64,000 nt of DNA from positions 62,001-126,000 of the forward strand of contig VGOD01000001.1 of assembly GCA_016876015.1 (NCBI GenBank). Reading direction: 5' to 3'. This document shows, one piece after another, positions 1 through 64,000 of this stretch. The translations under genes were made by a program, and so were the position numbers. This DNA comes from Chloroflexota bacterium. Lineage in GTDB: Bacteria > Chloroflexota > Anaerolineae > CG2-30-64-16. Each line of letters starts with the position of its first letter. Within the stretch, counting starts at the first letter, position 1. The notes beneath the pieces were generated by a model that had not been told where the DNA came from, searched no databases, and was given only the letters and a program-made list of their open reading frames with translations.

Positions 1-1260
1 TATTTTCTGAACGCCGAGCAGCGCGTCCTGTTCACCGCGGACCGGGCCATTTTGCACGCTGACGACTTCGACATTGGCGACGGCGATCTGGAACACGGCA
101 TTCCAGGGTATACTGGCAACAATGCACCCTACGCGCAGGCTCCCAACTATGCCCAAGTCGAGATCTACGGCGACAACTTCGATTTCGAGCATCCCCATGC
201 CTCCGGTATCGGCCTGAGTTATTTCCTCACCGGCGATGAACGCCTGCGCGAAGCGTATCTCCAGTGGGGCGAGGTTATGCTGACCCCCAACGACTTTGAG
301 CAAGGCGATCGGTCGTTGGCCTGGCTTCTCTTCAACCTCACCGATCTCTATCGCTTCACGGGCCAGCGGAGATTGCGCGATCAGGCATGGGCGTTCTTGC
401 GCGACGAAGTGCTCAATCGTAGTGCGGTCTACCTGCAATCGTATGGCACCGACTGGCAGCGCGGTTTCTATGTCGCGCTGCGCGATCAGTGGGATTGGGG
501 GAACGAACTCTACACGGCCCGGTCCATGGCGCCGTTCATCAAGAGCGCCATGTACCCGCGATCCTATGCCTACTTCCATGCCTTCGGCGCCGAGAGCAAT
601 CTGGAGGCCGACCGCACCCGCGATGTTCTGGAAGGCATCGTCCGGTATTCTGCAGGCGAGCTCTGGTACGAATTCTCGCCAGAGCCAGGGGATTTCGGAT
701 TCCCCTATCGCGACTCGCCGGACACCCTGGTGCGCGATGTGCGGCAGGATGAAGACTGGTATCAGGGCATTCGGGAGTGCTTTGCGACCTTCATCTACGG
801 CTACCTGTTGACCGCCGACCAGGAGTTCTTGAGGAAAGGACGACTGCTCTTGAAGGGCGTAGCTCTGGGCGAGAACCACTGGAACTACAACTTCCCCGAA
901 AAAGAGGCCTTGACCCATCTGTTGCAGCATACAGACGACTACCCGGTCTGGCGCGACCTCTCGCTGACAGTACAAGGCAATTCCGGCGGCTCCTACACCC
1001 TTTCCTGGACCGTGCCGCCCGGCGCCCGGCAGTATTGGATCAAGTACTCTGACAGGCTGATCGTCCCATGGCTGAATTTTGACCGCTACACGGGGCAATA
1101 TCAGTACGATCCGGCCCAGTACGTCGCGTTCTTCGCGGCTCAGAATGTTTCTGATGAACCAGAACCGGCTTCACCTGGAACGGTGCAGACCTACACGATC
1201 TATGGCCTTGACCCTGGCAAGACGTATCGCTTTGCGGCCCGGTACAATACAGGTTGGTGA
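1..1260 (+). CDS. C-terminal part of a secreted/alpha-barrel-like carbohydrate-active protein with a terminal Fn3-like domain; 5' truncated by window edge
   Basis: Frame is open from base 1 (YFLNAEQRVLFTADRAILHADDFD...) to stop at 1260; C-terminus SYTLSWTVPPGARQYWIKYSD...YTIYGLDPGKTYRFAARYNTGW is Fn3-like. Confidence 0.7.
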   Translation, partial: YFLNAEQRVLFTADRAILHADDFDIGDGDLEHGIPGYTGNNAPYAQAPNYAQVEIYGDNFDFEHPHASGIGLSYFLTGDERLREAYLQWGEVMLTPNDFEQGDRSLAWLLFNLTDLYRFTGQRRLRDQAWAFLRDEVLNRSAVYLQSYGTDWQRGFYVALRDQWDWGNELYTARSMAPFIKSAMYPRSYAYFHAFGAESNLEADRTRDVLEGIVRYSAGELWYEFSPEPGDFGFPYRDSPDTLVRDVRQDEDWYQGIRECFATFIYGYLLTADQEFLRKGRLLLKGVALGENHWNYNFPEKEALTHLLQHTDDYPVWRDLSLTVQGNSGGSYTLSWTVPPGARQYWIKYSDRLIVPWLNFDRYTGQYQYDPAQYVAFFAAQNVSDEPEPASPGTVQTYTIYGLDPGKTYRFAARYNTGW

Positions 1261-1265
1261 GACAT

Positions 1266-2042
1266 ATGAGGCCTGATTCGGAATTCGCCGTCGCGCTCAT
1301 CACGGGCGCATCGAGCGGGATCGGCGCGGCGTTTGCCCGCAAACTGGCGGCGTCGGGCTACGACCTGGCGCTGGTCGCCCGCCGTGCTGACCGGTTGGCG
1401 GCCCTGGCGCAGGAACTCCAGCAGGCCCATGCCGTCCACGTCGAGGTCATGCCCGCCGATCTGACCGATGCGAACGACCTGGCCGACGTGGCCGGCCGGC
1501 TGGCGGAGCTGCCGGCGCTCGCTTTGCTGATCAACAACGCAGGCTTCGGCGGCGAGGGGCGGTTCGCCCAGTCGGATATCTGCTTGCAGCTTGACATGAT
1601 CCGCCTGCACGTGGCGGCAAGCGTCAGCCTGACGCACGCGGCGCTGCCCAGCATGATCGCCCGCGGATGCGGGAGCGTCATCAACGTCGCATCGCTGGCG
1701 GGGTTCGTTGCGCTGCCGGGCGCTGCCAACTATGGCGCGACGAAGGCGTATCTCATCGCCTTTTCGCGGGCGCTGCAGCTCGAGCTGATCCGCACCGGCG
1801 TGCGGGTGCAGGCGCTCTGCCCTGGCTTCATCCACACCGAGTTCCACGCCCGCGGGTCAGACGGCCTGGCGGCGCGCCTCCCGAAGTTCATGTGGATGTC
1901 GGCCGAGGCGGTGGTGGAGGCATCGCTGCGCGGGCTGGCGCGTGGCCAAGCGGTTTGTATTCCGGGCTGGGGAAACCGCATCCTGAAGCTGTTGGGCAGC
2001 AATCGGCTGGCCGAGTTGATCTTACCCTACATCATCCGCTGA
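1266..2042 (+). CDS. SDR family NAD(P)-dependent oxidoreductase
   Basis: N-terminal TGASSGIGAAFARKLA, NNAGFGG, YGATKAY motifs; ATG at 1266. Confidence 0.9.
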   Translation: MRPDSEFAVALITGASSGIGAAFARKLAASGYDLALVARRADRLAALAQELQQAHAVHVEVMPADLTDANDLADVAGRLAELPALALLINNAGFGGEGRFAQSDICLQLDMIRLHVAASVSLTHAALPSMIARGCGSVINVASLAGFVALPGAANYGATKAYLIAFSRALQLELIRTGVRVQALCPGFIHTEFHARGSDGLAARLPKFMWMSAEAVVEASLRGLARGQAVCIPGWGNRILKLLGSNRLAELILPYIIR

Positions 2043-2473
2043 GGATCCCATGTCCACCGATAGGCTTCGCCCCAACGTCGTCTTCATCCTGGTAGACGAC
2101 ATGGGCTACGGCGACTTCAGTGCGTTCAACGGCGGGCTGTCAAATACGCCGGCGCTCGACGCGCTGCTGGCCGAGAGCGTCTGCCTGACGCAGCACTACA
2201 CCGCCTCGCCCGTCTGCAATCCGTCGCGCGCCGCACTGCTGACCGGCCGCTATCCGCACCGCACCGGCTCGATTGACACGCTCGAATGGTGGGGGCTGGA
2301 ACGACTGGCGCTGCGCGAGACCACGCTCGCCGACCTGTTCAAGACGGCCGGGTATGCGACCGGTCTGGTCGGCAAGTGGCATCTGGGCGCGTTCGACCCC
2401 CGCTATCATCCCAACCGCCGCGGCTTCGACGAAGCGGTCTGTTTCCGCGGAGGGATGCACGATTATATACCCT

Positions 2474-2565
2474 GTATCTTCTCAATAATCCGGGGTAGGG
2501 GCACGGCCTTGCACCTGCCCACCGGGGCGACCGCGAGGGTGCGCCCCTACAAATTGAGAAGATAC
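2474..2565. mobile_element. MITE-like non-coding element with 13-bp perfect terminal inverted repeats and 8-bp target duplication
   Basis: GTATCTTCTCAAT (2474-2486) / ATTGAGAAGATAC (2553-2565); inner GTAGGGGC (2495-2502) / GCCCCTAC (2543-2550); flanks TATACCCT at 2466-2473 and 2566-2573. Confidence 0.8.
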
Positions 2566-2590
2566 TATACCCTCTTGCTGGTTCCAGCTT

Positions 2591-2620
2591 TTGACATGTT
2601 ACCGATGATAGTGATACAAT
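2591..2620 (+). promoter_or_regulatory. Sigma70-type promoter for the 2752-6073 operon
   Basis: TTGACA (2591-2596), 18-bp spacer, TACAAT (2615-2620). Confidence 0.6.
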
Positions 2621-2751
2621 GTTGTTCGAGCTTCGCAGCCACTTCGCAGCAGAACGTATGCACACCAGTCGCTCTTGAGCTACACATCTACACCCTCGTC
2701 AGGTAGTAGTCTCAAGCACAGTACAACTGAACACGCAGCAAGGAGGACATC

Positions 2752-4107
2752 ATGAATCAAGGACAGATTCGATGCGGACGGTCTCTCAGCCGCAGGGATT
2801 TCCTCAAAGGTGCGCTGGCCGCAGGCGCGGTCAGCGCCCTCGCCGGTTGCGTAGCGGTTCCATCGGGACCGTCTCCCGCGCCTGCCAAGCCAGCGCCTGC
2901 GAAGCCTGCCGAAGTCACCAAGGTCACCTTCCTCATCTGGGGCGGCGAGGCTGAGCAGAAGGCATGGGAGGCGCGACGCCAGGGATTCCTCAAACGCTAC
3001 CCCAATCTCGATGTAGAGATCATCTTCCCGCCCGGGAACTACACCGAGAAACTCACCGCCATGATCGCCTCTGACACCGCGCCCGACACCTTCGTGTCCA
3101 ACAATCTGCGTTGCGACAGCCAACGCAAGATCCTGCTGCCCCTCGATAACCTGATCGCCAGCGATCCTGACTTCGACAAGCAGGATTGGTTCCCTGGTGG
3201 TCTCGATGGCGGCAAGGTGAAGGGCGTACAATATGCCATCCCTGGCGGCTTGGGGCCGCAGGTGGTCTTTTGGAACGTGGACTTCTTCCAAGAAGCCGGT
3301 CTAAAGAACCCGAACGAACTGCACGACAAGAACGAGTGGACCTACGATCGCATGTTGGAGTACTCTCGCGCGCTCAACAAGAAGGAAGGGAACAAGATCA
3401 CCCGGTTTGCCTTCCTGCCCTACACGCAATGGTGGACCTACATCGCCGGCTTCGGCGGCGAACCCTTCAACGCCGACTACACCGCCTGCTACATGGATCA
3501 GCCGAAGAACTACACCCCCGTCCAATGGTATGCGGACCTGTGGCTCAAAGAGCACGTGGCGCCGCTTCAGGAAGAGCGCGGCGAGTTCGGTTCGTGGCCC
3601 GGCTTCCGCGATGGCAAGTACGCGATGTTCATCAGCGGCCCCTGGCAGCAAGCCCGGCTGGCCGACTCCAAATACCGCTGGGACATCGCCTGGCCGCCCT
3701 TACAGGCTGGCGGTCGCCCCCTGATGAACTCGGGCGGCGGCGGCTCGGTGATCTATCCCAAGTCCCAGAAGATCCAGGCCGCTTTCAAGTGGATCTCCTA
3801 CATCGAGAGCGCGGAAGGGCAGGCAGTGTGGGCTGGGTTGGGGTTCGATCTGCCCAGCCACCCGTCGCTCGTGACAGACTACATCGCCGGCAAGTTCTTC
3901 ACCAATCCGAAGGCCATACCGCCCTCTGTGCGCTTGTGGTACAAGGTGGTGGAGGCGTCCGTGAAATCGCCGCACACGTACATCACCGCCCAGGCAGGCG
4001 ATCTGTTGAACCAGGCATTCAGCCAGATCAACACCGGCGCGGCCACGGCGCAGAAGGCATTCACCGAGGTCAACAAAGACGTCAACACGGCGCTGAACGC
4101 CTGTTGA
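2752..4107 (+). CDS. ABC transporter substrate-binding protein (family 1, sugar), Tat/lipoprotein signal
   Basis: SRRDFLKGALAAGAVSALAGC signal; SBP_bac_1-like body; followed by two permeases. Confidence 0.92.
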   Translation: MNQGQIRCGRSLSRRDFLKGALAAGAVSALAGCVAVPSGPSPAPAKPAPAKPAEVTKVTFLIWGGEAEQKAWEARRQGFLKRYPNLDVEIIFPPGNYTEKLTAMIASDTAPDTFVSNNLRCDSQRKILLPLDNLIASDPDFDKQDWFPGGLDGGKVKGVQYAIPGGLGPQVVFWNVDFFQEAGLKNPNELHDKNEWTYDRMLEYSRALNKKEGNKITRFAFLPYTQWWTYIAGFGGEPFNADYTACYMDQPKNYTPVQWYADLWLKEHVAPLQEERGEFGSWPGFRDGKYAMFISGPWQQARLADSKYRWDIAWPPLQAGGRPLMNSGGGGSVIYPKSQKIQAAFKWISYIESAEGQAVWAGLGFDLPSHPSLVTDYIAGKFFTNPKAIPPSVRLWYKVVEASVKSPHTYITAQAGDLLNQAFSQINTGAATAQKAFTEVNKDVNTALNAC

Positions 4108-4181
4108 GCGTCTGTCGCGAATGCGGTCTACCTGACGAGAACAGCGGGGCATGGGGATGCTCCGGCCGAGTGAGGGTCCCC

Positions 4182-5180
4182 ATGCCCTTCTTCATGTATG
4201 CGAGACAGCCGGTGATGCCCCAAAACGGCCGACCAAATCGCTTGCGCACCTCCACCCCGCGCGCGCGGGGCGTGTTGGCGCGACGCGAGGAGCGCGAGTT
4301 CTACCTTTTCGTTTCTCCGTGGATCCTGGGGTTTCTGTTTCTCACCGCAGGGCCGATGATCCTCTCGCTGATCATCAGCTTCACCGATTGGGATGTCGTG
4401 ACTTCGCCCAACTGGCTGGGCCTGGAGAACTACCGCCGGTTGTGGAACGATCTGTGGAACCCGAGCCGGCTGGTCTTGTTTCAGCAGTCGCTGAAGGTGA
4501 CCACCATCTATGCCCTGCTGGAGGTGCCGCTGCGCCTGGCTGTCAATCTGTTCGGGGCCATGCTGCTCAATCAGAAGCTGCGCGGGATGCCGGCCTTCCG
4601 CGCTATGCTCTATTCTCCGACCGTTGTGCCGGCCGTGGCCAGCGCGATGGTGTGGATATGGATCATGCTGCCGCACGGCGGATTGCTCAGCCTGATCTTG
4701 AATGTCTTTGGGTTGCCGGACCAACGCCTGCTGTTCGATCCTGCCACGGCCCTCATCACGATCATCGCCATGGGCCTATGGGGGTTCGGGACGGGCATGC
4801 TCATCTTTCTGGCGGGCCTCCAAAGCATTCCCCAACACCTCTACGAGGCCGCCGAGATTGATGGAGCCAGTGTATTCGCCCGCTTTCGCTACGTTACCCT
4901 GCCGATGTTATCCCCCGTGATCTTCTTTAACCTGGTCACCGGCGTAATGGCCAATTTCCAGGCTTTCGATGGCGCGTTTCTCATCACACAGGGGGGGCCC
5001 AACTACGCCACCCACTTCTACGTGCTCAACCTCTACAACTTCGGCTTCCGTTACTTCAAGATGGGCATGGCGAGCGCCATGGCGTGGGTCCTCTTTTTCA
5101 TCATCCTGGCCTTCACACTGCTGATCGTGAGATCGTCGGCCGCCTGGGTCTACTACGAGGGGGAGGTGCGAGGACGATGA
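4182..5180 (+). CDS. Carbohydrate ABC transporter permease (MalF-like)
   Basis: FLFVSPWILGFLF... and YEAAEIDGASVFARFRYVTLPMLSP EAA loop; the 664-aa ORF from 3186 is over-extended. Confidence 0.9.
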   Translation: MPFFMYARQPVMPQNGRPNRLRTSTPRARGVLARREEREFYLFVSPWILGFLFLTAGPMILSLIISFTDWDVVTSPNWLGLENYRRLWNDLWNPSRLVLFQQSLKVTTIYALLEVPLRLAVNLFGAMLLNQKLRGMPAFRAMLYSPTVVPAVASAMVWIWIMLPHGGLLSLILNVFGLPDQRLLFDPATALITIIAMGLWGFGTGMLIFLAGLQSIPQHLYEAAEIDGASVFARFRYVTLPMLSPVIFFNLVTGVMANFQAFDGAFLITQGGPNYATHFYVLNLYNFGFRYFKMGMASAMAWVLFFIILAFTLLIVRSSAAWVYYEGEVRGR

Positions 5181-6073
5181 CAGTATTGGCCCCACACGCG
5201 GCGTGGCGGAGTTCCAAGCGCGTGCGCCGGCGGTTCCACGCCGGCCTGGTCTACACATGCCTGTTGTGGCTGACGGCATTCAACATCCTGCCGCTGGTGT
5301 GGATGATCTCCGGGTCATTCAAGAGCAACGCGGAGGTATTGGCGAGTCCACCGATCTGGATTCCGCGCGTCTGGCACTGGGAGAACTATGTGAATGCCTT
5401 GCGCGCCTTGCCCTTCGCCCGTTTTTTCCTCAACACCATGATCGTCACGAGCATCGTCCTGGTGGGCACGGTCTTCGCCAATACCATTGTGGCCTTCGGC
5501 TTTGCCCGTCTGCGCGCTCGCTACCGCGACATCATCTTTTTGATCCTGCTGGCCACCATGATGTTGCCGCGCCAGGTGACCTGGCTCTCGGTCTACATCA
5601 TCTTCGCCAAGTTGCCGGGGCCTGGCCCCAGCGGCAACTGGATTGACACCTATCTGCCGCTGACTGTGCCAGCCTTTTTCGGCAGCGCCTTTCTCGTCTT
5701 CATGCTGAGACAGTTCTTCCTCACGGTGCCGCTTGAACTCGACGAAGCGGCGCGCATTGACGGCGCCAACACGCTGCAGGTCTACTGGCACATCTTTCTG
5801 CCGCAGGCCCGGCCAGCCCTGGCGGCGATCGTCATCCTCGTCTTTATCAACGAGTGGAAAGACTACTTCACCCCGCTGATCTACCTGAACACGCCCACGA
5901 AGTTCACCCTGGCGCTGGGGGTGCAGTATTTTCGCGGCTTCGCTGATTACGCCACGCAGTGGCACTTGCTGATGGCTGCGGGAACCGCGCTGACGATTCC
6001 GCCCTTTGTCGTTTTTGTCTTCTTCCAGAGGTATTTCGTCGCCGGCCTGGCGCTGACCGGCCTCAAGGGGTAG
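5177..6073 (+). CDS. Carbohydrate ABC transporter permease (MalG-like)
   Basis: ATGA overlap with upstream gene; ELDEAARIDGANTLQVYWHIFLPQARPALA loop; C-terminal VAGLALTGLKG. Confidence 0.92.
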   Translation: MTVLAPHAAWRSSKRVRRRFHAGLVYTCLLWLTAFNILPLVWMISGSFKSNAEVLASPPIWIPRVWHWENYVNALRALPFARFFLNTMIVTSIVLVGTVFANTIVAFGFARLRARYRDIIFLILLATMMLPRQVTWLSVYIIFAKLPGPGPSGNWIDTYLPLTVPAFFGSAFLVFMLRQFFLTVPLELDEAARIDGANTLQVYWHIFLPQARPALAAIVILVFINEWKDYFTPLIYLNTPTKFTLALGVQYFRGFADYATQWHLLMAAGTALTIPPFVVFVFFQRYFVAGLALTGLKG

Positions 6074-6899
6074 GAGCCGGAGTAGAACCCTGGTTGAGCA
6101 GCGGCCGCAGGTGCTCGATACAGCCTCGCGCCGCGGTCTCGCTGTCGGGCAGCGGCTTGAATTCGCCGGAGAGATACGCGGTGTAGCCGATCGCACGCAG
6201 CACGGCGATGATGCTGCGAAAGTCAATGTGCCCCGCGCCGGGGCGCCAGCGGTTCGAGTCGGATACGTGGAAGTGGAACAGGCGGTCGCCGGCCAGCCGG
6301 ATGCCGTCCTCGATGCTGGCATCTTCAATGTTCATGTGGAAGCTGTCGAGCGCCAGCCCCACGTTCTCGTATCCGATCTGCGCCAGCAGCTCCACGCCGT
6401 CCCGCGCCGAGAAGATGGCGTCAGCCTGAAAGCGGTTGATCGGCTCGATCACCAGCCGGACGCCGCGGTGCAGGGCGAAGTCCGCGCATTCCCGGTACGC
6501 GTCCAGCAGCCACTTCATGGCTTGCTCTCGGCTGGGCGCTCTGGCCAGCAACCCGCGGATCAGCCCCAGCATCACCATGGCGTCGAGCTGGCCGGCCAGC
6601 TCGATGTGGCTCTTGATCCTTTCCACAGCCGCCTGCCGGATGATCGGATCGGCGTCGGTGAAGGAGAGACGATCCTCGCCCCAGGCCTGGCCGGTGGCGA
6701 GCATGGGCGCGGCCAGCCCATTGCGCCGGAGCAGAGCCACCAGCTCGTCGCCGTTGACCTGCCGGGGATCACGGATGGCGAGCTCGACGCCGTCGTAGCC
6801 CATGCCGGCCAGCCGCGCCAGGGTTGCCTCCAGATCGCCGGCAAAGGCCACGTCCGGGTTGCTGGTGGGATGGATCGAGATGGCGAGGGCGAGCTTCAT
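6063..6899 (-). CDS. Sugar phosphate isomerase/epimerase (xylose isomerase-like TIM barrel)
   Basis: MKLALAISIHPTSN..., GYDGVELAIRDP, LVIEPINRFQ, LDSFHMNIED, HFHVSDSNRWRPGAGHIDF. Confidence 0.88.
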   Translation of the reverse strand: MKLALAISIHPTSNPDVAFAGDLEATLARLAGMGYDGVELAIRDPRQVNGDELVALLRRNGLAAPMLATGQAWGEDRLSFTDADPIIRQAAVERIKSHIELAGQLDAMVMLGLIRGLLARAPSREQAMKWLLDAYRECADFALHRGVRLVIEPINRFQADAIFSARDGVELLAQIGYENVGLALDSFHMNIEDASIEDGIRLAGDRLFHFHVSDSNRWRPGAGHIDFRSIIAVLRAIGYTAYLSGEFKPLPDSETAARGCIEHLRPLLNQGSTPAPTP

Positions 6900-6907
6900 G
6901 GTTCGGG

Positions 6908-8644
6908 TCAGGTTCCGGGCCGGAACAAGTCTTCGGCCAGCGCGCACAGATATTCGACGAGCCGATCCTGGTATGCGCGATAGAACTCCGGCGCGAGGCT
7001 GTAGAGAGTTTCCCGGTTCAGGTAGCCGCCATCTGGCCCGCGGCGGCCGACGAAACCAAACCCGAAGTTGTGGAAGATCGGGTCGGTAGACGATGGCGCC
7101 TGGCCCGCGGCCTCTTGTTGGCGGATGCAATCGGCGGCGAACTGCGAGCCGACCGCGGCCTCTCGCCGCGCGTAGGCCAGCGACTCCTCCCACCAGCGCC
7201 GGAACAGGTCGGGGTAGAAGTCGCGCACCGTCTTGCCGAACAGCATCTGCGGCTCCGGTGCGATCTTGAAGTGATTGCGACCGCTCGTGGCCCGGCCGAT
7301 GACCCGGCAGGTGGTGGACGACAGGTCGTCGCCCGAATGGAAATCGAGCAGCACGCCGAACTCTTCGGCGATGCGGTACTGCGTGCGCACGCGGCTCTCT
7401 AGCTCCGCCAGGCCGCCGCCGCAGCGGTAGTCTACCCCCTTTTCCACGCCGAAGTTGGGCGCCACGTGGGTGAAGCGCAACCCGCGACGCTGCGCTTCGA
7501 GCAAGACAAACGCTACTTCTTCGTCGCTAGTGATGCAGGCGCACGTCTCCACGTCGGGCGACCGCTCGTCAATGGCGAACTCCAGGTCGAAGGGCTGGCT
7601 ATCTTTGAGACTTGCGATGTGCGCGGCCAGCGCCTCGGCCGCGGCCAGCGCCTCCCAGTATTTGCCCACCAGCCGGCCGAGCGCCGGTCCGTCAAGCCGG
7701 TAATCGCTCCCGCCGATCCTTCGCGGCGCGGCGTGATACGCCAGCAACGCCTGACGCTGCCTGGCGTCCGGCAGCCTCGCGGCCAGGTAGTCTTCGGCTG
7801 CGCTCGCGCCAGCCGCCAGCGCGGCGTAGTCGAGCGCCGCGGAGACGTCCAGGGTGAAGAAGGTGTAGTAACGGGCGCATTCCAACACATGCCTGGCCCA
7901 ATCCAGACCCCGCGGGCCGGGCAGCACCTTGATGTGATCGGCGTCCGCGCCATAGCGAAAGCGTCCATCGCTCTTGAGCGCCTCCAGCACGCCATAGGTC
8001 CAGAGGCCCTCGAAGGTAGCGCCGGTGTGCCCTGATTCGACCACGCCGAAGCCGGGGTAATAGATCGCCTCTGGCGGCTTGCCGGCCAGGATGTTTTCCA
8101 GCAGCTCTAGCTCTCGCACCGAGTTCTGGATCGTGTTGGCTGCAAAGCGGCCCTGGTCCATGGCCCGATAGGCGCCGGGCCACATGGCCGTGGACATGCG
8201 CGCGCCGATCCCCAGCCGCGGGATCGCGGCCAGCGGCCGCGGCCCCTTGTCCGGCCGGATCGTGCGGCAGTAGCGGTCAATGAGCGCGGCGTCGGTCCGG
8301 TAGGCCGCCACGCGCTCGCCGGGGCCAAGCGGGATCGTCGCGCAGGCAGGGCCGAGCGGCGACTCGCCTCCCTCTGGCCCGATGGCGACAAACAGTTGTT
8401 GCGCATCGGGCAACCCTGCGAGGAACCACGCGCTGCCCCCCAGCACGGCCGCCGAGCCAGAACAAAGGGTCACGGGCCCGGCTGGCGGCGTCGCGTCGCT
8501 GCGGCCTGCCTCGCGGGCCGCGCGCCAGAAGGCTGCATCCACCGCGGCCAACACCTGGACCGCGGCCGCCTCATCCCAGGTGGCGGTGTCCAGGATCGCC
8601 GGGTTGTGCGCCGGGTTGAAAGCGATCTTGCCGAATCTCATCAC
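6908..8644 (-). CDS. Tagaturonate/fructuronate epimerase-like protein (UxaE family tentative)
   Basis: RLGIGARMSTAMWPGAYRAM...YGADADHIKV...THVAPNFGVEKG; recognised by motif memory only. Confidence 0.5.
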   Translation of the reverse strand: MMRFGKIAFNPAHNPAILDTATWDEAAAVQVLAAVDAAFWRAAREAGRSDATPPAGPVTLCSGSAAVLGGSAWFLAGLPDAQQLFVAIGPEGGESPLGPACATIPLGPGERVAAYRTDAALIDRYCRTIRPDKGPRPLAAIPRLGIGARMSTAMWPGAYRAMDQGRFAANTIQNSVRELELLENILAGKPPEAIYYPGFGVVESGHTGATFEGLWTYGVLEALKSDGRFRYGADADHIKVLPGPRGLDWARHVLECARYYTFFTLDVSAALDYAALAAGASAAEDYLAARLPDARQRQALLAYHAAPRRIGGSDYRLDGPALGRLVGKYWEALAAAEALAAHIASLKDSQPFDLEFAIDERSPDVETCACITSDEEVAFVLLEAQRRGLRFTHVAPNFGVEKGVDYRCGGGLAELESRVRTQYRIAEEFGVLLDFHSGDDLSSTTCRVIGRATSGRNHFKIAPEPQMLFGKTVRDFYPDLFRRWWEESLAYARREAAVGSQFAADCIRQQEAAGQAPSSTDPIFHNFGFGFVGRRGPDGGYLNRETLYSLAPEFYRAYQDRLVEYLCALAEDLFRPGT

Positions 8645-8680
8645 GCGGTCTCCTGCTGCAACACCTCAACCTTGCCCCCA

Positions 8681-9433
8681 TCACGCCATCACGGTTCCAC
8701 CGTTGACATCGAGCGTTGCACCTGTGATCCACGCCGCGGCGTCGGATGCCAGGTAGACCACGGCTGCCGCGACATCGCTGGCCTGGCCGAGCCTGCCCAG
8801 CGGCACGCTCCGACGCAGATTCTCGCGCACCTCCTGCGCCCAAGACGCGGTCATGCCGCCCTCCATCGTGCCCGGCGCCACGCAATTGGCCGTGACGCCG
8901 AAGGGCGCCAACGTGCGGGCCAGCACCTTGTTCAGGCCGATCAGCCCGGCCTTCGATGCCGAGTAGTGCGCGCCGACTGCGATGCCGCCCGTGCGCCCCG
9001 CGATGGACGCGATATTGATGATGCGGCCGTGTTTGCTCTGCTTCAGATGGGGCAAGGCAGCCTGCGAGCAGAGGAACGCGCCGGTCAGGTTGACGGCCAG
9101 CACGCGGTTCCACTCGCCCAGGGGGATATCCTCGAACCTGTTGAGCGGACAAAGGCCGGCGTTGTTCACCAGGATGTCCAGGCCGCCGAGCTCCGTGACG
9201 GCCACGCGGACCGCGGCCGTCACGCCTTCGGCCGACGCCACATCCATCGCCAGCGCGATGGCCCGGCCGCCGCGGTCGCGGATTTCGGTTGCCGCCCCTT
9301 CGGCCGCGGCCAGGTTGACCTCGCCCAGCGCCACGGCTGCTCCTTCGGCCGCCAGCGCCAGCGAGATGGCCCTGCCGATCTCGCCGCCAGCGCCTGTTAT
9401 CAGCGCCGCTCGCCCCGATAATGCGTTAGTCAT
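8681..9433 (-). CDS. SDR family oxidoreductase
   Basis: ALITGAGGEIGRAISLALA, NNAGLCPLN, YSASKAGLIGLNK. Confidence 0.92.
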   Translation of the reverse strand: MTNALSGRAALITGAGGEIGRAISLALAAEGAAVALGEVNLAAAEGAATEIRDRGGRAIALAMDVASAEGVTAAVRVAVTELGGLDILVNNAGLCPLNRFEDIPLGEWNRVLAVNLTGAFLCSQAALPHLKQSKHGRIINIASIAGRTGGIAVGAHYSASKAGLIGLNKVLARTLAPFGVTANCVAPGTMEGGMTASWAQEVRENLRRSVPLGRLGQASDVAAAVVYLASDAAAWITGATLDVNGGTVMA

Positions 9434-9448
9434 ACCAAATTCCTCAGA

Positions 9449-10483
9449 TCAGGGGCGAAACTGTTCCAGCAGCCGCCAGCCAGCCTCGATGAACTGGGTC
9501 AGCGTGCGCTGCGTCAACCCCCACGAGATGAATTCCTCGGGGGCCATGCCGTCCGGCTCGTAGGCCCGCACGAAATCGGGCAAGGCGCGCAGCCGGCCGA
9601 TCGCATCCGCGGGGACCGGCGCGGCGATCCGAACCTCGCGCGGGATGCCGGGCACCAGCAACGGCCCTTGCCACGAAGGATGCACCGACATGATCAGATC
9701 GCCGCCTACCAGTTCCAGCAGATGATACGCGCCGCGCAGCGCAGCGACCAGCAGCGTGGCTTCGTAGCCGTGTTCCTGGTAGATGGCGTATGCGCGCTTG
9801 GCGACGGCCAGCCCGGCCCATCGGATGTCCGACTCGCTCACCGCAGCCCGAGAGTCGGCCGCGACATCGCGCAGATAATCATCCAGCCGGCCGATCATGA
9901 TGACCGCGAAGCAGCGACCCTCGGCGATCGCGGCCTGCCGCACACGCGCCAGGCCGCGGCGGTAGCGTTCCGCGATGGCGATCACCTGCGGTACGCAGAA
10001 GCTCACCGTGAGCGTACAGGTGATCCCCTGAGCCGCGCATTCCTCCAGCACGTCCAGCCCGGCCGCGGTGACTGGCAGCTTGACGGCGATGTTGGGCGCC
10101 CAGGCATGAAAGCGCCTGGCCATGGTCAGCATGGCTTCCCGATTGCCCGCCTGAGCCGGGTTCACCTGTGCGCAAACGTAGCCCTGCTTGCCTGCGGTGC
10201 GCTCGAAGGTCGGCAGCAGCCTGGCGGCCGCGTCCCGGACTACCAGCCCCATCCACTGTTGGGCGCGCTCTTCAGGCGCGGCGCCGTCCAACGAGGTTTG
10301 TAGTTTGGCGGCCCACTGCGCAGGATGGCTGCGCAGCGTCAGATTGCTCAAGAAGGGATTGGTGGTCACGCCGACTGCGCCGTGCGCCAGCCCGAACTCC
10401 AGCTCGAGCGGATCAGCCGAATCGTGCCACCAGGCGGTCGGCGTCGCCTGGCCCAGCCATTGCAGGTAGCTCAGTTCTTCCAT
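9449..10483 (-). CDS. Transaldolase-like protein
   Basis: GAVGVTTNPFLSN and NIAVKLPVTAAGLDVLEECAAQGITCTLTVSFCVPQ (Schiff-base Lys context). Confidence 0.8.
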   Translation of the reverse strand: MEELSYLQWLGQATPTAWWHDSADPLELEFGLAHGAVGVTTNPFLSNLTLRSHPAQWAAKLQTSLDGAAPEERAQQWMGLVVRDAAARLLPTFERTAGKQGYVCAQVNPAQAGNREAMLTMARRFHAWAPNIAVKLPVTAAGLDVLEECAAQGITCTLTVSFCVPQVIAIAERYRRGLARVRQAAIAEGRCFAVIMIGRLDDYLRDVAADSRAAVSESDIRWAGLAVAKRAYAIYQEHGYEATLLVAALRGAYHLLELVGGDLIMSVHPSWQGPLLVPGIPREVRIAAPVPADAIGRLRALPDFVRAYEPDGMAPEEFISWGLTQRTLTQFIEAGWRLLEQFRP

Positions 10484-10561
10484 GCGTGAGTTTCCTTGTA
10501 TTCATCATGCATCGTGTCGCTCACGCCAACAGTATAGCGCAGTTGACACGCGAGCACAAAC

Positions 10562-12301
10562 CTACCGCGCATCAAACCCGAACAGATGCACCCGCTCGGC
10601 GCCCCAGCTCGCGCGCGGGATCAGGCGCAGGCCGGCGGTCTCGACCGCCAGCGGCGCTTTCACCAGGCGCTGGTAGTTGTTCTCCTCCCGGAAAGCGATC
10701 TGCCACTGCCCGGCGCTATCCAGGATCTCCAGATCGAAGGCGCGCGTCATCATCTTGGGGATTTTGACATCGTGGCCCGCCAGCGGGTAGGAGCACGGCA
10801 TCCGCTTGAGGTTGTGCAGGTCGCTGTCGAACACTAGTCGCACAGAGCTGAGCTTCATCGGCGAGCCGAAGTAGTAGGTGACAGACTCGCCCGGCGGCGC
10901 CCACCAACCGTTGTCCTCCTTGCCCAGCGTCCGATCAATCCCGTTGCGCAGCGGCTCCGGGTCGCCCACCGAGGCGAAGAGCTGCGCCTCCTGGCAAATC
11001 TCCGGGATCGGCCGCCGCAGCCCCGGCAGCCACGAGTCGTCGTCCATCAGCCGCGCTTGCAGCTCAGCCAGATGGCGCTCGTAGACCCCATGCGGCGAGG
11101 CATCGTGCCGCGCGGCCACGGCCGCGGCGGTGCCGGCCGCCTGGCCCAGCAGTGCGGTCGTGCCCATCACCCGCGTTGAGCTGAGCGCCATGTGCGTTGC
11201 GGAGATGTTGCGGCCGGCAAAGAAGAGGTTGCCGATGTTGCGCGAGTAGAGCGAACGATACGGGATGCCGTAGGGTGACGGCGCCTTGTGGAAGATCGTC
11301 GGCTCGCCCGGATAGTGGATGGCGTCGGGGTGATGGTCGTCCATCGGCCAGCCGCCGTACGCGACGATGTCATCGAATTTTCCACCCGCCAGCACATCGT
11401 TCTGCGTCAGGATGTGGTCGCCCACGTAGCGCACATTTTCGCGCTTGCCGGGCAACGCGCCGATCCATTCCAGCTCCCAGCGCTGGCCGCGGCCGTCGGG
11501 ATGGTTCTTGATGTAGGCCCAGATGCCGTAGGCGATCTTGAGCAGCTCATCCCGGTTCGCCTCGGTATCGGCGATGGTGTCGCCCGTGCCACCCACCTCC
11601 AGCCACCAGAAGTTGTGGCCTTCGGGCTTGAGCGGACGGTTCGGCAGGTTGCTCTCGTCGTAGCGGATGGCCCACGCCGGCGGGGTGAAAGGCCGGTGCT
11701 CGCCCTCGGCGATCTCGCGCAGTTGGATCAAGATCGAGTTGCCCATCGTCTTGCGGTCGGCGACCGCGGGTGCGTGCGATTCGTCGAACTCGTGGCGGCT
11801 CTCGCGGCCCCAGCGATACTCCGCGCCGGAGATGCGCAGCACCGAGTCGCCGGAGCAATCGGCGAAGTAGCGCGCCTTGACGATGTGCCACGTCTGCGTG
11901 TTGAGCTGCCAGGCGCGGATGCTGGCGATGCGGTCGCCGTCCATCCGCACGTCATTGCACGTGCAGGAGAGCAGCATGGTCAGCCCCGGCTGGAAGCGCG
12001 CCTTCTCGTAGAGCACCGTGTCCCAGATCAGGTAGTTGAGGGTCGGGTTGCGGTAATAGTTGTCGAGCATGATCTCTTCGAGGATGCCCGCCTCTTTGTT
12101 GTCCGGCCCGCGCGCGCCGCAGATCCACATGCGGACCTCCGACGAGGCGTTGCCGCCCAGCACCGCGCGATCCTGGATCAGGATGACCTGCGATCCGTTG
12201 CGCGCCGCAGCCACCGCCGCGCACAGCCCCGCGATCCCCCCGCCGACCACGCACAGGTCGGCGTTGTGTTCGATGATGTCGAAGTGAGTTTTGGTTGTCA
12301 T
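10562..12301 (-). CDS. FAD-dependent oxidoreductase (PF12831-type)
   Basis: ADLCVVGGGIAGLCAAVAAARNGSQVILIQDRAVLGGNASSEVRMWICG; GTAAAVAARHDASPHGV C-terminal pattern. Confidence 0.88.
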   Translation of the reverse strand: MTTKTHFDIIEHNADLCVVGGGIAGLCAAVAAARNGSQVILIQDRAVLGGNASSEVRMWICGARGPDNKEAGILEEIMLDNYYRNPTLNYLIWDTVLYEKARFQPGLTMLLSCTCNDVRMDGDRIASIRAWQLNTQTWHIVKARYFADCSGDSVLRISGAEYRWGRESRHEFDESHAPAVADRKTMGNSILIQLREIAEGEHRPFTPPAWAIRYDESNLPNRPLKPEGHNFWWLEVGGTGDTIADTEANRDELLKIAYGIWAYIKNHPDGRGQRWELEWIGALPGKRENVRYVGDHILTQNDVLAGGKFDDIVAYGGWPMDDHHPDAIHYPGEPTIFHKAPSPYGIPYRSLYSRNIGNLFFAGRNISATHMALSSTRVMGTTALLGQAAGTAAAVAARHDASPHGVYERHLAELQARLMDDDSWLPGLRRPIPEICQEAQLFASVGDPEPLRNGIDRTLGKEDNGWWAPPGESVTYYFGSPMKLSSVRLVFDSDLHNLKRMPCSYPLAGHDVKIPKMMTRAFDLEILDSAGQWQIAFREENNYQRLVKAPLAVETAGLRLIPRASWGAERVHLFGFDAR

Positions 12302-12358
12302 GATTTGCCTTTAGTGATGTGAAGAGGTTCACCGCCAAGGACAGAGATTGGAAATCCC

Positions 12359-12444
12359 CGGCTCAATCTGAGAAGCCCCATCAGGGGCTGGAGACCAGCG
12401 GCTGAGGCCGCTTTTCAGCTTCAGACGGTGAATTGGATTCACCG
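12359..12444. repeat. Palindrome-rich intergenic repeat, copy A
   Basis: AGCCCC-atca-GGGGCT, AGCGGC-tgag-GCCGCT, CGGTGAAT-tgg-ATTCACCG in series; matches 21832-21917 in reverse complement. Confidence 0.75.
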
Positions 12445-12471
12445 GTCTATTTCGTGATGAACCCGGATTCT

Positions 12472-13590
12472 CTATCCGCGATACTCCCACGCAGTCTGCA
12501 TGAACGTCAGGTAGTTCTCCGCCAGCCGCTCCGAGATGCTCTCCTCATACGGCCCGGCGGAGGGCGAGAGGATCAACCGCTTGCCCCGGCACTCGTCCAG
12601 CACGGCGAGCACGGCCTGGCGCATCTCGGCCGGGGTCAGCGCGCGGAAGTCATCGTACTGGATGTTGCCGATCAGCGCAATTTTGTCGCCAACGATCTCG
12701 AACGCCTCGGTGAAGGTGCAGTTGCCGATGGGCGGCGCCTCGATGGTGTGCAGGCCGTCCGGCCCCATCTCCAGGAAGTCGGGCAGGATCAGCTTGATCT
12801 GGCCGTGGTAGTGTTGGATCACTTTGCAGCCGTGGCTGTGGATCAGCTCGATCAGCTCGCGGGCGTAGGGCACGATCCAGCGGCGGAAGGTCGTCCGGCT
12901 GACGAGCGGCGGGCTGGCGAGCTCGCTGCCGACCAGGAAGTACACATCGGCCAGCTTGCGCTCCAGGAAGTAGCGGTAGACGAGCCGCTTCTGCACCATC
13001 ACCCGGTCGAACCAATCCACGATCAAGTTGGAGTGCGTCAGCGACCAGATCGCGTATTCCTCCAGCTTCGACACGCCGTACAGCGCGCCGACCGGTTCCC
13101 CCAGGTCGAGCATCATCGCGCCGTATTCCTCCGGGAACTCGGCGCGCTCCTGGAGGTAGTTCGGGAGTTGGGCGTCGAGCTGGGCGGTGATGGCGGCCCC
13201 ATCGGTGTTCAGCGGCAACGCGCAGTAGAACTCCAGATCGTCGGCCGAGCAGAGCAGCCGCTTGACGGTCGTGCCCCAACGCCCGCGCCGCGTCTCGGCG
13301 GTGAGGCGGCGCCCCCGGTATTCCAGGCTGTCGCGCTCGACCTGCTCGTCATCTTCGGTCACGCGCTCGCGCCACTGTTTGACCTCTGGCCCGAAGAGCG
13401 ACACGCGCGGGTTGCGCCGGTCGAGCATGATCGCGTATTGCTTGGACGCCTCGAACACGGGGCGATACGATGGCTCATTCCGCACGTCACCGTAGTAGCT
13501 GGTGCGATGATACGGGAAAAGCAGCCAGATGGGGATGCGGTCGGTCGGCTCGCGGTTGAGGACGGCGAAGAGGCGTTCACGGGCATTCAT
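12472..13590 (-). CDS. Uroporphyrinogen decarboxylase (URO-D) superfamily protein
   Basis: MNARERLFAVLNREPTDRIPIWLLFPYH start; LIHSHGCKVIQHYHGQIK; IALIGNIQYDDFRALTPAEM. Confidence 0.8.
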   Translation of the reverse strand: MNARERLFAVLNREPTDRIPIWLLFPYHRTSYYGDVRNEPSYRPVFEASKQYAIMLDRRNPRVSLFGPEVKQWRERVTEDDEQVERDSLEYRGRRLTAETRRGRWGTTVKRLLCSADDLEFYCALPLNTDGAAITAQLDAQLPNYLQERAEFPEEYGAMMLDLGEPVGALYGVSKLEEYAIWSLTHSNLIVDWFDRVMVQKRLVYRYFLERKLADVYFLVGSELASPPLVSRTTFRRWIVPYARELIELIHSHGCKVIQHYHGQIKLILPDFLEMGPDGLHTIEAPPIGNCTFTEAFEIVGDKIALIGNIQYDDFRALTPAEMRQAVLAVLDECRGKRLILSPSAGPYEESISERLAENYLTFMQTAWEYRG

Positions 13591-13601
13591 AACGACTCCC
13601 A

Positions 13602-13634
13602 AGACCTGAGAGGTTTCTAAAACCAGTCAGGTCT
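13602..13634. repeat. Imperfect inverted repeat of the AGACCTGTCAGGTCT family
   Basis: AGACCTGA-ga-GGTTT-cta-AAACC-ag-TCAGGTCT, 11 bp from the URO-D start. Confidence 0.7.
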
Positions 13635-13641
13635 GCACTCG

Positions 13642-15039
13642 TCAGGTATACATGAACTGCGCGCTGGCCATGCACGAGGCGTTGGGCGTGATGCGAACCC
13701 AGTGCGCGCTGAAGCCGGTGGGGAAGACATGGTAGCCGTAGCCGCGCTTGCCGACCTTGATCTTGTCGTAAACGCACCATGTTCCGTTCCCCAGGAAGTC
13801 CACTTCCACGGTGAAGGCGACCTTCTCCGCGGCGTTATGACGCAGATGCAGCACCTTGTGCTCGAAGCCGGTCATCAAGAAGGGGTCCGAGGGACGGCCT
13901 GCCTTCACCTCCGCCTCCCACCACGGCCCGCCCCAGCCCTGCGGCTTGCCGAAACCCCACAGATCGTCCGACTTGCCGAACCAGAGCCCGGCCTGCGGCT
14001 GCCCCACGAACGGGTTGCTGTCGCCGATGGGAGTGGTTTGGTTTCCCGCCAGCACCAATAGCCCACGCCACGAGCAGAAATCGCCGATGATGCGCAGGTG
14101 GGTGCTGACCGGCCGGATGCCCCACACCTTGCCGCCGTATTGCATGGCCGGCAGCTCATAGAACATGCCTGCGCAGTCCATCAGCCACCGCTCAGACTCG
14201 ATCTCACGGATGCGCGGCCATTCGGTGGTCCACGAGTGATCCTGGGTGTGCGTGGCTTTCGGCAGGCGGTATTTGTCCCACTTGCCGGCCAGACACACGC
14301 GCAGGATCGCTGAGGCGTTGTCTGCGCCCATCGCCAGCACCCCAGGGCCGATCTCGGATGCGCTGGCGGTCACCGCGTTGAACTGGCACGTCTCGATGAT
14401 GCGCCATTCGCGGCCATCCCACTCGGCCAGCCGGCCTTGCGACGGTCTGCCCAACGCATCCACTTCGGTGTACGTGTTGTTGGCGACGACGAGCCGGCCC
14501 TGGCCGGTGCAGGCGTCCTTGAAGTGCAGGTGACGCACGTGCTGCAGACCCAGCTCCTGGCGCAGGTCGAAGAGCTGGCGCGCCTCCAGCGTGCGCAAAT
14601 CCACCTCGAACAGCAGCGCCTCCATCGTCAGGAAATAGACCTTGTTCTCCGGTTCCTCCAGGTGGGTGGCGGTAGCCGTCAGCCGATAGGGCACAAGCGG
14701 CTCGACCGTGCGGACGTTGCCCTCGATGTCAATCAAGTGCGGCCCCATGATGAGTTGGTTCGTGGCACTATGGATGATGCGGTTGGCATAGGTCCCCACG
14801 ACACTGGCAGGATGCTTGGTCAGCCGCATGTCGCCGTCCAGGGTGAAGAGGCCGGTACCGGCGCCGCTGCGCGCGCCGCTGGACGGATAAGTGATGAGCC
14901 AGAGGCGATCGGCCCAGGGCATTAGTGCGCCCACGCCCGTCTCGGTGCGCGGGATATGGCCTGCCACGAGCGCGAGCTGGGGGAAGACGCCGTGGATGTT
15001 GATAGGGTGCTGACAGCAGTTATGTTCGCATTCGGACAC
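13642..15039 (-). CDS. Conserved hypothetical, possible beta-propeller, cytoplasmic
   Basis: GTG start at 15039 (VSECEHNCCQHPINIHGVF); ORF upstream of that overlaps the permease 3' end; no recognised family. Confidence 0.7.
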   Translation of the reverse strand: MSECEHNCCQHPINIHGVFPQLALVAGHIPRTETGVGALMPWADRLWLITYPSSGARSGAGTGLFTLDGDMRLTKHPASVVGTYANRIIHSATNQLIMGPHLIDIEGNVRTVEPLVPYRLTATATHLEEPENKVYFLTMEALLFEVDLRTLEARQLFDLRQELGLQHVRHLHFKDACTGQGRLVVANNTYTEVDALGRPSQGRLAEWDGREWRIIETCQFNAVTASASEIGPGVLAMGADNASAILRVCLAGKWDKYRLPKATHTQDHSWTTEWPRIREIESERWLMDCAGMFYELPAMQYGGKVWGIRPVSTHLRIIGDFCSWRGLLVLAGNQTTPIGDSNPFVGQPQAGLWFGKSDDLWGFGKPQGWGGPWWEAEVKAGRPSDPFLMTGFEHKVLHLRHNAAEKVAFTVEVDFLGNGTWCVYDKIKVGKRGYGYHVFPTGFSAHWVRITPNASCMASAQFMYT

Positions 15040-15044
15040 GGTTT

Positions 15045-15926
15045 TTATCCTTTCAGACCGGTGAGCGTGACGCCCTGGATGAAGTAGCGTTGGAAGACGG
15101 CGAAGACGATGAGCATGGGCAGCACCATCATCACCGTGGCCGCCATCATCTGGTTGATGATCGAGCCCTGCCCTGGCAAGCCGCGGAACATGTGGAGCGA
15201 AAGGGCCATGGTGTGCAGCTTCTCGTTGTTCAGGTAGATCAACGGCCCCATGAAGTCGTTCCATGCGCCCTGGAACGAGAAGATGGCGACGACGATGATG
15301 GCGGGGCCAGAGAGGGGGAGCATGATGCGCGCCCAGATGTTCAGCTCGCCGGCGCCGTCAATGCGCGCCGCGTCTATCAGTTCCTCCGGGATGGTCATGA
15401 AGAACTGGCGCAGGAGGAAGATGTAAAAAGCGCCGCCAAAGAAGGCTGGCACGGTCAGCGGCAGGAACGTGTTGACCCACTGAATCTTGCTGAACAGGAT
15501 ATAGAGCGGCACCATGGTCACGACGCCTGGCAGCATCATGGTGCTCATCAGGACGATGAACAGGAAGTTGCGGCCGGGGAAGCGCAGCCGTGCGAAGCCA
15601 TAGGCCACCAGCGTGCACGAAAGCAGCTCGCCTATCATGACGGCGGAGGTGACGATGGCCGTGTTGCGAAAGCTCCGGGCGAAATTCCAGAACTTAAGGG
15701 CCTTGATGTAGTTGTCGAACTGCACCGGATTCGGGATCCACTCTGGCGGAAAAGAGGTGGCCTGTTTCAGTGTCATCAGGGAGGTCAGGAACAGCCAGGC
15801 CAACGGAATCAAGAAGAGCAGGCTTAACGCCGTCAGGGTGATGTAAGCCAGCGTGTTGCCGATGCGCCGTCGCCATGTCTTCCCCAGGATGCCGGCGCGC
15901 GTGCGCGGCGCGGAGATAGTGCTCAT
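15045..15926 (-). CDS. Carbohydrate ABC permease (MalG-like)
   Basis: EELIDAARIDGAGELNIWARIMLPLSGPAI; C-terminal QGVTLTGLKG. Confidence 0.92.
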   Translation of the reverse strand: MSTISAPRTRAGILGKTWRRRIGNTLAYITLTALSLLFLIPLAWLFLTSLMTLKQATSFPPEWIPNPVQFDNYIKALKFWNFARSFRNTAIVTSAVMIGELLSCTLVAYGFARLRFPGRNFLFIVLMSTMMLPGVVTMVPLYILFSKIQWVNTFLPLTVPAFFGGAFYIFLLRQFFMTIPEELIDAARIDGAGELNIWARIMLPLSGPAIIVVAIFSFQGAWNDFMGPLIYLNNEKLHTMALSLHMFRGLPGQGSIINQMMAATVMMVLPMLIVFAVFQRYFIQGVTLTGLKG

Positions 15927-15938
15927 CTTTCCTCCCCA

Positions 15939-16871
15939 TCAATGGCCGTAGAAGACCCAACGTTCCGACGAGCGAAGCGTCAACAGCGTAAAGATCATGA
16001 TGATCACGAAGAGCACCCAGGCCAGCGCCGAAGCGTAGCCCATCTCGAAGAAGCGGAAGGCATGATCGTACAGGTAGAGCATGTAGAAGCGCGTCGAGTT
16101 GAGCGGGCCGCCGCCGGTCATGATGAATGCCTGAGTGAAGACCTGGAAAGTGCCAATGATGTTCATGATCAGATTAAAAAAGATGGTCGGCGTCATCATC
16201 GGGATCGTGACGTGGATCAGCCGATGCCAGGCGTTGGCGCCGTCCAGCTCGGCCGCCTCGTAGAGGTGCTGCGGAATCCCCTGCAGGCCGGCCAGGAAGA
16301 TCACCATGTTGCCGCCCACCCACCAAAGGCTCATCAGAAAGAGCGCCGGCTTCGACCAGGTGGGACTGGTGAGCCAGGGCAGCGGCTCGATGCCGAGCAG
16401 CGAGAGGGCATAATTGATCATCCCGAAGTTGGGGTTAAGCAGGAAGAGCCAGAGGATCGTCGTGGCGACGATCGGGGTGACGGTCGGCATGTAGAAGAAC
16501 GTGCGCCACGCGGCCAGGCCCCGCACCTTGGTGTTGAGCAGCAAGGCCAGCAGGAATCCCAGGACGATGCGAGTGGGTACCACGAAGACCACGTACCAGG
16601 CCGTGTTATAGAGCGATGTCCAGAAGAGGGGCTCGCGCGTGAACGCGCGGATGTAGTTCTTCAGCCCCACCCATTCACCCGCGCGCAGAATGGTGTAGTC
16701 GGTAAGGCTCAGATACATGGAAGCCAGGAAGGGGCCGAGGGTGAAGAACAGAAACCCCAACACCCAGGGCGAGATGAAGAGATACCCCAGGATGGCCTCT
16801 CGCCGGCGCAGCGGAGACAGGCCCCGATGCGGAACCCTGGCGACCGCCTGGGTTGTCACGCTAGACAACAT
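15939..16871 (-). CDS. Carbohydrate ABC permease (MalF-like)
   Basis: FISPWVLGFLFFTLGPFLASMYLS; YEAAELDGANAWHRLIHVTIPMMTP; start MLSSVTTQ at 16871. Confidence 0.9.
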   Translation of the reverse strand: MLSSVTTQAVARVPHRGLSPLRRREAILGYLFISPWVLGFLFFTLGPFLASMYLSLTDYTILRAGEWVGLKNYIRAFTREPLFWTSLYNTAWYVVFVVPTRIVLGFLLALLLNTKVRGLAAWRTFFYMPTVTPIVATTILWLFLLNPNFGMINYALSLLGIEPLPWLTSPTWSKPALFLMSLWWVGGNMVIFLAGLQGIPQHLYEAAELDGANAWHRLIHVTIPMMTPTIFFNLIMNIIGTFQVFTQAFIMTGGGPLNSTRFYMLYLYDHAFRFFEMGYASALAWVLFVIIMIFTLLTLRSSERWVFYGH

Positions 16872-17063
16872 AGAGTACTCCTTGGTCGCCGCTGCGGCGC
16901 CTGTCCTGAAAATCAACGCAAAGACGCAAAGACGCCAGGAAAACCATATATCAAAGGCCGATCGCCGACCGACGACGTCTGACCCCGTCTGCTGTGGCCG
17001 GTCTGCGACCGAGCCACCTCGTACCCCCAGCGGGCGGCGCCTGTCCCGAAAATTGCCCCGCCA

Positions 17064-17190
17064 GTCATTGCGAGCGCATCCTTCGACAAGCTCAGGACAT
17101 GGTTTGCGAAGCAATCTCCCCGTCAACGTAGGAGATTGCTTCGTCCTGAACGATGCTGGCGCAATCGCACACTACGCTCCTCGCAATGAC
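17064..17190. repeat. GTCATTGCGAG...CTCGCAATGAC dispersed palindromic element, copy 1
   Basis: Terminal GTCATTGCGAG (17064-) and CTCGCAATGAC (-17190); internal GAAGCAATCTCC / GGAGATTGCTTC. Confidence 0.75.
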
Positions 17191-17253
17191 ATTCTCATCT
17201 GCCGTGGCGGCGCGGCCGGCATGAACGACTGTCCCGAAAATGGCCCGGCTGGC

Positions 17254-17331
17254 CTCACGCAAAGGCGCAAAGGGCGCAAAGGACCGTTGAGTTCTTCGGG
17301 CCGCCCCTGCGTCTTGGCGTCTTTGCGTGAG
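17254..17331. repeat. CTCACGCAAAG...CTTTGCGTGAG element with GCGCAAAGG mini-repeats
   Basis: 11-bp perfect inverted ends at 17254-17264 and 17321-17331. Confidence 0.7.
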
Positions 17332-17373
17332 CTTCTCAGCCTCAACCTTAACCTCAGCCTACACTCGTCGTTC

Positions 17374-18786
17374 CTACGCCTTCTTCTTCGCCCAATACGC
17401 GTCGAGCAGCTTTTGACACTCGGCCTCGCCCCACTTCAGCCCCTCTTCCGGCGTCTTGCGACCAAAGAGGACTTCCTCCTGCATCTGGCTCATGATCTGC
17501 TCGATCTTGGGTTGCACCGGCGTGATCGGAATCCAGATGTCTTGGGCCATGATGTCGGTGATGTTCTTGAAGTAGGGGTTGCCCTCGGCGGTCTTGGGGT
17601 CTTCATTGCACGACTTCAAGGGCGAGGGGCGCTTCTGCTCCTGCATGAACCAGCACGCGGCCTCTTTGTCCACACACAGCCACTTGGTCAACAGCCAGGC
17701 CGCCCGGGTCTCCTTGACTCCGCGGGGGATCACGTAACCCCAACCGCCGTAGGCCGCGCCCTGCGACTTGCCTTTCGGCCCGTGCGGGATGAGGCTAACG
17801 CCGAGGTTCGGAACCATGTCCGGCGCAAAGTCCTTGATCTTGAAGAACTCCCACGAGCCGTTGATCATCATGGCCTCGAACAGATTGTAGAATGGCCCGT
17901 TCTGCCACTCGCCGGTCTGGGAGTAGAATGCCCGCACCTCCTCGATGCCCACGGTCACGTTCTTGACGTAGTCGGCGACCCACTTCATCGTCTCGAGGCC
18001 TTCGGGCGTGTTGATCGTGATCTTCTTCAGATCGTCGGTCACATACTTGCCGCCGTTGGTGTAGAGCCAAATGACGAACCAGCCGATGCCGCCCTGGACC
18101 GCTGTGACGTTCACGCCGACCTTCTTGAGCTTTTTGCCGTCCTTGATGGTCAGCTTCTGGGAGACTTCGGTCAGCTCAGCCCACGTGGTGGGGACCTTGT
18201 TGGGATCGAGGCCGGCCTGCTTCAGCCAGGCCTTGTTGGTCCACAAGATGTTGAGCGCGCCGCCGGTTGGGAGCGGCAAGATATAGGTCTTGCCGTTGTA
18301 CTGAGAGCCGCGCGCCTCGGCCGGGTAGAACAGATCCAGGCCCACGCTGTCTTGCTTCATGAAGTCGTCCAACGCCAGGAGGGCGTTGTCCTCTACGAAC
18401 GCCGGGAGGTCTTGCCGGCCGAGCATGCTGACGTCGGGTGGGTTGCCGGCCGCCACACCGGTCAGGATCTTCTCCAGGCGCTGCTCCCACGGCTGGAGGG
18501 TCATCTCGACGGTGATCCAGGGGTTCTTCGCCTGGAAGCGCTTGACCATGTCCTCCATCAGCGGGACGCGGTTGCCGCCCCAGTGATGCCAGAAGCGAAT
18601 CGTGGCTGGCTTCTGTTCTGCGGGCTTCGGCGCAGCCGGCGCTGGCGCCTTGGTCGCTTCGGCCGGGGCCGGCGTAGCCGGCGGCTGAGCGCAGGCCGCC
18701 AGCGCGGCGCCTGCACCGGCCAGACTGGACAGTCGCAGGAAATCACGCCGCGACAGCCTTCCGTTGTTGCGAGTTGCCGTTGACAT
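17374..18786 (-). CDS. ABC transporter substrate-binding protein (sugar)
   Basis: LSRRDFLRLSSLAGAGAALAACAQPP signal; ATIRFWHHWGGNRVPLMEDMVKRFQAKNPWITVEM. Confidence 0.92.
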   Translation of the reverse strand: MSTATRNNGRLSRRDFLRLSSLAGAGAALAACAQPPATPAPAEATKAPAPAAPKPAEQKPATIRFWHHWGGNRVPLMEDMVKRFQAKNPWITVEMTLQPWEQRLEKILTGVAAGNPPDVSMLGRQDLPAFVEDNALLALDDFMKQDSVGLDLFYPAEARGSQYNGKTYILPLPTGGALNILWTNKAWLKQAGLDPNKVPTTWAELTEVSQKLTIKDGKKLKKVGVNVTAVQGGIGWFVIWLYTNGGKYVTDDLKKITINTPEGLETMKWVADYVKNVTVGIEEVRAFYSQTGEWQNGPFYNLFEAMMINGSWEFFKIKDFAPDMVPNLGVSLIPHGPKGKSQGAAYGGWGYVIPRGVKETRAAWLLTKWLCVDKEAACWFMQEQKRPSPLKSCNEDPKTAEGNPYFKNITDIMAQDIWIPITPVQPKIEQIMSQMQEEVLFGRKTPEEGLKWGEAECQKLLDAYWAKKKA

Positions 18787-18872
18787 GTTGCTTCCTCCTT
18801 GAGAACTGAATGGGGATGGATCGATTGACGAAGGGTCTTTTTAACTTCGTGCCGTACCGGGAAGGCGCTGAG

Positions 18873-19883
18873 TTAAGCCGATTCCCTGACGATCAATTGC
18901 GTCGGCAGAGAGATACACCAGGCCTCGCCGTCGGGCCTGCCGATCAGCATGACAAGCCGCCGGGCCGCGACTGCCCCGATCTTTTGCATATCGGTGCGCA
19001 CGGTGGTCAGCGGCGGATCGGTGAACCGCGCGATCTCGTAATCCATGAAACCGACCACGGCCAGGTCGTCAGGCACGCGGCGGCCGCTCTCTTTGATGGC
19101 CCGTAGGCCGCCAAGGGCCATGTGGTCGGCTGCATAGAGGATGGCGTCGAGATCGGTCGCTTGCGTCAGCAATCGCTGCGTGCCGATATAGCCATCCTCC
19201 GGGTCGAAGTCTGACGTGTTGACGACCTGACCTTGTTCAAACGGCAGGTCTTGCATAGCCAACGCGTAGCGGTAGCCGCGGAACTTCTCCTCGCTGGTGG
19301 ATGTGACGGGCGAGCCGTTGACCAGGCCGATGCGCCGCCGGCCGGTCTTGGCCAGGTGCCGCACGGCAGAATCCGCGCCGCGCGCATACTCGAACGTGGC
19401 GCAGTTGATGGCGAAGGGATACACCGGTGCGGCCGCCACGACAAAGGGGACCCCGGCCGCCTGCAAGCCGCGGATGAAGTCGCGGTTCACAACCCCGCCC
19501 GAGATCAGCAGACCTGCTACGCCTGGCTCGTGCGCATAGAGCAAGGCCTGATCTGGCGACATGCAGGTGTGCTGCAGACGCAGGGTCAACTCGTGCTCGG
19601 CCAACACCGGCTGCGAGCCGGCCGCCAGCAGCCTCTCCAGCTCGCCGCCAATGATGGCGCCATCCGCGCAGTTGTCCACAGGGCTGCGCGTCAACAGGAG
19701 CGCCACACGGTTTACAGCCGGCGCGCGGCGTTGCTCATCCACCGCGTACTTGAGCTCGCGCGCTGCATCCATCACTGCTGTACGGGTTACATCATCCACG
19801 AAGGGGTAGTTGTTCAGCACACGCGAGACAGTAGAGGGAGAGACGTTAGCTCGTTGGGCGATATCCCGCAAGGTCACGCGCAT
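18873..19883 (-). CDS. LacI family transcriptional regulator
   Basis: MRVTLRDIAQRANVSPSTVSRVLNNYPFVDDVTR HTH; periplasmic-binding-like C-terminal domain. Confidence 0.95.
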   Translation of the reverse strand: MRVTLRDIAQRANVSPSTVSRVLNNYPFVDDVTRTAVMDAARELKYAVDEQRRAPAVNRVALLLTRSPVDNCADGAIIGGELERLLAAGSQPVLAEHELTLRLQHTCMSPDQALLYAHEPGVAGLLISGGVVNRDFIRGLQAAGVPFVVAAAPVYPFAINCATFEYARGADSAVRHLAKTGRRRIGLVNGSPVTSTSEEKFRGYRYALAMQDLPFEQGQVVNTSDFDPEDGYIGTQRLLTQATDLDAILYAADHMALGGLRAIKESGRRVPDDLAVVGFMDYEIARFTDPPLTTVRTDMQKIGAVAARRLVMLIGRPDGEAWCISLPTQLIVRESA

Positions 19884-20180
19884 GGTGTCCACCTGGAACG
19901 ATGGGAGACGAGAGATAGAGACGAGAAACGTGAAGTGCGAATGCGCAGCATACGCGCGCTCACGACGCCAGTATCGCGCTGTTTCTGCAACACGTCAAGG
20001 GCTCTCTGCAATCTTGCAATAGACTTGCAAATGGCCTTCTGTCCGCGGCCAGAGGCTGCAAAAACCCCGCTCCGACAGACACGGACGGCGTCGCCGGCTT
20101 TCGACTCCCTCTTCGGCCTCCCTGTGCTTCGCTCAGAGTCTACTCAGCGTCTGTTCTGAAAACAGGACGCCCACTGCCTT

Positions 20181-20272
20181 GGTTTCGAGGCTTCAGCCGG
20201 TTTCTGCCGCCGACCACCAAACCGGCTAATCCCAAAGGAGGCTTCGCACCGCCTCGAATCCAGCTCGCCTGT
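20181..20272. repeat. Dispersed intergenic repeat sharing the ACCAAACCGGCTAATCC core
   Basis: Similar blocks at 33780-33844 and 57551-57633. Confidence 0.6.
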
Positions 20273-20392
20273 TTTTCATGCACCGTCCCACAGGGAGGCT
20301 TCGCACTGGCGCCGCGGCCGGCATGGGCAACTGGCCCGGAAATCGTGGGAACGTAGCGCAAGATGGCATCCTGCGCTACGTTTCCATGTCGC

Positions 20393-21784
20393 TCAGACGA
20401 GCTGCCCATCCCGGCGCAGCATCTCCCGCAGCCCCGTCACATCCACCGCCGCGGGCGCGATGCCTTGCTTGACCGCCAGCGCCGCGGCCGTCCCCGCGGC
20501 CTGGCCGAGCGCCACGCACGTGCCCATCACTCGCGAGCCGGCCATCCCCTCGTGCGTCGCCGAGATGCAGCGGCCCGACGAGAGCAGGTTCGGCGCGCCC
20601 ACCGACAGCAGGCAGCGGTAGGGGATGTCGTACCAATCGCCCGCCGGCGGGTAAAGCTCCTCGTAGCTGCGCATTCGCTCGTATTCGGCGGCGAAGAAGG
20701 GGCAGTCGGTCCCTTTGGGGCATTCCTTCCGGCACAGATGCACCGGGTAGGTGTTGCCGAGCGGGCAATGGATGTCAATCCACCACGAGCCGCGGGCGAT
20801 GGCGTCGGGATATTTCCGGCCCAGGTGGATGTCGTCGCCGTTCAGCGCGTAGGGGCCGACGATCTGCCGGCTCTCGCGCGGACCGACCTGCGGCGAAAGC
20901 TGCTGCACATAGCAGTTCTCGAAGCCGGGCACGCTCGTCCGCAGGAAGCGCACCAGTGTCCAGACGTCGCGGCGGATGCTCAGCTCGGCCCGCGTCATGT
21001 CGGCCGCGTTGTCCGAATCGCCGCCGAAGCGGGTCATGTTGGCCGAGGTGTGATCGAGCTGGTTGTCGTTGCGGTTCAGGAAGCCGGGGTTGTAGAAGCT
21101 CAGCCGGCCGGCCGCCATCTCCGCCTGGACGCGCGCCGCGATCTCCTTCTTGCGCGCCTCATCGGGATGGGCGAAGCCAGCCAGGTGGATGAACGACCCC
21201 ATGGACTCTGGCCGGCCGTCCCAGGCGCGGCCGTGCGTCGTCGGCGCGCCCGCGCGGAACGCCACATCCGCGTCGCCGGTCGCGTCCACGAACACCTTGC
21301 CGCCGACGGCCTGCCGGCCCGACTTGTTCTCGACCAGCACGGCCGCGATCTCGTCGCCATCCCTTGCAACGTCGGCGATGTAGGAGTGCAACAGCAGCTC
21401 AACTCCCGCCTCCTGGCACATCTCGTCCAGGACGATCTTCAGGCACTCGGCGTCGAAGTTGATGCCCCAGACCTTGAGGGTCTCTTCCCAGCGGGGCGCG
21501 CCGCCGAGCGCGTGCATCCGCTCGGTGATCTCGCGCAGGATCCCCTCGACGATGGCGAAATCGGCCGCGTGCGCCTTGTGCGCCAGGATCGGCGCGACTA
21601 GCCCCGCGGTCGCCAGGCCGCCCATGAAGCCGTAGCGTTCGATCAGGACGACCCTGGCGCCGTGGCGCGCGGCCGCGATGGCCGCCGGGACTCCGCCCGG
21701 CCCGCCGCCGCAGACGACGACGTCGGCTTCGGTGACGATGGGGATTTCGCGAGCCGGTTCGGTGATGGTGCGTGATTTGGACAT
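20393..21784 (-). CDS. FAD-dependent oxidoreductase (PF12831-type)
   Basis: ADVVVCGGGPGGVPAAIAAARHGARVVLIERYGFMGGLATAGLV. Confidence 0.9.
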   Translation of the reverse strand: MSKSRTITEPAREIPIVTEADVVVCGGGPGGVPAAIAAARHGARVVLIERYGFMGGLATAGLVAPILAHKAHAADFAIVEGILREITERMHALGGAPRWEETLKVWGINFDAECLKIVLDEMCQEAGVELLLHSYIADVARDGDEIAAVLVENKSGRQAVGGKVFVDATGDADVAFRAGAPTTHGRAWDGRPESMGSFIHLAGFAHPDEARKKEIAARVQAEMAAGRLSFYNPGFLNRNDNQLDHTSANMTRFGGDSDNAADMTRAELSIRRDVWTLVRFLRTSVPGFENCYVQQLSPQVGPRESRQIVGPYALNGDDIHLGRKYPDAIARGSWWIDIHCPLGNTYPVHLCRKECPKGTDCPFFAAEYERMRSYEELYPPAGDWYDIPYRCLLSVGAPNLLSSGRCISATHEGMAGSRVMGTCVALGQAAGTAAALAVKQGIAPAAVDVTGLREMLRRDGQLV

Positions 21785-21831
21785 AGCATGCTCCTATTGG
21801 AATGGCGGCCATACGGGCCGCGGGACAAACT

Positions 21832-21917
21832 CGGTGACTGGAAGTCACCGTCTGAAGGCGAAAAGCGGCCTCAGCCACTGGATGCTCAGCCCCTGAGGGG
21901 GCTTCTCATCTTGAGCC
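21832..21917. repeat. Palindrome-rich intergenic repeat, copy B (inverted relative to copy A)
   Basis: CGGTGACT-gga-AGTCACCG at 21832-21850; reverse complement aligns to 12359-12444. Confidence 0.75.
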
Positions 21918-23271
21918 CGGGAATCCCATTCCCTGCACGCGAGTGCGCATTCGGCAGATACGCGCCCAACTCCTGCAACCTGGCCTGTAACTCCCTGACA
22001 TCCAGGCTGTGGACAGAAACATCACGATCGGCCGAGAGCGCGGCCGCGACCCCCGCGGCCTGGCCCGTGATGAAGCAGCCCGGCATCACGCGAATCGAGC
22101 CCTGGATGGCGCGGTCGCAACTGACGCAACGCCCGGCCACCAGCACGTTGTCGAGTCCGGCCGGGGTGAGAATGCGATAGGGAATGCCGTAGTTCTCTCC
22201 CTTACCGTAGCGCAGCCGTACCCGGAACTCGTCCTCGAACTGCGCATAGAGCGCCTTGTCGGGCCGGTGCGGATGGATGTCCACCGGGTAGTTGAAGCGG
22301 CCGATTTCATCCTCGAAGACCGCCTGCCGTCTGAAATCCTCCACATTCAACACGTAGTCGCCCGCGATGCGCCGGGTTTCACGCACACCCAACAGCGAAC
22401 CGGTCGCGACGAGCGCCATCCGGTCGAATCCATCGAGATAGCGACCGTAGTAGCGTTTATACTCCGCCATCCCCCGGCGACCCCAGAGCAGCGCCCGCGT
22501 CACCGATCGCTCATCCGTCGCGTCCACATCGAAGGTATGCACCAGGTTGCCGGAGCCGAGCCGCTCGCCGATGCGGAAGATGCCGGGCAGGTGGCGGTCG
22601 TGTTGGGTGAAAATCCCCGCGGCGAACGCCTCCTCCAAGAAAGCATCCTGCCGGACGGGATTGGCCTCAGCCGCGTCCCAGTCAATGTCGGCCCACAAGC
22701 TGCACAACGAGCCGGGCATCAGATGGCCGTCCGCGTCCCCCTTCTCGAACGCCGCGCCCGCCCAGGCGGCCAGATCGCCGTCGCCGGTGGCGTCCACAAA
22801 GATCTTCGCATTGATCGCGAAGATGCCACTCTTGGTCGCGCAGAGAGCGTGCTCGACATGCCCACCCTCCGCTTCCACCGCGATGAGCTGCGTGTGAAAC
22901 GCGAAGTCCGCAGCCGACTCAACCATCAGGTCATCGTAGACGCGCTTGAGCGCCTCAGGGTCAATGCCGACCGCGGCGTGCGGATCGTCGAGGTAGAGCG
23001 CCGGGGTATAAGCCTTCAGCCGGCGGTAGATCTCTTCGCCGATGCCGGCCGCCAGGAAGTTGACCCCATCGCCGAAGTGCAGCAGGACGGGAACGAGCGC
23101 GGCCGTGCCCATCCCGCCGAAGCAGGAGTGCCCCTCGGCCAGGAAGACGCGCGCACCTCCGCGTGCAGCCGCCAGCGCCGCGGCCACGCCGGCCGGCCCG
23201 CCGCCCGCGACGAAGACATCCACCTCATGGCGCATGGGGATAGATCGGGTGAAAGAGAGCGTGGTCATCAT
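21886..23271 (-). CDS. FAD-dependent oxidoreductase (PF12831-type)
   Basis: VDVFVAGGGPAGVAAALAAARGGARVFLAEGHSCFGGMGTAALVPVL. Confidence 0.9.
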   Translation of the reverse strand: MMTTLSFTRSIPMRHEVDVFVAGGGPAGVAAALAAARGGARVFLAEGHSCFGGMGTAALVPVLLHFGDGVNFLAAGIGEEIYRRLKAYTPALYLDDPHAAVGIDPEALKRVYDDLMVESAADFAFHTQLIAVEAEGGHVEHALCATKSGIFAINAKIFVDATGDGDLAAWAGAAFEKGDADGHLMPGSLCSLWADIDWDAAEANPVRQDAFLEEAFAAGIFTQHDRHLPGIFRIGERLGSGNLVHTFDVDATDERSVTRALLWGRRGMAEYKRYYGRYLDGFDRMALVATGSLLGVRETRRIAGDYVLNVEDFRRQAVFEDEIGRFNYPVDIHPHRPDKALYAQFEDEFRVRLRYGKGENYGIPYRILTPAGLDNVLVAGRCVSCDRAIQGSIRVMPGCFITGQAAGVAAALSADRDVSVHSLDVRELQARLQELGAYLPNAHSRAGNGIPGLKMRSPLRG

Positions 23272-23318
23272 CCACTCCAGCCTTGCGTTCGGTCATCCAC
23301 CTCTGCGGGCGCGCCGTC

Positions 23319-23446
23319 GCTGAGCTTGTCGAAGCGACGCGCCCTTCGACAAGCTCAGGGCGCGTCCCCCTTGTCTACTTGTTTCCTTGTGTACTTGCTT
23401 CCCCCTCTACTCACCTGCCGCGTCGTCCCCTTCGACAAGCTCAGGG
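23319..23446. repeat. Three copies of the CCCTTCGACAAGCTCAGGG repeat (one inverted)
   Basis: GCTGAGCTTGTCGAAGC near 23319-23335, CCCTTCGACAAGCTCAGGG at 23342-23360 and 23428-23446. Confidence 0.85.
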
Positions 23447-24574
23447 CGCGTACTCACCGTACTCCCGGCACACCTCGCAGGCGTACCGATACGACCGGTA
23501 GTCCACGGTCGGCGGCACAGAGTGATCGCTGCCCCAGATGAAGCGGCCGCCGCGTTCCTTCATGCCCGTAACCAGCCGGATCACCTCCCGCTTGATCTCC
23601 GCCAGGTCGCCGGTCTCCAGGATGCGGACATCCATGCCGCCGATGAAGGCCAGCCGGTCGCCGTACTGCTCGGCCAGCGCCAGCGGATCCATGCCCGCCT
23701 TGCGCTCCAGCGGGTTGAGGATGTCGAACCCGGCTTCGAGCAGCAGCGGGATGGCCGCCCGCGCATCCCCGCAGACGTGCAACTCCACGGGCAGGCCGTA
23801 GCCGTGGAGGAAGTCCACGATCTCCCGGTAGAACGGCAGATACATCGTCCGCATCGTCTTGGGCGAGGCGAACAAGCCCCCGCGGTAAGCGAAGTCGTCA
23901 ATTAGCCGCACGCCATCCGGGATGCCGGCTTCGTCCAAGAGCAGCTTCCAGTGGGCCAGGTAGAAATCGGTGTAGACGCGATTGATGTCGAGGATCCAGT
24001 CGGGGTCGAGGACGAGCGCCTGCCAAAAGTCCACATCGCCCATGAAGCCGGATGCCAGTTGGAAGAGCAGCCCGGCCTGGAAGTAGGCGTAAAGCCCCTG
24101 GCTATGGCGCTGGGCCAGGCCCTGCCGAGCGCCTTCGATGTTCACCCGCGCCCGATCCAGATGGAGGAGGTGCGGTCGGTAGTCGCGCTCCCAGATCGCC
24201 CGGCTGGTCATGCGATGATCCACGTGCTCGCGCGCGCCGGCGCGATGCTTCCACGCCTTGACCGCCGCGCCCGCGCCGTTGCGCGTGATGATCCACTCGT
24301 CGGTCTCCGCGATCACCTCCGAGTAGCCGCGAATCGGCTGCGAATCGAGCAGGAAGGCCGGGCCGGCGCGGAAAAGGTCGAAGCCGAAGTGGGATACCCA
24401 GTCAACGGACTGGCTTCTGACCATGCCATCCTCCGTTACGACTTCCTCGGTCGGGTAGCCTTGCTCGAGCCAGGCCTGAATCGTCTCGGGCCAGATTTCG
24501 ACCTCGCGCAAGCCCACACGGATGGGCTGGCGTTCAACCAGCAAGGCGCGGATGATGTCGCGAGATGTGGGCAT
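23441..24574 (-). CDS. Uroporphyrinogen decarboxylase (URO-D) superfamily protein
   Basis: MPTSRDIIRALLVERQPIRVGL; GLPVELHVCGDARAAIPLLLEAGFDILNPLE; FIWGSDHSVPPTVDYRSYRYACE. Confidence 0.82.
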   Translation of the reverse strand: MPTSRDIIRALLVERQPIRVGLREVEIWPETIQAWLEQGYPTEEVVTEDGMVRSQSVDWVSHFGFDLFRAGPAFLLDSQPIRGYSEVIAETDEWIITRNGAGAAVKAWKHRAGAREHVDHRMTSRAIWERDYRPHLLHLDRARVNIEGARQGLAQRHSQGLYAYFQAGLLFQLASGFMGDVDFWQALVLDPDWILDINRVYTDFYLAHWKLLLDEAGIPDGVRLIDDFAYRGGLFASPKTMRTMYLPFYREIVDFLHGYGLPVELHVCGDARAAIPLLLEAGFDILNPLERKAGMDPLALAEQYGDRLAFIGGMDVRILETGDLAEIKREVIRLVTGMKERGGRFIWGSDHSVPPTVDYRSYRYACEVCREYGEYAP

Positions 24575-24590
24575 GGGATGAGTCCTGGAT

Positions 24591-24703
24591 CGCCGAATGA
24601 ATTCGGCGCTGAGAAGCCACACCCGTTGAAACGGGTGTCGAGCCGCGCTGCTGGTCAACCCGTTTCAACGGGTTTTTCGTATCAGCATCGGTTTCAACCG
24701 ATG
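24591..24703. repeat. Array of four perfect 8-9 bp stem, 2-nt loop hairpins
   Basis: CGCCGAAT-ga-ATTCGGCG; ACACCCGTT-ga-AACGGGTGT; AACCCGTT-tc-AACGGGTT; CATCGGTT-tc-AACCGATG. Confidence 0.9.
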
Positions 24704-24706
24704 CCA

Positions 24707-26311
24707 TCATCGCGGCGTGATGGCCGCGTACTCTGGCCACGCCAGCTCGAAGCCCAGCGTGTTGACCAGCATCGCCTGGAAATCGGCTAGATGCGTCGCG
24801 TCGCCGCGCACCTGGCGCGGGGCCAGCCCTTTTGCCAGGCAGTAGGCCGCCAGCGCGCCGGCCGCCTCGCCGATGTTCCATTCGACCGGGTGCAACCGGT
24901 AGCAGCCGTTGGTGATGTGCGTCACGCCCAGGTTCTTGCACGCCGGCAGCAGGTTCTCGACGCGCACCGGGATCAACGCGCCGAGCGGGATCTGGAACGG
25001 GTAGTTCGAGATGTCAATGTAGTTGCGCACGCCGGTGCTAACGTGCAAGTCAATCCGGTAGCTGCCGACGCCCACGCTGTCGGGGAAGATCGCTGCGCCC
25101 ACCAGTTTGCCGCGTTGCTCCAGGCCGACGTGCTGCTCCAGCACCGTGAATTCGGCGCGAATGCGCCGGCTCTCCCGGATGTAGACGTACTTCGCCAGGC
25201 CGTCGGCCGTGCCCACGATGTCGTGACGTAGCCGCAGGCCGGGGTAGCCGATCCCGCCATCGTGTCGCGGGGCCTCGGTCTGCATCCAATAGAGCAGCGA
25301 CAGGCTCAGGTTTTTGCCGCCCGCCACGTGTCGCGCGGCCTCCTCCCGGCTCACCCCCACCAATGGCCCGGTCCAGTAGTCGTTGTGCGGCCAGTTCACC
25401 AGGGTGATGTCGCTGGGGTAGAACCCGTCGGGGTAGTACTCTTTGCACAGGATGCGGCGGTAGAGCCAGAAGGAGCTGACCGGCCGGCCGCTGGCGAGCG
25501 GTTTGGCGTGGAAGACGCCCCGGTCGCGCGGTTCCAGGGTGATCGGATCCACGTCGCGCCAGCCCAATTGCGGGCCGGGCCAGAACGGCGCCTGATATTT
25601 GCGCCAGGTCTCGTAGTCGGGCGGCCTCGCGATGGTGTGATCCTCGCCGGGCAGGTAGTCCATGGCGAAGCACGCGGTGAACGACTGCTGATCCAGCGGG
25701 TCGGCCGCGCCGGGCAGCGCGTGCAGCTCGCCGGTCTGCGCCTGGCTCTCCGAGCCGATGACGTGCTCGACGCGGGCCAGCTCCAGCAGGTCGCCCAGCT
25801 CGGTCGCGTCGAGGATGTAGGCCGCGCTGATGGTCGTCTCCTGGCCGGTCTCTTCGTCCAGCAGCCGCACGGCCCGCACCCGGTCGCCGTCCGTCTCGCA
25901 GCCGACCGCCCGATGGCGCAGCAGCACCTCCAACTGCCGGCCTGAGCGGTAGGGCGCCAGCATCTCCTCCAGCACGGCCAGCGCAACGCGCGGCTCGTGG
26001 CACAGCCGGCTGACGTTGCCGTTGCCGGGGTTCAGCAGCATCCGCTCCCGGAGCTCCTGGCGCAGCGGATAGTTGCGCCGGTAGTAGTCGCGGATGCCCT
26101 GGCGCAGGCGACGGTAGGAGTTGGTGCAGCCAGTCGTCTCGATCCACGGATGTTCGTCGGGCGGCACAGCCTGCTGCGTGAGCTGCCCGCCGATCCAGTC
26201 GGTCTCTTCGGTCAGGATGACGCGCTGGCCCAGGCGCAGCGCGGCCAACGCGCCGGCCACGCCGCCCAGCCCGCCGCCAACGATCAGGATGTCAGTCTGT
26301 TGTTCGGTCAT
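24707..26311 (-). CDS. FAD-dependent oxidoreductase (PF12831-type)
   Basis: [45 protein letters not shown]. Confidence 0.9.
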
Positions 26312-26757
26312 CGTATCTCTTCCTCTTCCTGGTATTCCGTTTCTTCCGGCGCGTCCGTGTCGCTCTCGAAATCGAGCCGGTAACCATCCGGGTCAGCCAG
26401 GGAGACAACCCACATTCCGTTTCCGACGAACGGCCTGGCAGCCTGAATCCCGCGCGCCCTGGCCTCGCGATAGATCGCCAGGGCATCGTCGCAGATGAAG
26501 CAGATGGTGACGCCCACGCCTGCCTTGCCCGTGGGCGTCCAGGAATCGTGCCCCTCGCTGGCGAACTCTTGCAGCATCAGGGCCGCACCGCCGCGCTGCA
26601 GCCAGCACCAGCGCAGCCTGCCCTCCGGCGCCCAGCGATTGGTCATCTCGAAGCCGAGGCCCTCGACATAGTAGCGCACCGACGCTTCGATGTTGGCGAC
26701 CGCGAAAAACGGCACGGCCTGTCTGATATTCGCGTCGGCTCTCGTTTCTGTCATCAT
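26308..26757 (-). CDS. Glyoxalase/bleomycin resistance (VOC) family protein
   Basis: [28 protein letters not shown]...[21 protein letters not shown] overlap with next gene. Confidence 0.88.
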
Positions 26758-26768
26758 CGCGCGCTCCA

Positions 26769-28172
26769 CTATGCGCCTTCTCTGGTCGCCGCCAGTGCGG
26801 CATCCACCTGGCTGCGCAGCATTTCCGGCGCGCGCAAATCGGCCAGTTGCTCTCGCAGCGCCTGGCCCAGACGCGCACGCGCCATCTCCGCGGTCGCCGG
26901 GTCTTCGGCCAACGCCGGCCGCTCGTAATTGAGCAGCACAGGTCGCGCCCCGGCCCGCCAGCTCAGCGGCACGCCGAACTGCCACTCGCCGTCGTAGACA
27001 TGCGCCGACTGGCCGTGTTGCCCAAAGATCGCATGAGCGCGCCACGGGGCCGCCGGATCGGCCAGCCGCGGCAACAGGCTGCGGCCATGGATGCCTGCAG
27101 GCGCCTGCGCGCCCATCGCATCCAGGATCGTCGGGCAAAGATCAATCGTCTGCGCCAGCGCGTTGTCGCGGCGGCCCTGGCCGTCGAGCCGGGGATCCCA
27201 GACGATCAGCGGAACGCGGGCGACCTCCGGGTAGAAGAGCGTGTCGGGGTCTTTGCCCACGCGGCCGTGCTCGCCCAACATGTGGCCGTGGTCGGATGTG
27301 ATGGCGACCAGCGTGTTGTCGAGCAGCCCCAGGTAGTCGAGCTTCTCCAGGAAGAAACCCAGCCAGCGATCTACCATCGTCACTTCGCCCGCGTACAGCG
27401 CCCGCATGTGGCGCAGCTCGGCCGGCGACATGATGTCGGCCGGGCCGTAGGGCGGATAGCCGACCTCCTCGCCCCGGTAGCCCGGATCGTACAGCTCGGC
27501 GTAGTAGCGCGGGGGATCCCACGGCTCGTGCGGGTCGAAGCAGTCCACGACCAGACAGAAACCATCCTTGGTGTGGTTGCGCTCGGCCCAGTCGGCCGCG
27601 GCGCGGAAGACCTGGGGCGCAGAGTAATCCTCCTCGCGCTGGCGCTGCCGGGTGTTGCGCTGATGCTGTCGGAAGCTATCCATGAACTTGATCTTGGCCG
27701 GATCACACGGCAGTGGGACGTCCTCGATGGAATCTGTGCGCCACGGATCGTGCGCCTGGCCCCGGATGTGCTCCCAGCCGGTGAATGCCCGGTGATAGTT
27801 GCCGTTGTACGCACTCCCGCTGCGCGCCGCATGACCCGGCCGCGGCGCGCTCTGGATGAACATATGCACCTGGTCGCTGATCAGCATCGAGCGCCGGCCG
27901 GCCTGCTCCAGATAGATGGGGAACTCGATGTCGGCATCGCTCAGGCTCCGCCACGGCCCGTCCAAATAACTGTAGCAGCCGGTCCAGCAATCCTGCCGGT
28001 TGGGCATGCACGCAAACGACCCGACGATTGCGCGGTCGAATACCACCGACCGCGCGCCGAACGCATCCAGGTGCGGCGTCCTGATCCAGGGGTTGCCGTA
28101 CAGCCCCAGGTGATCGCGGCGCAGCGTGTCCGCGATCACGATGACCGTGTTCTTGATCTCTCTTTCTCTCAT
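26769..28172 (-). CDS. Sulfatase family protein
   Basis: VIVIADTLRRDHLGLYGN, GSFACMPNRQDCWTG, DHGHMLGEHG; start MREREIKN at 28172. Confidence 0.9.
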   Translation of the reverse strand: MREREIKNTVIVIADTLRRDHLGLYGNPWIRTPHLDAFGARSVVFDRAIVGSFACMPNRQDCWTGCYSYLDGPWRSLSDADIEFPIYLEQAGRRSMLISDQVHMFIQSAPRPGHAARSGSAYNGNYHRAFTGWEHIRGQAHDPWRTDSIEDVPLPCDPAKIKFMDSFRQHQRNTRQRQREEDYSAPQVFRAAADWAERNHTKDGFCLVVDCFDPHEPWDPPRYYAELYDPGYRGEEVGYPPYGPADIMSPAELRHMRALYAGEVTMVDRWLGFFLEKLDYLGLLDNTLVAITSDHGHMLGEHGRVGKDPDTLFYPEVARVPLIVWDPRLDGQGRRDNALAQTIDLCPTILDAMGAQAPAGIHGRSLLPRLADPAAPWRAHAIFGQHGQSAHVYDGEWQFGVPLSWRAGARPVLLNYERPALAEDPATAEMARARLGQALREQLADLRAPEMLRSQVDAALAATREGA

Positions 28173-28180
28173 CTCTATCT

Positions 28181-29044
28181 CTACCCCCGGATACCCGTGG
28201 TCGTCACCCCTTCGGTGATATGGCGTTGACCCCAGGCAAAGACCAGCAGCACCGGGATGACCATCACGACCGTCATCGCCATGACGATGTTCCATTCGGG
28301 CGGCCCGAACGCGTTGTTGGATTGGCCGGTGACCGCCAGCGCCAACGTCCAGTTGGCCTTGCGGCTGCCCACGTAGATGAGGGGCCACAGGTAATCGCCC
28401 CAGGCGTGCTGAAACGCGAAGATGCCGACGGTCGCCAGCACGGGCTTGGACAACGGCAAGATGATGCTGCGCCAGATGCCCAGCTCGGATGCGCCGTCCA
28501 CACGCGCCGCATCGAAGAGGTCTTCGGGGATGCCGCGGAAGAACTGGCGATACAGGAAGATGAAGAACGCATCATGTCCCAACAACCGCGGCAGCATCAG
28601 CGGCCAGAAGGTGTTGATCAACCGCGCCTGGTCGAACATCAGATAGAGCGGGATGAGCCGCACGACATAGGGCAGCATCATCGTGCTGAGCACGACCAGA
28701 AACAGCGTGTCGCGACCCGGAAAGCGGATGCGCGCAAAGGCATAGCCGGCCAACGAGCAGGTGACGATGCCGCCAAACAAGGCAGCCCCCACTATCTTCA
28801 GTGAATTGCCCACATAGGAAAACATCGGCATTTCGCGGAAGATGCGGACGTAGTTCCACCAGGCGACTGGGTACGGGATCAACTCGATCTCGCTGAATGC
28901 AACGCGCTCAGGCGTCTTCAGCGAGGTCGAGACCATCCATGCCAGCGGGAACAAAAGGAGCAGCGCGCCGATCGTCAGGATGAGATAGCTGGCCAGCCTG
29001 CCGGTGCTTTGCACAGGAACAGTGTGCCCCCTCTGGTGTGACAT
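28181..29044 (-). CDS. Carbohydrate ABC permease (MalG-like, paralog 2)
   Basis: EDLFDAARVDGASELGIWRSIILPLSKPVLATVGIF; strong similarity to 29153-30010 product. Confidence 0.92.
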   Translation of the reverse strand: MSHQRGHTVPVQSTGRLASYLILTIGALLLLFPLAWMVSTSLKTPERVAFSEIELIPYPVAWWNYVRIFREMPMFSYVGNSLKIVGAALFGGIVTCSLAGYAFARIRFPGRDTLFLVVLSTMMLPYVVRLIPLYLMFDQARLINTFWPLMLPRLLGHDAFFIFLYRQFFRGIPEDLFDAARVDGASELGIWRSIILPLSKPVLATVGIFAFQHAWGDYLWPLIYVGSRKANWTLALAVTGQSNNAFGPPEWNIVMAMTVVMVIPVLLVFAWGQRHITEGVTTTGIRG

Positions 29045-29056
29045 GCGCTCAATCCC

Positions 29057-29160
29057 CGTCTCTGTCTCTCGTCTCTATCTCTCGCCTCTATCTCTCGTCT
29101 CTATCTCTCGTCTCTATCTCTCGCCTCTATCTCTCGTCTCTATCTCTCGCCTCTATCCCC
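29057..29160. repeat. 13-bp tandem repeat, 8 copies (CGTCTCTATCTCT / CGCCTCTATCTCT)
   Basis: Eight contiguous 13-mers counted directly; supplies the stop codon of the 29153 gene. Confidence 0.95.
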
Positions 29161-30010
29161 TGATTCCCGTCATCGTCGTCCCTTCGACAATGTGGCGCTG
29201 ACCCCAGGCGAAGACCAGCAGCACCGGGATGATCATGATCACCGCGTAGGCCATGAGCTGCTGCCAGAGCATCTCCCCCTCCAGCGAGCGCATCCCGTAC
29301 AGCCCCAGCGCCATCGTCCAGTTGATCTTCTTGGCGCCCAGGTAGATGAGCGGGAACAGAAAGTCGTTCCAGGCATACTGGAACGAGAAGATGCCGACCG
29401 TGGCCAGCACCGGTTTGGAGAGCGGCAAGACGATGCGCGCCCAGATGCCGAGCTCTGACGAACCGTCCACGCGCGCCGCGTCGAACAGGTCTTCTGGGAT
29501 GCCGCGGAAGAACTGGCGGTAGAGGAAGATGTAGAACGCATCGTGTCCCAGCACACGCGGGATGATCAACGGCCAGAAGGTGTTGATCATGCCTGCCTGG
29601 TCGAACATGATATAGAGCGGGATGAGGCGCACCACATACGGCAGCATCATCGTGCTAAGCACGATCACGAAGATCACATCGCGGGCCGGGAAGCGGATGC
29701 GTGCAAACGCGAAGCCGGCCAGCGAGCAGGTGACGATCCCGCCAAAAAGCGCCGGAATCAGGATTTTGAGAGTGTTGAGGAAGTAGGTCGGGATCGGATG
29801 CCTCTGGAACAGCTCAGGGTAGTTCCACCACGCGACCGGATCGGGAATCAGTTCGATGGCGGTCAGCGTGACCTTTTCGGCGATCTTGAGCGACGTGGAG
29901 ACGGTCCAGGCCAGCGGGAAAAGCAGCAACAGCGCGCCGGCCGTGAGGATGATGTAGGTCAGCGACACCCTGACGAGTTTGAGCGGATAGGCGGCCATGG
30001 CAGTCATCAT
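29153..30010 (-). CDS. Carbohydrate ABC permease (MalG-like, paralog 1)
   Basis: EDLFDAARVDGSSELGIWARIVLPLSKPVLATVGIF. Confidence 0.92.
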   Translation of the reverse strand: MMTAMAAYPLKLVRVSLTYIILTAGALLLLFPLAWTVSTSLKIAEKVTLTAIELIPDPVAWWNYPELFQRHPIPTYFLNTLKILIPALFGGIVTCSLAGFAFARIRFPARDVIFVIVLSTMMLPYVVRLIPLYIMFDQAGMINTFWPLIIPRVLGHDAFYIFLYRQFFRGIPEDLFDAARVDGSSELGIWARIVLPLSKPVLATVGIFSFQYAWNDFLFPLIYLGAKKINWTMALGLYGMRSLEGEMLWQQLMAYAVIMIIPVLLVFAWGQRHIVEGTTMTGIRG

Positions 30011-30019
30011 CAGGCCTCC

Positions 30020-30994
30020 TCATCGGCCGCCGCCGGTGTAGAACACCCAGCGGTCGGAGGTGCGCACCAAAATGATCGTGAAGATCAAGATGAAGATGAA
30101 GAGGATCAGCGACAATGCGGTCGCATAGCCCATCTTGAAGAAGCGGAACGCGTTGTTGTAGATGTGCACCATGTAGAACAGCCCAGAGTTCAGCGGCCCG
30201 CCGTCGGTTCCGAAAAAGATATAGGCTGGTGTAAACACCTGGAAGCTGCCGATGACGCCCACGACCAGGTTGAAGAAGATCACCGGCGTCATCAGCGGGA
30301 TCGTCAGGTGGATCAGCTTGCGCCAGGCGCCGCCGCCGTCAATCTCCACCGCCTCGTAGAGCTCGCGCGGGATGTCCTGCAAGCCGGCCAGGAAGATGAC
30401 CATCTGCGCGCCGAAACCCCACAGGCTGACGATGATGACCGCCGGCTTCACCCATTCGGGCCGCGAAAGCCAGCGGATCGGTTCGATCCCGACGACGCCG
30501 AGCAGCCGGTTCAGCGCGCCATAGTTGGTGTTCAGGATCCAGAGGAAGATGAGGGACGCGGCGACCGCCGGCACGAGCGACGGGACGTAGAACGCGGTGC
30601 GATAGACGCCCAATCCCCGCACCTTGCTGTTCAGGAGCAGGGCGATTGTGAAGGCGCACAGCAAGCTGAGGGGGACCGCGCCGAGGGCGTAGTAGAGGGT
30701 GTTCCCCGCGCTCTTAAGAAATCGGGGATCGGTGGTGAAGATGGTGGTATAGTTCTCCAGCCCAATCCATTTGGCCCGGCCGAGCGGCCCCACGGAGTAG
30801 TTGGTGGCGCTCAGATACAGATTCAGGATGAACGGGATCACATCGAACCAGAGGAAGGAGAGAAACCAGGGCAGGATGAAGAGGTATCCCACCACATAGC
30901 GGTGGCGGTAGCGAAAACGGGTCAGCCAGGTCACGCGCGGCGACTGGTCGGCGGTTGTAGCTGCGACAGCAGGAGCGAGGTCAGGCATGGTCAA
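30020..30994 (-). CDS. Carbohydrate ABC permease (MalF-like)
   Basis: FILPWFLSFLWFDVIPFILNLYLS; YEAVEIDGGGAWRKLIHLTIPLMTP. Confidence 0.92.
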   Translation of the reverse strand: MTMPDLAPAVAATTADQSPRVTWLTRFRYRHRYVVGYLFILPWFLSFLWFDVIPFILNLYLSATNYSVGPLGRAKWIGLENYTTIFTTDPRFLKSAGNTLYYALGAVPLSLLCAFTIALLLNSKVRGLGVYRTAFYVPSLVPAVAASLIFLWILNTNYGALNRLLGVVGIEPIRWLSRPEWVKPAVIIVSLWGFGAQMVIFLAGLQDIPRELYEAVEIDGGGAWRKLIHLTIPLMTPVIFFNLVVGVIGSFQVFTPAYIFFGTDGGPLNSGLFYMVHIYNNAFRFFKMGYATALSLILFIFILIFTIILVRTSDRWVFYTGGGR

Positions 30995-31030
30995 CTACCT
31001 CCTGTGGTTGATGCGAGCAGGCGATCGGAT

Positions 31031-31059
31031 GTGCCAGGCGCTTGAAAAGCGCCTGGCAC
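31031..31059. terminator. Perfect 13-bp stem hairpin between substrate-binding protein gene and permeases (attenuator candidate)
   Basis: GTGCCAGGCGCTT-gaa-AAGCGCCTGGCAC; no T-tract. Confidence 0.6.
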
Positions 31060-31067
31060 GCGTCTTC

Positions 31068-32501
31068 CTACGCGCCCTTCCAATACTTATCCAGGACAGC
31101 CTGGCCCTTGCTGGCTGCCTCGTCCAGGGCGGCCTTTGGCTTGGCCGTGGCCAACAGCGCCTTCTCCACGGCCTCCTTCATGAACGAACTGATCTCCGTC
31201 TGTACGGGCGTGATCGGCAGGCTCATGTCGGTCTCGAGCGCCTTCAGCACGATGTCCCAGTAGGGGTTGTTCTTCTTGTAGTCCGGGTTGGCGTTGCAAC
31301 TGATCAGCGGCGCTGGCCGGTCTTGGGCGAACAAGAAGGCGCACACCCCCTTGTTGTTGGTGCTCAGGAACTCGACGAACTTGTAGGCCGCGTCCTGCTT
31401 CTCTTTGGCAATAGCCTTCGGAATCACCTGGCCCCAGGCGAAAGCCAGGCCGGTCTCGCCATGATGGGTTGCCTTGGCGTTCTTGCCGTTGTATGGCCGG
31501 AGCGCCACGCCCCAGCCGTTCTGCGGATCCTTGTGCTTGTCGGGTGCCTGTGTCTTCAGGTGGCTGAAAGCCGAGACGTTCACCCACCAGATGCCCAGCC
31601 GGTCTTTGTAGAAACGCCCGTCCGGCGCGGTGTCGTTGTTGCCGGTCCAGAAGTCAATGCAGTTGGACCAGCCGCCATGGTGCTTGTTGGTGAACTCCAC
31701 CAGCCATTCGAGCGTCTCGACTGCCTCAGGTGTGTTGATGGTCAGCGTCCTGGCATCTTCGGTGGCCAGGTTGCCGTTGTTACAGACCAGCCAGTAGATG
31801 AGGGTGGTCGCTCCGGCAGCCGTTCCTCCGACCGGATCCACGCCCATGACTTCGATGGCGTTGCCCTTTTTCTTCAGGACCTTTGCCGCCACATCGTCCA
31901 GTTCCTGCCAGGTCTTGGGCGGCTTTTCGGGGTCGAGGCCGGCGGCCTTGAAGAGCGCCTTGCTGTAGATGTAGAGCGAGCTGTTGCCGCCGCCGGTGGG
32001 CATCGGCATGGTCCACAGCTTGCCGTTCCACCGCTGATTGTTGATTTCCCCAGGGTAGAAGAGCTTGTTCACATCAACCCCGGCCGCCTTGACGTAGTCG
32101 TCAATCGGGATGATCAGCCCTTCTTTGGCGTACTTGTAGGTCTCCACACGGGTGGACATCATGACGGCTGGCGGCGTGCTGGACGCCATGGCGGTCGCCG
32201 CCACCTGGTCACGGTTGTCCCAGGGGGTCTCCTGATTCGTTACCTCGATGTTGGGGTTTGCCGCCATGAAATCGGTGATGACCTGGTCCATCAGCGGCCG
32301 GCGCTGGGCGCCCCACCAGTTCATGAACTCGATCTTGACCTTCTTGGCGGCCGCGGGCGCGGCAGTTGGCGCGGGCGCGCCCGCGGCCGGCGGCTGAGTG
32401 GCGACCGGAGCGGGCTGCGGAGCGCAGGCAGCGAGGGCTGCGGAGCTCGTCGCGATCCCGGCCAGGCGCAGGAAGTCTCTACGGCTGAGCTTGCGGAACA
32501 T
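31068..32501 (-). CDS. ABC transporter substrate-binding protein (sugar)
   Basis: MFRKLSRRDFLRLAGIATSSAALAACAPQPAP; KIEFMNWWGAQRRPLMDQVITDFMAANPNIEV. Confidence 0.92.
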   Translation of the reverse strand: MFRKLSRRDFLRLAGIATSSAALAACAPQPAPVATQPPAAGAPAPTAAPAAAKKVKIEFMNWWGAQRRPLMDQVITDFMAANPNIEVTNQETPWDNRDQVAATAMASSTPPAVMMSTRVETYKYAKEGLIIPIDDYVKAAGVDVNKLFYPGEINNQRWNGKLWTMPMPTGGGNSSLYIYSKALFKAAGLDPEKPPKTWQELDDVAAKVLKKKGNAIEVMGVDPVGGTAAGATTLIYWLVCNNGNLATEDARTLTINTPEAVETLEWLVEFTNKHHGGWSNCIDFWTGNNDTAPDGRFYKDRLGIWWVNVSAFSHLKTQAPDKHKDPQNGWGVALRPYNGKNAKATHHGETGLAFAWGQVIPKAIAKEKQDAAYKFVEFLSTNNKGVCAFLFAQDRPAPLISCNANPDYKKNNPYWDIVLKALETDMSLPITPVQTEISSFMKEAVEKALLATAKPKAALDEAASKGQAVLDKYWKGA

Positions 32502-32612
32502 GATCTTTCTCCTTTCGAGAGTAACAGGGGTTTGACCGAAACCGAAGCCACATTTGATCCATCTGGTAACGCTCATGCGCTGCCCTGCGGTTCACCTCCT
32601 TCCCACTGCCCC

Positions 32613-32645
32613 AGACCTGTCAGGTTTCAGCAACCTGACAGGTCT
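32613..32645. repeat. Perfect 14-bp inverted repeat overlapping the 3' end of the LacI gene
   Basis: AGACCTGTCAGGTT-tcagc-AACCTGACAGGTCT; stop codon at 32627-32629 lies in the loop. Confidence 0.85.
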
Positions 32646-33658
32646 CGCGTCGTGTTGCCCACAACGAGCTGACACGGGAAACGGATCTGTTGCACGGCGT
32701 CCCTGGCTCGCATGCGGTCAACCAGCAGCCGGACGGCCGTCTCGCCCATCAGGTGACGGTTCAGGCACACCACCGTGGGCTTCATGCTGATCGGGAGATC
32801 CGCTTCGCCATCGGTGAGACTGACGACCGACAGATCGTCTGGAATCTTGATGCCCTCCGCAAGGAGCTGTCGCACCGCGTTCACGAAGGTAGCGATTTCG
32901 CTGCACACAAGCGCCGTGATCGCCGATTCTCGCACGGCTTGTAGGAACGCGTCGGGGCGCGCGAGCAGATCGCGATCCCACACGGCCAACTCCGCGCCCG
33001 CAACCTGGCGGAGCGCGTCGCGGCAGCCCTGCAACTTCTCAATCGAGGTCTCGGCGGGCGGCCCCATGCCCAGGAAGGCCAGCCGCCGATGGCCGAGTTC
33101 GATCAGGTGACGCGTGGCCTCGGCGCTGCCCCCGGTGTAGTCGCTGGCGACCCACGCGATCTGCTGGCCGGTCACCTCGCGCCGGCCGATGGACACGAAC
33201 GGATACCCCTCTTCGGCCAGCATCCGCAGCTCCTCGCGATTGGTCTGGCTGCCCAACACGATCGCGCCATCGGCCCGGCGCAACTGGTTCACGCCATCGC
33301 AGTAGATCGTCCTGGGCTGGCAGCCGCGGCTGCGGGTGAAGAGCAGGAGATCGTAATCCTGCTTGCTGGCTTCACGCTCGATTCCCAACAGGTATGGGAA
33401 AAAGAAGTTCTCTCGTTCGTATGGAAAGCGCGCCTCATATGCAAAGACGCCAATCAAGCGGCTGGCGCCGCCTGCCAGCATTTGCGCGACAGGATTCGGC
33501 ACATAACCGAGCTGCCGCACCGTGTCCATGACGCGGGCGCGCGTCTCCTCGCTGATCGGCACATTGCCGCTGCGCTTGTTCAGCACCATCGAGACGGTGC
33601 CGGATGAGACCCCGGCCAGGCGGGCGACATCGGCCAGGGTAGGGCGTGCACGTGGCAT
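32627..33658 (-). CDS. LacI family transcriptional regulator
   Basis: PTLADVARLAGVSSGTVSMVLNKRSGNVPISEETR HTH. Confidence 0.95.
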   Translation of the reverse strand: MPRARPTLADVARLAGVSSGTVSMVLNKRSGNVPISEETRARVMDTVRQLGYVPNPVAQMLAGGASRLIGVFAYEARFPYERENFFFPYLLGIEREASKQDYDLLLFTRSRGCQPRTIYCDGVNQLRRADGAIVLGSQTNREELRMLAEEGYPFVSIGRREVTGQQIAWVASDYTGGSAEATRHLIELGHRRLAFLGMGPPAETSIEKLQGCRDALRQVAGAELAVWDRDLLARPDAFLQAVRESAITALVCSEIATFVNAVRQLLAEGIKIPDDLSVVSLTDGEADLPISMKPTVVCLNRHLMGETAVRLLVDRMRARDAVQQIRFPCQLVVGNTTRDLSGC

Positions 33659-33902
33659 TGCGATTCGCCTTCCTCCTTTAGCTTGTCATTCGGGCGCCCT
33701 TTGCGAAGCAAGCTGCAGGATCTGGAAGAGATTGCTTCGGCCAAAGGATGGACCTGTCTGGAACCTCTCGATGCTGACGGTCTTGAGCCTTTAGGCGGTC
33801 TGGCGCTCGATCTACCAGACCGGCTAAAGCCCCGAATCCAGTCCCTCGCAAGTTCTTCTCAGGGCGCATTCCGCCCGCGGCATCGGGAACTCGCAATGAC
33901 TG

Positions 33903-35261
33903 TTACCGTCGCGTCATCTGCCGGCTGAGCTGCGTCTGCGGCAGATACGCGCCCTGCTCGCGCAGCGCCTCGACCAGCGCGGCCGTGTCCAGGTCGCCCG
34001 CGGGCTGCCCGGTGCGCATGGCCTGCGTCGCGGCGGTCCCGACCGCCTGGCCCATCATCGCGGCCGCGGGCTGGACGCGGATCGAGCCATGCACCGGCAC
34101 ATCGCTGGAGTTACAGCGGCCCGCCACCCACAGGTTGTCCCAACCGGCCGGGACCAGGATGCTGTAGGGGATGCCGAAAAACTCCCCTTCGCCCAGCCGA
34201 TACTTGTCTTTTTCCAGTAAGAATCGCTCGTATTCCTCGTGCGAGGTGTTATGGACGTGGATGTCCACGAACTTGTTGAAAACGCCGATCTGGTCGGGGA
34301 ATTGACGGCGGGCCATGTAATCGTCGAGGGTCAGTTCGTACTCGCCCACAATGCGCCGCGACTCGCGCACACCCAGAAGGGACGCGGTGGTCACGTGCTC
34401 GATCTTCTCGCAGCCCGGCATGTATTTGCGGTAGAAGGCGGTATACTCCGCGGCCAGCTTGCGGCCCAGGATCATCGCGTCGGTCAGATCCTTGCCGCGC
34501 AGAGCGTTCACGCCGAAGATGTGCCCGGCGTTCAGATAGCCGACCTGGTCGCCGGCCTTCCACATGCCGGGCAGATGGCGGTCGGGCTGGGTGAACATCC
34601 CGTCGGCGATGGCTTTTTCGAGTAACTCCTGCTCATTCTTGAACTTGTCGGGGTGGCGCTTCTCCGCCCGCTCCCAGTCAATCCCCGCGTAGAGTGAGCA
34701 AAGGGTGGGCGGCATGGCGGCCGGCGTGTCGCGGCCTGGCTCGCGACACGCTGCACCGCACAAATCGGCCAGCACCGCGTCGCCGGTCGCATCCACGAAG
34801 GTCTTGGCCGCCACGAAGCGATAGCCCTCGATGTTCTGGATCACGACGCCGTTGACATGGCGCGCTGCTGCGTTCGCGTCCGCATCAATCACCCGCGTGA
34901 AGAGGCGGATTTCGACAGGGGCAGCCAGCGCCATCTCATCCAGCAGCAGCTTGAGACCCTCGGCGTTGAATGGCGTCCAGCGGTGATAGAACTTACGCCA
35001 GTAATCGGGCGTCACACCGGCCGGGATGAACCCGCGCGCCCACATCGTCTCGACCAGTTCGGCCATGAAGCCGCCGACGATCATCCGCTCGCCATTCGCC
35101 ATCGGGTCGAAGGCCGTCACCAGCCCAGAAGTCGCCATGCCGCCCAGACAACCCATCGCCTCAACGAGCAGCACCCGTGCGCCCAGTCGGCCGGCGCAGA
35201 CCGCCGCGGCGCAACCGGCCGGCCCCGCGCCGGCCACCACCAGGTCATAAGGTTCTTCCAT
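33903..35261 (-). CDS. FAD-dependent oxidoreductase (PF12831-type)
   Basis: YDLVVAGAGPAGCAAAVCAGRLGARVLLVEAMGCLGGMATSGLV; alternative start at 35294. Confidence 0.9.
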   Translation of the reverse strand: MEEPYDLVVAGAGPAGCAAAVCAGRLGARVLLVEAMGCLGGMATSGLVTAFDPMANGERMIVGGFMAELVETMWARGFIPAGVTPDYWRKFYHRWTPFNAEGLKLLLDEMALAAPVEIRLFTRVIDADANAAARHVNGVVIQNIEGYRFVAAKTFVDATGDAVLADLCGAACREPGRDTPAAMPPTLCSLYAGIDWERAEKRHPDKFKNEQELLEKAIADGMFTQPDRHLPGMWKAGDQVGYLNAGHIFGVNALRGKDLTDAMILGRKLAAEYTAFYRKYMPGCEKIEHVTTASLLGVRESRRIVGEYELTLDDYMARRQFPDQIGVFNKFVDIHVHNTSHEEYERFLLEKDKYRLGEGEFFGIPYSILVPAGWDNLWVAGRCNSSDVPVHGSIRVQPAAAMMGQAVGTAATQAMRTGQPAGDLDTAALVEALREQGAYLPQTQLSRQMTRR

Positions 35262-35356
35262 GAGGATTTCGCGTTGCAGCGAATAGGTGGGCATGGCGCT
35301 CCTCGTTCTGGATTGTTGAGATGATCGCGGGTCATGAAGTACTAAAGCGCATTAGC

Positions 35357-35368
35357 TGAAGCGCTTCA
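35357..35368. promoter_or_regulatory. LacI-family operator candidate TGAAGCGCTTCA
   Basis: Perfect 12-bp palindrome with central CG upstream of the 35294 gene. Confidence 0.5.
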
Positions 35369-35423
35369 ATTGTACGGAGGATCGAGGGATTTGTCAAGTG
35401 CGGCGGGGAGGATGGTGGGGGCC

Positions 35424-35498
35424 GCACGACACGGATGCGGGAGCACGACACGGATGCGGGTACGGATGCCACGGATGACGCGGATGGCGCGGATGGCG
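35424..35498. repeat. Tandem GCACGACACGGATGCGGGA (x2) followed by CGGATGNNN 9-mers
   Basis: 19-mers at 35424-35442 and 35443-35461, then CGGATGCCA CGGATGACG CGGATGGCG CGGATGGCG. Confidence 0.8.
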
Positions 35499-35551
35499 CG
35501 GCAGACAAGGAGGCCGCTGTCAATGGGCAAGCGCTTGTCAAAGAACAACTT

Positions 35552-35611
35552 CCCGCTCTGGCCGGTCTCCGACCGAGCCTCCCCGCTCTGGCCGGTCTCC
35601 GACCGAGCCAG
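35552..35611. repeat. 30-bp tandem duplication CCCGCTCTGGCCGGTCTCCGACCGAGCC
   Basis: Two copies at period 30, 35552-35581 and 35582-35611. Confidence 0.85.
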
Positions 35612-35693
35612 CTCGGTAACTTGTTTCTTGACGCGTCCTAAGCGACCAGCGCATAGACCCAGAGATCTCGCGACGCGTCTGCCTGACCTCCGA

Positions 35694-38600
35694 TCAGCGT
35701 CGAACCAGCGGCAGGTAGGCTTTGTCCGCGCAGGCGACCGTCGTGACGGCGCGCGCTTCGTTGTTCGTCCGATCCGATTCCGCGCCGAATGCTGCGATGC
35801 GACCGATGTTGACCAGCGGCGTGTTGCAGGCCAGGCCAGAGCTGAGCGTCGCGGTGAAGGTGAGCGCGCCGGTCACACCTGCGTTGACTGCGCCTAGGTC
35901 CCACGTCAGCGGCGAGACAGATGTCATGCCTGCGGGCAACGTATCGCTGATGCGCACATTCGCGGCCGGCGCCAGGCCGACGTTGTTGTAGGTCAGCGTG
36001 TAGGTAATCGTTTGGCCCGGCCGGGCCGTGAGCGGTCCAGCCTTGACCAGCACCAGGTCCGGGCAAATGACCGTGGCGCTCGTCCGCGCCTCGTTGTTCA
36101 TGACGTCTGACTCGGCGCTGTCGCTCGCGATGCTGACGACGTTGACCAACACCGCGCCGCACGCGGCGTTGGCGCTCACCGTGGCCGTCAGCGTCACGCT
36201 GCGGATCACACCCGATTCGAGCCGGCCGATCTCCCAGATCGGCGTCTGCTCCGTCGTCACGCCGGCTGGCAGGGCATCGCTGACCCGCACCCCCTCGGCG
36301 GCCGCGCGGCCCAGATTGGCGTAGGTGATGACATAGACGACGGCATCCCCCGGCCGCGCCGTCGCAGGGCCGAGCACCGTAATCTGTAGTTCCGCGTAGT
36401 CCAGCACGACCGTGCTCTGGGCAAATGGCCCCTGTTTGCCGTCCCTGTCTATCATCGCCACGCGCCAGTAGTAGTTCTTGCCCAGGTTGTACGTGCGCGT
36501 CGAGGTATAGCGCGTGTTGTTGGTGGTCACCGTCTCCATGATCGGCGAGAAGGTCCCAAAGAGGGAGACCTCCAGCTTGTATTTGGCCGCTCCCTCCGCG
36601 GGTTGCCAGATGAAGGTCGGCGTCTCGGCCAACGCGCTGCCATCGGCCGGGCTGACCAGGGCGGCCAGGGGGTATTGTTTGGTGAAGATGGCTGCGGGAC
36701 TGAACGCGGCCACGCGGCCGCTGCCATCTATCACCGCCACGCGCCAGTAGTACATGCCGTCATCGTAGCCCTTCGTGGGGGTCCAGCACGCTTGCTCGGT
36801 GTCGGTTGTATCATACGCAGTTGAGAAGGTCGGTTCGCGGCTGACCTGCACCCGGTATTTCCAGGCGGCGAACACCGCCTCGCCTCCTGCCGAAGCGACC
36901 ACAGGGGACCAGCAGAGGGTTGGCGCACGGGCCACGGTCCCGGCCGGCTCGTGGCTCAGGTTGGCCGGCTCGGGCGGCGTCAACACGAACGACTGGACCG
37001 CGCTCCAGGCGTTGATCACATTGCCTTTGCGCACCACGCGCACGCGCCAGTAGTAGCGGGCCTGGGCCAGGGTGTCGGTCGGCGTGTACGCGATGCGTGT
37101 GGTGCGGATGGAGACCGCTGGCGAGCCAAAGCCGGGGTCGTCGTCCACCTGAAGATCATACGATTCCGCGCCCTCGACCATATCCCAGGAGAAGGTGGGC
37201 GTGGCGAAGGTGACAGAAGTGCGCGGGTTCTGCGGGACGAAACCCTGCCGCTCGAAGCGCCAGCCCTGGCTCCACGCGCCCCGGTGGTTGCGCGATATCG
37301 AGATGGGGTCGTAGGCCGGCCGCACGCGCCAATAGTAGGTGTTGTCGCCCGTTAAGTCCCAGTCGCGGGTGTGGGAAGGCGGGCTGTAGATCGCCCTGTC
37401 GAGCCGCATGGTGTAGTCCCAGACCGGCTGCGTAAAGAGCGGATCGAGCGCCGCCTGAAACTGGTAGCCGCACCACGCGTTGAGGAAAACGCCGACCGGC
37501 AAATGCCAGAAGAAGGGCCCTACGCTGGGCCAGACGGTCGGGTCGCCAGTGGCATTGGTCGGCGGCGCGGCGAGGGTCAGCCGCTCCGAGACGCTGGTAA
37601 AGCGGCTCAGGGTCGTGACCTCGGCGCTGGCAGAGGGGGAGGTGTAAGCCACATTGGGATCAGAGGGGATCGTGTCTTGCGCGTGGCCGCCGGCTGCGCG
37701 TGCGCTGAAAAGCGCGACCGCTGCGCTGCCCGTCGTCTCGTCCATGCCGATCGCCGTGCTGGGCGTTTGCAGCTCCAGGTATTGGAGGGTCGAGCTGTAG
37801 TAGACCTTGCCGCCCACCTCCTCGAAGGTGACGGGCGCGGCCCATGTGTCGCCGGTGCGCCGATAGATCGCCACCTGGCTGGCGGTGAAGACGCCGTCGC
37901 TGCGCAGCACATAGATCGCGTATTCGGGCCGGTGCGCGGGGATCGTGGCGATGTTCAGGCCGCGGGCGTCGCCGGCCGTGTCGGCGCTTTCGGTGTGATC
38001 CAGGTCGAGATAGAGACCATAGGTCATGTCGTCGCCTGGATAGGCCCGCCAGCCGAAGAACCAATAGTCCTTTGCCTGCACCGCGTAGAGGTCGGTCAGA
38101 TCGTAGTTGGGGTTGCTCATATCCCCCTGCGGATCGCTGGCGATCAGCCGGCGGTTGCCTGGGTCGCCGGCCGTGCGCGACTCCTGCCAATAGCTCTGGC
38201 CGGCGACCTGGAAGCGCCAGCCCGCGCTCCACTCCCCGGCCGCCGCGCCTGCCCGGCCGCGCACGCGCCAGTAGTAGGTTCCATAGGGCAATCGCACGGC
38301 CGGCGTGTGGACCGGATAGAACGTCGTCGCGGCATCCACCAGGAAACCGTCCGCAAAGCCCGGATCAGAGCTAATCTGCACGTCGTAGCTGGTCGCGTCG
38401 GCCAGCGGCAGCCATTCCAGGGCCGGCGTGGCCATGACATACTCAGATGCGTGAGCGGGCCGCAAGAAGGTGGGACTGGCGCCGACCGTCGGCGTCAGCC
38501 CGCGCGTGATGTCAATGCGCGTCCGCCATTTCTGGCTCCACTCGCCGGCGTAGCCGCCCCCGCGGCTCGTCAGCGGCCGCACGCGCCAGTAGTAGACCCC

Positions 38601-40196
38601 GCCCACAGTCGGCGTGAAGGGCGCCGCGGCGGTCGGCGCGGCGCTGAGGTTCTCGGTGTCCAGCGTCCAGTCCACCGATCCGAAGAGCGGGTCGTCGTCC
38701 ACCTGGAGCCGATAGGCGGCCGCCTGGGTGTCGGAGAAGGCGAGCCGATGCCAGATGAAGACCGGCAAATTGACGGTGCGATCCTCGCGGGGGTTCAGCG
38801 CGGCGGTAGGCGCGTAGTAGTAGAGCGGGTAGACCAACTGCGGCGCCAGCGCCAGTGGGCTGTAGATGAACGACGATGTCGCGCTCGGCCGGCCCATCCC
38901 GCCGCTGCCGTCCACCGGCGTCACGCGCCAGAACCATGTGATGGGCCCCAGATACCGGTTCAGTTCCACGCGCATGGCGTGAAAGGGATTGGCTACATTA
39001 AATGTCCAGCCGCAGGTCGGCGAGGGCGGGAAGCTGTTGGCGCAGTTGATCTCCAGCCTGTAGGATGCCGCGGCCGGCACAGGAGTCCAACTGAACAGCG
39101 CGTCGCTCACGAACTGGTAGTTGTTGGTGGGCGTCAGGAGTTCCGGCTGGATGTACCACTGCTTGCGGAAGGTGCGTACCGCGCTCCAGTCGGCGATCGC
39201 GCCGCCCGCGTGCACGCGCACGCGCCAGTAGTAGTTGACGTCGTTCGGCAGCTCGCTGATGGGCGTGTAGGAGGTGTTGCGAGTGTCCACCGTGGTGACG
39301 CCGGCGTTGAAGGTCGGATCGGTCGAGTATTGTAGGCGATAGAACTGCGCGCCGCGCACAGCCGTCCAGCGAAAGGTTGGGGTGAAGGTCGGATAGGAAT
39401 TGTCGGCCGGCTCCAACAGGGTCGGGATGTGGTTGTAGTTGGCCGTGAATGCGCGCACCGCGCTCGCGGCCCCTTCGCGGTTGCTGGGATCTACCGGCAC
39501 GACGCGCCAGTAGTAGCTGCCATTGGAAAGTTTGGCGGCCGGCTGGTGGCTGGCGGTCAGCACCGTCTGGCTGTAGCGCGGCGCGCTGAAGCCATCTGGG
39601 CTGGAGGCGATCTGGAACTTGTAAGCGGCCGCGCCGATCACCGTCTGCCACGCAAAGGCCGGCTTGTCGTAGAAGTCCAGGGTTGCGCCGTCGTTCGGAT
39701 AGACGAGCGCCACGGCGTTTTCGGGGCTGGCCCACTGTTTGGTGAAGGACATGATCGCACTGTAGGCGCTCGGCGGCGAAGGGGTATCCACGCGCACGCG
39801 CCAGTACCAGAGGCCATCCGTGAAGCTGAGCGCATCGGTGGGGGTAAAACGCGCGTTGCGGGTGGTCGCTTCGAAGCGGCTGGCGAACCCGATGTCCTGG
39901 CTGAACTGGATGCGATACTCGGCCGCGCCGACGACCGGCGACCAGGCGAACTCGGGAACCCCCAGGGGCGGGTAATTGGCGACCGTGGTCACCGCGGCGT
40001 CGGCCGGCGCCAGGGGGATGGGCGCATCCAGCGCATAGGCAGGCGGCCGCGCCGCGGGCGCGAACAGGCTGCCCAACACCAAGATGAAGGCCAGGAACGC
40101 CAGGCCGCGGCGGCGTTGCTGGCAGCGGCGCTTGTGCACGTGCGCCGCGGCAACCGCCAGGCGGCTGGCGGCCGATGAAGACCGGATACGTGCCAT
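35694..40196 (-). CDS. Giant secreted protein: about 10 Fn3-like (YYWRV) repeats, an inserted unique domain, two C-terminal DUF11-type repeats, terminal YLPLVRR
   Basis: Ten (W/Y)(Y/F)WRV motifs counted; ARPGDAVVYVITYANLGRAAAEGVRVSDALPAG and ARPGQTITYTLTYNNVGLAPAANVRISDTLPAG repeats; N-terminal hydrophobic segment. Confidence 0.85.
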   Translation of the reverse strand: MARIRSSSAASRLAVAAAHVHKRRCQQRRRGLAFLAFILVLGSLFAPAARPPAYALDAPIPLAPADAAVTTVANYPPLGVPEFAWSPVVGAAEYRIQFSQDIGFASRFEATTRNARFTPTDALSFTDGLWYWRVRVDTPSPPSAYSAIMSFTKQWASPENAVALVYPNDGATLDFYDKPAFAWQTVIGAAAYKFQIASSPDGFSAPRYSQTVLTASHQPAAKLSNGSYYWRVVPVDPSNREGAASAVRAFTANYNHIPTLLEPADNSYPTFTPTFRWTAVRGAQFYRLQYSTDPTFNAGVTTVDTRNTSYTPISELPNDVNYYWRVRVHAGGAIADWSAVRTFRKQWYIQPELLTPTNNYQFVSDALFSWTPVPAAASYRLEINCANSFPPSPTCGWTFNVANPFHAMRVELNRYLGPITWFWRVTPVDGSGGMGRPSATSSFIYSPLALAPQLVYPLYYYAPTAALNPREDRTVNLPVFIWHRLAFSDTQAAAYRLQVDDDPLFGSVDWTLDTENLSAAPTAAAPFTPTVGGVYYWRVRPLTSRGGGYAGEWSQKWRTRIDITRGLTPTVGASPTFLRPAHASEYVMATPALEWLPLADATSYDVQISSDPGFADGFLVDAATTFYPVHTPAVRLPYGTYYWRVRGRAGAAAGEWSAGWRFQVAGQSYWQESRTAGDPGNRRLIASDPQGDMSNPNYDLTDLYAVQAKDYWFFGWRAYPGDDMTYGLYLDLDHTESADTAGDARGLNIATIPAHRPEYAIYVLRSDGVFTASQVAIYRRTGDTWAAPVTFEEVGGKVYYSSTLQYLELQTPSTAIGMDETTGSAAVALFSARAAGGHAQDTIPSDPNVAYTSPSASAEVTTLSRFTSVSERLTLAAPPTNATGDPTVWPSVGPFFWHLPVGVFLNAWCGYQFQAALDPLFTQPVWDYTMRLDRAIYSPPSHTRDWDLTGDNTYYWRVRPAYDPISISRNHRGAWSQGWRFERQGFVPQNPRTSVTFATPTFSWDMVEGAESYDLQVDDDPGFGSPAVSIRTTRIAYTPTDTLAQARYYWRVRVVRKGNVINAWSAVQSFVLTPPEPANLSHEPAGTVARAPTLCWSPVVASAGGEAVFAAWKYRVQVSREPTFSTAYDTTDTEQACWTPTKGYDDGMYYWRVAVIDGSGRVAAFSPAAIFTKQYPLAALVSPADGSALAETPTFIWQPAEGAAKYKLEVSLFGTFSPIMETVTTNNTRYTSTRTYNLGKNYYWRVAMIDRDGKQGPFAQSTVVLDYAELQITVLGPATARPGDAVVYVITYANLGRAAAEGVRVSDALPAGVTTEQTPIWEIGRLESGVIRSVTLTATVSANAACGAVLVNVVSIASDSAESDVMNNEARTSATVICPDLVLVKAGPLTARPGQTITYTLTYNNVGLAPAANVRISDTLPAGMTSVSPLTWDLGAVNAGVTGALTFTATLSSGLACNTPLVNIGRIAAFGAESDRTNNEARAVTTVACADKAYLPLVRR

Positions 40197-40291
40197 GATT
40201 CCTCTCGCGCGTAATGTGATGGACTCATGGTACAGCAAGCGCCGCGTATGTCAATGAGACGTTGTTCCTGGAAGACCGCAATCGGCGGCGG

Positions 40292-41428
40292 CTACAGAGG
40301 CCGCTCGTAGATCCGATACCGGCGATACATGCGCACGCCCAGCCCCACCAGGATGCGTTGGATGGCCTCGTTCTCCTCGCCGGTCAGCGAGAGATCCGCC
40401 TCGCGATAGCCTTTTGCCCACAGCGCACGCGCCACATGGACGACGAGCAGCGCCCCCAGCCCTCGCTCTTGGAATTCGGGCAGGGTAGTGAGGATCTTGA
40501 ACGTGGCGCGGCTGAGGCGGCGGCTATGCCACCAGAGCTTCAGCGCGCCGAATGGCCACAATCGGCCGTTGACGTGGCGCAGCGCCTCGTTGAGATCGGG
40601 CAGCGCCAGCGCGAAGCCGGCCGGCTGACCGTTCACCTCTGCGATCAACGCCAGGTCGGGGTCGAGGAGCGGTCTGAAGCTGGCGGCGAAGTGACCGAAC
40701 TCCGCCTCGGGAATCGGCGTGAAGTCCGGCAGATGGCGCAACGCCGCGTTGTAGAGGCCGCAGACCAGACGCACTTCCGCATCCCACTCGGCGATTGACA
40801 CCGGACGGATGCGCGGGTTCAGGCGCTTGCGCGCATACTCGGCCACGCGCGCGACCTTGGGCGGGATAACGTCGTCAGCGCTGCGCGCATCGGCCGGCGC
40901 CTGCGCCAGCCAGGCCATCGACTCGAGATACTTGGTGAAGCCGGCGGCCTCCACCAACCGCACGTAGTAGGGCGGGGTGTGCGCCTCGAGCAGCGCCGGT
41001 CGCGTGTCATAGCCCTCGATCAGCAGCCCCAGCTCGTCTGCTGGGCTGGGGTTGTAGGGTCCGCGCATGAGCGTCATCCCGGCCGACCGCAGCCAATCCG
41101 CGGCCGTGTCGAACAGCAGCCGCGCCGCCGCTTGGTCGTCTACGCACTCGAAGAACCCGAAGGTTCCGATCGGTTGCCCCAGGCTGCGGTTGCGCGGCCG
41201 GTCGACGATCGCGGCGATCGTGCCGACGGGCTGGTCGTCGCGCTCGGCCAGCCACAGCGCCCGTTCGGCCTCTCGCCAGAACGGATTGGCCGCGGGATCG
41301 AGCCGGGCTTCCTGGCTGGCGATCAGCGGCGGGACCCAGTGCGGGTCGTTGCGGTAGATGCGCCATGGAAAGGTGACGAAGCGCCGGATGTCCCGGCGGC
41401 TGGCGACGGACCGGATGGTCAGGGTCAT
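40292..41428 (-). CDS. GNAT-like N-acetyltransferase
   Basis: FVTFPWRIYRNDPHWVPPL..., MRGPYNPSPADELGLLIEGYDTRP, LPEFQERGLGALLV. Confidence 0.8.
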   Translation of the reverse strand: MTLTIRSVASRRDIRRFVTFPWRIYRNDPHWVPPLIASQEARLDPAANPFWREAERALWLAERDDQPVGTIAAIVDRPRNRSLGQPIGTFGFFECVDDQAAARLLFDTAADWLRSAGMTLMRGPYNPSPADELGLLIEGYDTRPALLEAHTPPYYVRLVEAAGFTKYLESMAWLAQAPADARSADDVIPPKVARVAEYARKRLNPRIRPVSIAEWDAEVRLVCGLYNAALRHLPDFTPIPEAEFGHFAASFRPLLDPDLALIAEVNGQPAGFALALPDLNEALRHVNGRLWPFGALKLWWHSRRLSRATFKILTTLPEFQERGLGALLVVHVARALWAKGYREADLSLTGEENEAIQRILVGLGVRMYRRYRIYERPL

Positions 41429-41432
41429 GCGG

Positions 41433-42428
41433 TCACTCCAGCAGCTTTTCCCACTGCAGCCAGCCGGGGAGCCGTTGATAGCCTAGCTTTTCATTCAGGC
41501 GCAGGATCGGCGGGTTGGCCGTGTCGTTGTGGCTGCGCGCCTCGCTGTAGCCACGCTCCCGGAGAAAACGGAAGGAGGTCAGTTTCAGCGCCATGGCCAG
41601 CCCCTGGCCGCGGTGTTCGCGCCGCACGCCGGTGGTCGAGGTGATCGCCGGGCCGTTCTTCAGCAGCTCGACCGAGGTCATGCCCACGTACTGACCCGCA
41701 CGTTTGGCGATGAAGATGCCAGCCGGGTCGGCATCCGGGCTTTCTAAATGGAAGGAGCGGAAGTTCTCGTAGGTCTGTTCGAAACGCGCGCCGCCCGGCA
41801 GCGGCACGTCGCGCAGAATCGCGCAGTAGAGATCGTACAACTGGCGATCGGCGTCGGGCTGCCCGGCGCGTTCCGCAGCCAGGGTCGTGAGCTCGTAGTC
41901 AGCCGCGCGCGCCCGGTCGCAGGCGCCGACGAAGGGCGTCTCGTCGAAGGTGGTCAGGTCGAGCTTCGACTCGAAGCGCACGCCGAAACGGATATAGCCG
42001 CCGCGTTCGAGGAACCGCACCGTATGGGCGAAATCCTCTCGGCAACTCGTCCACAGCCGTGTGGCCCCCTGGGCGCGGCCGAACGGCTCCAACGCGGCCT
42101 GGAGCGCGGCGCCGATGCCACGGCGGCGCCACTGCGGGTGGACTTCTCCGTCGAGCCAGTAGACGCCGACTGTGTCGAGCCAGAATGGCCGCAGGCACGC
42201 CCCCGATGCCACAACCTGCCCGGCGTCCGTCTCTACCACATAGCGCAGCCGCGGGTTGTCCTTGGGATAGGTGCGCTCCCAGTGCTCGTACTGGGCGACA
42301 GTCGTTGGCTCATCGGGATAGATCAGCAGGGCGATTTCCACCAGCGCCGGGATGTCATCCCATCGGAAGTCGCGCAGGCGCCACCCTGGCGCATTCGTTT
42401 GCGCGTCCAATGATCTCCTCCGTTTCAT
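41433..42428 (-). CDS. GNAT family N-acetyltransferase (two GNAT halves)
   Basis: VHPQWRRRGIGAALQAALEP and VRREHRGQGLAMALKLTSFRFLRERGYSEARSHNDTANPPILRLNEKLGY. Confidence 0.88.
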   Translation of the reverse strand: MKRRRSLDAQTNAPGWRLRDFRWDDIPALVEIALLIYPDEPTTVAQYEHWERTYPKDNPRLRYVVETDAGQVVASGACLRPFWLDTVGVYWLDGEVHPQWRRRGIGAALQAALEPFGRAQGATRLWTSCREDFAHTVRFLERGGYIRFGVRFESKLDLTTFDETPFVGACDRARAADYELTTLAAERAGQPDADRQLYDLYCAILRDVPLPGGARFEQTYENFRSFHLESPDADPAGIFIAKRAGQYVGMTSVELLKNGPAITSTTGVRREHRGQGLAMALKLTSFRFLRERGYSEARSHNDTANPPILRLNEKLGYQRLPGWLQWEKLLE

Positions 42429-42441
42429 GCTTTCGTGCTGC

Positions 42442-43191
42442 TCACGTCTTCACGCGATACCAATAGCGGTAGCACTCCCGGAACCCCAGCTTGTCATACA
42501 ACCCCAGCGCGGCCGCGTTGTTGACCATCACCTGCAGGTAGGCGGTATGCGCGCCCTGTTTTTTGCCCCAGTTCAACAGTCCTGCCATGAGCTGCTGGCC
42601 GTATCCGCGGCGGCGATGGCGGCCATCGGTGACCACATCGAAGAAGCCGACCCCGCCTTCTTGAGCCACCGCAAAGCCGCACGCAACCGTCTCGCGATCC
42701 TGCCGGACCAGCGCGAAGCCTGCGGCGGGGACGATGGCGTGGAGGATCTGCTGCGCGGCCGGCCGGTGTTCGGGCGCCAGGCTGCTCATGCGGCAAAATG
42801 CGGCGAACCATTCTTCGGTAACCCCGGTCGTCAGCTCGATGCTGGGGTCGCGCGGTGGAGCCCAGTCGCGCAGGTCCAGGAGCTGGACGCTGGTCAGGGC
42901 GTCGAACGCATAGCCGGCCGCGGCCAGCACGTCGTCCAACTCAACAGGTTGGCTGGTCGCGGTCAGCTTGAAGATCACTTTCAGGCCCCGGTCGCGATAG
43001 ATCCGTTCGCAGGCTGCGATCTTCTCGGCGAGCTCGATGGCAGAGGGATAGAGCGGGTTGATGGAGTTGGCGCGGCGGGTGTAGCCGCTGGCGAAGCGCA
43101 GGATCCAGCCGTCGTACAGAACGGTCTGCGGCGCAGGCCAGGCGTTCAGGGTCAGCTCTTCTATGGCGCGGATCGTGTCGTTGGGTGTCAT
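42442..43191 (-). CDS. GNAT family N-acetyltransferase
   Basis: VTDGRHRRRGYGQQLMAGLLNWGKKQGAHTAYLQVMVNNAAALGLYDKLGF. Confidence 0.88.
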   Translation of the reverse strand: MTPNDTIRAIEELTLNAWPAPQTVLYDGWILRFASGYTRRANSINPLYPSAIELAEKIAACERIYRDRGLKVIFKLTATSQPVELDDVLAAAGYAFDALTSVQLLDLRDWAPPRDPSIELTTGVTEEWFAAFCRMSSLAPEHRPAAQQILHAIVPAAGFALVRQDRETVACGFAVAQEGGVGFFDVVTDGRHRRRGYGQQLMAGLLNWGKKQGAHTAYLQVMVNNAAALGLYDKLGFRECYRYWYRVKT

Positions 43192-43225
43192 CGCGGTGCT
43201 TTGCTTTCTGTCTGAATGGGAGGTT

Positions 43226-44257
43226 TCAGGCGGTTGCATTCCATCCGCTGGCAGCCTCCAGCATGTAGACTGCGAAGGTGGCCAGCCAATGCTCTCCCAT
43301 GTAGTCGCCGCTGGCCACGTGCGCCAGCCCGGCATTGGCGTGCCGGCCGGCGGCCTGGGTGAGGACCGTGCGCCGCGGGTCGCCGGCCGGTAGGGCGCTC
43401 GCAATGCTCCACATGCACCAGCCGCGGCTGAGATTGAGCCCATCCAGATGTACGAGTTGGCCGTCGCTGCGATCGGTGATGGTTGCCGGCGTCAACAACT
43501 GCGCGGGTCTGCCCAGCGCCAGATCGGGCAGGAAATGGGTCAGCCATGCGCTGAAGTCTGCCCGCGGCAGCACCCGGCGCATCAGGTCCGCCTCCATCAG
43601 ACACGGCGAGAAGAAGTCGGCGCCGCCTGGCTCCCACGCCGCCGGATAATCACGATCGGCCGCGAAGTAGTCCAGGCTGCGCCGCACGACCAGATCGCGC
43701 AGCGCGAGATGGCCGACCGTCGCCGCGTAATCATAGGCGAACGCCAAGCCAAACGCGGTGTTCGGGTGGACGCCGGCGCGGATGGGATAGGTTTGCTTGG
43801 GTAGGAATTCGAGATAGCGCATCACGATGACGTCTGCCAGCGGCTCGAGCGCGGCGGACCAGCGCCGGCCGGCGCTGTCATCCCACTCGCGCAATTCTTG
43901 CGCCAGCTTCAGCAGCCATGCCCAGCCATAGGTGCGCTCGAAGCCGCGGCGTCCGGGCTGCCGGAAGTAATCCGCCTCGGCCCCCAGGTTGGCCGCGGTC
44001 AGATTGGCGTCCAGCGCGGCGCGGATCGCGGTCGCCTCGGGCAAATCCCCGCAGCGGCGCAGAAGGCGGACCAACAGCCAGTGGCCGTGGACCGCCGAAT
44101 GCCAGTCGAAGCAGCCGTAGAAAGCGGGGTGCAGTTCGCACGGGCGGTGCACGTCGGCCGCGTCGCTGATCACATGGGCCGGCTGGTAGGGGAACTCCCG
44201 CTGAATGCAGCCGAGCGCCAGGCCGGCGAATCGAGAAGCGTCAGTATGTGTCAGCAT
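43226..44257 (-). CDS. DUF2891 family protein
   Basis: CELHPAFYGCFDWHSAVHGHW, ERTYGWAWLLKLAQEL, SGDYMGEHWLATFAVY. Confidence 0.82.
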   Translation of the reverse strand: MLTHTDASRFAGLALGCIQREFPYQPAHVISDAADVHRPCELHPAFYGCFDWHSAVHGHWLLVRLLRRCGDLPEATAIRAALDANLTAANLGAEADYFRQPGRRGFERTYGWAWLLKLAQELREWDDSAGRRWSAALEPLADVIVMRYLEFLPKQTYPIRAGVHPNTAFGLAFAYDYAATVGHLALRDLVVRRSLDYFAADRDYPAAWEPGGADFFSPCLMEADLMRRVLPRADFSAWLTHFLPDLALGRPAQLLTPATITDRSDGQLVHLDGLNLSRGWCMWSIASALPAGDPRRTVLTQAAGRHANAGLAHVASGDYMGEHWLATFAVYMLEAASGWNATA

Positions 44258-45090
44258 CGTGGATCGTAGGCTGCCGCGAGTTTGGCGGGGCCGGTCGGGC
44301 CAGCCGGGGCCGGGTTTTCGTCTGCGTCGCGCAAGAGCGCCAGCAGTTCGCACAGCACCATCGCGGTCGCGCCCCAAACCTTGTGCGGGCCCACCGCGTA
44401 GAAGGGCACGCGCGCGGCCGCGCCGCGGATTTCCCAAGTCTCTTCGCAGCGGGTCGCAGGGTTCAGCAGGTGCGCCAACGGCGCCTCCAGCACTTCGGCC
44501 ACCTCGGCCGCGTTCGGGACAAAGGCCGGCCGTGTGGACGTGTAGGCGACGGTCGGATAGATGCAGAAGCCGCTGGGCGGGATGTAGAGGGGCGAGAGCG
44601 CGCCGATCACCTCCACGGCCGCCGGGTCAATCGCCAATTCTTCCCAGCCCTCGCGCAGCGCGGCCGTCGCGTGATCCTCGCCCGGCTCCATCCGGCCGCC
44701 GGGAAAGGAAATCTGCCCGCGATGATTGTCTACGGCATCGGTGCGGCGGGTGAGCACCAGGCACAGATCGTCCTCGCCCGTTTCACGCGACCAAAGCCCT
44801 GAGCTTGTCGAAGGGTCGCAGGGCAGCCTCTTGAGTTGGTGGCAGGGCGTCGCACATGGATAGAGCAGCACCAACACACCCGCGCGACGGCAATCCAGGC
44901 CAGGATCGAGGATGCGCTCGGAGCCGGGCCGCGGCTGCGGCGCCATGCCCATCTGCACGGGCAGGCCGGGCAGGGGCCGGCGCAACGCCGTCGCCAGCCG
45001 CGTTGGCTGGCGGTCTGCGTCCGCAGGCAGCGCGAGATGCGGCGGGTCCGGCGGCTGCACGCCAGCAGAGGCGCTCACCGGTTCAACCAT
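44251..45090 (-). CDS. Nudix hydrolase (CoA pyrophosphatase-like) with an in-frame repeat insertion
   Basis: [32 protein letters not shown] Nudix box; loop insert [18 protein letters not shown] encoded by the CCCTGAGCTTGTCGAAGGG repeat at 44797-44815. Confidence 0.85.
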
Positions 45091-46478
45091 CTCTCGATGG
45101 CCCCCCGCACTGCTGCGACGTCCGCCGGCAGCTCGATCGGCAGGTTGCGATGCCGGCCGATGACATCCTGCAACGTTCCTTCGTGGTAGCCGACCTTGAA
45201 CTCGCTGAATTTCAGCCCGTGCGCGGTGGAGATCACCACGACGCGTTGGCCAGCCTGGATGACGCCGCGGCGCGCTAGCCTTGCTGCACCGGCCAACGCG
45301 ACGCCTGTGTGCGGACAGGCGTAGAGGCCGGCGCGGTCGGCCAGCGCAGCCGCGTCGGCCAGCTCATCCTCGTTGGCCTGCTCCACCACGCCATCGCATT
45401 GCTGCAACGCGCGCGCGGCCTTCTCGTAGCTCACCGGGTCGCCGATGCGAATGGCTGAGGCGGCCGTGGGGCCCGCGGTGATCGGCTGGAGCTGCGCAAA
45501 GCCGGCCTGGTAGGCGCGATAGAACGGGTTGGCGCGCTCGGCCTGGGCTGCTGCGAGCCGCGGCAGCCGTGCGATCAGGCCCAGCTCGTGCGCCAGCGCC
45601 AACCCTTTCGCCAGCGCGGAGACGTTGCCCAGGTTGCCCGCCGGCAGCACGATCCAATCGGGCGTCTGCCAGCCGAGCTGTTGGGCGATCTCGATCCCGA
45701 CCGTCTTCTGGCCTTCGACGCGCAACGAGTTCATCGAGTTAGCCAGGTAGATGCTGTTGTCGCGCGTCACCTCGCGCACGATGTGCATACATCCATCGAA
45801 GTCCGCGTCGAGCGCCAGCACGGCCGCGCCATGCGCGATGGGTTGGATCAGTTGGGCCGTGCTGATCTTGCCTCTGGGCAGGAAGACGATGGCCGGGATG
45901 CCGGCTGCCGCTGCGTAGGCGGCCAGCGCAGCCGAGGTGTCGCCGGTGGATGCGCACGCGACCGCGCGCACGGCCGCGGCCGTCCCGCGCCGATCGGAGT
46001 CGGCCATGATCTGCGCCACCGCGCTGACCAGGACCGTCATGCCCAGGTCTTTGAACGAGCCGGTGTGGCTGATCCCGCACTGCTTGATCCACAAGTCATC
46101 CAGCCCGAGGGAGCGCCCCAACCGTGGCGAGGGCACGAGGGGCGTGAAGCCTTCGCCCAGCGAAACGATGTGTTCGGGCCGGAGGGTTGGCAGCACCCAT
46201 TCGCGCCTGGCCCAGACGCCGGAAAGTGGATGGCTGGCGGCTGGCGGCTGACCACTGACCTCTGACCCCTGACTACTGACCCGGTTGACCGCGGATCGCT
46301 GATCGAAGAGGCCGCGCCAGGCGACGCCGGAACGCTCTTTCAGGGCCTGCGAATCGTGAACCACTTCCAGCAGTCCGTCGCACGTGGGGCAGCGGTAGAT
46401 GACTTCGAAGACGTCGTGGCGGCCGGGGCAGCCACGAATGCATTGGTACCAACAGGATAATGGCACAACGTTCTCCAT
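45075..46478 (-). CDS. thrC: Threonine synthase
   Basis: N-terminal Cys cluster [47 protein letters not shown] lysine; [16 protein letters not shown]. Confidence 0.9.
46248..46282. repeat. 7-bp tandem repeat inside thrC (CTGACCA CTGACCT CTGACCC CTGACTA CTGACCC)
   Basis: Five contiguous heptamers counted directly; preceded by a GGCTGGC heptamer run. Confidence 0.9.
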
Positions 46479-46507
46479 GTATCACAGACCTGACAGGTCT
46501 CCTGTGG

Positions 46508-47131
46508 TCAACGACCGGTCGTCTGGGTCTCCCACAACTCGCGATAGGCGACTTGGACAGAAGGATCCACCCGTTCGGCGAATGCCAGCGGCAACTCCAG
46601 GCGCACGATCAAGTCCTGCACATCCGCCAGGTCGCGCAGCCGGTGTGACGCGCTGATGCCCGAGGCCAGCTTCAGCTCGATCAGCTTTTCGAGCGTCACC
46701 ACGCGGACGCCGTTGACCTCGACCGCCGCCCCCGGCGCGGCCGGATCGGGAAAGGCTACCGGCTTTGGCCGGCCATGCCCAGGATACTCCCCACTGATCA
46801 CGATCTCGATGCGCACGGACGCTTCGGCATCGCGAAACGTCTTGCTGGCGCCGCTGAGGGCCGGCCGGTAGCCGCGGCCGACCAGACGTTGATGAAAACG
46901 CTCCAGCCCGGCTGCGGTCAGCACCAGGTCAATGTCTTCGGTCAGGCGAGGACAGCCATGTTCGGCCAGCGCCAGCCCACCCAACAGGGCATAGGGGATG
47001 CCCTCCGCATCGAGTTGGCGCACCAGGCGGCGCAACGCATCGTGCAGCGTGCCCGCGCCGGCAAAATAGGCGCTCGCCTCGCGGAGCATCGAGTCGCCGC
47101 CCTGCCGGAGCAGAAGCTCGTAGTCGGTCAT
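46508..47131 (-). CDS. Nucleotidyltransferase, AbiEii/MenA-like
   Basis: IPYALLGGLALAEHGCPRLTEDIDLVL; KLIELKLASG. Confidence 0.7.
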   Translation of the reverse strand: MTDYELLLRQGGDSMLREASAYFAGAGTLHDALRRLVRQLDAEGIPYALLGGLALAEHGCPRLTEDIDLVLTAAGLERFHQRLVGRGYRPALSGASKTFRDAEASVRIEIVISGEYPGHGRPKPVAFPDPAAPGAAVEVNGVRVVTLEKLIELKLASGISASHRLRDLADVQDLIVRLELPLAFAERVDPSVQVAYRELWETQTTGR

Positions 47132-47332
47132 GCGTCCCTCACCCTTTGTCTGGTTTCACGATCACGAGCATAGCATGGCGGGCGCAAAAAGGCAAACAGC
47201 CGTCTACATGCATGGCGAAGGACGCGAAGCTTGACCCCCCGGCCATTGCACGACCGTTGACGAACGTCGAATATGGGGCTAGAATGCAGGCCAGTCGCCC
47301 ATGCCGGGCGCGGCGCCAGGGCGCATGAAAAT

Positions 47333-47431
47333 GTCATTGCGAGGAGCGTAGTGTGCGATTACGCCAGCATCCTTCAGGACGAAGCGATCTCCCGCGTGGG
47401 CAGGAGATTGCTTCGCTCCGCTCGCAATGAC
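47333..47431. repeat. GTCATTGCGAG...CTCGCAATGAC dispersed element, copy 2
   Basis: GAGGAGCGTAGTGTGCGATTACGCC is near the reverse complement of 17165-17183. Confidence 0.75.
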
Positions 47432-47471
47432 CGGCGGGCGGCGATATTCGGGGCAGATAACTGTTTCCACG

Positions 47472-47500
47472 TTGACTTCCGCCGGAGTCAGTTGTATGAT
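47472..47500 (+). promoter_or_regulatory. Sigma70-type promoter TTGACT-N17-TATGAT
   Basis: TTGACT 47472-47477, TATGAT 47495-47500, upstream of the 47524 ORF. Confidence 0.7.
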
Positions 47501-47523
47501 GGTGCACAGAAAAGGGGGGTGAG

Positions 47524-47832
47524 ATGGCTAGAGAAACGATCACTGCCGAGGATCTGCTGCGAGATATCTACGAGGCGGAGGCGGCGCAACGCTGGTTCGA
47601 GCAGAAGTATGGGCTGCTCTCAGAGACCTTCCATCGGCTGTATCAGCAGGGGCTGCTGCGCGACGAGGATCCGGATGAAATCCGGGAGTACATGGAATGG
47701 GCTGGCTGGTGCGAGATCTACCAGGATCGGCGGCAACGTTACGACCAACTCATCCAACAGCATCTTGAATCGCTCACTGCGCCCGCGTCGTTGTTTGACT
47801 TGCACGTCCGTGAGTTACCCGTGCCGGCTTGA
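47524..47832 (+). CDS. Small hypothetical protein, putative antitoxin-like partner of the TumE/DUF6516 gene
   Basis: Compact 102-aa ORF with own promoter, 3 bp from the next gene. Confidence 0.65.
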   Translation: MARETITAEDLLRDIYEAEAAQRWFEQKYGLLSETFHRLYQQGLLRDEDPDEIREYMEWAGWCEIYQDRRQRYDQLIQQHLESLTAPASLFDLHVRELPVPA

Positions 47833-47835
47833 GCG

Positions 47836-48246
47836 ATGAACCTGAATACCTATGGCGATTACGCTCGGGGCGTTTTCTTTCTGCTGTCTGGCCGCGCCAG
47901 AGTCGAGAGCCATACCCTGGCCGTGTACACGGTCAATCAGACTGTAGGCATCACGCGCGGCGAGCTCGTCTTTCACTCGGGGCATGTGCTGCGCGTGTTC
48001 GAGCAGGTTGATTTCGTCGCTCGCCTGATCCGCAAGTACTCCTACGAGTTGATCTACGGAGGCGAAACGCAGTGGTGGTACGACTCGATGCCGCATCCGA
48101 ACGTGCCTGAGTTGCAGAGCACGCATCCGCACCACAAGCACGTCCCGCCGGACATCAAACATCATCGCATCCCTGCGCCGGAAATGAGCTTCACTCGGCC
48201 CAACCTGCCGTTCTTGATCGAGGAAGTCGAACGACTTGCCAGGTGA
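47836..48246 (+). CDS. TumE/DUF6516 family protein (toxin-like)
   Basis: KYSYELIYGGETQWWYDSMPHPNVPELQSTHPHHKHVPPDIKHHRIPAP. Confidence 0.75.
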   Translation: MNLNTYGDYARGVFFLLSGRARVESHTLAVYTVNQTVGITRGELVFHSGHVLRVFEQVDFVARLIRKYSYELIYGGETQWWYDSMPHPNVPELQSTHPHHKHVPPDIKHHRIPAPEMSFTRPNLPFLIEEVERLAR

Positions 48247-48262
48247 CCAGTGTTTTCAACGT

Positions 48263-48299
48263 GAAGACTCCAGGCACATTCGACGTGCCTGGAGTCTTC
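48263..48299. terminator. Perfect 15-bp stem hairpin between the TumE-like gene and the clpB fragment
   Basis: GAAGACTCCAGGCAC-attcgac-GTGCCTGGAGTCTTC. Confidence 0.7.
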
Positions 48300-48305
48300 C
48301 ATCGT

Positions 48306-48502
48306 CTATCCCACCTCCCCCACCACTTCCCTCGCACACACGATCCGTCCGCCCGCCATATCCGCCTCGACCACATCTCTGCAGCCGAACTTGCCTTCGA
48401 GCAGCGCGAGCGGGTTCTGCACGTGCTCTTGGATCGCCCGCTTGAGCGGCCGCGCGTTGCTGGCGGGATCGTAGCCGGCCTCGGCCATCAAGTCGCGCAC
48501 GA
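48306..48502 (-). pseudogene. Orphan fragment of a clpB 3' end
   Basis: [51 protein letters not shown] aligns with [53 protein letters not shown] of the intact ClpB. Confidence 0.85.
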
Positions 48503-48504
48503 CG

Positions 48505-48533
48505 TTGACTTTTCTGTGAGACGATTGTATGAT
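48505..48533 (+). promoter_or_regulatory. Second TTGACT-N17-TATGAT promoter
   Basis: TTGACT 48505-48510, TATGAT 48528-48533; starts directly at the end of clpB-fragment homology. Confidence 0.65.
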
Positions 48534-48566
48534 GGGATTTCGAGGCATTCAGTGGGCGATTACAGG

Positions 48567-48969
48567 GTCGGGCGACGCCGGAAGAGGAAGATGACTGGCT
48601 GGCCTGGCGATCGGCCCTGCGCATGTTAACTGACTGGAAACGGGCCTACGAGGGACTGCGCAGTGGCCGCGCTGGTAACTGATCTGTTGGCCTTCCTGCA
48701 CGGGCATCGGCTGGTCGAGACGGTGTGGGTGATCCAGCACGACGAAACGCCGTGGGGAAAGATCGAACTCTAAGTGCGCTGCCGGCTGGCGATGAAGTCA
48801 TCGAAGGGTGAGCGATACGAGTTCCAGGTTTGGCTACACCACGAGCCGGCCTTCCGAGATTACGCCTACCAGCTATTCACAGATCGTCCTCTGCTGCGGT
48901 GGGACAATGCGCCGCACTATCCTGACAGGGCGACCGCGCCCCATCACTTTCACGATGAGGCGAATCAGG

Positions 48970-48990
<21 letters not shown>
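48567..48990 (+). pseudogene. Decayed second TumE/DUF6516-type locus (antitoxin-like tail plus toxin-like gene with in-frame TAA)
   Basis: GRATPEEEDDWLAWRSALRMLTDWKRAYEGLRSGRAGN*; then ...[95 protein letters not shown]. Confidence 0.7.
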
Positions 48991-51642
<2,652 letters not shown>

Positions 51643-51883
51643 GGTAACACCTCAAACTGGTAAATTGGTAGATTGGTAGATTGGGCGATGGCGCTCCGCC
51701 ATGCGACAGCCAGTTCACCAAGTTACCACTATACCAATCTACCAACTGCCCGTTAGCACAGCGTTGGCGAAGTGTTAGCAGAGTGTAAGAGGTGGCCTGC
51801 ACAGTCTACCGATTCGCGCCAACCCCCGTCGAGATCTTCAGCGCAGCGCCGTCCAATTGCTGCAACCCAGCGATCGAACCAAC

Positions 51884-51911
51884 TTGACCGATACTGATTC
51901 TCGCCTATAAT
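51884..51911 (+). promoter_or_regulatory. Sigma70-type promoter TTGACC-N16-TATAAT
   Basis: TTGACC 51884-51889, TATAAT 51906-51911. Confidence 0.65.
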
Positions 51912-52033
51912 TGAGGCGCTTCACTGACTATCAGCTCGCCGCCCCATGGGGCGTGCAACGGAAACTCGGAGAGATTCCCCGTACCCATCGCCGTTCATCA
52001 AGCCATCCAGACCATAGAGCGCAGGAGGCCAGC

Positions 52034-52252
52034 GTGTATCAAACAGACCTGTACGAAGCGATGCTGGCTGAAACCGTGACGATCCCCGGCGCGGGCGGGG
52101 AGTTGATCAACGCGTACTTTGCGCGACCGCTGGGGCCGGGCGCGCGCGTCGCAGTGGAACTCAGCACGGAGTCGGCGAAGGCGCTGGCGGCGACGATCCA
52201 CGCGGTGCTGGCGCGAGCCGAAGCGGGCGGCTTCTCGGATCGCCCGGCCTGA
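52034..52252 (+). pseudogene. Chimeric short ORF: dienelactone-hydrolase-like N-terminus joined to an unrelated tail
   Basis: AGGAGG then GTG start; VYQTDLYEAMLAETVTIPGAGGELINAYFARPLGPG then unrelated STESAKALAATIHAVLARAEAGGFSDRPA. Confidence 0.5.
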
Positions 52253-52271
52253 GCCTGGAGGCTGCGCCCTC

Positions 52272-53073
52272 ATGCCGATCGAACTGGTCCGAACGATCTT
52301 CTTCTCTCCCACGCGCACGACCGCGCGCATCGTGGAGGCTATCGCCCGTGGGACTCAACTCCCCGCCGCCGAGCCGCTAGACTTGACGCCCCCAGAGATG
52401 GGGACGCGGCGGCTTGCGGAGATGCGGGACGCACTGGCGATCATCGGCGCGCCCGTGTACGGCGGCCGGATCGCGGCCGAAGCAGCGCGGCGGATGCGCC
52501 GGCTGAGGGCGCGCGAGACGCCGGCCGGCATCGTCGTCGTGTACGGGAACCGGGGCCTACGAGGGTGCGCTGCTGGAGTTGCGTGACCTGGCGACCGAGC
52601 AAGGCTTCGTCCCGATCGCCGCGGCTGCGTTCATCGGCGAGCACTCGTATTCCACCGAAGCCACGCCCATCGCGCACGGCCGGCCCGATGCGCTCGACTT
52701 GGTGCAGGCGCAGGAGTTCGGCGCGATGATTCGGGAGAGGCTGGCTGCGCCCGCCGCATTGCGCGGGACGCCGCCGTTGCAGGCGTCGGGCGCCTACCCG
52801 TACCGGGAATGGATTCCGCCGACCGATGTGTCGCCCATCACCGACCAGGCCCTGTGTGTGAAGTGCAGCGACTGTGCACGCGCCTGTCCGACCGCGGCGA
52901 TCGTCGTCGGTGAGGTTGTGGCAACCGCCCCTGCTTCCTGTATCCTCTGCACGGCGTGCGTCAAGAAGTGCCCGACCGGCGCCAGGAAGTGGGATCATCC
53001 GCGGATCGGTCGCTCTCGGGAATGGCTGAGCACAAACTGCCGCGAACGGAAGAACCCTGAGCTGTACGTGTGA
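52272..53073 (+). pseudogene. EFR1-like flavodoxin/2x[4Fe-4S] ferredoxin fusion split by a +1 frameshift at 52552-52555
   Basis: Frame 1: MPIELVRTIFFSPTRTTARIVEAIA...IVVVYGNR; frame 2: AYEGALLELRDLATEQGFVPI...CVKCSDCARACP...CILCTACVKKCP. Confidence 0.75.
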
Positions 53074-53089
53074 TCATGGAGAGCAGTCT

Positions 53090-53911
53090 GTGAATATCCT
53101 GACCTGCAACATCCGCTACTTCGGCGCGCAGGATGGCGCGAACGCCTGGCCCCTTCGCAAGGAGCTGTGCGCCGAAGTGATCCGCTCCCGAAGTCCGCAC
53201 GTGATCTGCTTCCAGGAAATGTGGGGCGAGCAGTTCGACGACCTGGCGACGGCCCTGCCGGAGTTCGCGACCTTCGCCATGGCGGATGAGCCGACCGGCC
53301 GGCGCCCCATGAACGCGATCTTCTACCGCCGGGACGCGTTTCGGCGCATCTCGGCCGGCGGCTATTGGCTGTCGGAGACGCCCCACGTGCCAGGATCAAG
53401 CTCGTGGGATAGCGCGTGCGTGCGGCTGGCGAACTGGGTGCGGCTCGAAGACCGCGCGACCGGCGCGGAGTTCCGCGTCGTCAACACACACCTGGATCAC
53501 GTCAGCCAGCTCGCTCGCGAGAACCAGGCGCGGCTGATCGTCGAGGATGCGGCCGCGTATGGCGACAGCTATCCCCAGCTCCTCACCGGCGACATGAACG
53601 CGGACTACACCAACCCGGCCATCGCAGTCATCCGCCGCGGCGGATGGAACGACACCTATGCCGCGATTCACAGGACGGAGGATCCTGGCTACACCTATCA
53701 CGCCTTCCAGGGGCCTGAATTCGTCTCACGCATCGGCAAGATGGACTGGATTTTCGCGCGCGGAGCGATCGCAGTTACAGCCGCCGAGGTGATCAGCAAT
53801 GGCCGCGATGGGCGCTTCCCGAGCGATCACTATTTCGTCGCCGCGACGATCGCGATCGGAAGACCCATGATGGGATCAGCACCGTTTGCCAAAGATGAGC
53901 GGCAGGGGTAA
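53090..53911 (+). CDS. Endonuclease/exonuclease/phosphatase family protein
   Basis: MNILTCNIRYFG, VICFQEMWGEQF, VVNTHLDHVS, LLTGDMNADYTN, FPSDHYFV. Confidence 0.92.
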   Translation: MNILTCNIRYFGAQDGANAWPLRKELCAEVIRSRSPHVICFQEMWGEQFDDLATALPEFATFAMADEPTGRRPMNAIFYRRDAFRRISAGGYWLSETPHVPGSSSWDSACVRLANWVRLEDRATGAEFRVVNTHLDHVSQLARENQARLIVEDAAAYGDSYPQLLTGDMNADYTNPAIAVIRRGGWNDTYAAIHRTEDPGYTYHAFQGPEFVSRIGKMDWIFARGAIAVTAAEVISNGRDGRFPSDHYFVAATIAIGRPMMGSAPFAKDERQG

Positions 53912-53923
53912 AATGCTCGCGCG

Positions 53924-54211
53924 ATGAGCGACTCTGAAACGCAGTCAACCCGCACAGCCCGGCGTACCACCAAACGCCGGGCTGTTTCTTTTGTTGAAAA
54001 TATCCGACATCCGATTGTGGCGCAGTTCGGCGCAATGCTGCGCGAGCGACTCTACAATCCGCTTCGCAATGAGCCGTTGAAGAAAGACGCGGCACGCGGC
54101 GTCATCCAGACGAACGTCAAGAAATACCTGGACGAGGCTACCAAGACGAAGATGACCTGGTTGGAAGGCTTTCAGGCCGCCGATCAGGTAAGATGCTATC
54201 TTGAACGATAA
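53924..54211 (+). CDS. Small hypothetical protein (5' part overlaps a terminator hairpin)
   Basis: ORF only; C-terminal half KDAARGVIQTNVKKYLDEATKTKMTWLEGFQAADQV looks protein-like. Confidence 0.35.
   Translation: MSDSETQSTRTARRTTKRRAVSFVENIRHPIVAQFGAMLRERLYNPLRNEPLKKDAARGVIQTNVKKYLDEATKTKMTWLEGFQAADQVRCYLER
53955..53996 (+). terminator. Rho-independent terminator
   Basis: CAGCCCGGCGT-accaccaa-ACGCCGGGCTG followed by TTTCTTTTGTTG. Confidence 0.85.
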
Positions 54212-54260
54212 CACGTCTCTGGCGAGGTCAACAGGGAAAGATGAAGGATGAAGCGGCTGT

Positions 54261-54420
54261 ATGAGTGAGAAATGGGCGTTGCGCATCCTCTCTACGGCCG
54301 AGGAGATGGCCGCGGTCGAGCGTCGCGCAGGCAGTGGTCTGGCCTCTGCTCCGAGAAGGCGTCGCTGATCCTGGGCGTGGCCCTGCTGGGGGACGGCGGG
54401 TACACGATCGTATGGAGCAC
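54261..54420 (+). pseudogene. GNAT-like N-terminal remnant, frameshifted
   Basis: MSEKWALRILSTAEEMAAVE in one frame, AQAVVWPLLREGV in another. Confidence 0.4.
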
Positions 54421-54433
54421 GCGGCCATTCACA

Positions 54434-54462
54434 CGCCTGGCGCTCTTGGGAAGCGCCAGGCG
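54434..54462. terminator. Perfect 11-bp stem hairpin at the 3' end of the oligopeptide ABC operon
   Basis: CGCCTGGCGCT-cttggga-AGCGCCAGGCG. Confidence 0.65.
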
Positions 54463-54466
54463 CGCT

Positions 54467-55449
54467 CTATTTGTGGTACAGGTAGCACGCGGCCTGCTGT
54501 TCGTGGCCATCTACCGCGTAGAGCGGCGGCATGGCCTGCAGGCAGCGGTCCATCCGGCTGGGGCAGCGGGGATAGAAGCGGCAGCCGCTCTCCACCGTGG
54601 CGCGCAACGACTCATCGGCCACCCCCTCCAGCACCGCGCCCCATTTCACCGCGGGGTCGGGCACGGGCACCGAGTTGATGAGCATCTGGACGTAGGGATG
54701 ATGAGGCCGCTCGATCACATCCACCGTCCGGCCGCGCTCCGCGATGGAACCCTGGTACAGCACGAAGATGTCGTCGCCGATCTGGTACGCGGTGCTCAGG
54801 TCGTGGGTGATGTAGAGGAACGACACGCCCAGGTCGTCGCGCAGCTTGAGCATCACGTCGAGGATCATGGCGCGCAGCGAAGCGTCCACGGCCGAGACCG
54901 GCTCGTCCGCGATGATTAGCTTCGGGTTCATCATGTAGGCCCGCGCCACCATCACGCGCTGGCGTTGCCCACCGCTGAGCTGGTGCGGATATTTCTCCAG
55001 CACCTCTTCCCCGCGCAAGCCCACCACCCGCAACGATTGCTCGATCACCTCGCGCGCCTGCGACTTGGTATAACCCAGGTCCAGGTGCGCGATGACCATG
55101 TCGTAGATGTGTTTGACGCGGTAGAACGGGTTGTAGACCTCGTAGGGGTCCTGGAAAACGGCCTGCACCTCACGGCGGTAGTTGGTTGCGTCCTGACCCG
55201 TGAGGGTCGTGATGTCCTGGCCCCGGTAGAAGATCTGACCCGCAGTCAGGTTGATGAAGCCGAGGATCGCGTTTGCCAGCGTCGTCTTGCCGCTGCCGCT
55301 TTCGCCGGCGATCGTTGTGATGACCGCCGGTTTCTCGGGGATCGTCATGCTGAAGTTTTGCAGCGCGACGACCCGGCTGCCGCTCTGTAGAAAGCCGCCG
55401 CCGTAGACTTTGGTCGCATTGCGGATTTCGAGCAACGGTGTGGCCGTCG

Positions 55450-55453
<4 letters not shown>
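54467..55453 (-). CDS. Oligopeptide/dipeptide ABC transporter ATP-binding protein (DppF/OppF-like)
   Basis: GESGSGKTTLANAILG Walker A, LSGGQRQRVMVARAYMM, LIIADEPVSAVD. Confidence 0.92.
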
Positions 55454-56468
<1,015 letters not shown>

Positions 56469-56472
<4 letters not shown>

Positions 56473-57416
56473 GCCTTCACCCCCCGCAGCCGGGGATTGG
56501 CGATTTCATCCAGCCCGGTCGCGATCAAGAAGAAGCCGACAAAGATGATCGTCAGGGTCAGGATCGGGAAGCCCAGCCACCACCACATGCCCCGCAGCAT
56601 CGCCACCGCGCGGATGGCGTAGTAGATCGTCATGCCCAGGGTGGGGATGCGGGTTGGCCCCAGGCCCAGCGCCTCCAGGCTCGACGCGGCCAGGATCGTG
56701 CCGGTGATGTTGCCCGACAGACTGGCCGCGATCCACGGCAGCATGTTGGGCATCATCTCTTTGAGCATGATCTCCAGCGGCGGCACCCCCGACAGCCGCG
56801 CCATGCGCACGTAGCCGCGTTCGCGCAAGGTGAGCACCTGGGCGCGCACAAAGCGGGTGGGTGCGGGCCAGGCGAAGAGCGCCAGGATCAGCGCCATGGT
56901 ACTCAGTTCGATCTGCCGCACGTAAGCCGAGATCGTGATCAGCACGGCCAGCGCCGGGATGGTGATGACCGAGTCGGCCAACGTGCGGATGACGTTGTCC
57001 ACCCAGCCGCCCAGGTAGCCGGCCGCCGAGCCGAGCACGATGCCCACGCCCATGCCTATCAGCGCCGCGATCACGCCGACCTGCAGCGACATCGGCGCGC
57101 CGGTGATGAGCAGCGCCAACATGTCGCGGCCGTTGCTCTCGGTGCCCAACGGGTTCTTGGCTGTGCCGACGTACTTGATCCCGTCTACCTCGACGGTGAT
57201 CCCCATCGGCGGCAGGTTCAATTCGGCCGAGCCGACGCGGGCCAGCCTGGTGTCCCAGAAGAGCGGCCCGACCAGCCCCAGGAGGACGATAAAGAGCACC
57301 ATCCCCGCGCCGATCAGGAACTTGGTGTTGAACCAGGGGTTATCCCAACGGCTGAAACGCCGGGCAGACTTGGATGTGGTGGTATCCAGGTCCTGCATGA
57401 TCGCCGATTCTGCCAT
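56469..57416 (-). CDS. Oligopeptide ABC permease (DppC-like)
   Basis: GTESNGRDMLALLITGAPMSLQVG; EIMLKEMMPNMLPWIAASLSGNITGTILAASSLEALGLG. Confidence 0.92.
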
Positions 57417-57550
57417 GCTTACTCTCCACGAAATCATTCGGCCAGCGCCACTGCGGGGGCTGGTCTGTGGCCCGAAGCGTTCTCATCCTCGCAGTTTGGG
57501 ATTGCTTCGGCGCAAACGCCGTTCCTGCTTAGGAAATCTCCCAAGGGACG

Positions 57551-57692
57551 GTCTCGAGCCTTTAGGCGGTCTGGCGCTCAGACGACCAAACCGGCTAATC
57601 CTAAAGGAGGCTTCGCACAGCCTCGAAACCAGTGTACGCGATGTTGTTGCCGGGGCGCATGGCGCCCCGCGGCGTGGGAAACTCGCAATGAC
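57551..57692. repeat. Dispersed intergenic repeat (GAGCCTTTAGGCGGTCTGGCGCTC... to CTCGCAATGAC)
   Basis: Shared with 33780-33900 and in part with 20181-20272. Confidence 0.65.
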
Positions 57693-57714
57693 ACCGAATT
57701 GTTGCCTCTCCTGG

Positions 57715-58722
57715 CTATTTCTTCTGATACGTGATGCGTGGGTCAATGAGGGGGTAGATCAGGTCAATGATTAGCACCGTCGTCGAAGTCGCCATGATGA
57801 GCAGGAAGGCCACTCCTTGAATCACGGTGTAATCCAGGTTGACGATCCCCTGATAGAAGACGTAGCCGATGCCCGGATAGGCGAAGATATATTCCACCAG
57901 GATGGACCCGCCGACGATGCCGCCCAAACTAAGGGCCAGCGCGGTGAACTGGGGCAGGACGGCGTTACGCACGGCGTACCACATGAAAATCCGGCGCATG
58001 GGAAGACCTTTGGCCTGCGCCAGGATCAGGAAGTCCTCGCTGTCAATCGAGATCATCATCCCCCGCATTCCCAGCGCCCAGCCGCCCATCGAGGTGAGCA
58101 CGATGGCGAGCGCGGGCAGCGTGCCGTGGTAGATCACGTCAATGATGAATTGCCAGTTCAGGCCGGGGACGCTGTCGCTGTAGCCTTTGGAGAAGGGGAA
58201 CCACCTCAGCCCGAAGGCGAAAACATAGATCAGGATGATTCCCAGCATGAAGAACGGAATAGAGGTGAAAGAGAGGCTCAGCGGCAGAATTCGTTTGAGC
58301 CAGGCCGGCGTCTTGCGCCAGCCCAGTAGAGCGCCGGTGGTATTGCCAAAGAGAAAAGAGAGGATGACCGCAATACTGAGCAGGCCGATGGTCCAGGGCA
58401 AGCCGCGGCGCAGGGTAGCGATCACCGGCTGTGGGAATTGCGAGAGCGAATAGCCCATGTCGAAGCGGAGCATGTTCCACAGATAGCGAGCATACTGGAT
58501 GTACATGGGAGCATCCAGGCCGAACTTCTTGCGCCAGGCTTCGATCAACTCGGCCGAGTTCTCGATGTAGCCGGATTGGTTGATCATGCGGCTGACCATC
58601 GCCGCGACCGGATCGCCGGGCGCCAGGCGCGGAATGATGAAGATGATCGTCGTACCGAGCCACACGGTCAGAAAGAACATCAAGACACGCCGGACGACGT
58701 AGCCTGCTGTGAGACCACGCAT
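57715..58722 (-). CDS. Oligopeptide ABC permease (DppB-like)
   Basis: MRGLTAGYVVRRVLMFFLTVWLGTTIIFIIPRLAPGDP. Confidence 0.93.
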   Translation of the reverse strand: MRGLTAGYVVRRVLMFFLTVWLGTTIIFIIPRLAPGDPVAAMVSRMINQSGYIENSAELIEAWRKKFGLDAPMYIQYARYLWNMLRFDMGYSLSQFPQPVIATLRRGLPWTIGLLSIAVILSFLFGNTTGALLGWRKTPAWLKRILPLSLSFTSIPFFMLGIILIYVFAFGLRWFPFSKGYSDSVPGLNWQFIIDVIYHGTLPALAIVLTSMGGWALGMRGMMISIDSEDFLILAQAKGLPMRRIFMWYAVRNAVLPQFTALALSLGGIVGGSILVEYIFAYPGIGYVFYQGIVNLDYTVIQGVAFLLIMATSTTVLIIDLIYPLIDPRITYQKK

Positions 58723-58887
58723 AGATACACCTCTTACCTTCAGCGAACCGCTATCAGATGACAGGAACTACGCAGTAGATGCTCCCAGCCGGTCTGTGAC
58801 CGGCGGCGTTAGCTGGACCAGGTTGTTTTCTTGCAGCCCGACGGCGGTCACAGACCGCCTGAGAGCGTGGCGTGCGCAACTCGCTCG

Positions 58888-58933
58888 GGCCGGTCTCTGA
58901 CCGTGCCCGCCGTGGCACGGTCAGAGACCGGCC
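58888..58933. repeat. Perfect 20-bp inverted repeat hairpin
   Basis: GGCCGGTCTCTGACCGTGCC-cgccgt-GGCACGGTCAGAGACCGGCC. Confidence 0.9.
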
Positions 58934-58961
58934 ACAGCTCTGGAAGGCTATTTCCAGGGCA

Positions 58962-59043
58962 GTCATTGCGAGGGGCGGGATTTGCCCTGCAGCAATCTCA
59001 AGATCGGGATTGCTGCATCGCGAACGACGCTCCTCGCAATGAC
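58962..59043. repeat. GTCATTGCGAGG...CCTCGCAATGAC dispersed element, copy 3
   Basis: 12-bp perfect inverted ends; internal GCAGCAATC / GATTGCTGC. Confidence 0.8.
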
Positions 59044-59060
59044 GCAGCGAGTGGGCCGGT

Positions 59061-60914
59061 TTACTTCGCCGGCTTGATGTTATGGATGATGTTGTGCGTC
59101 GTCTGCCACCAGGTCCAGCTTGCCATGTAGTTGTTCGTGGCGGAGGGCCAGTTGGTCCAGTAGGTGGTGTCGAACGGGATCAGCTTCTTGGCCTGGGTCA
59201 CCGGGATCGTCGGCAGCTCCTTGTAGTAGATCGAGAGCGCCTTCTTGGTCAGCTCGTCAATCTTGGGATCGCCCAGCGGCAGGGTGCCGATCTGGTCAAC
59301 CAGAGCCGAGAACTCCTTGTTGTCCCAGCGCCAGCCGTTGGCGCTGGCGCGCTCGCCGACCGGCTTCAGCCAGGAGGCGTTCAGGGTGTTGAGGGTGGCC
59401 CACGGTTCGTTGATCGAGCCGCAGTTCTGCCAGCCCATGCGCACCTCGAACTTGCCGAAGGCCAGGTTGTCGCCCCAGGTGGCGCCGGCGATCTTGCGAT
59501 GCGTGGCGTTGATGCCCGCGGCCTGGAACATCTCGACGAGCTGGTCGGTGATGCGCTGCTTCTCGATGAACGCCTCGTGCGTCTCGATCGTCATCGCGAG
59601 CTGCTTGCCGTCCTTCTCGTAGTAGTTGCCCTTCTTGGCCCAGCCCTTGGCTTTGAAGACCGCCTCAGCAGCGGCCTGATCCACCTTCCACAGCTTGTCG
59701 TAGTTCGGGTCGCCCTTCATCAGATCGGTCAGGCGGTTCAGCGGCGGGTAGGCCGGGAACGGCGAAACCGATGCGACCGTGGTGCCTTCGTACGCGATCT
59801 TGACGATCTTCTCGCGGTCAATCAGCATGTTGATCGCCCAGCGCATCTCGGGATCGTTCCAGGGCGGAAGCGTGGTGTTGAACTCGAAGGTGCGGGAGCA
59901 GGGGTCGAGGGTAGCGTAGGGCAGCTTGTCGTACCATGCAATCACGTTCGGATTCTTGGCCTTGATCGCCTGGAACGCGCCCAGGGTGATGTCCATCAGG
60001 CTGTCCAGCTTCTTGTCAGCCATGAGAGCGGCGCGTGTCTCTTCGGGGCCGGCCCAGGTCCAGACCAGCTTCTTGGGGATGGGCAGCGGCTTGAAGCCGG
60101 CCTTGGCGCCCCACCAGTTGTCGTCGCGGATGTAGGTGAACTCGGTCTCGCTGATCGAAGCCAGCTTGTATGGCCCGGTGGCCACAGGCCAACCCTTGTC
60201 CTTGTCATAGAACTTGAAGGTCATCGGGTCCTGACCTTCCCAGATGTGCTTGGGGACGATGGTGAATTCACCCCAGATCTTGACCGAGAAGTGATCTAGC
60301 TGGAAACGCGGGTTGGGGTTGGTCAGGATGAACAGAACGGTGTGGTCATCTACCTTTTTCACCTCTTTCACCCACGTTCGGACGCCCGCGGTACTAGAAC
60401 CGGTCAACTCAACATTCTTCATCGCTAACCCGACGCTGAACACAACATCGTCAGCAGTATAGGGTTTGCCGTCGCTCCAGGTTACACCTTTGCGCAGTTT
60501 GAGCGTCCATTCATTGAGCTTGTCATTGGCCGTGAAGCTCTCCCCGAGCCACGGCTCGATCTTGCCGGTCTGGTAGTTGAGCATGAAGAGCGGTTCGAGC
60601 ATGGCCTGATGGTAGCCGTGATCGCGGCGCGCGCCCGGAGTGTACGGATTCCAGAGATCGGGGGTCACGACGCGGCCGCCGTCAATGTCGAAAATGACGG
60701 TGTCCTTGCGCTCGGCCTTGGTGTAGTCTTCCTTAGCGGGGGGCGCGGCTGGCGCCTTGGTCGGTTCGGCTTTCGCCGGTTCGGGGGCTTTCGTCGGCTC
60801 AGCCTTGGCAGGCGCGGCCGGCGCGGGCGCGGGCGCAGGCGCCGGCGCGCAGGCCGCCGCGAGCAGCCCCAAGATCACAAGAATGCTGCACAACTGCAGG
60901 ATACGGGACTTCAT
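59061..60914 (-). CDS. ABC transporter substrate-binding protein, oligopeptide family (SBP_bac_5)
   Basis: Lipoprotein signal [42 protein letters not shown]; start MKSRILQL at 60914. Confidence 0.93.
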
Positions 60915-61282
60915 CTTCGGTTCCTCCTCTTTGAAGTGGAAGTAGACGGATAATCCATTCCTGACCAAGTGGGTTAGCTTTTCTCTGGTTTCAGCCGATA
61001 GTCTGCCTCCTTTGACCTGCCGGTCGTCTGAACAGCGCCTCCACATGCTGTGGGCATGGTAGGGTGGAACTCACTACCCGACACATTGACGTAGTATAGG
61101 GCCTTGCGCCCGTCGGCGGCGCTGCTCTGCCCGCCGGGGCGCCCCACAAGGGGCTGCGTTATGCCTGTCGGGTGGTGAGGGGTGGAACACTGAACGGGCT
61201 TAAGTCTAGCACAAGGCGATAGGGTCTGTCAAATGGCTTTTGGACGGCGTAGGAGCTCTAGACGTGATCGGGCTCGGGGCTG

Positions 61283-62797
61283 CTATTGTCGCGGGACATA
61301 TACCCACACGTAGGCCAACGTCGCCTGCGCAGGCGTCCACCAGCGTGGTTCGTAGTTGGTCCAAATCGCATTGCGGACGGCCGGCGGCCAGCGCGCCACG
61401 ATCATCGGCGCGCCGAAGGGCGGCTCATAGAGCAGGATGGCCGAGAACTCCCGGCGCTGGATCGAGGCGAGCAGCTCGCTCGCATCCCACCGGCCAGCCC
61501 GATGCAGTTGCGCGAACTCGGCGGGCTGCAAGTAGAGCGGCCGGCCGGCCGCGGGGAGCAGGCCCATGTACTCATCGGCCAGCACCGGGCCGGCCGCATC
61601 GCGCACAATCTGCGACAGGTGAGCGATTTCAGACGCCAGGGACGCCTTTTGCATGGTGACCGGCGCATAGTCGTTGCGCGTCCACGTGACCAACCAATTG
61701 ACTTGCAGCGCCAACAGCAGCATGGCGATCACCCGGAGCCAGGAGCTTCGCCCCGGCCACGCGATGATCGCGCCCGCAGCCAGGCAAAACGCAGCCGCCA
61801 ACTGATACACCATGTTCGGGCCGGCGCCGGAACGATCCACAAAGAGCAAGACGAATGCGGCGCTCAACAGATAGGGCGTGACCAGCGGCCATGACCGGGT
61901 GTGATACCACCATCGCTCCACCACCATGAACCCGACGGCGCCCAACAACAGCAGCCATGCGTTCAGGAGCAGCCCGGTGAGATGCGCCATGAGGCCGACA
62001 TGCGAGAAGCTGGGCGCTCTGGCCGCGGCCAGGTTGAAGTAGAACCCGCCGGCCGTAACCCCGTTCAGCGCCAGGAAAAGCGCCAGGCCGCTGCCGCCAA
62101 GCCAGGCTGCCAGGGCCACAGCGCGGCGATAGCGCCGGCCCTGTAGCAGCCAGATCAGCGCGGTCACTGGCGCGACCACGCCATAGGAGAGCCGGGTGTA
62201 GAGGGCTCCGACGAACAGGATGCCGGCCAGCGCTGCCCCGCCGCGGCGGTCGGGCCAGCGGACGATCACGAACAACCCTGCCCAGCTCAGCGCCAGCGCC
62301 AATGAATCAGCCCGATCGAATGCGGACCACTGCAGGATGGGCGGGAAAGCCAGCAGGGTCAGCCCGCCGGCGGCCGCCGCCACGCGATCGGCAGTGACGG
62401 TGTGCAGCGTCAGGCCGAGGAAGAGCGCGGCCAGGAGCGTGCTCACAAGCGAGATGCCGCGGCCATACCAAAACGCTGGGCCGAAAACCAGCGCAAAGGG
62501 CGCCTGCACCGACTGGAACAGCGGTGGGTCATGGGTGATCGTGAAGGGTGGGCCGGCCAGGTGGGGGCGATAGATGTTCTCCAAGCGGGCCAGCCGCAAG
62601 ACCTGATCCAGGATGGCCCCTTCGCCATACTCCAGGGGAAAGGGGAACGTGAGCGCGGCCAGGCCGTGCCGTGCATACTCGAACACCGCGATGCCGAGCT
62701 GACTGAGCAGCACGAGCATCGCCAGTGTCGTGAGGACGCCGGATAGGCTAAGGTTGATGCGCCGACGGCGCGTGGTATTGCTCATGATGATCGCCAT
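61283..62797 (-). CDS. Polytopic membrane protein, glycosyltransferase (GT39/87)-like
   Basis: Multiple hydrophobic spans; FPLEYGEGAILDQVLRLARLENIYRP early acidic motif. Confidence 0.65.
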   Translation of the reverse strand: MAIIMSNTTRRRRINLSLSGVLTTLAMLVLLSQLGIAVFEYARHGLAALTFPFPLEYGEGAILDQVLRLARLENIYRPHLAGPPFTITHDPPLFQSVQAPFALVFGPAFWYGRGISLVSTLLAALFLGLTLHTVTADRVAAAAGGLTLLAFPPILQWSAFDRADSLALALSWAGLFVIVRWPDRRGGAALAGILFVGALYTRLSYGVVAPVTALIWLLQGRRYRRAVALAAWLGGSGLALFLALNGVTAGGFYFNLAAARAPSFSHVGLMAHLTGLLLNAWLLLLGAVGFMVVERWWYHTRSWPLVTPYLLSAAFVLLFVDRSGAGPNMVYQLAAAFCLAAGAIIAWPGRSSWLRVIAMLLLALQVNWLVTWTRNDYAPVTMQKASLASEIAHLSQIVRDAAGPVLADEYMGLLPAAGRPLYLQPAEFAQLHRAGRWDASELLASIQRREFSAILLYEPPFGAPMIVARWPPAVRNAIWTNYEPRWWTPAQATLAYVWVYVPRQ

Positions 62798-62904
62798 TCT
62801 AAAGCCTTTGACCGTAGCCGTCAAGCTTCTCAGGAGATCGCCTTCGTCGGCGTTTGCAATCGGCCCTCTGCTATAGTATGATCATCACGCTCAGTCGAGC
62901 GACC

Positions 62905-64000
62905 ATGTCTGAAACCGGTGCTGTCATGGATGTTCCCGTTCCTCCCCCCACCACGATCGTCATCTTCGGCGCGAGCGGCGACTTGACGCAGCGCAAGCTG
63001 ATTCCTGCGCTCCATACGCTCGATGTCGAGGGTCGTCTGCCGCCGAAATACGCCGTGATCGGCGTCGCGCGCAGCGCATTCGACGACGAGAGCTTCCGCG
63101 CCCACCTGCGCGCAGGAGTCCAGGAGCACGCCCGGCTGATCCATCCCGCGTCCGATCCGCGCATCGAGTCGGCCGACGCAGCCTGGCCGCGCTTCGCCAG
63201 CCGTCTGCACTACAGTCGGGGCGACTACGACGATCCCGCGACCTACCGCAGCCTGGCCCGGCAGATGCTGGAGCTGGATGAGGCGTGCGAAACGTGCGGC
63301 AACCACCTCTTCTACCTGGCGACCCCGCCGCAGCTCTACCCGGTGATCGTGGCGCAACTGGGCGCGGCCAGGCTCAATCGCCAAGACCCCCCTGCAACCG
63401 GGCAGGGCTTCACGCGCATCATCATCGAGAAGCCGTTCGGCGATGATCTGCCCAGCGCACGGGCGCTCAATGACCAGGTGCACCAGGTTTTCGACGAAAG
63501 CCAGGTCTATCGGATTGACCACTACCTGGGCAAAGAAACAGTCCAGAACATCATGGTCTTTCGGTTCGGTAATGCGATCTTCGAGCCGCTGTGGAATCGA
63601 AATTACGTGGACCATGTGCAGATCACCGTGGCCGAGTCAGTCGGGGTGGAGCAGCGGGCAGGCTACTATGATGCGGCAGGTGTGCTGCGCGACGTGTTCC
63701 AGAACCATCTGCTGCAACTGCTGACCCTGACCGCGATGGAGCCGCCGGCCGCCTTCAACGCGAAGGCTCTGCGCGATGAGAAAGTGAAGGTGCTGCAAGC
63801 GATCCGGCCGCTGCGGCCCGACGAGGCCGCGACGCAGACTGCGCGCGGCCAGTATCGCACTTATCGCGACGAGCCGGGCGTCAAACCCAACTCCACCACG
63901 GCGACCTACGCGGCGATGCGGCTGAACGTGGACAACTGGCGCTGGCAAGGGGTTCCGTTCTATCTGCGTTCCGGCAAGCTGTTGTCTGCGAAGGTCACAG
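62905..64000 (+). CDS. zwf: Glucose-6-phosphate 1-dehydrogenase, 3' truncated by window edge (missing from ORF track)
   Basis: TTIVIFGASGDLTQRKLIPAL coenzyme site; RIIIEKPFGDD; QVYRIDHYLGKETVQNIMVFRFGN active site. Confidence 0.95.
   Translation, partial: MSETGAVMDVPVPPPTTIVIFGASGDLTQRKLIPALHTLDVEGRLPPKYAVIGVARSAFDDESFRAHLRAGVQEHARLIHPASDPRIESADAAWPRFASRLHYSRGDYDDPATYRSLARQMLELDEACETCGNHLFYLATPPQLYPVIVAQLGAARLNRQDPPATGQGFTRIIIEKPFGDDLPSARALNDQVHQVFDESQVYRIDHYLGKETVQNIMVFRFGNAIFEPLWNRNYVDHVQITVAESVGVEQRAGYYDAAGVLRDVFQNHLLQLLTLTAMEPPAAFNAKALRDEKVKVLQAIRPLRPDEAATQTARGQYRTYRDEPGVKPNSTTATYAAMRLNVDNWRWQGVPFYLRSGKLLSAKVT

Follow-up and report, generated by a model that had tools for sequence, protein, structure and literature searches.

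A dispersed four-hairpin DNA element of Chloroflexota with stem turnover under fixed pairing, a probable variant of REP doublets

Introduction

Among the dispersed short palindromes of bacterial genomes, the GTAG-tagged REPs, BIMEs and REPINs are associated with RAYT (TnpA-REP) transposases, and a GTAG family has been reported from a member of the Chloroflexota, Thermomicrobium roseum (PMC3733652, PMC3686654). Like these systems, the element described here consists of inverted doublets of short palindromes, the stems of which vary and one foot of which bears a conserved motif; its mostly intergenic location, its subfamily variants and the presence of a Y1 gene flanked by cognate repeats are further similarities. 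It differs from GTAG REPs in that each element comprises four hairpins and a closing stem, with a TGAA tetraloop in most hairpins of close copies, a foot motif that is mostly GTRYCAG rather than GTAG, and a wide turnover of stem sequences.

A second related system is CGTC-3 of Agrobacterium tumefaciens, a CGTC-tagged REP dimer with two stem-loops in its spacer (PMC3733652). The present element is likewise a head-to-head palindrome dimer in which two extra spacer stem-loops bring the number of hairpins to four, and its loops are also 4 nt long; the four-hairpin layout as such therefore has a precedent. It is distinguished from this precedent by loops that are predominantly TGAA, by linkers that pair, by GTRYCAG at the foot and by the wide extent to which its stems have turned over. 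Unlike CGTC REPs, the element has no CCA tails, its third hairpin (H3) being followed by TTGG or a similar sequence in the aligned copies, and CGTC precedes H3 in some copies only. Furthermore, CGTC REPs have been reported to occur without a dedicated transposase (PMC3733652), whereas Y1 genes flanked by the four-hairpin element exist in a relative of the source genome (G009).

Similarities were also noted with bacterial MITEs such as Chunjie (PMC10969869), which are small and palindromic, occupy intergenic regions and operon gaps, fall into several size classes and include copies without terminal repeats. In contrast to Chunjie MITEs, many copies of the present element, including the one that was analysed first, lack terminal inverted repeats, and its interior stays conserved although the terminal frames differ. 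In-frame insertion into protein genes, seen here for UvrD/REP-type helicase genes in G006 and G008, is a feature shared with Rickettsia palindromic elements (PMC10969869, PMC3733652), but most copies of the present element are intergenic, and its sequence and layout are different. No prior description in Chloroflexota was found in the literature searched, the coverage of which extends little into subscription journals. The element may also resemble the double-hairpin elements of fungal and algal mitochondria, mobile hairpin elements that consist of two hairpins and for which we know of no link to Y1 transposases.

Organization of the element in the window

The window, i.e. the whole 64-kb stretch of chloroflexotan DNA that was analysed, contains four perfect palindromes at positions 24591-24704, and no other hairpin in it combines a GA/TC loop with a stem of 8 bp or more. 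All four had been described originally and were located at 24591-24608, 24619-24638, 24657-24674 and 24685-24704; the proposed stem lengths of 8-9 bp were confirmed, except that the fourth hairpin has 9 bp instead of 8 bp. The proposed 2-nt loops are better read as TGAA tetraloops, located on the + strand in the first two hairpins (H1 and H2) and on the - strand in the last two (H3 and H4). In total, the window holds eight hairpins that have a 2-nt loop and a stem of 8 bp or longer, compared with 2.2 expected from 60 dinucleotide shuffles. None of the 60 shuffles contained more than one such hairpin within 113 bp, as opposed to four at this locus, thereby ruling out chance palindromes.

The four hairpins constitute one composite element of ~115 bp, not four copies of one unit. 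The complete element (24590-24704, + strand) was matched by covariance model R1 over its full length (model positions 1-113; 93.8 bits). H1 (24591-24608, + strand; CGCCGAA-TGAA-TTCGGCG; 8 bp), the stem of which is identical to the H1 stem of the copy on contig C409 of the same genome and of several copies in relative G004, is followed by a left linker (24609-24618, + strand) and by H2 (24619-24638, + strand; ACACCCGT-TGAA-ACGGGTGT; 9 bp). A central spacer (24639-24656, + strand) separates the two inverted halves and is followed by H3 (24657-24674, - strand; AACCCGT-TTCA-ACGGGTT on the + strand, with TGAA on the - strand; 8 bp), a right linker (24675-24684, + strand) and H4 (24685-24704, - strand; GCATCGGT-TTCA-ACCGATGC on the + strand, with TGAA on the - strand; 9 bp). 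A closing stem is formed between CTGA in the left linker (24609-24612) and TCAG in the right linker (24682-24685), so the hairpins are not independent units and the whole represents a single element. The earlier view of an array of same-architecture units diverging from each other was not supported, as each hairpin has a fixed place of its own, which also rules out a CRISPR-like regular array of one unit. A conserved motif, GTATCAG (24679-24685), is located immediately 5' of H4 and places a GTRYCAG sequence at the H4 foot; inspection of the foot motifs of this copy showed the canonical GTAG tag to be absent.

As predicted, the element lies between two co-directional genes, both on the - strand: a URO-D/methylcobamide-methyltransferase-like gene (23441-24574; Pfam PF01208, weak NCBIfam matches) and a gene for an FAD-dependent oxidoreductase (FAD_oxidored; 24707-26311; Pfam PF12831). 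The 132-bp gap between these genes is almost wholly taken up by the element, and a target-site duplication was not found for this copy. A second, diverged four-hairpin element was identified at 12341-12445 on the - strand (R1 match of 29 bits, E 6e-4), and its neighbours are again a URO-D-like gene and one for an FAD oxidoreductase. Comparison of its sequence by eye assigned it to the subfamily found next to the Y1 transposase gene on contig C261 of G009.

Element family and covariation

BLAST comparison of a 148-bp region retrieved copies from contigs C262 (two in tandem) and C409 of the source genome and from relatives G004, G008 and G009, and GTTTCAAC, the core of three hairpins, was found to occur 133 times in the 6.5-Mb genome as against 55 times for its reversed control. 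Same-layout elements are therefore present both elsewhere in the genome and in relatives, and their absence, which had been named as grounds for refutation, was not observed. The 21 aligned copies share one layout, consisting of H1, linker, H2, spacer, H3, linker and H4, with complementary linkers closing a cloverleaf. TGAA in H1/H2 and TTCA in H3/H4 were observed in 159 of 162 hairpins, corresponding to two inverted halves. Linker pairing within an element was scored at 4.55, compared with 3.63 for shuffled partners (largest shuffle, 4.18), for 33 of the 35 elements parsed, 35 being all that the first general parser of all four hairpins recovered.

In the unfitted alignment of the 21 copies, 95.5% of cells were paired and changes on both sides were found in 19 of 37 pairs. 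The covariation score was reached by none of 500 shuffles, where cells count sequences rather than events and where the structure was named after inspection of the same 21 sequences, so that the slid control favours it. When 150 R1 matches were aligned to the model, yielding an alignment that is fitted to the structure and takes in both strands of many elements, both sides had changed in all 37 pairs, 91% of cells were paired and the covariation score was again reached by 0 of 500 shuffles. These double-sided changes strongly support the original proposal that selection or a replication mechanism acts on the structure itself.

The sequences represent a DNA element family in which stem sequence turns over while pairing and layout stay fixed. 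Among 194 TGAA/TTCA hairpins from 84 elements, a set that left out hairpins with more than one mispair, 60 distinct 7-bp stems were counted and 1320 of 1358 pair cells were Watson-Crick; 12 wobble cells were counted when one strand was read and 18 when its complement was. Switches between G-C and A-U occurred with hardly any G-U; for example, one pair of the model-fitted alignment was GC in 86 cases, AU in 54 and GU in one. The closing stem departs from this pattern: in the 21-copy set it contains 31 G-U cells on the + strand and nine on the - strand, a count that is inflated by related copies.

In a few cases the loop was inverted with the stem unchanged; for example, H4 of copy L212 carries TGAA, and H1 of copy L268 carries TTCA. 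Loop inversion is a described footprint of replication template switching, and the concerted change of both arms together with a few loop inversions fits such a process (PMC8794818). Pairing could in principle be kept by mutation alone, with template switching rewriting one arm from the other and no selection on the structure, as both the GC-to-AT pair switches almost without G-U intermediates and the loop inversions would follow. This explanation is nevertheless considered highly improbable, since clear loop inversions are few and since it leaves the dispersal, four-hairpin layout, linker pairing, foot motifs and Y1 flanking of the elements unexplained.

Genomic distribution and insertion sites

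At an E-value of 0.01, R1 matches were obtained in eight of the ten genomes of the GTDB family, with about 1-32 R1-detectable copies per genome among genomes with any, a number below the high copy number of REPs and REPINs, which often exceeds 100 per genome. In a phylum-wide sample screened at E 1e-6, matches were present in 11 of 251 Chloroflexota genomes including the source genome (10 of 250 others), and the 240 genomes without a match served as the specificity control; R1 E-values are rough by construction, most of the genomes are draft assemblies, and the source genome has an estimated contamination of 5.5%. Distant copies, such as L287 and L289, have the layout in common but little sequence.

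Placement relative to genes, as called by a simple codon-usage script, was determined for 82 copies, of which 68 are located between genes, ten inside predicted genes and four at contig edges. Of the gene-bounded copies, 56 lie between co-directional and three between divergent genes. The orientation to the co-directional genes is mixed, being the same in 24 cases and opposite in 32. Two elements, L206 (G006:C466, 1216-1329) and L259 (G008:C642, 1501-1614), each form part of the reading frame of a UvrD/REP-type helicase gene; the two genes come from different genera and carry the insertion in a similar position, comparable to in-frame REPs and Rickettsia palindromic elements.

A role of the element as a structured RNA of the operon transcript, i.e. 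a stability element, attenuator or processing site selected at the RNA level, was considered as an alternative. The fold z-score of about -5.5 on both strands, the frequent location of copies between co-directional genes and the effects on mRNA of REP and MITE transcripts in other systems (PMC10969869, PMC3733652) are all compatible with such a role. However, the scarcity of G-U pairs on both strands (closing stem excepted), combined with the mixed gene orientation, disfavours a strand-specific transcript function. In addition, the 64-kb window gave no match to an Rfam model at gathering score or to a tRNA-like gene, both of which were thereby rejected, and the only T-run (after H3) is on the + strand, antisense to the operon, with none following the hairpins on the - strand, which rules out an intrinsic terminator. 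As the element is also absent from orthologous gene pairs, selection at the RNA level is regarded as improbable. The window copy is probably neutral to its host; any influence that it has on the transcript of the operon would be no more than modest.

Sites with and without the element were identified among relatives. For example, when the flanks of L222, a copy in G009, were joined, they gave an uninterrupted alignment (83%) to G004 and to G005, which represent orthologous sites without the element; similarly, the element is absent in G004, G007 and G008 from the site of the two-copy C262 locus (L282) and in G007 from the L257 site. In G007, no element accompanies the orthologue of the window FAD gene, which is adjacent to another gene than in the window, and a tblastn search with the URO-D protein against 80 loci around FAD homologues returned no URO-D match nearby; these two results rule out a conserved cis-regulator of the FAD/URO-D pair. 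Within the source genome, the near-identical loci L278 (C131) and L283 (C409), both followed by what is presumably a DsrE-like gene, differ in that the full element is present on C409 but just the left half on C131, with a short CTG repeat at the junction.

Association with transposases and foot motifs

Y1 transposase genes were sought in six genomes, and 14 such genes were examined for flanking elements. Two of them, both from G009, were identified as Y1 (IS200-like) genes with matching family hairpins on both sides. The gene on contig C42 (Pfam Y1_Tnp; NCBIfam IS200/IS605) is bordered by a full element on one side and by an array of half elements with a 68-bp period on the other, while that on C261 has a half unit upstream and a full four-hairpin element downstream. 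RAYT genes and their REPs have been described in this same layout (PMC3733652). The two Y1 genes of the source genome have no flanking elements, which rules them out as the mobilizer. GTRYCAG was found at 60 of 125 outer-hairpin feet, and the REP-type motif GT[A/G]G at 20 of 125, versus 5% in random 10-mers; the latter feet belong mainly to the G001 subfamily and to a few copies of the source genome.

Several subfamilies are located within terminal inverted repeats. In G004 and G005, type-I copies are framed by TAGTGGGTCGTTTGG-type inverted repeats with a spacing of about 194 bp, and TAGTGGGTCGTTTGG-type ends also bound IS630-type transposase genes in the source genome and in G009. G001 elements fill MITEs of 150-151 bp with GAGACTGTTTGAAAAGTC ends (43 end matches versus none for the reversed control), one of which, L219, is accompanied by an 8-bp flanking repeat, TCGATAAG. 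The element might accordingly be the interior of MITEs moved by DDE transposases, of the IS630 type in the family and of another type in G001, with the window copy being an old one that has lost its terminal repeats. This alternative deserves consideration but is judged unlikely: terminal inverted repeats in common with a transposase-bearing element (IS630-type ends) were found in some type-I copies, whereas the copies in the window, C262 and C409 have none, and other IS630-type MITEs of G009 and G005 carry unrelated interiors. Because frameless copies have the cloverleaf too, and because it recurs within two or more inverted-repeat frames that are unrelated to each other, the frames would seem to be secondary.

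Mobilization and maintenance of the element

On balance, the window array is probably a single copy of a palindromic element that was once mobile and became dispersed, namely an inverted REP-like doublet that was moved in trans by a Y1 transposase. In this reading, the doublet consists of H1 and H4, both of which have a conserved motif at the inner foot; H2 and H3 occupy its spacer, and the linker stem closes the cloverleaf. Mobilization by a Y1 transposase is likely, and the hairpins may have served as the single-stranded-DNA substrate of a Y1/HUH (RAYT-type) enzyme. Pairing would then be maintained because only well-paired hairpins are mobile, probably with the help of replication template switching, in which one arm serves as the template for its partner.

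Some observations weigh against this trans-mobilization: only two of 14 Y1 genes are flanked, both in one relative, and those of the source genome are not; several subfamilies are enclosed by inverted repeats of the DDE-transposon type, so that DDE enzymes might have moved them; and the window copy is missing the canonical GTAG tag. Given this missing tag and the source genome's lack of a flanked Y1 gene, the element is designated a BIME/REPIN-like variant of REP doublets, the spacer of which is structured and which by analogy would work like a REP doublet, rather than a proven member of that group.

A more speculative and rather doubtful extension is that the Y1/HUH transposase recognizes the cloverleaf by shape, not by stem sequence, while template switching rewrites both arms at once. 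If so, stems would turn over rapidly under a fixed shape, and one mobile element could underlie many unrelated-looking palindromic repeats across Chloroflexota. The family can be traced across Chloroflexota in nature, with stems that turn over under fixed pairing and layout and with candidate Y1 partners identified, which makes it testable how far REP transposases read shape versus sequence and whether double-sided stem changes arise from a single template-switch event. It also calls for caution, as covariation in intergenic hairpins can reflect mobile elements at the DNA level instead of functional RNA.

Other repeats

Several additional repeats were encountered. At L319 (G004:C213), an identical hairpin, CGTGCCAGGCACTT, occurs at 1205 and 1884 on both sides of a Y1 gene and is unrelated to the four-hairpin family. 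Loci L304-L308 of G009 and G005 represent further MITEs of 119-281 bp with IS630-type ends and unrelated interiors. A separate, abundant palindromic repeat, CGTCATTCCCGCGCACGCGGGAATCCAG, is present on many contigs of G009 and resembles the CGTC-type REPs of the literature. In the source genome, tandem 81-bp units of several short hairpins, including GCGGTTGAAACCGC, were observed on C97 (L061, about 2490-3080), and C21 (L089, about 70-1370) harbours at least 22 repeats of TTTTCCCCACACGCGTGGGGGTGA at 61-bp spacing, which looks like a CRISPR array of type I-E size.
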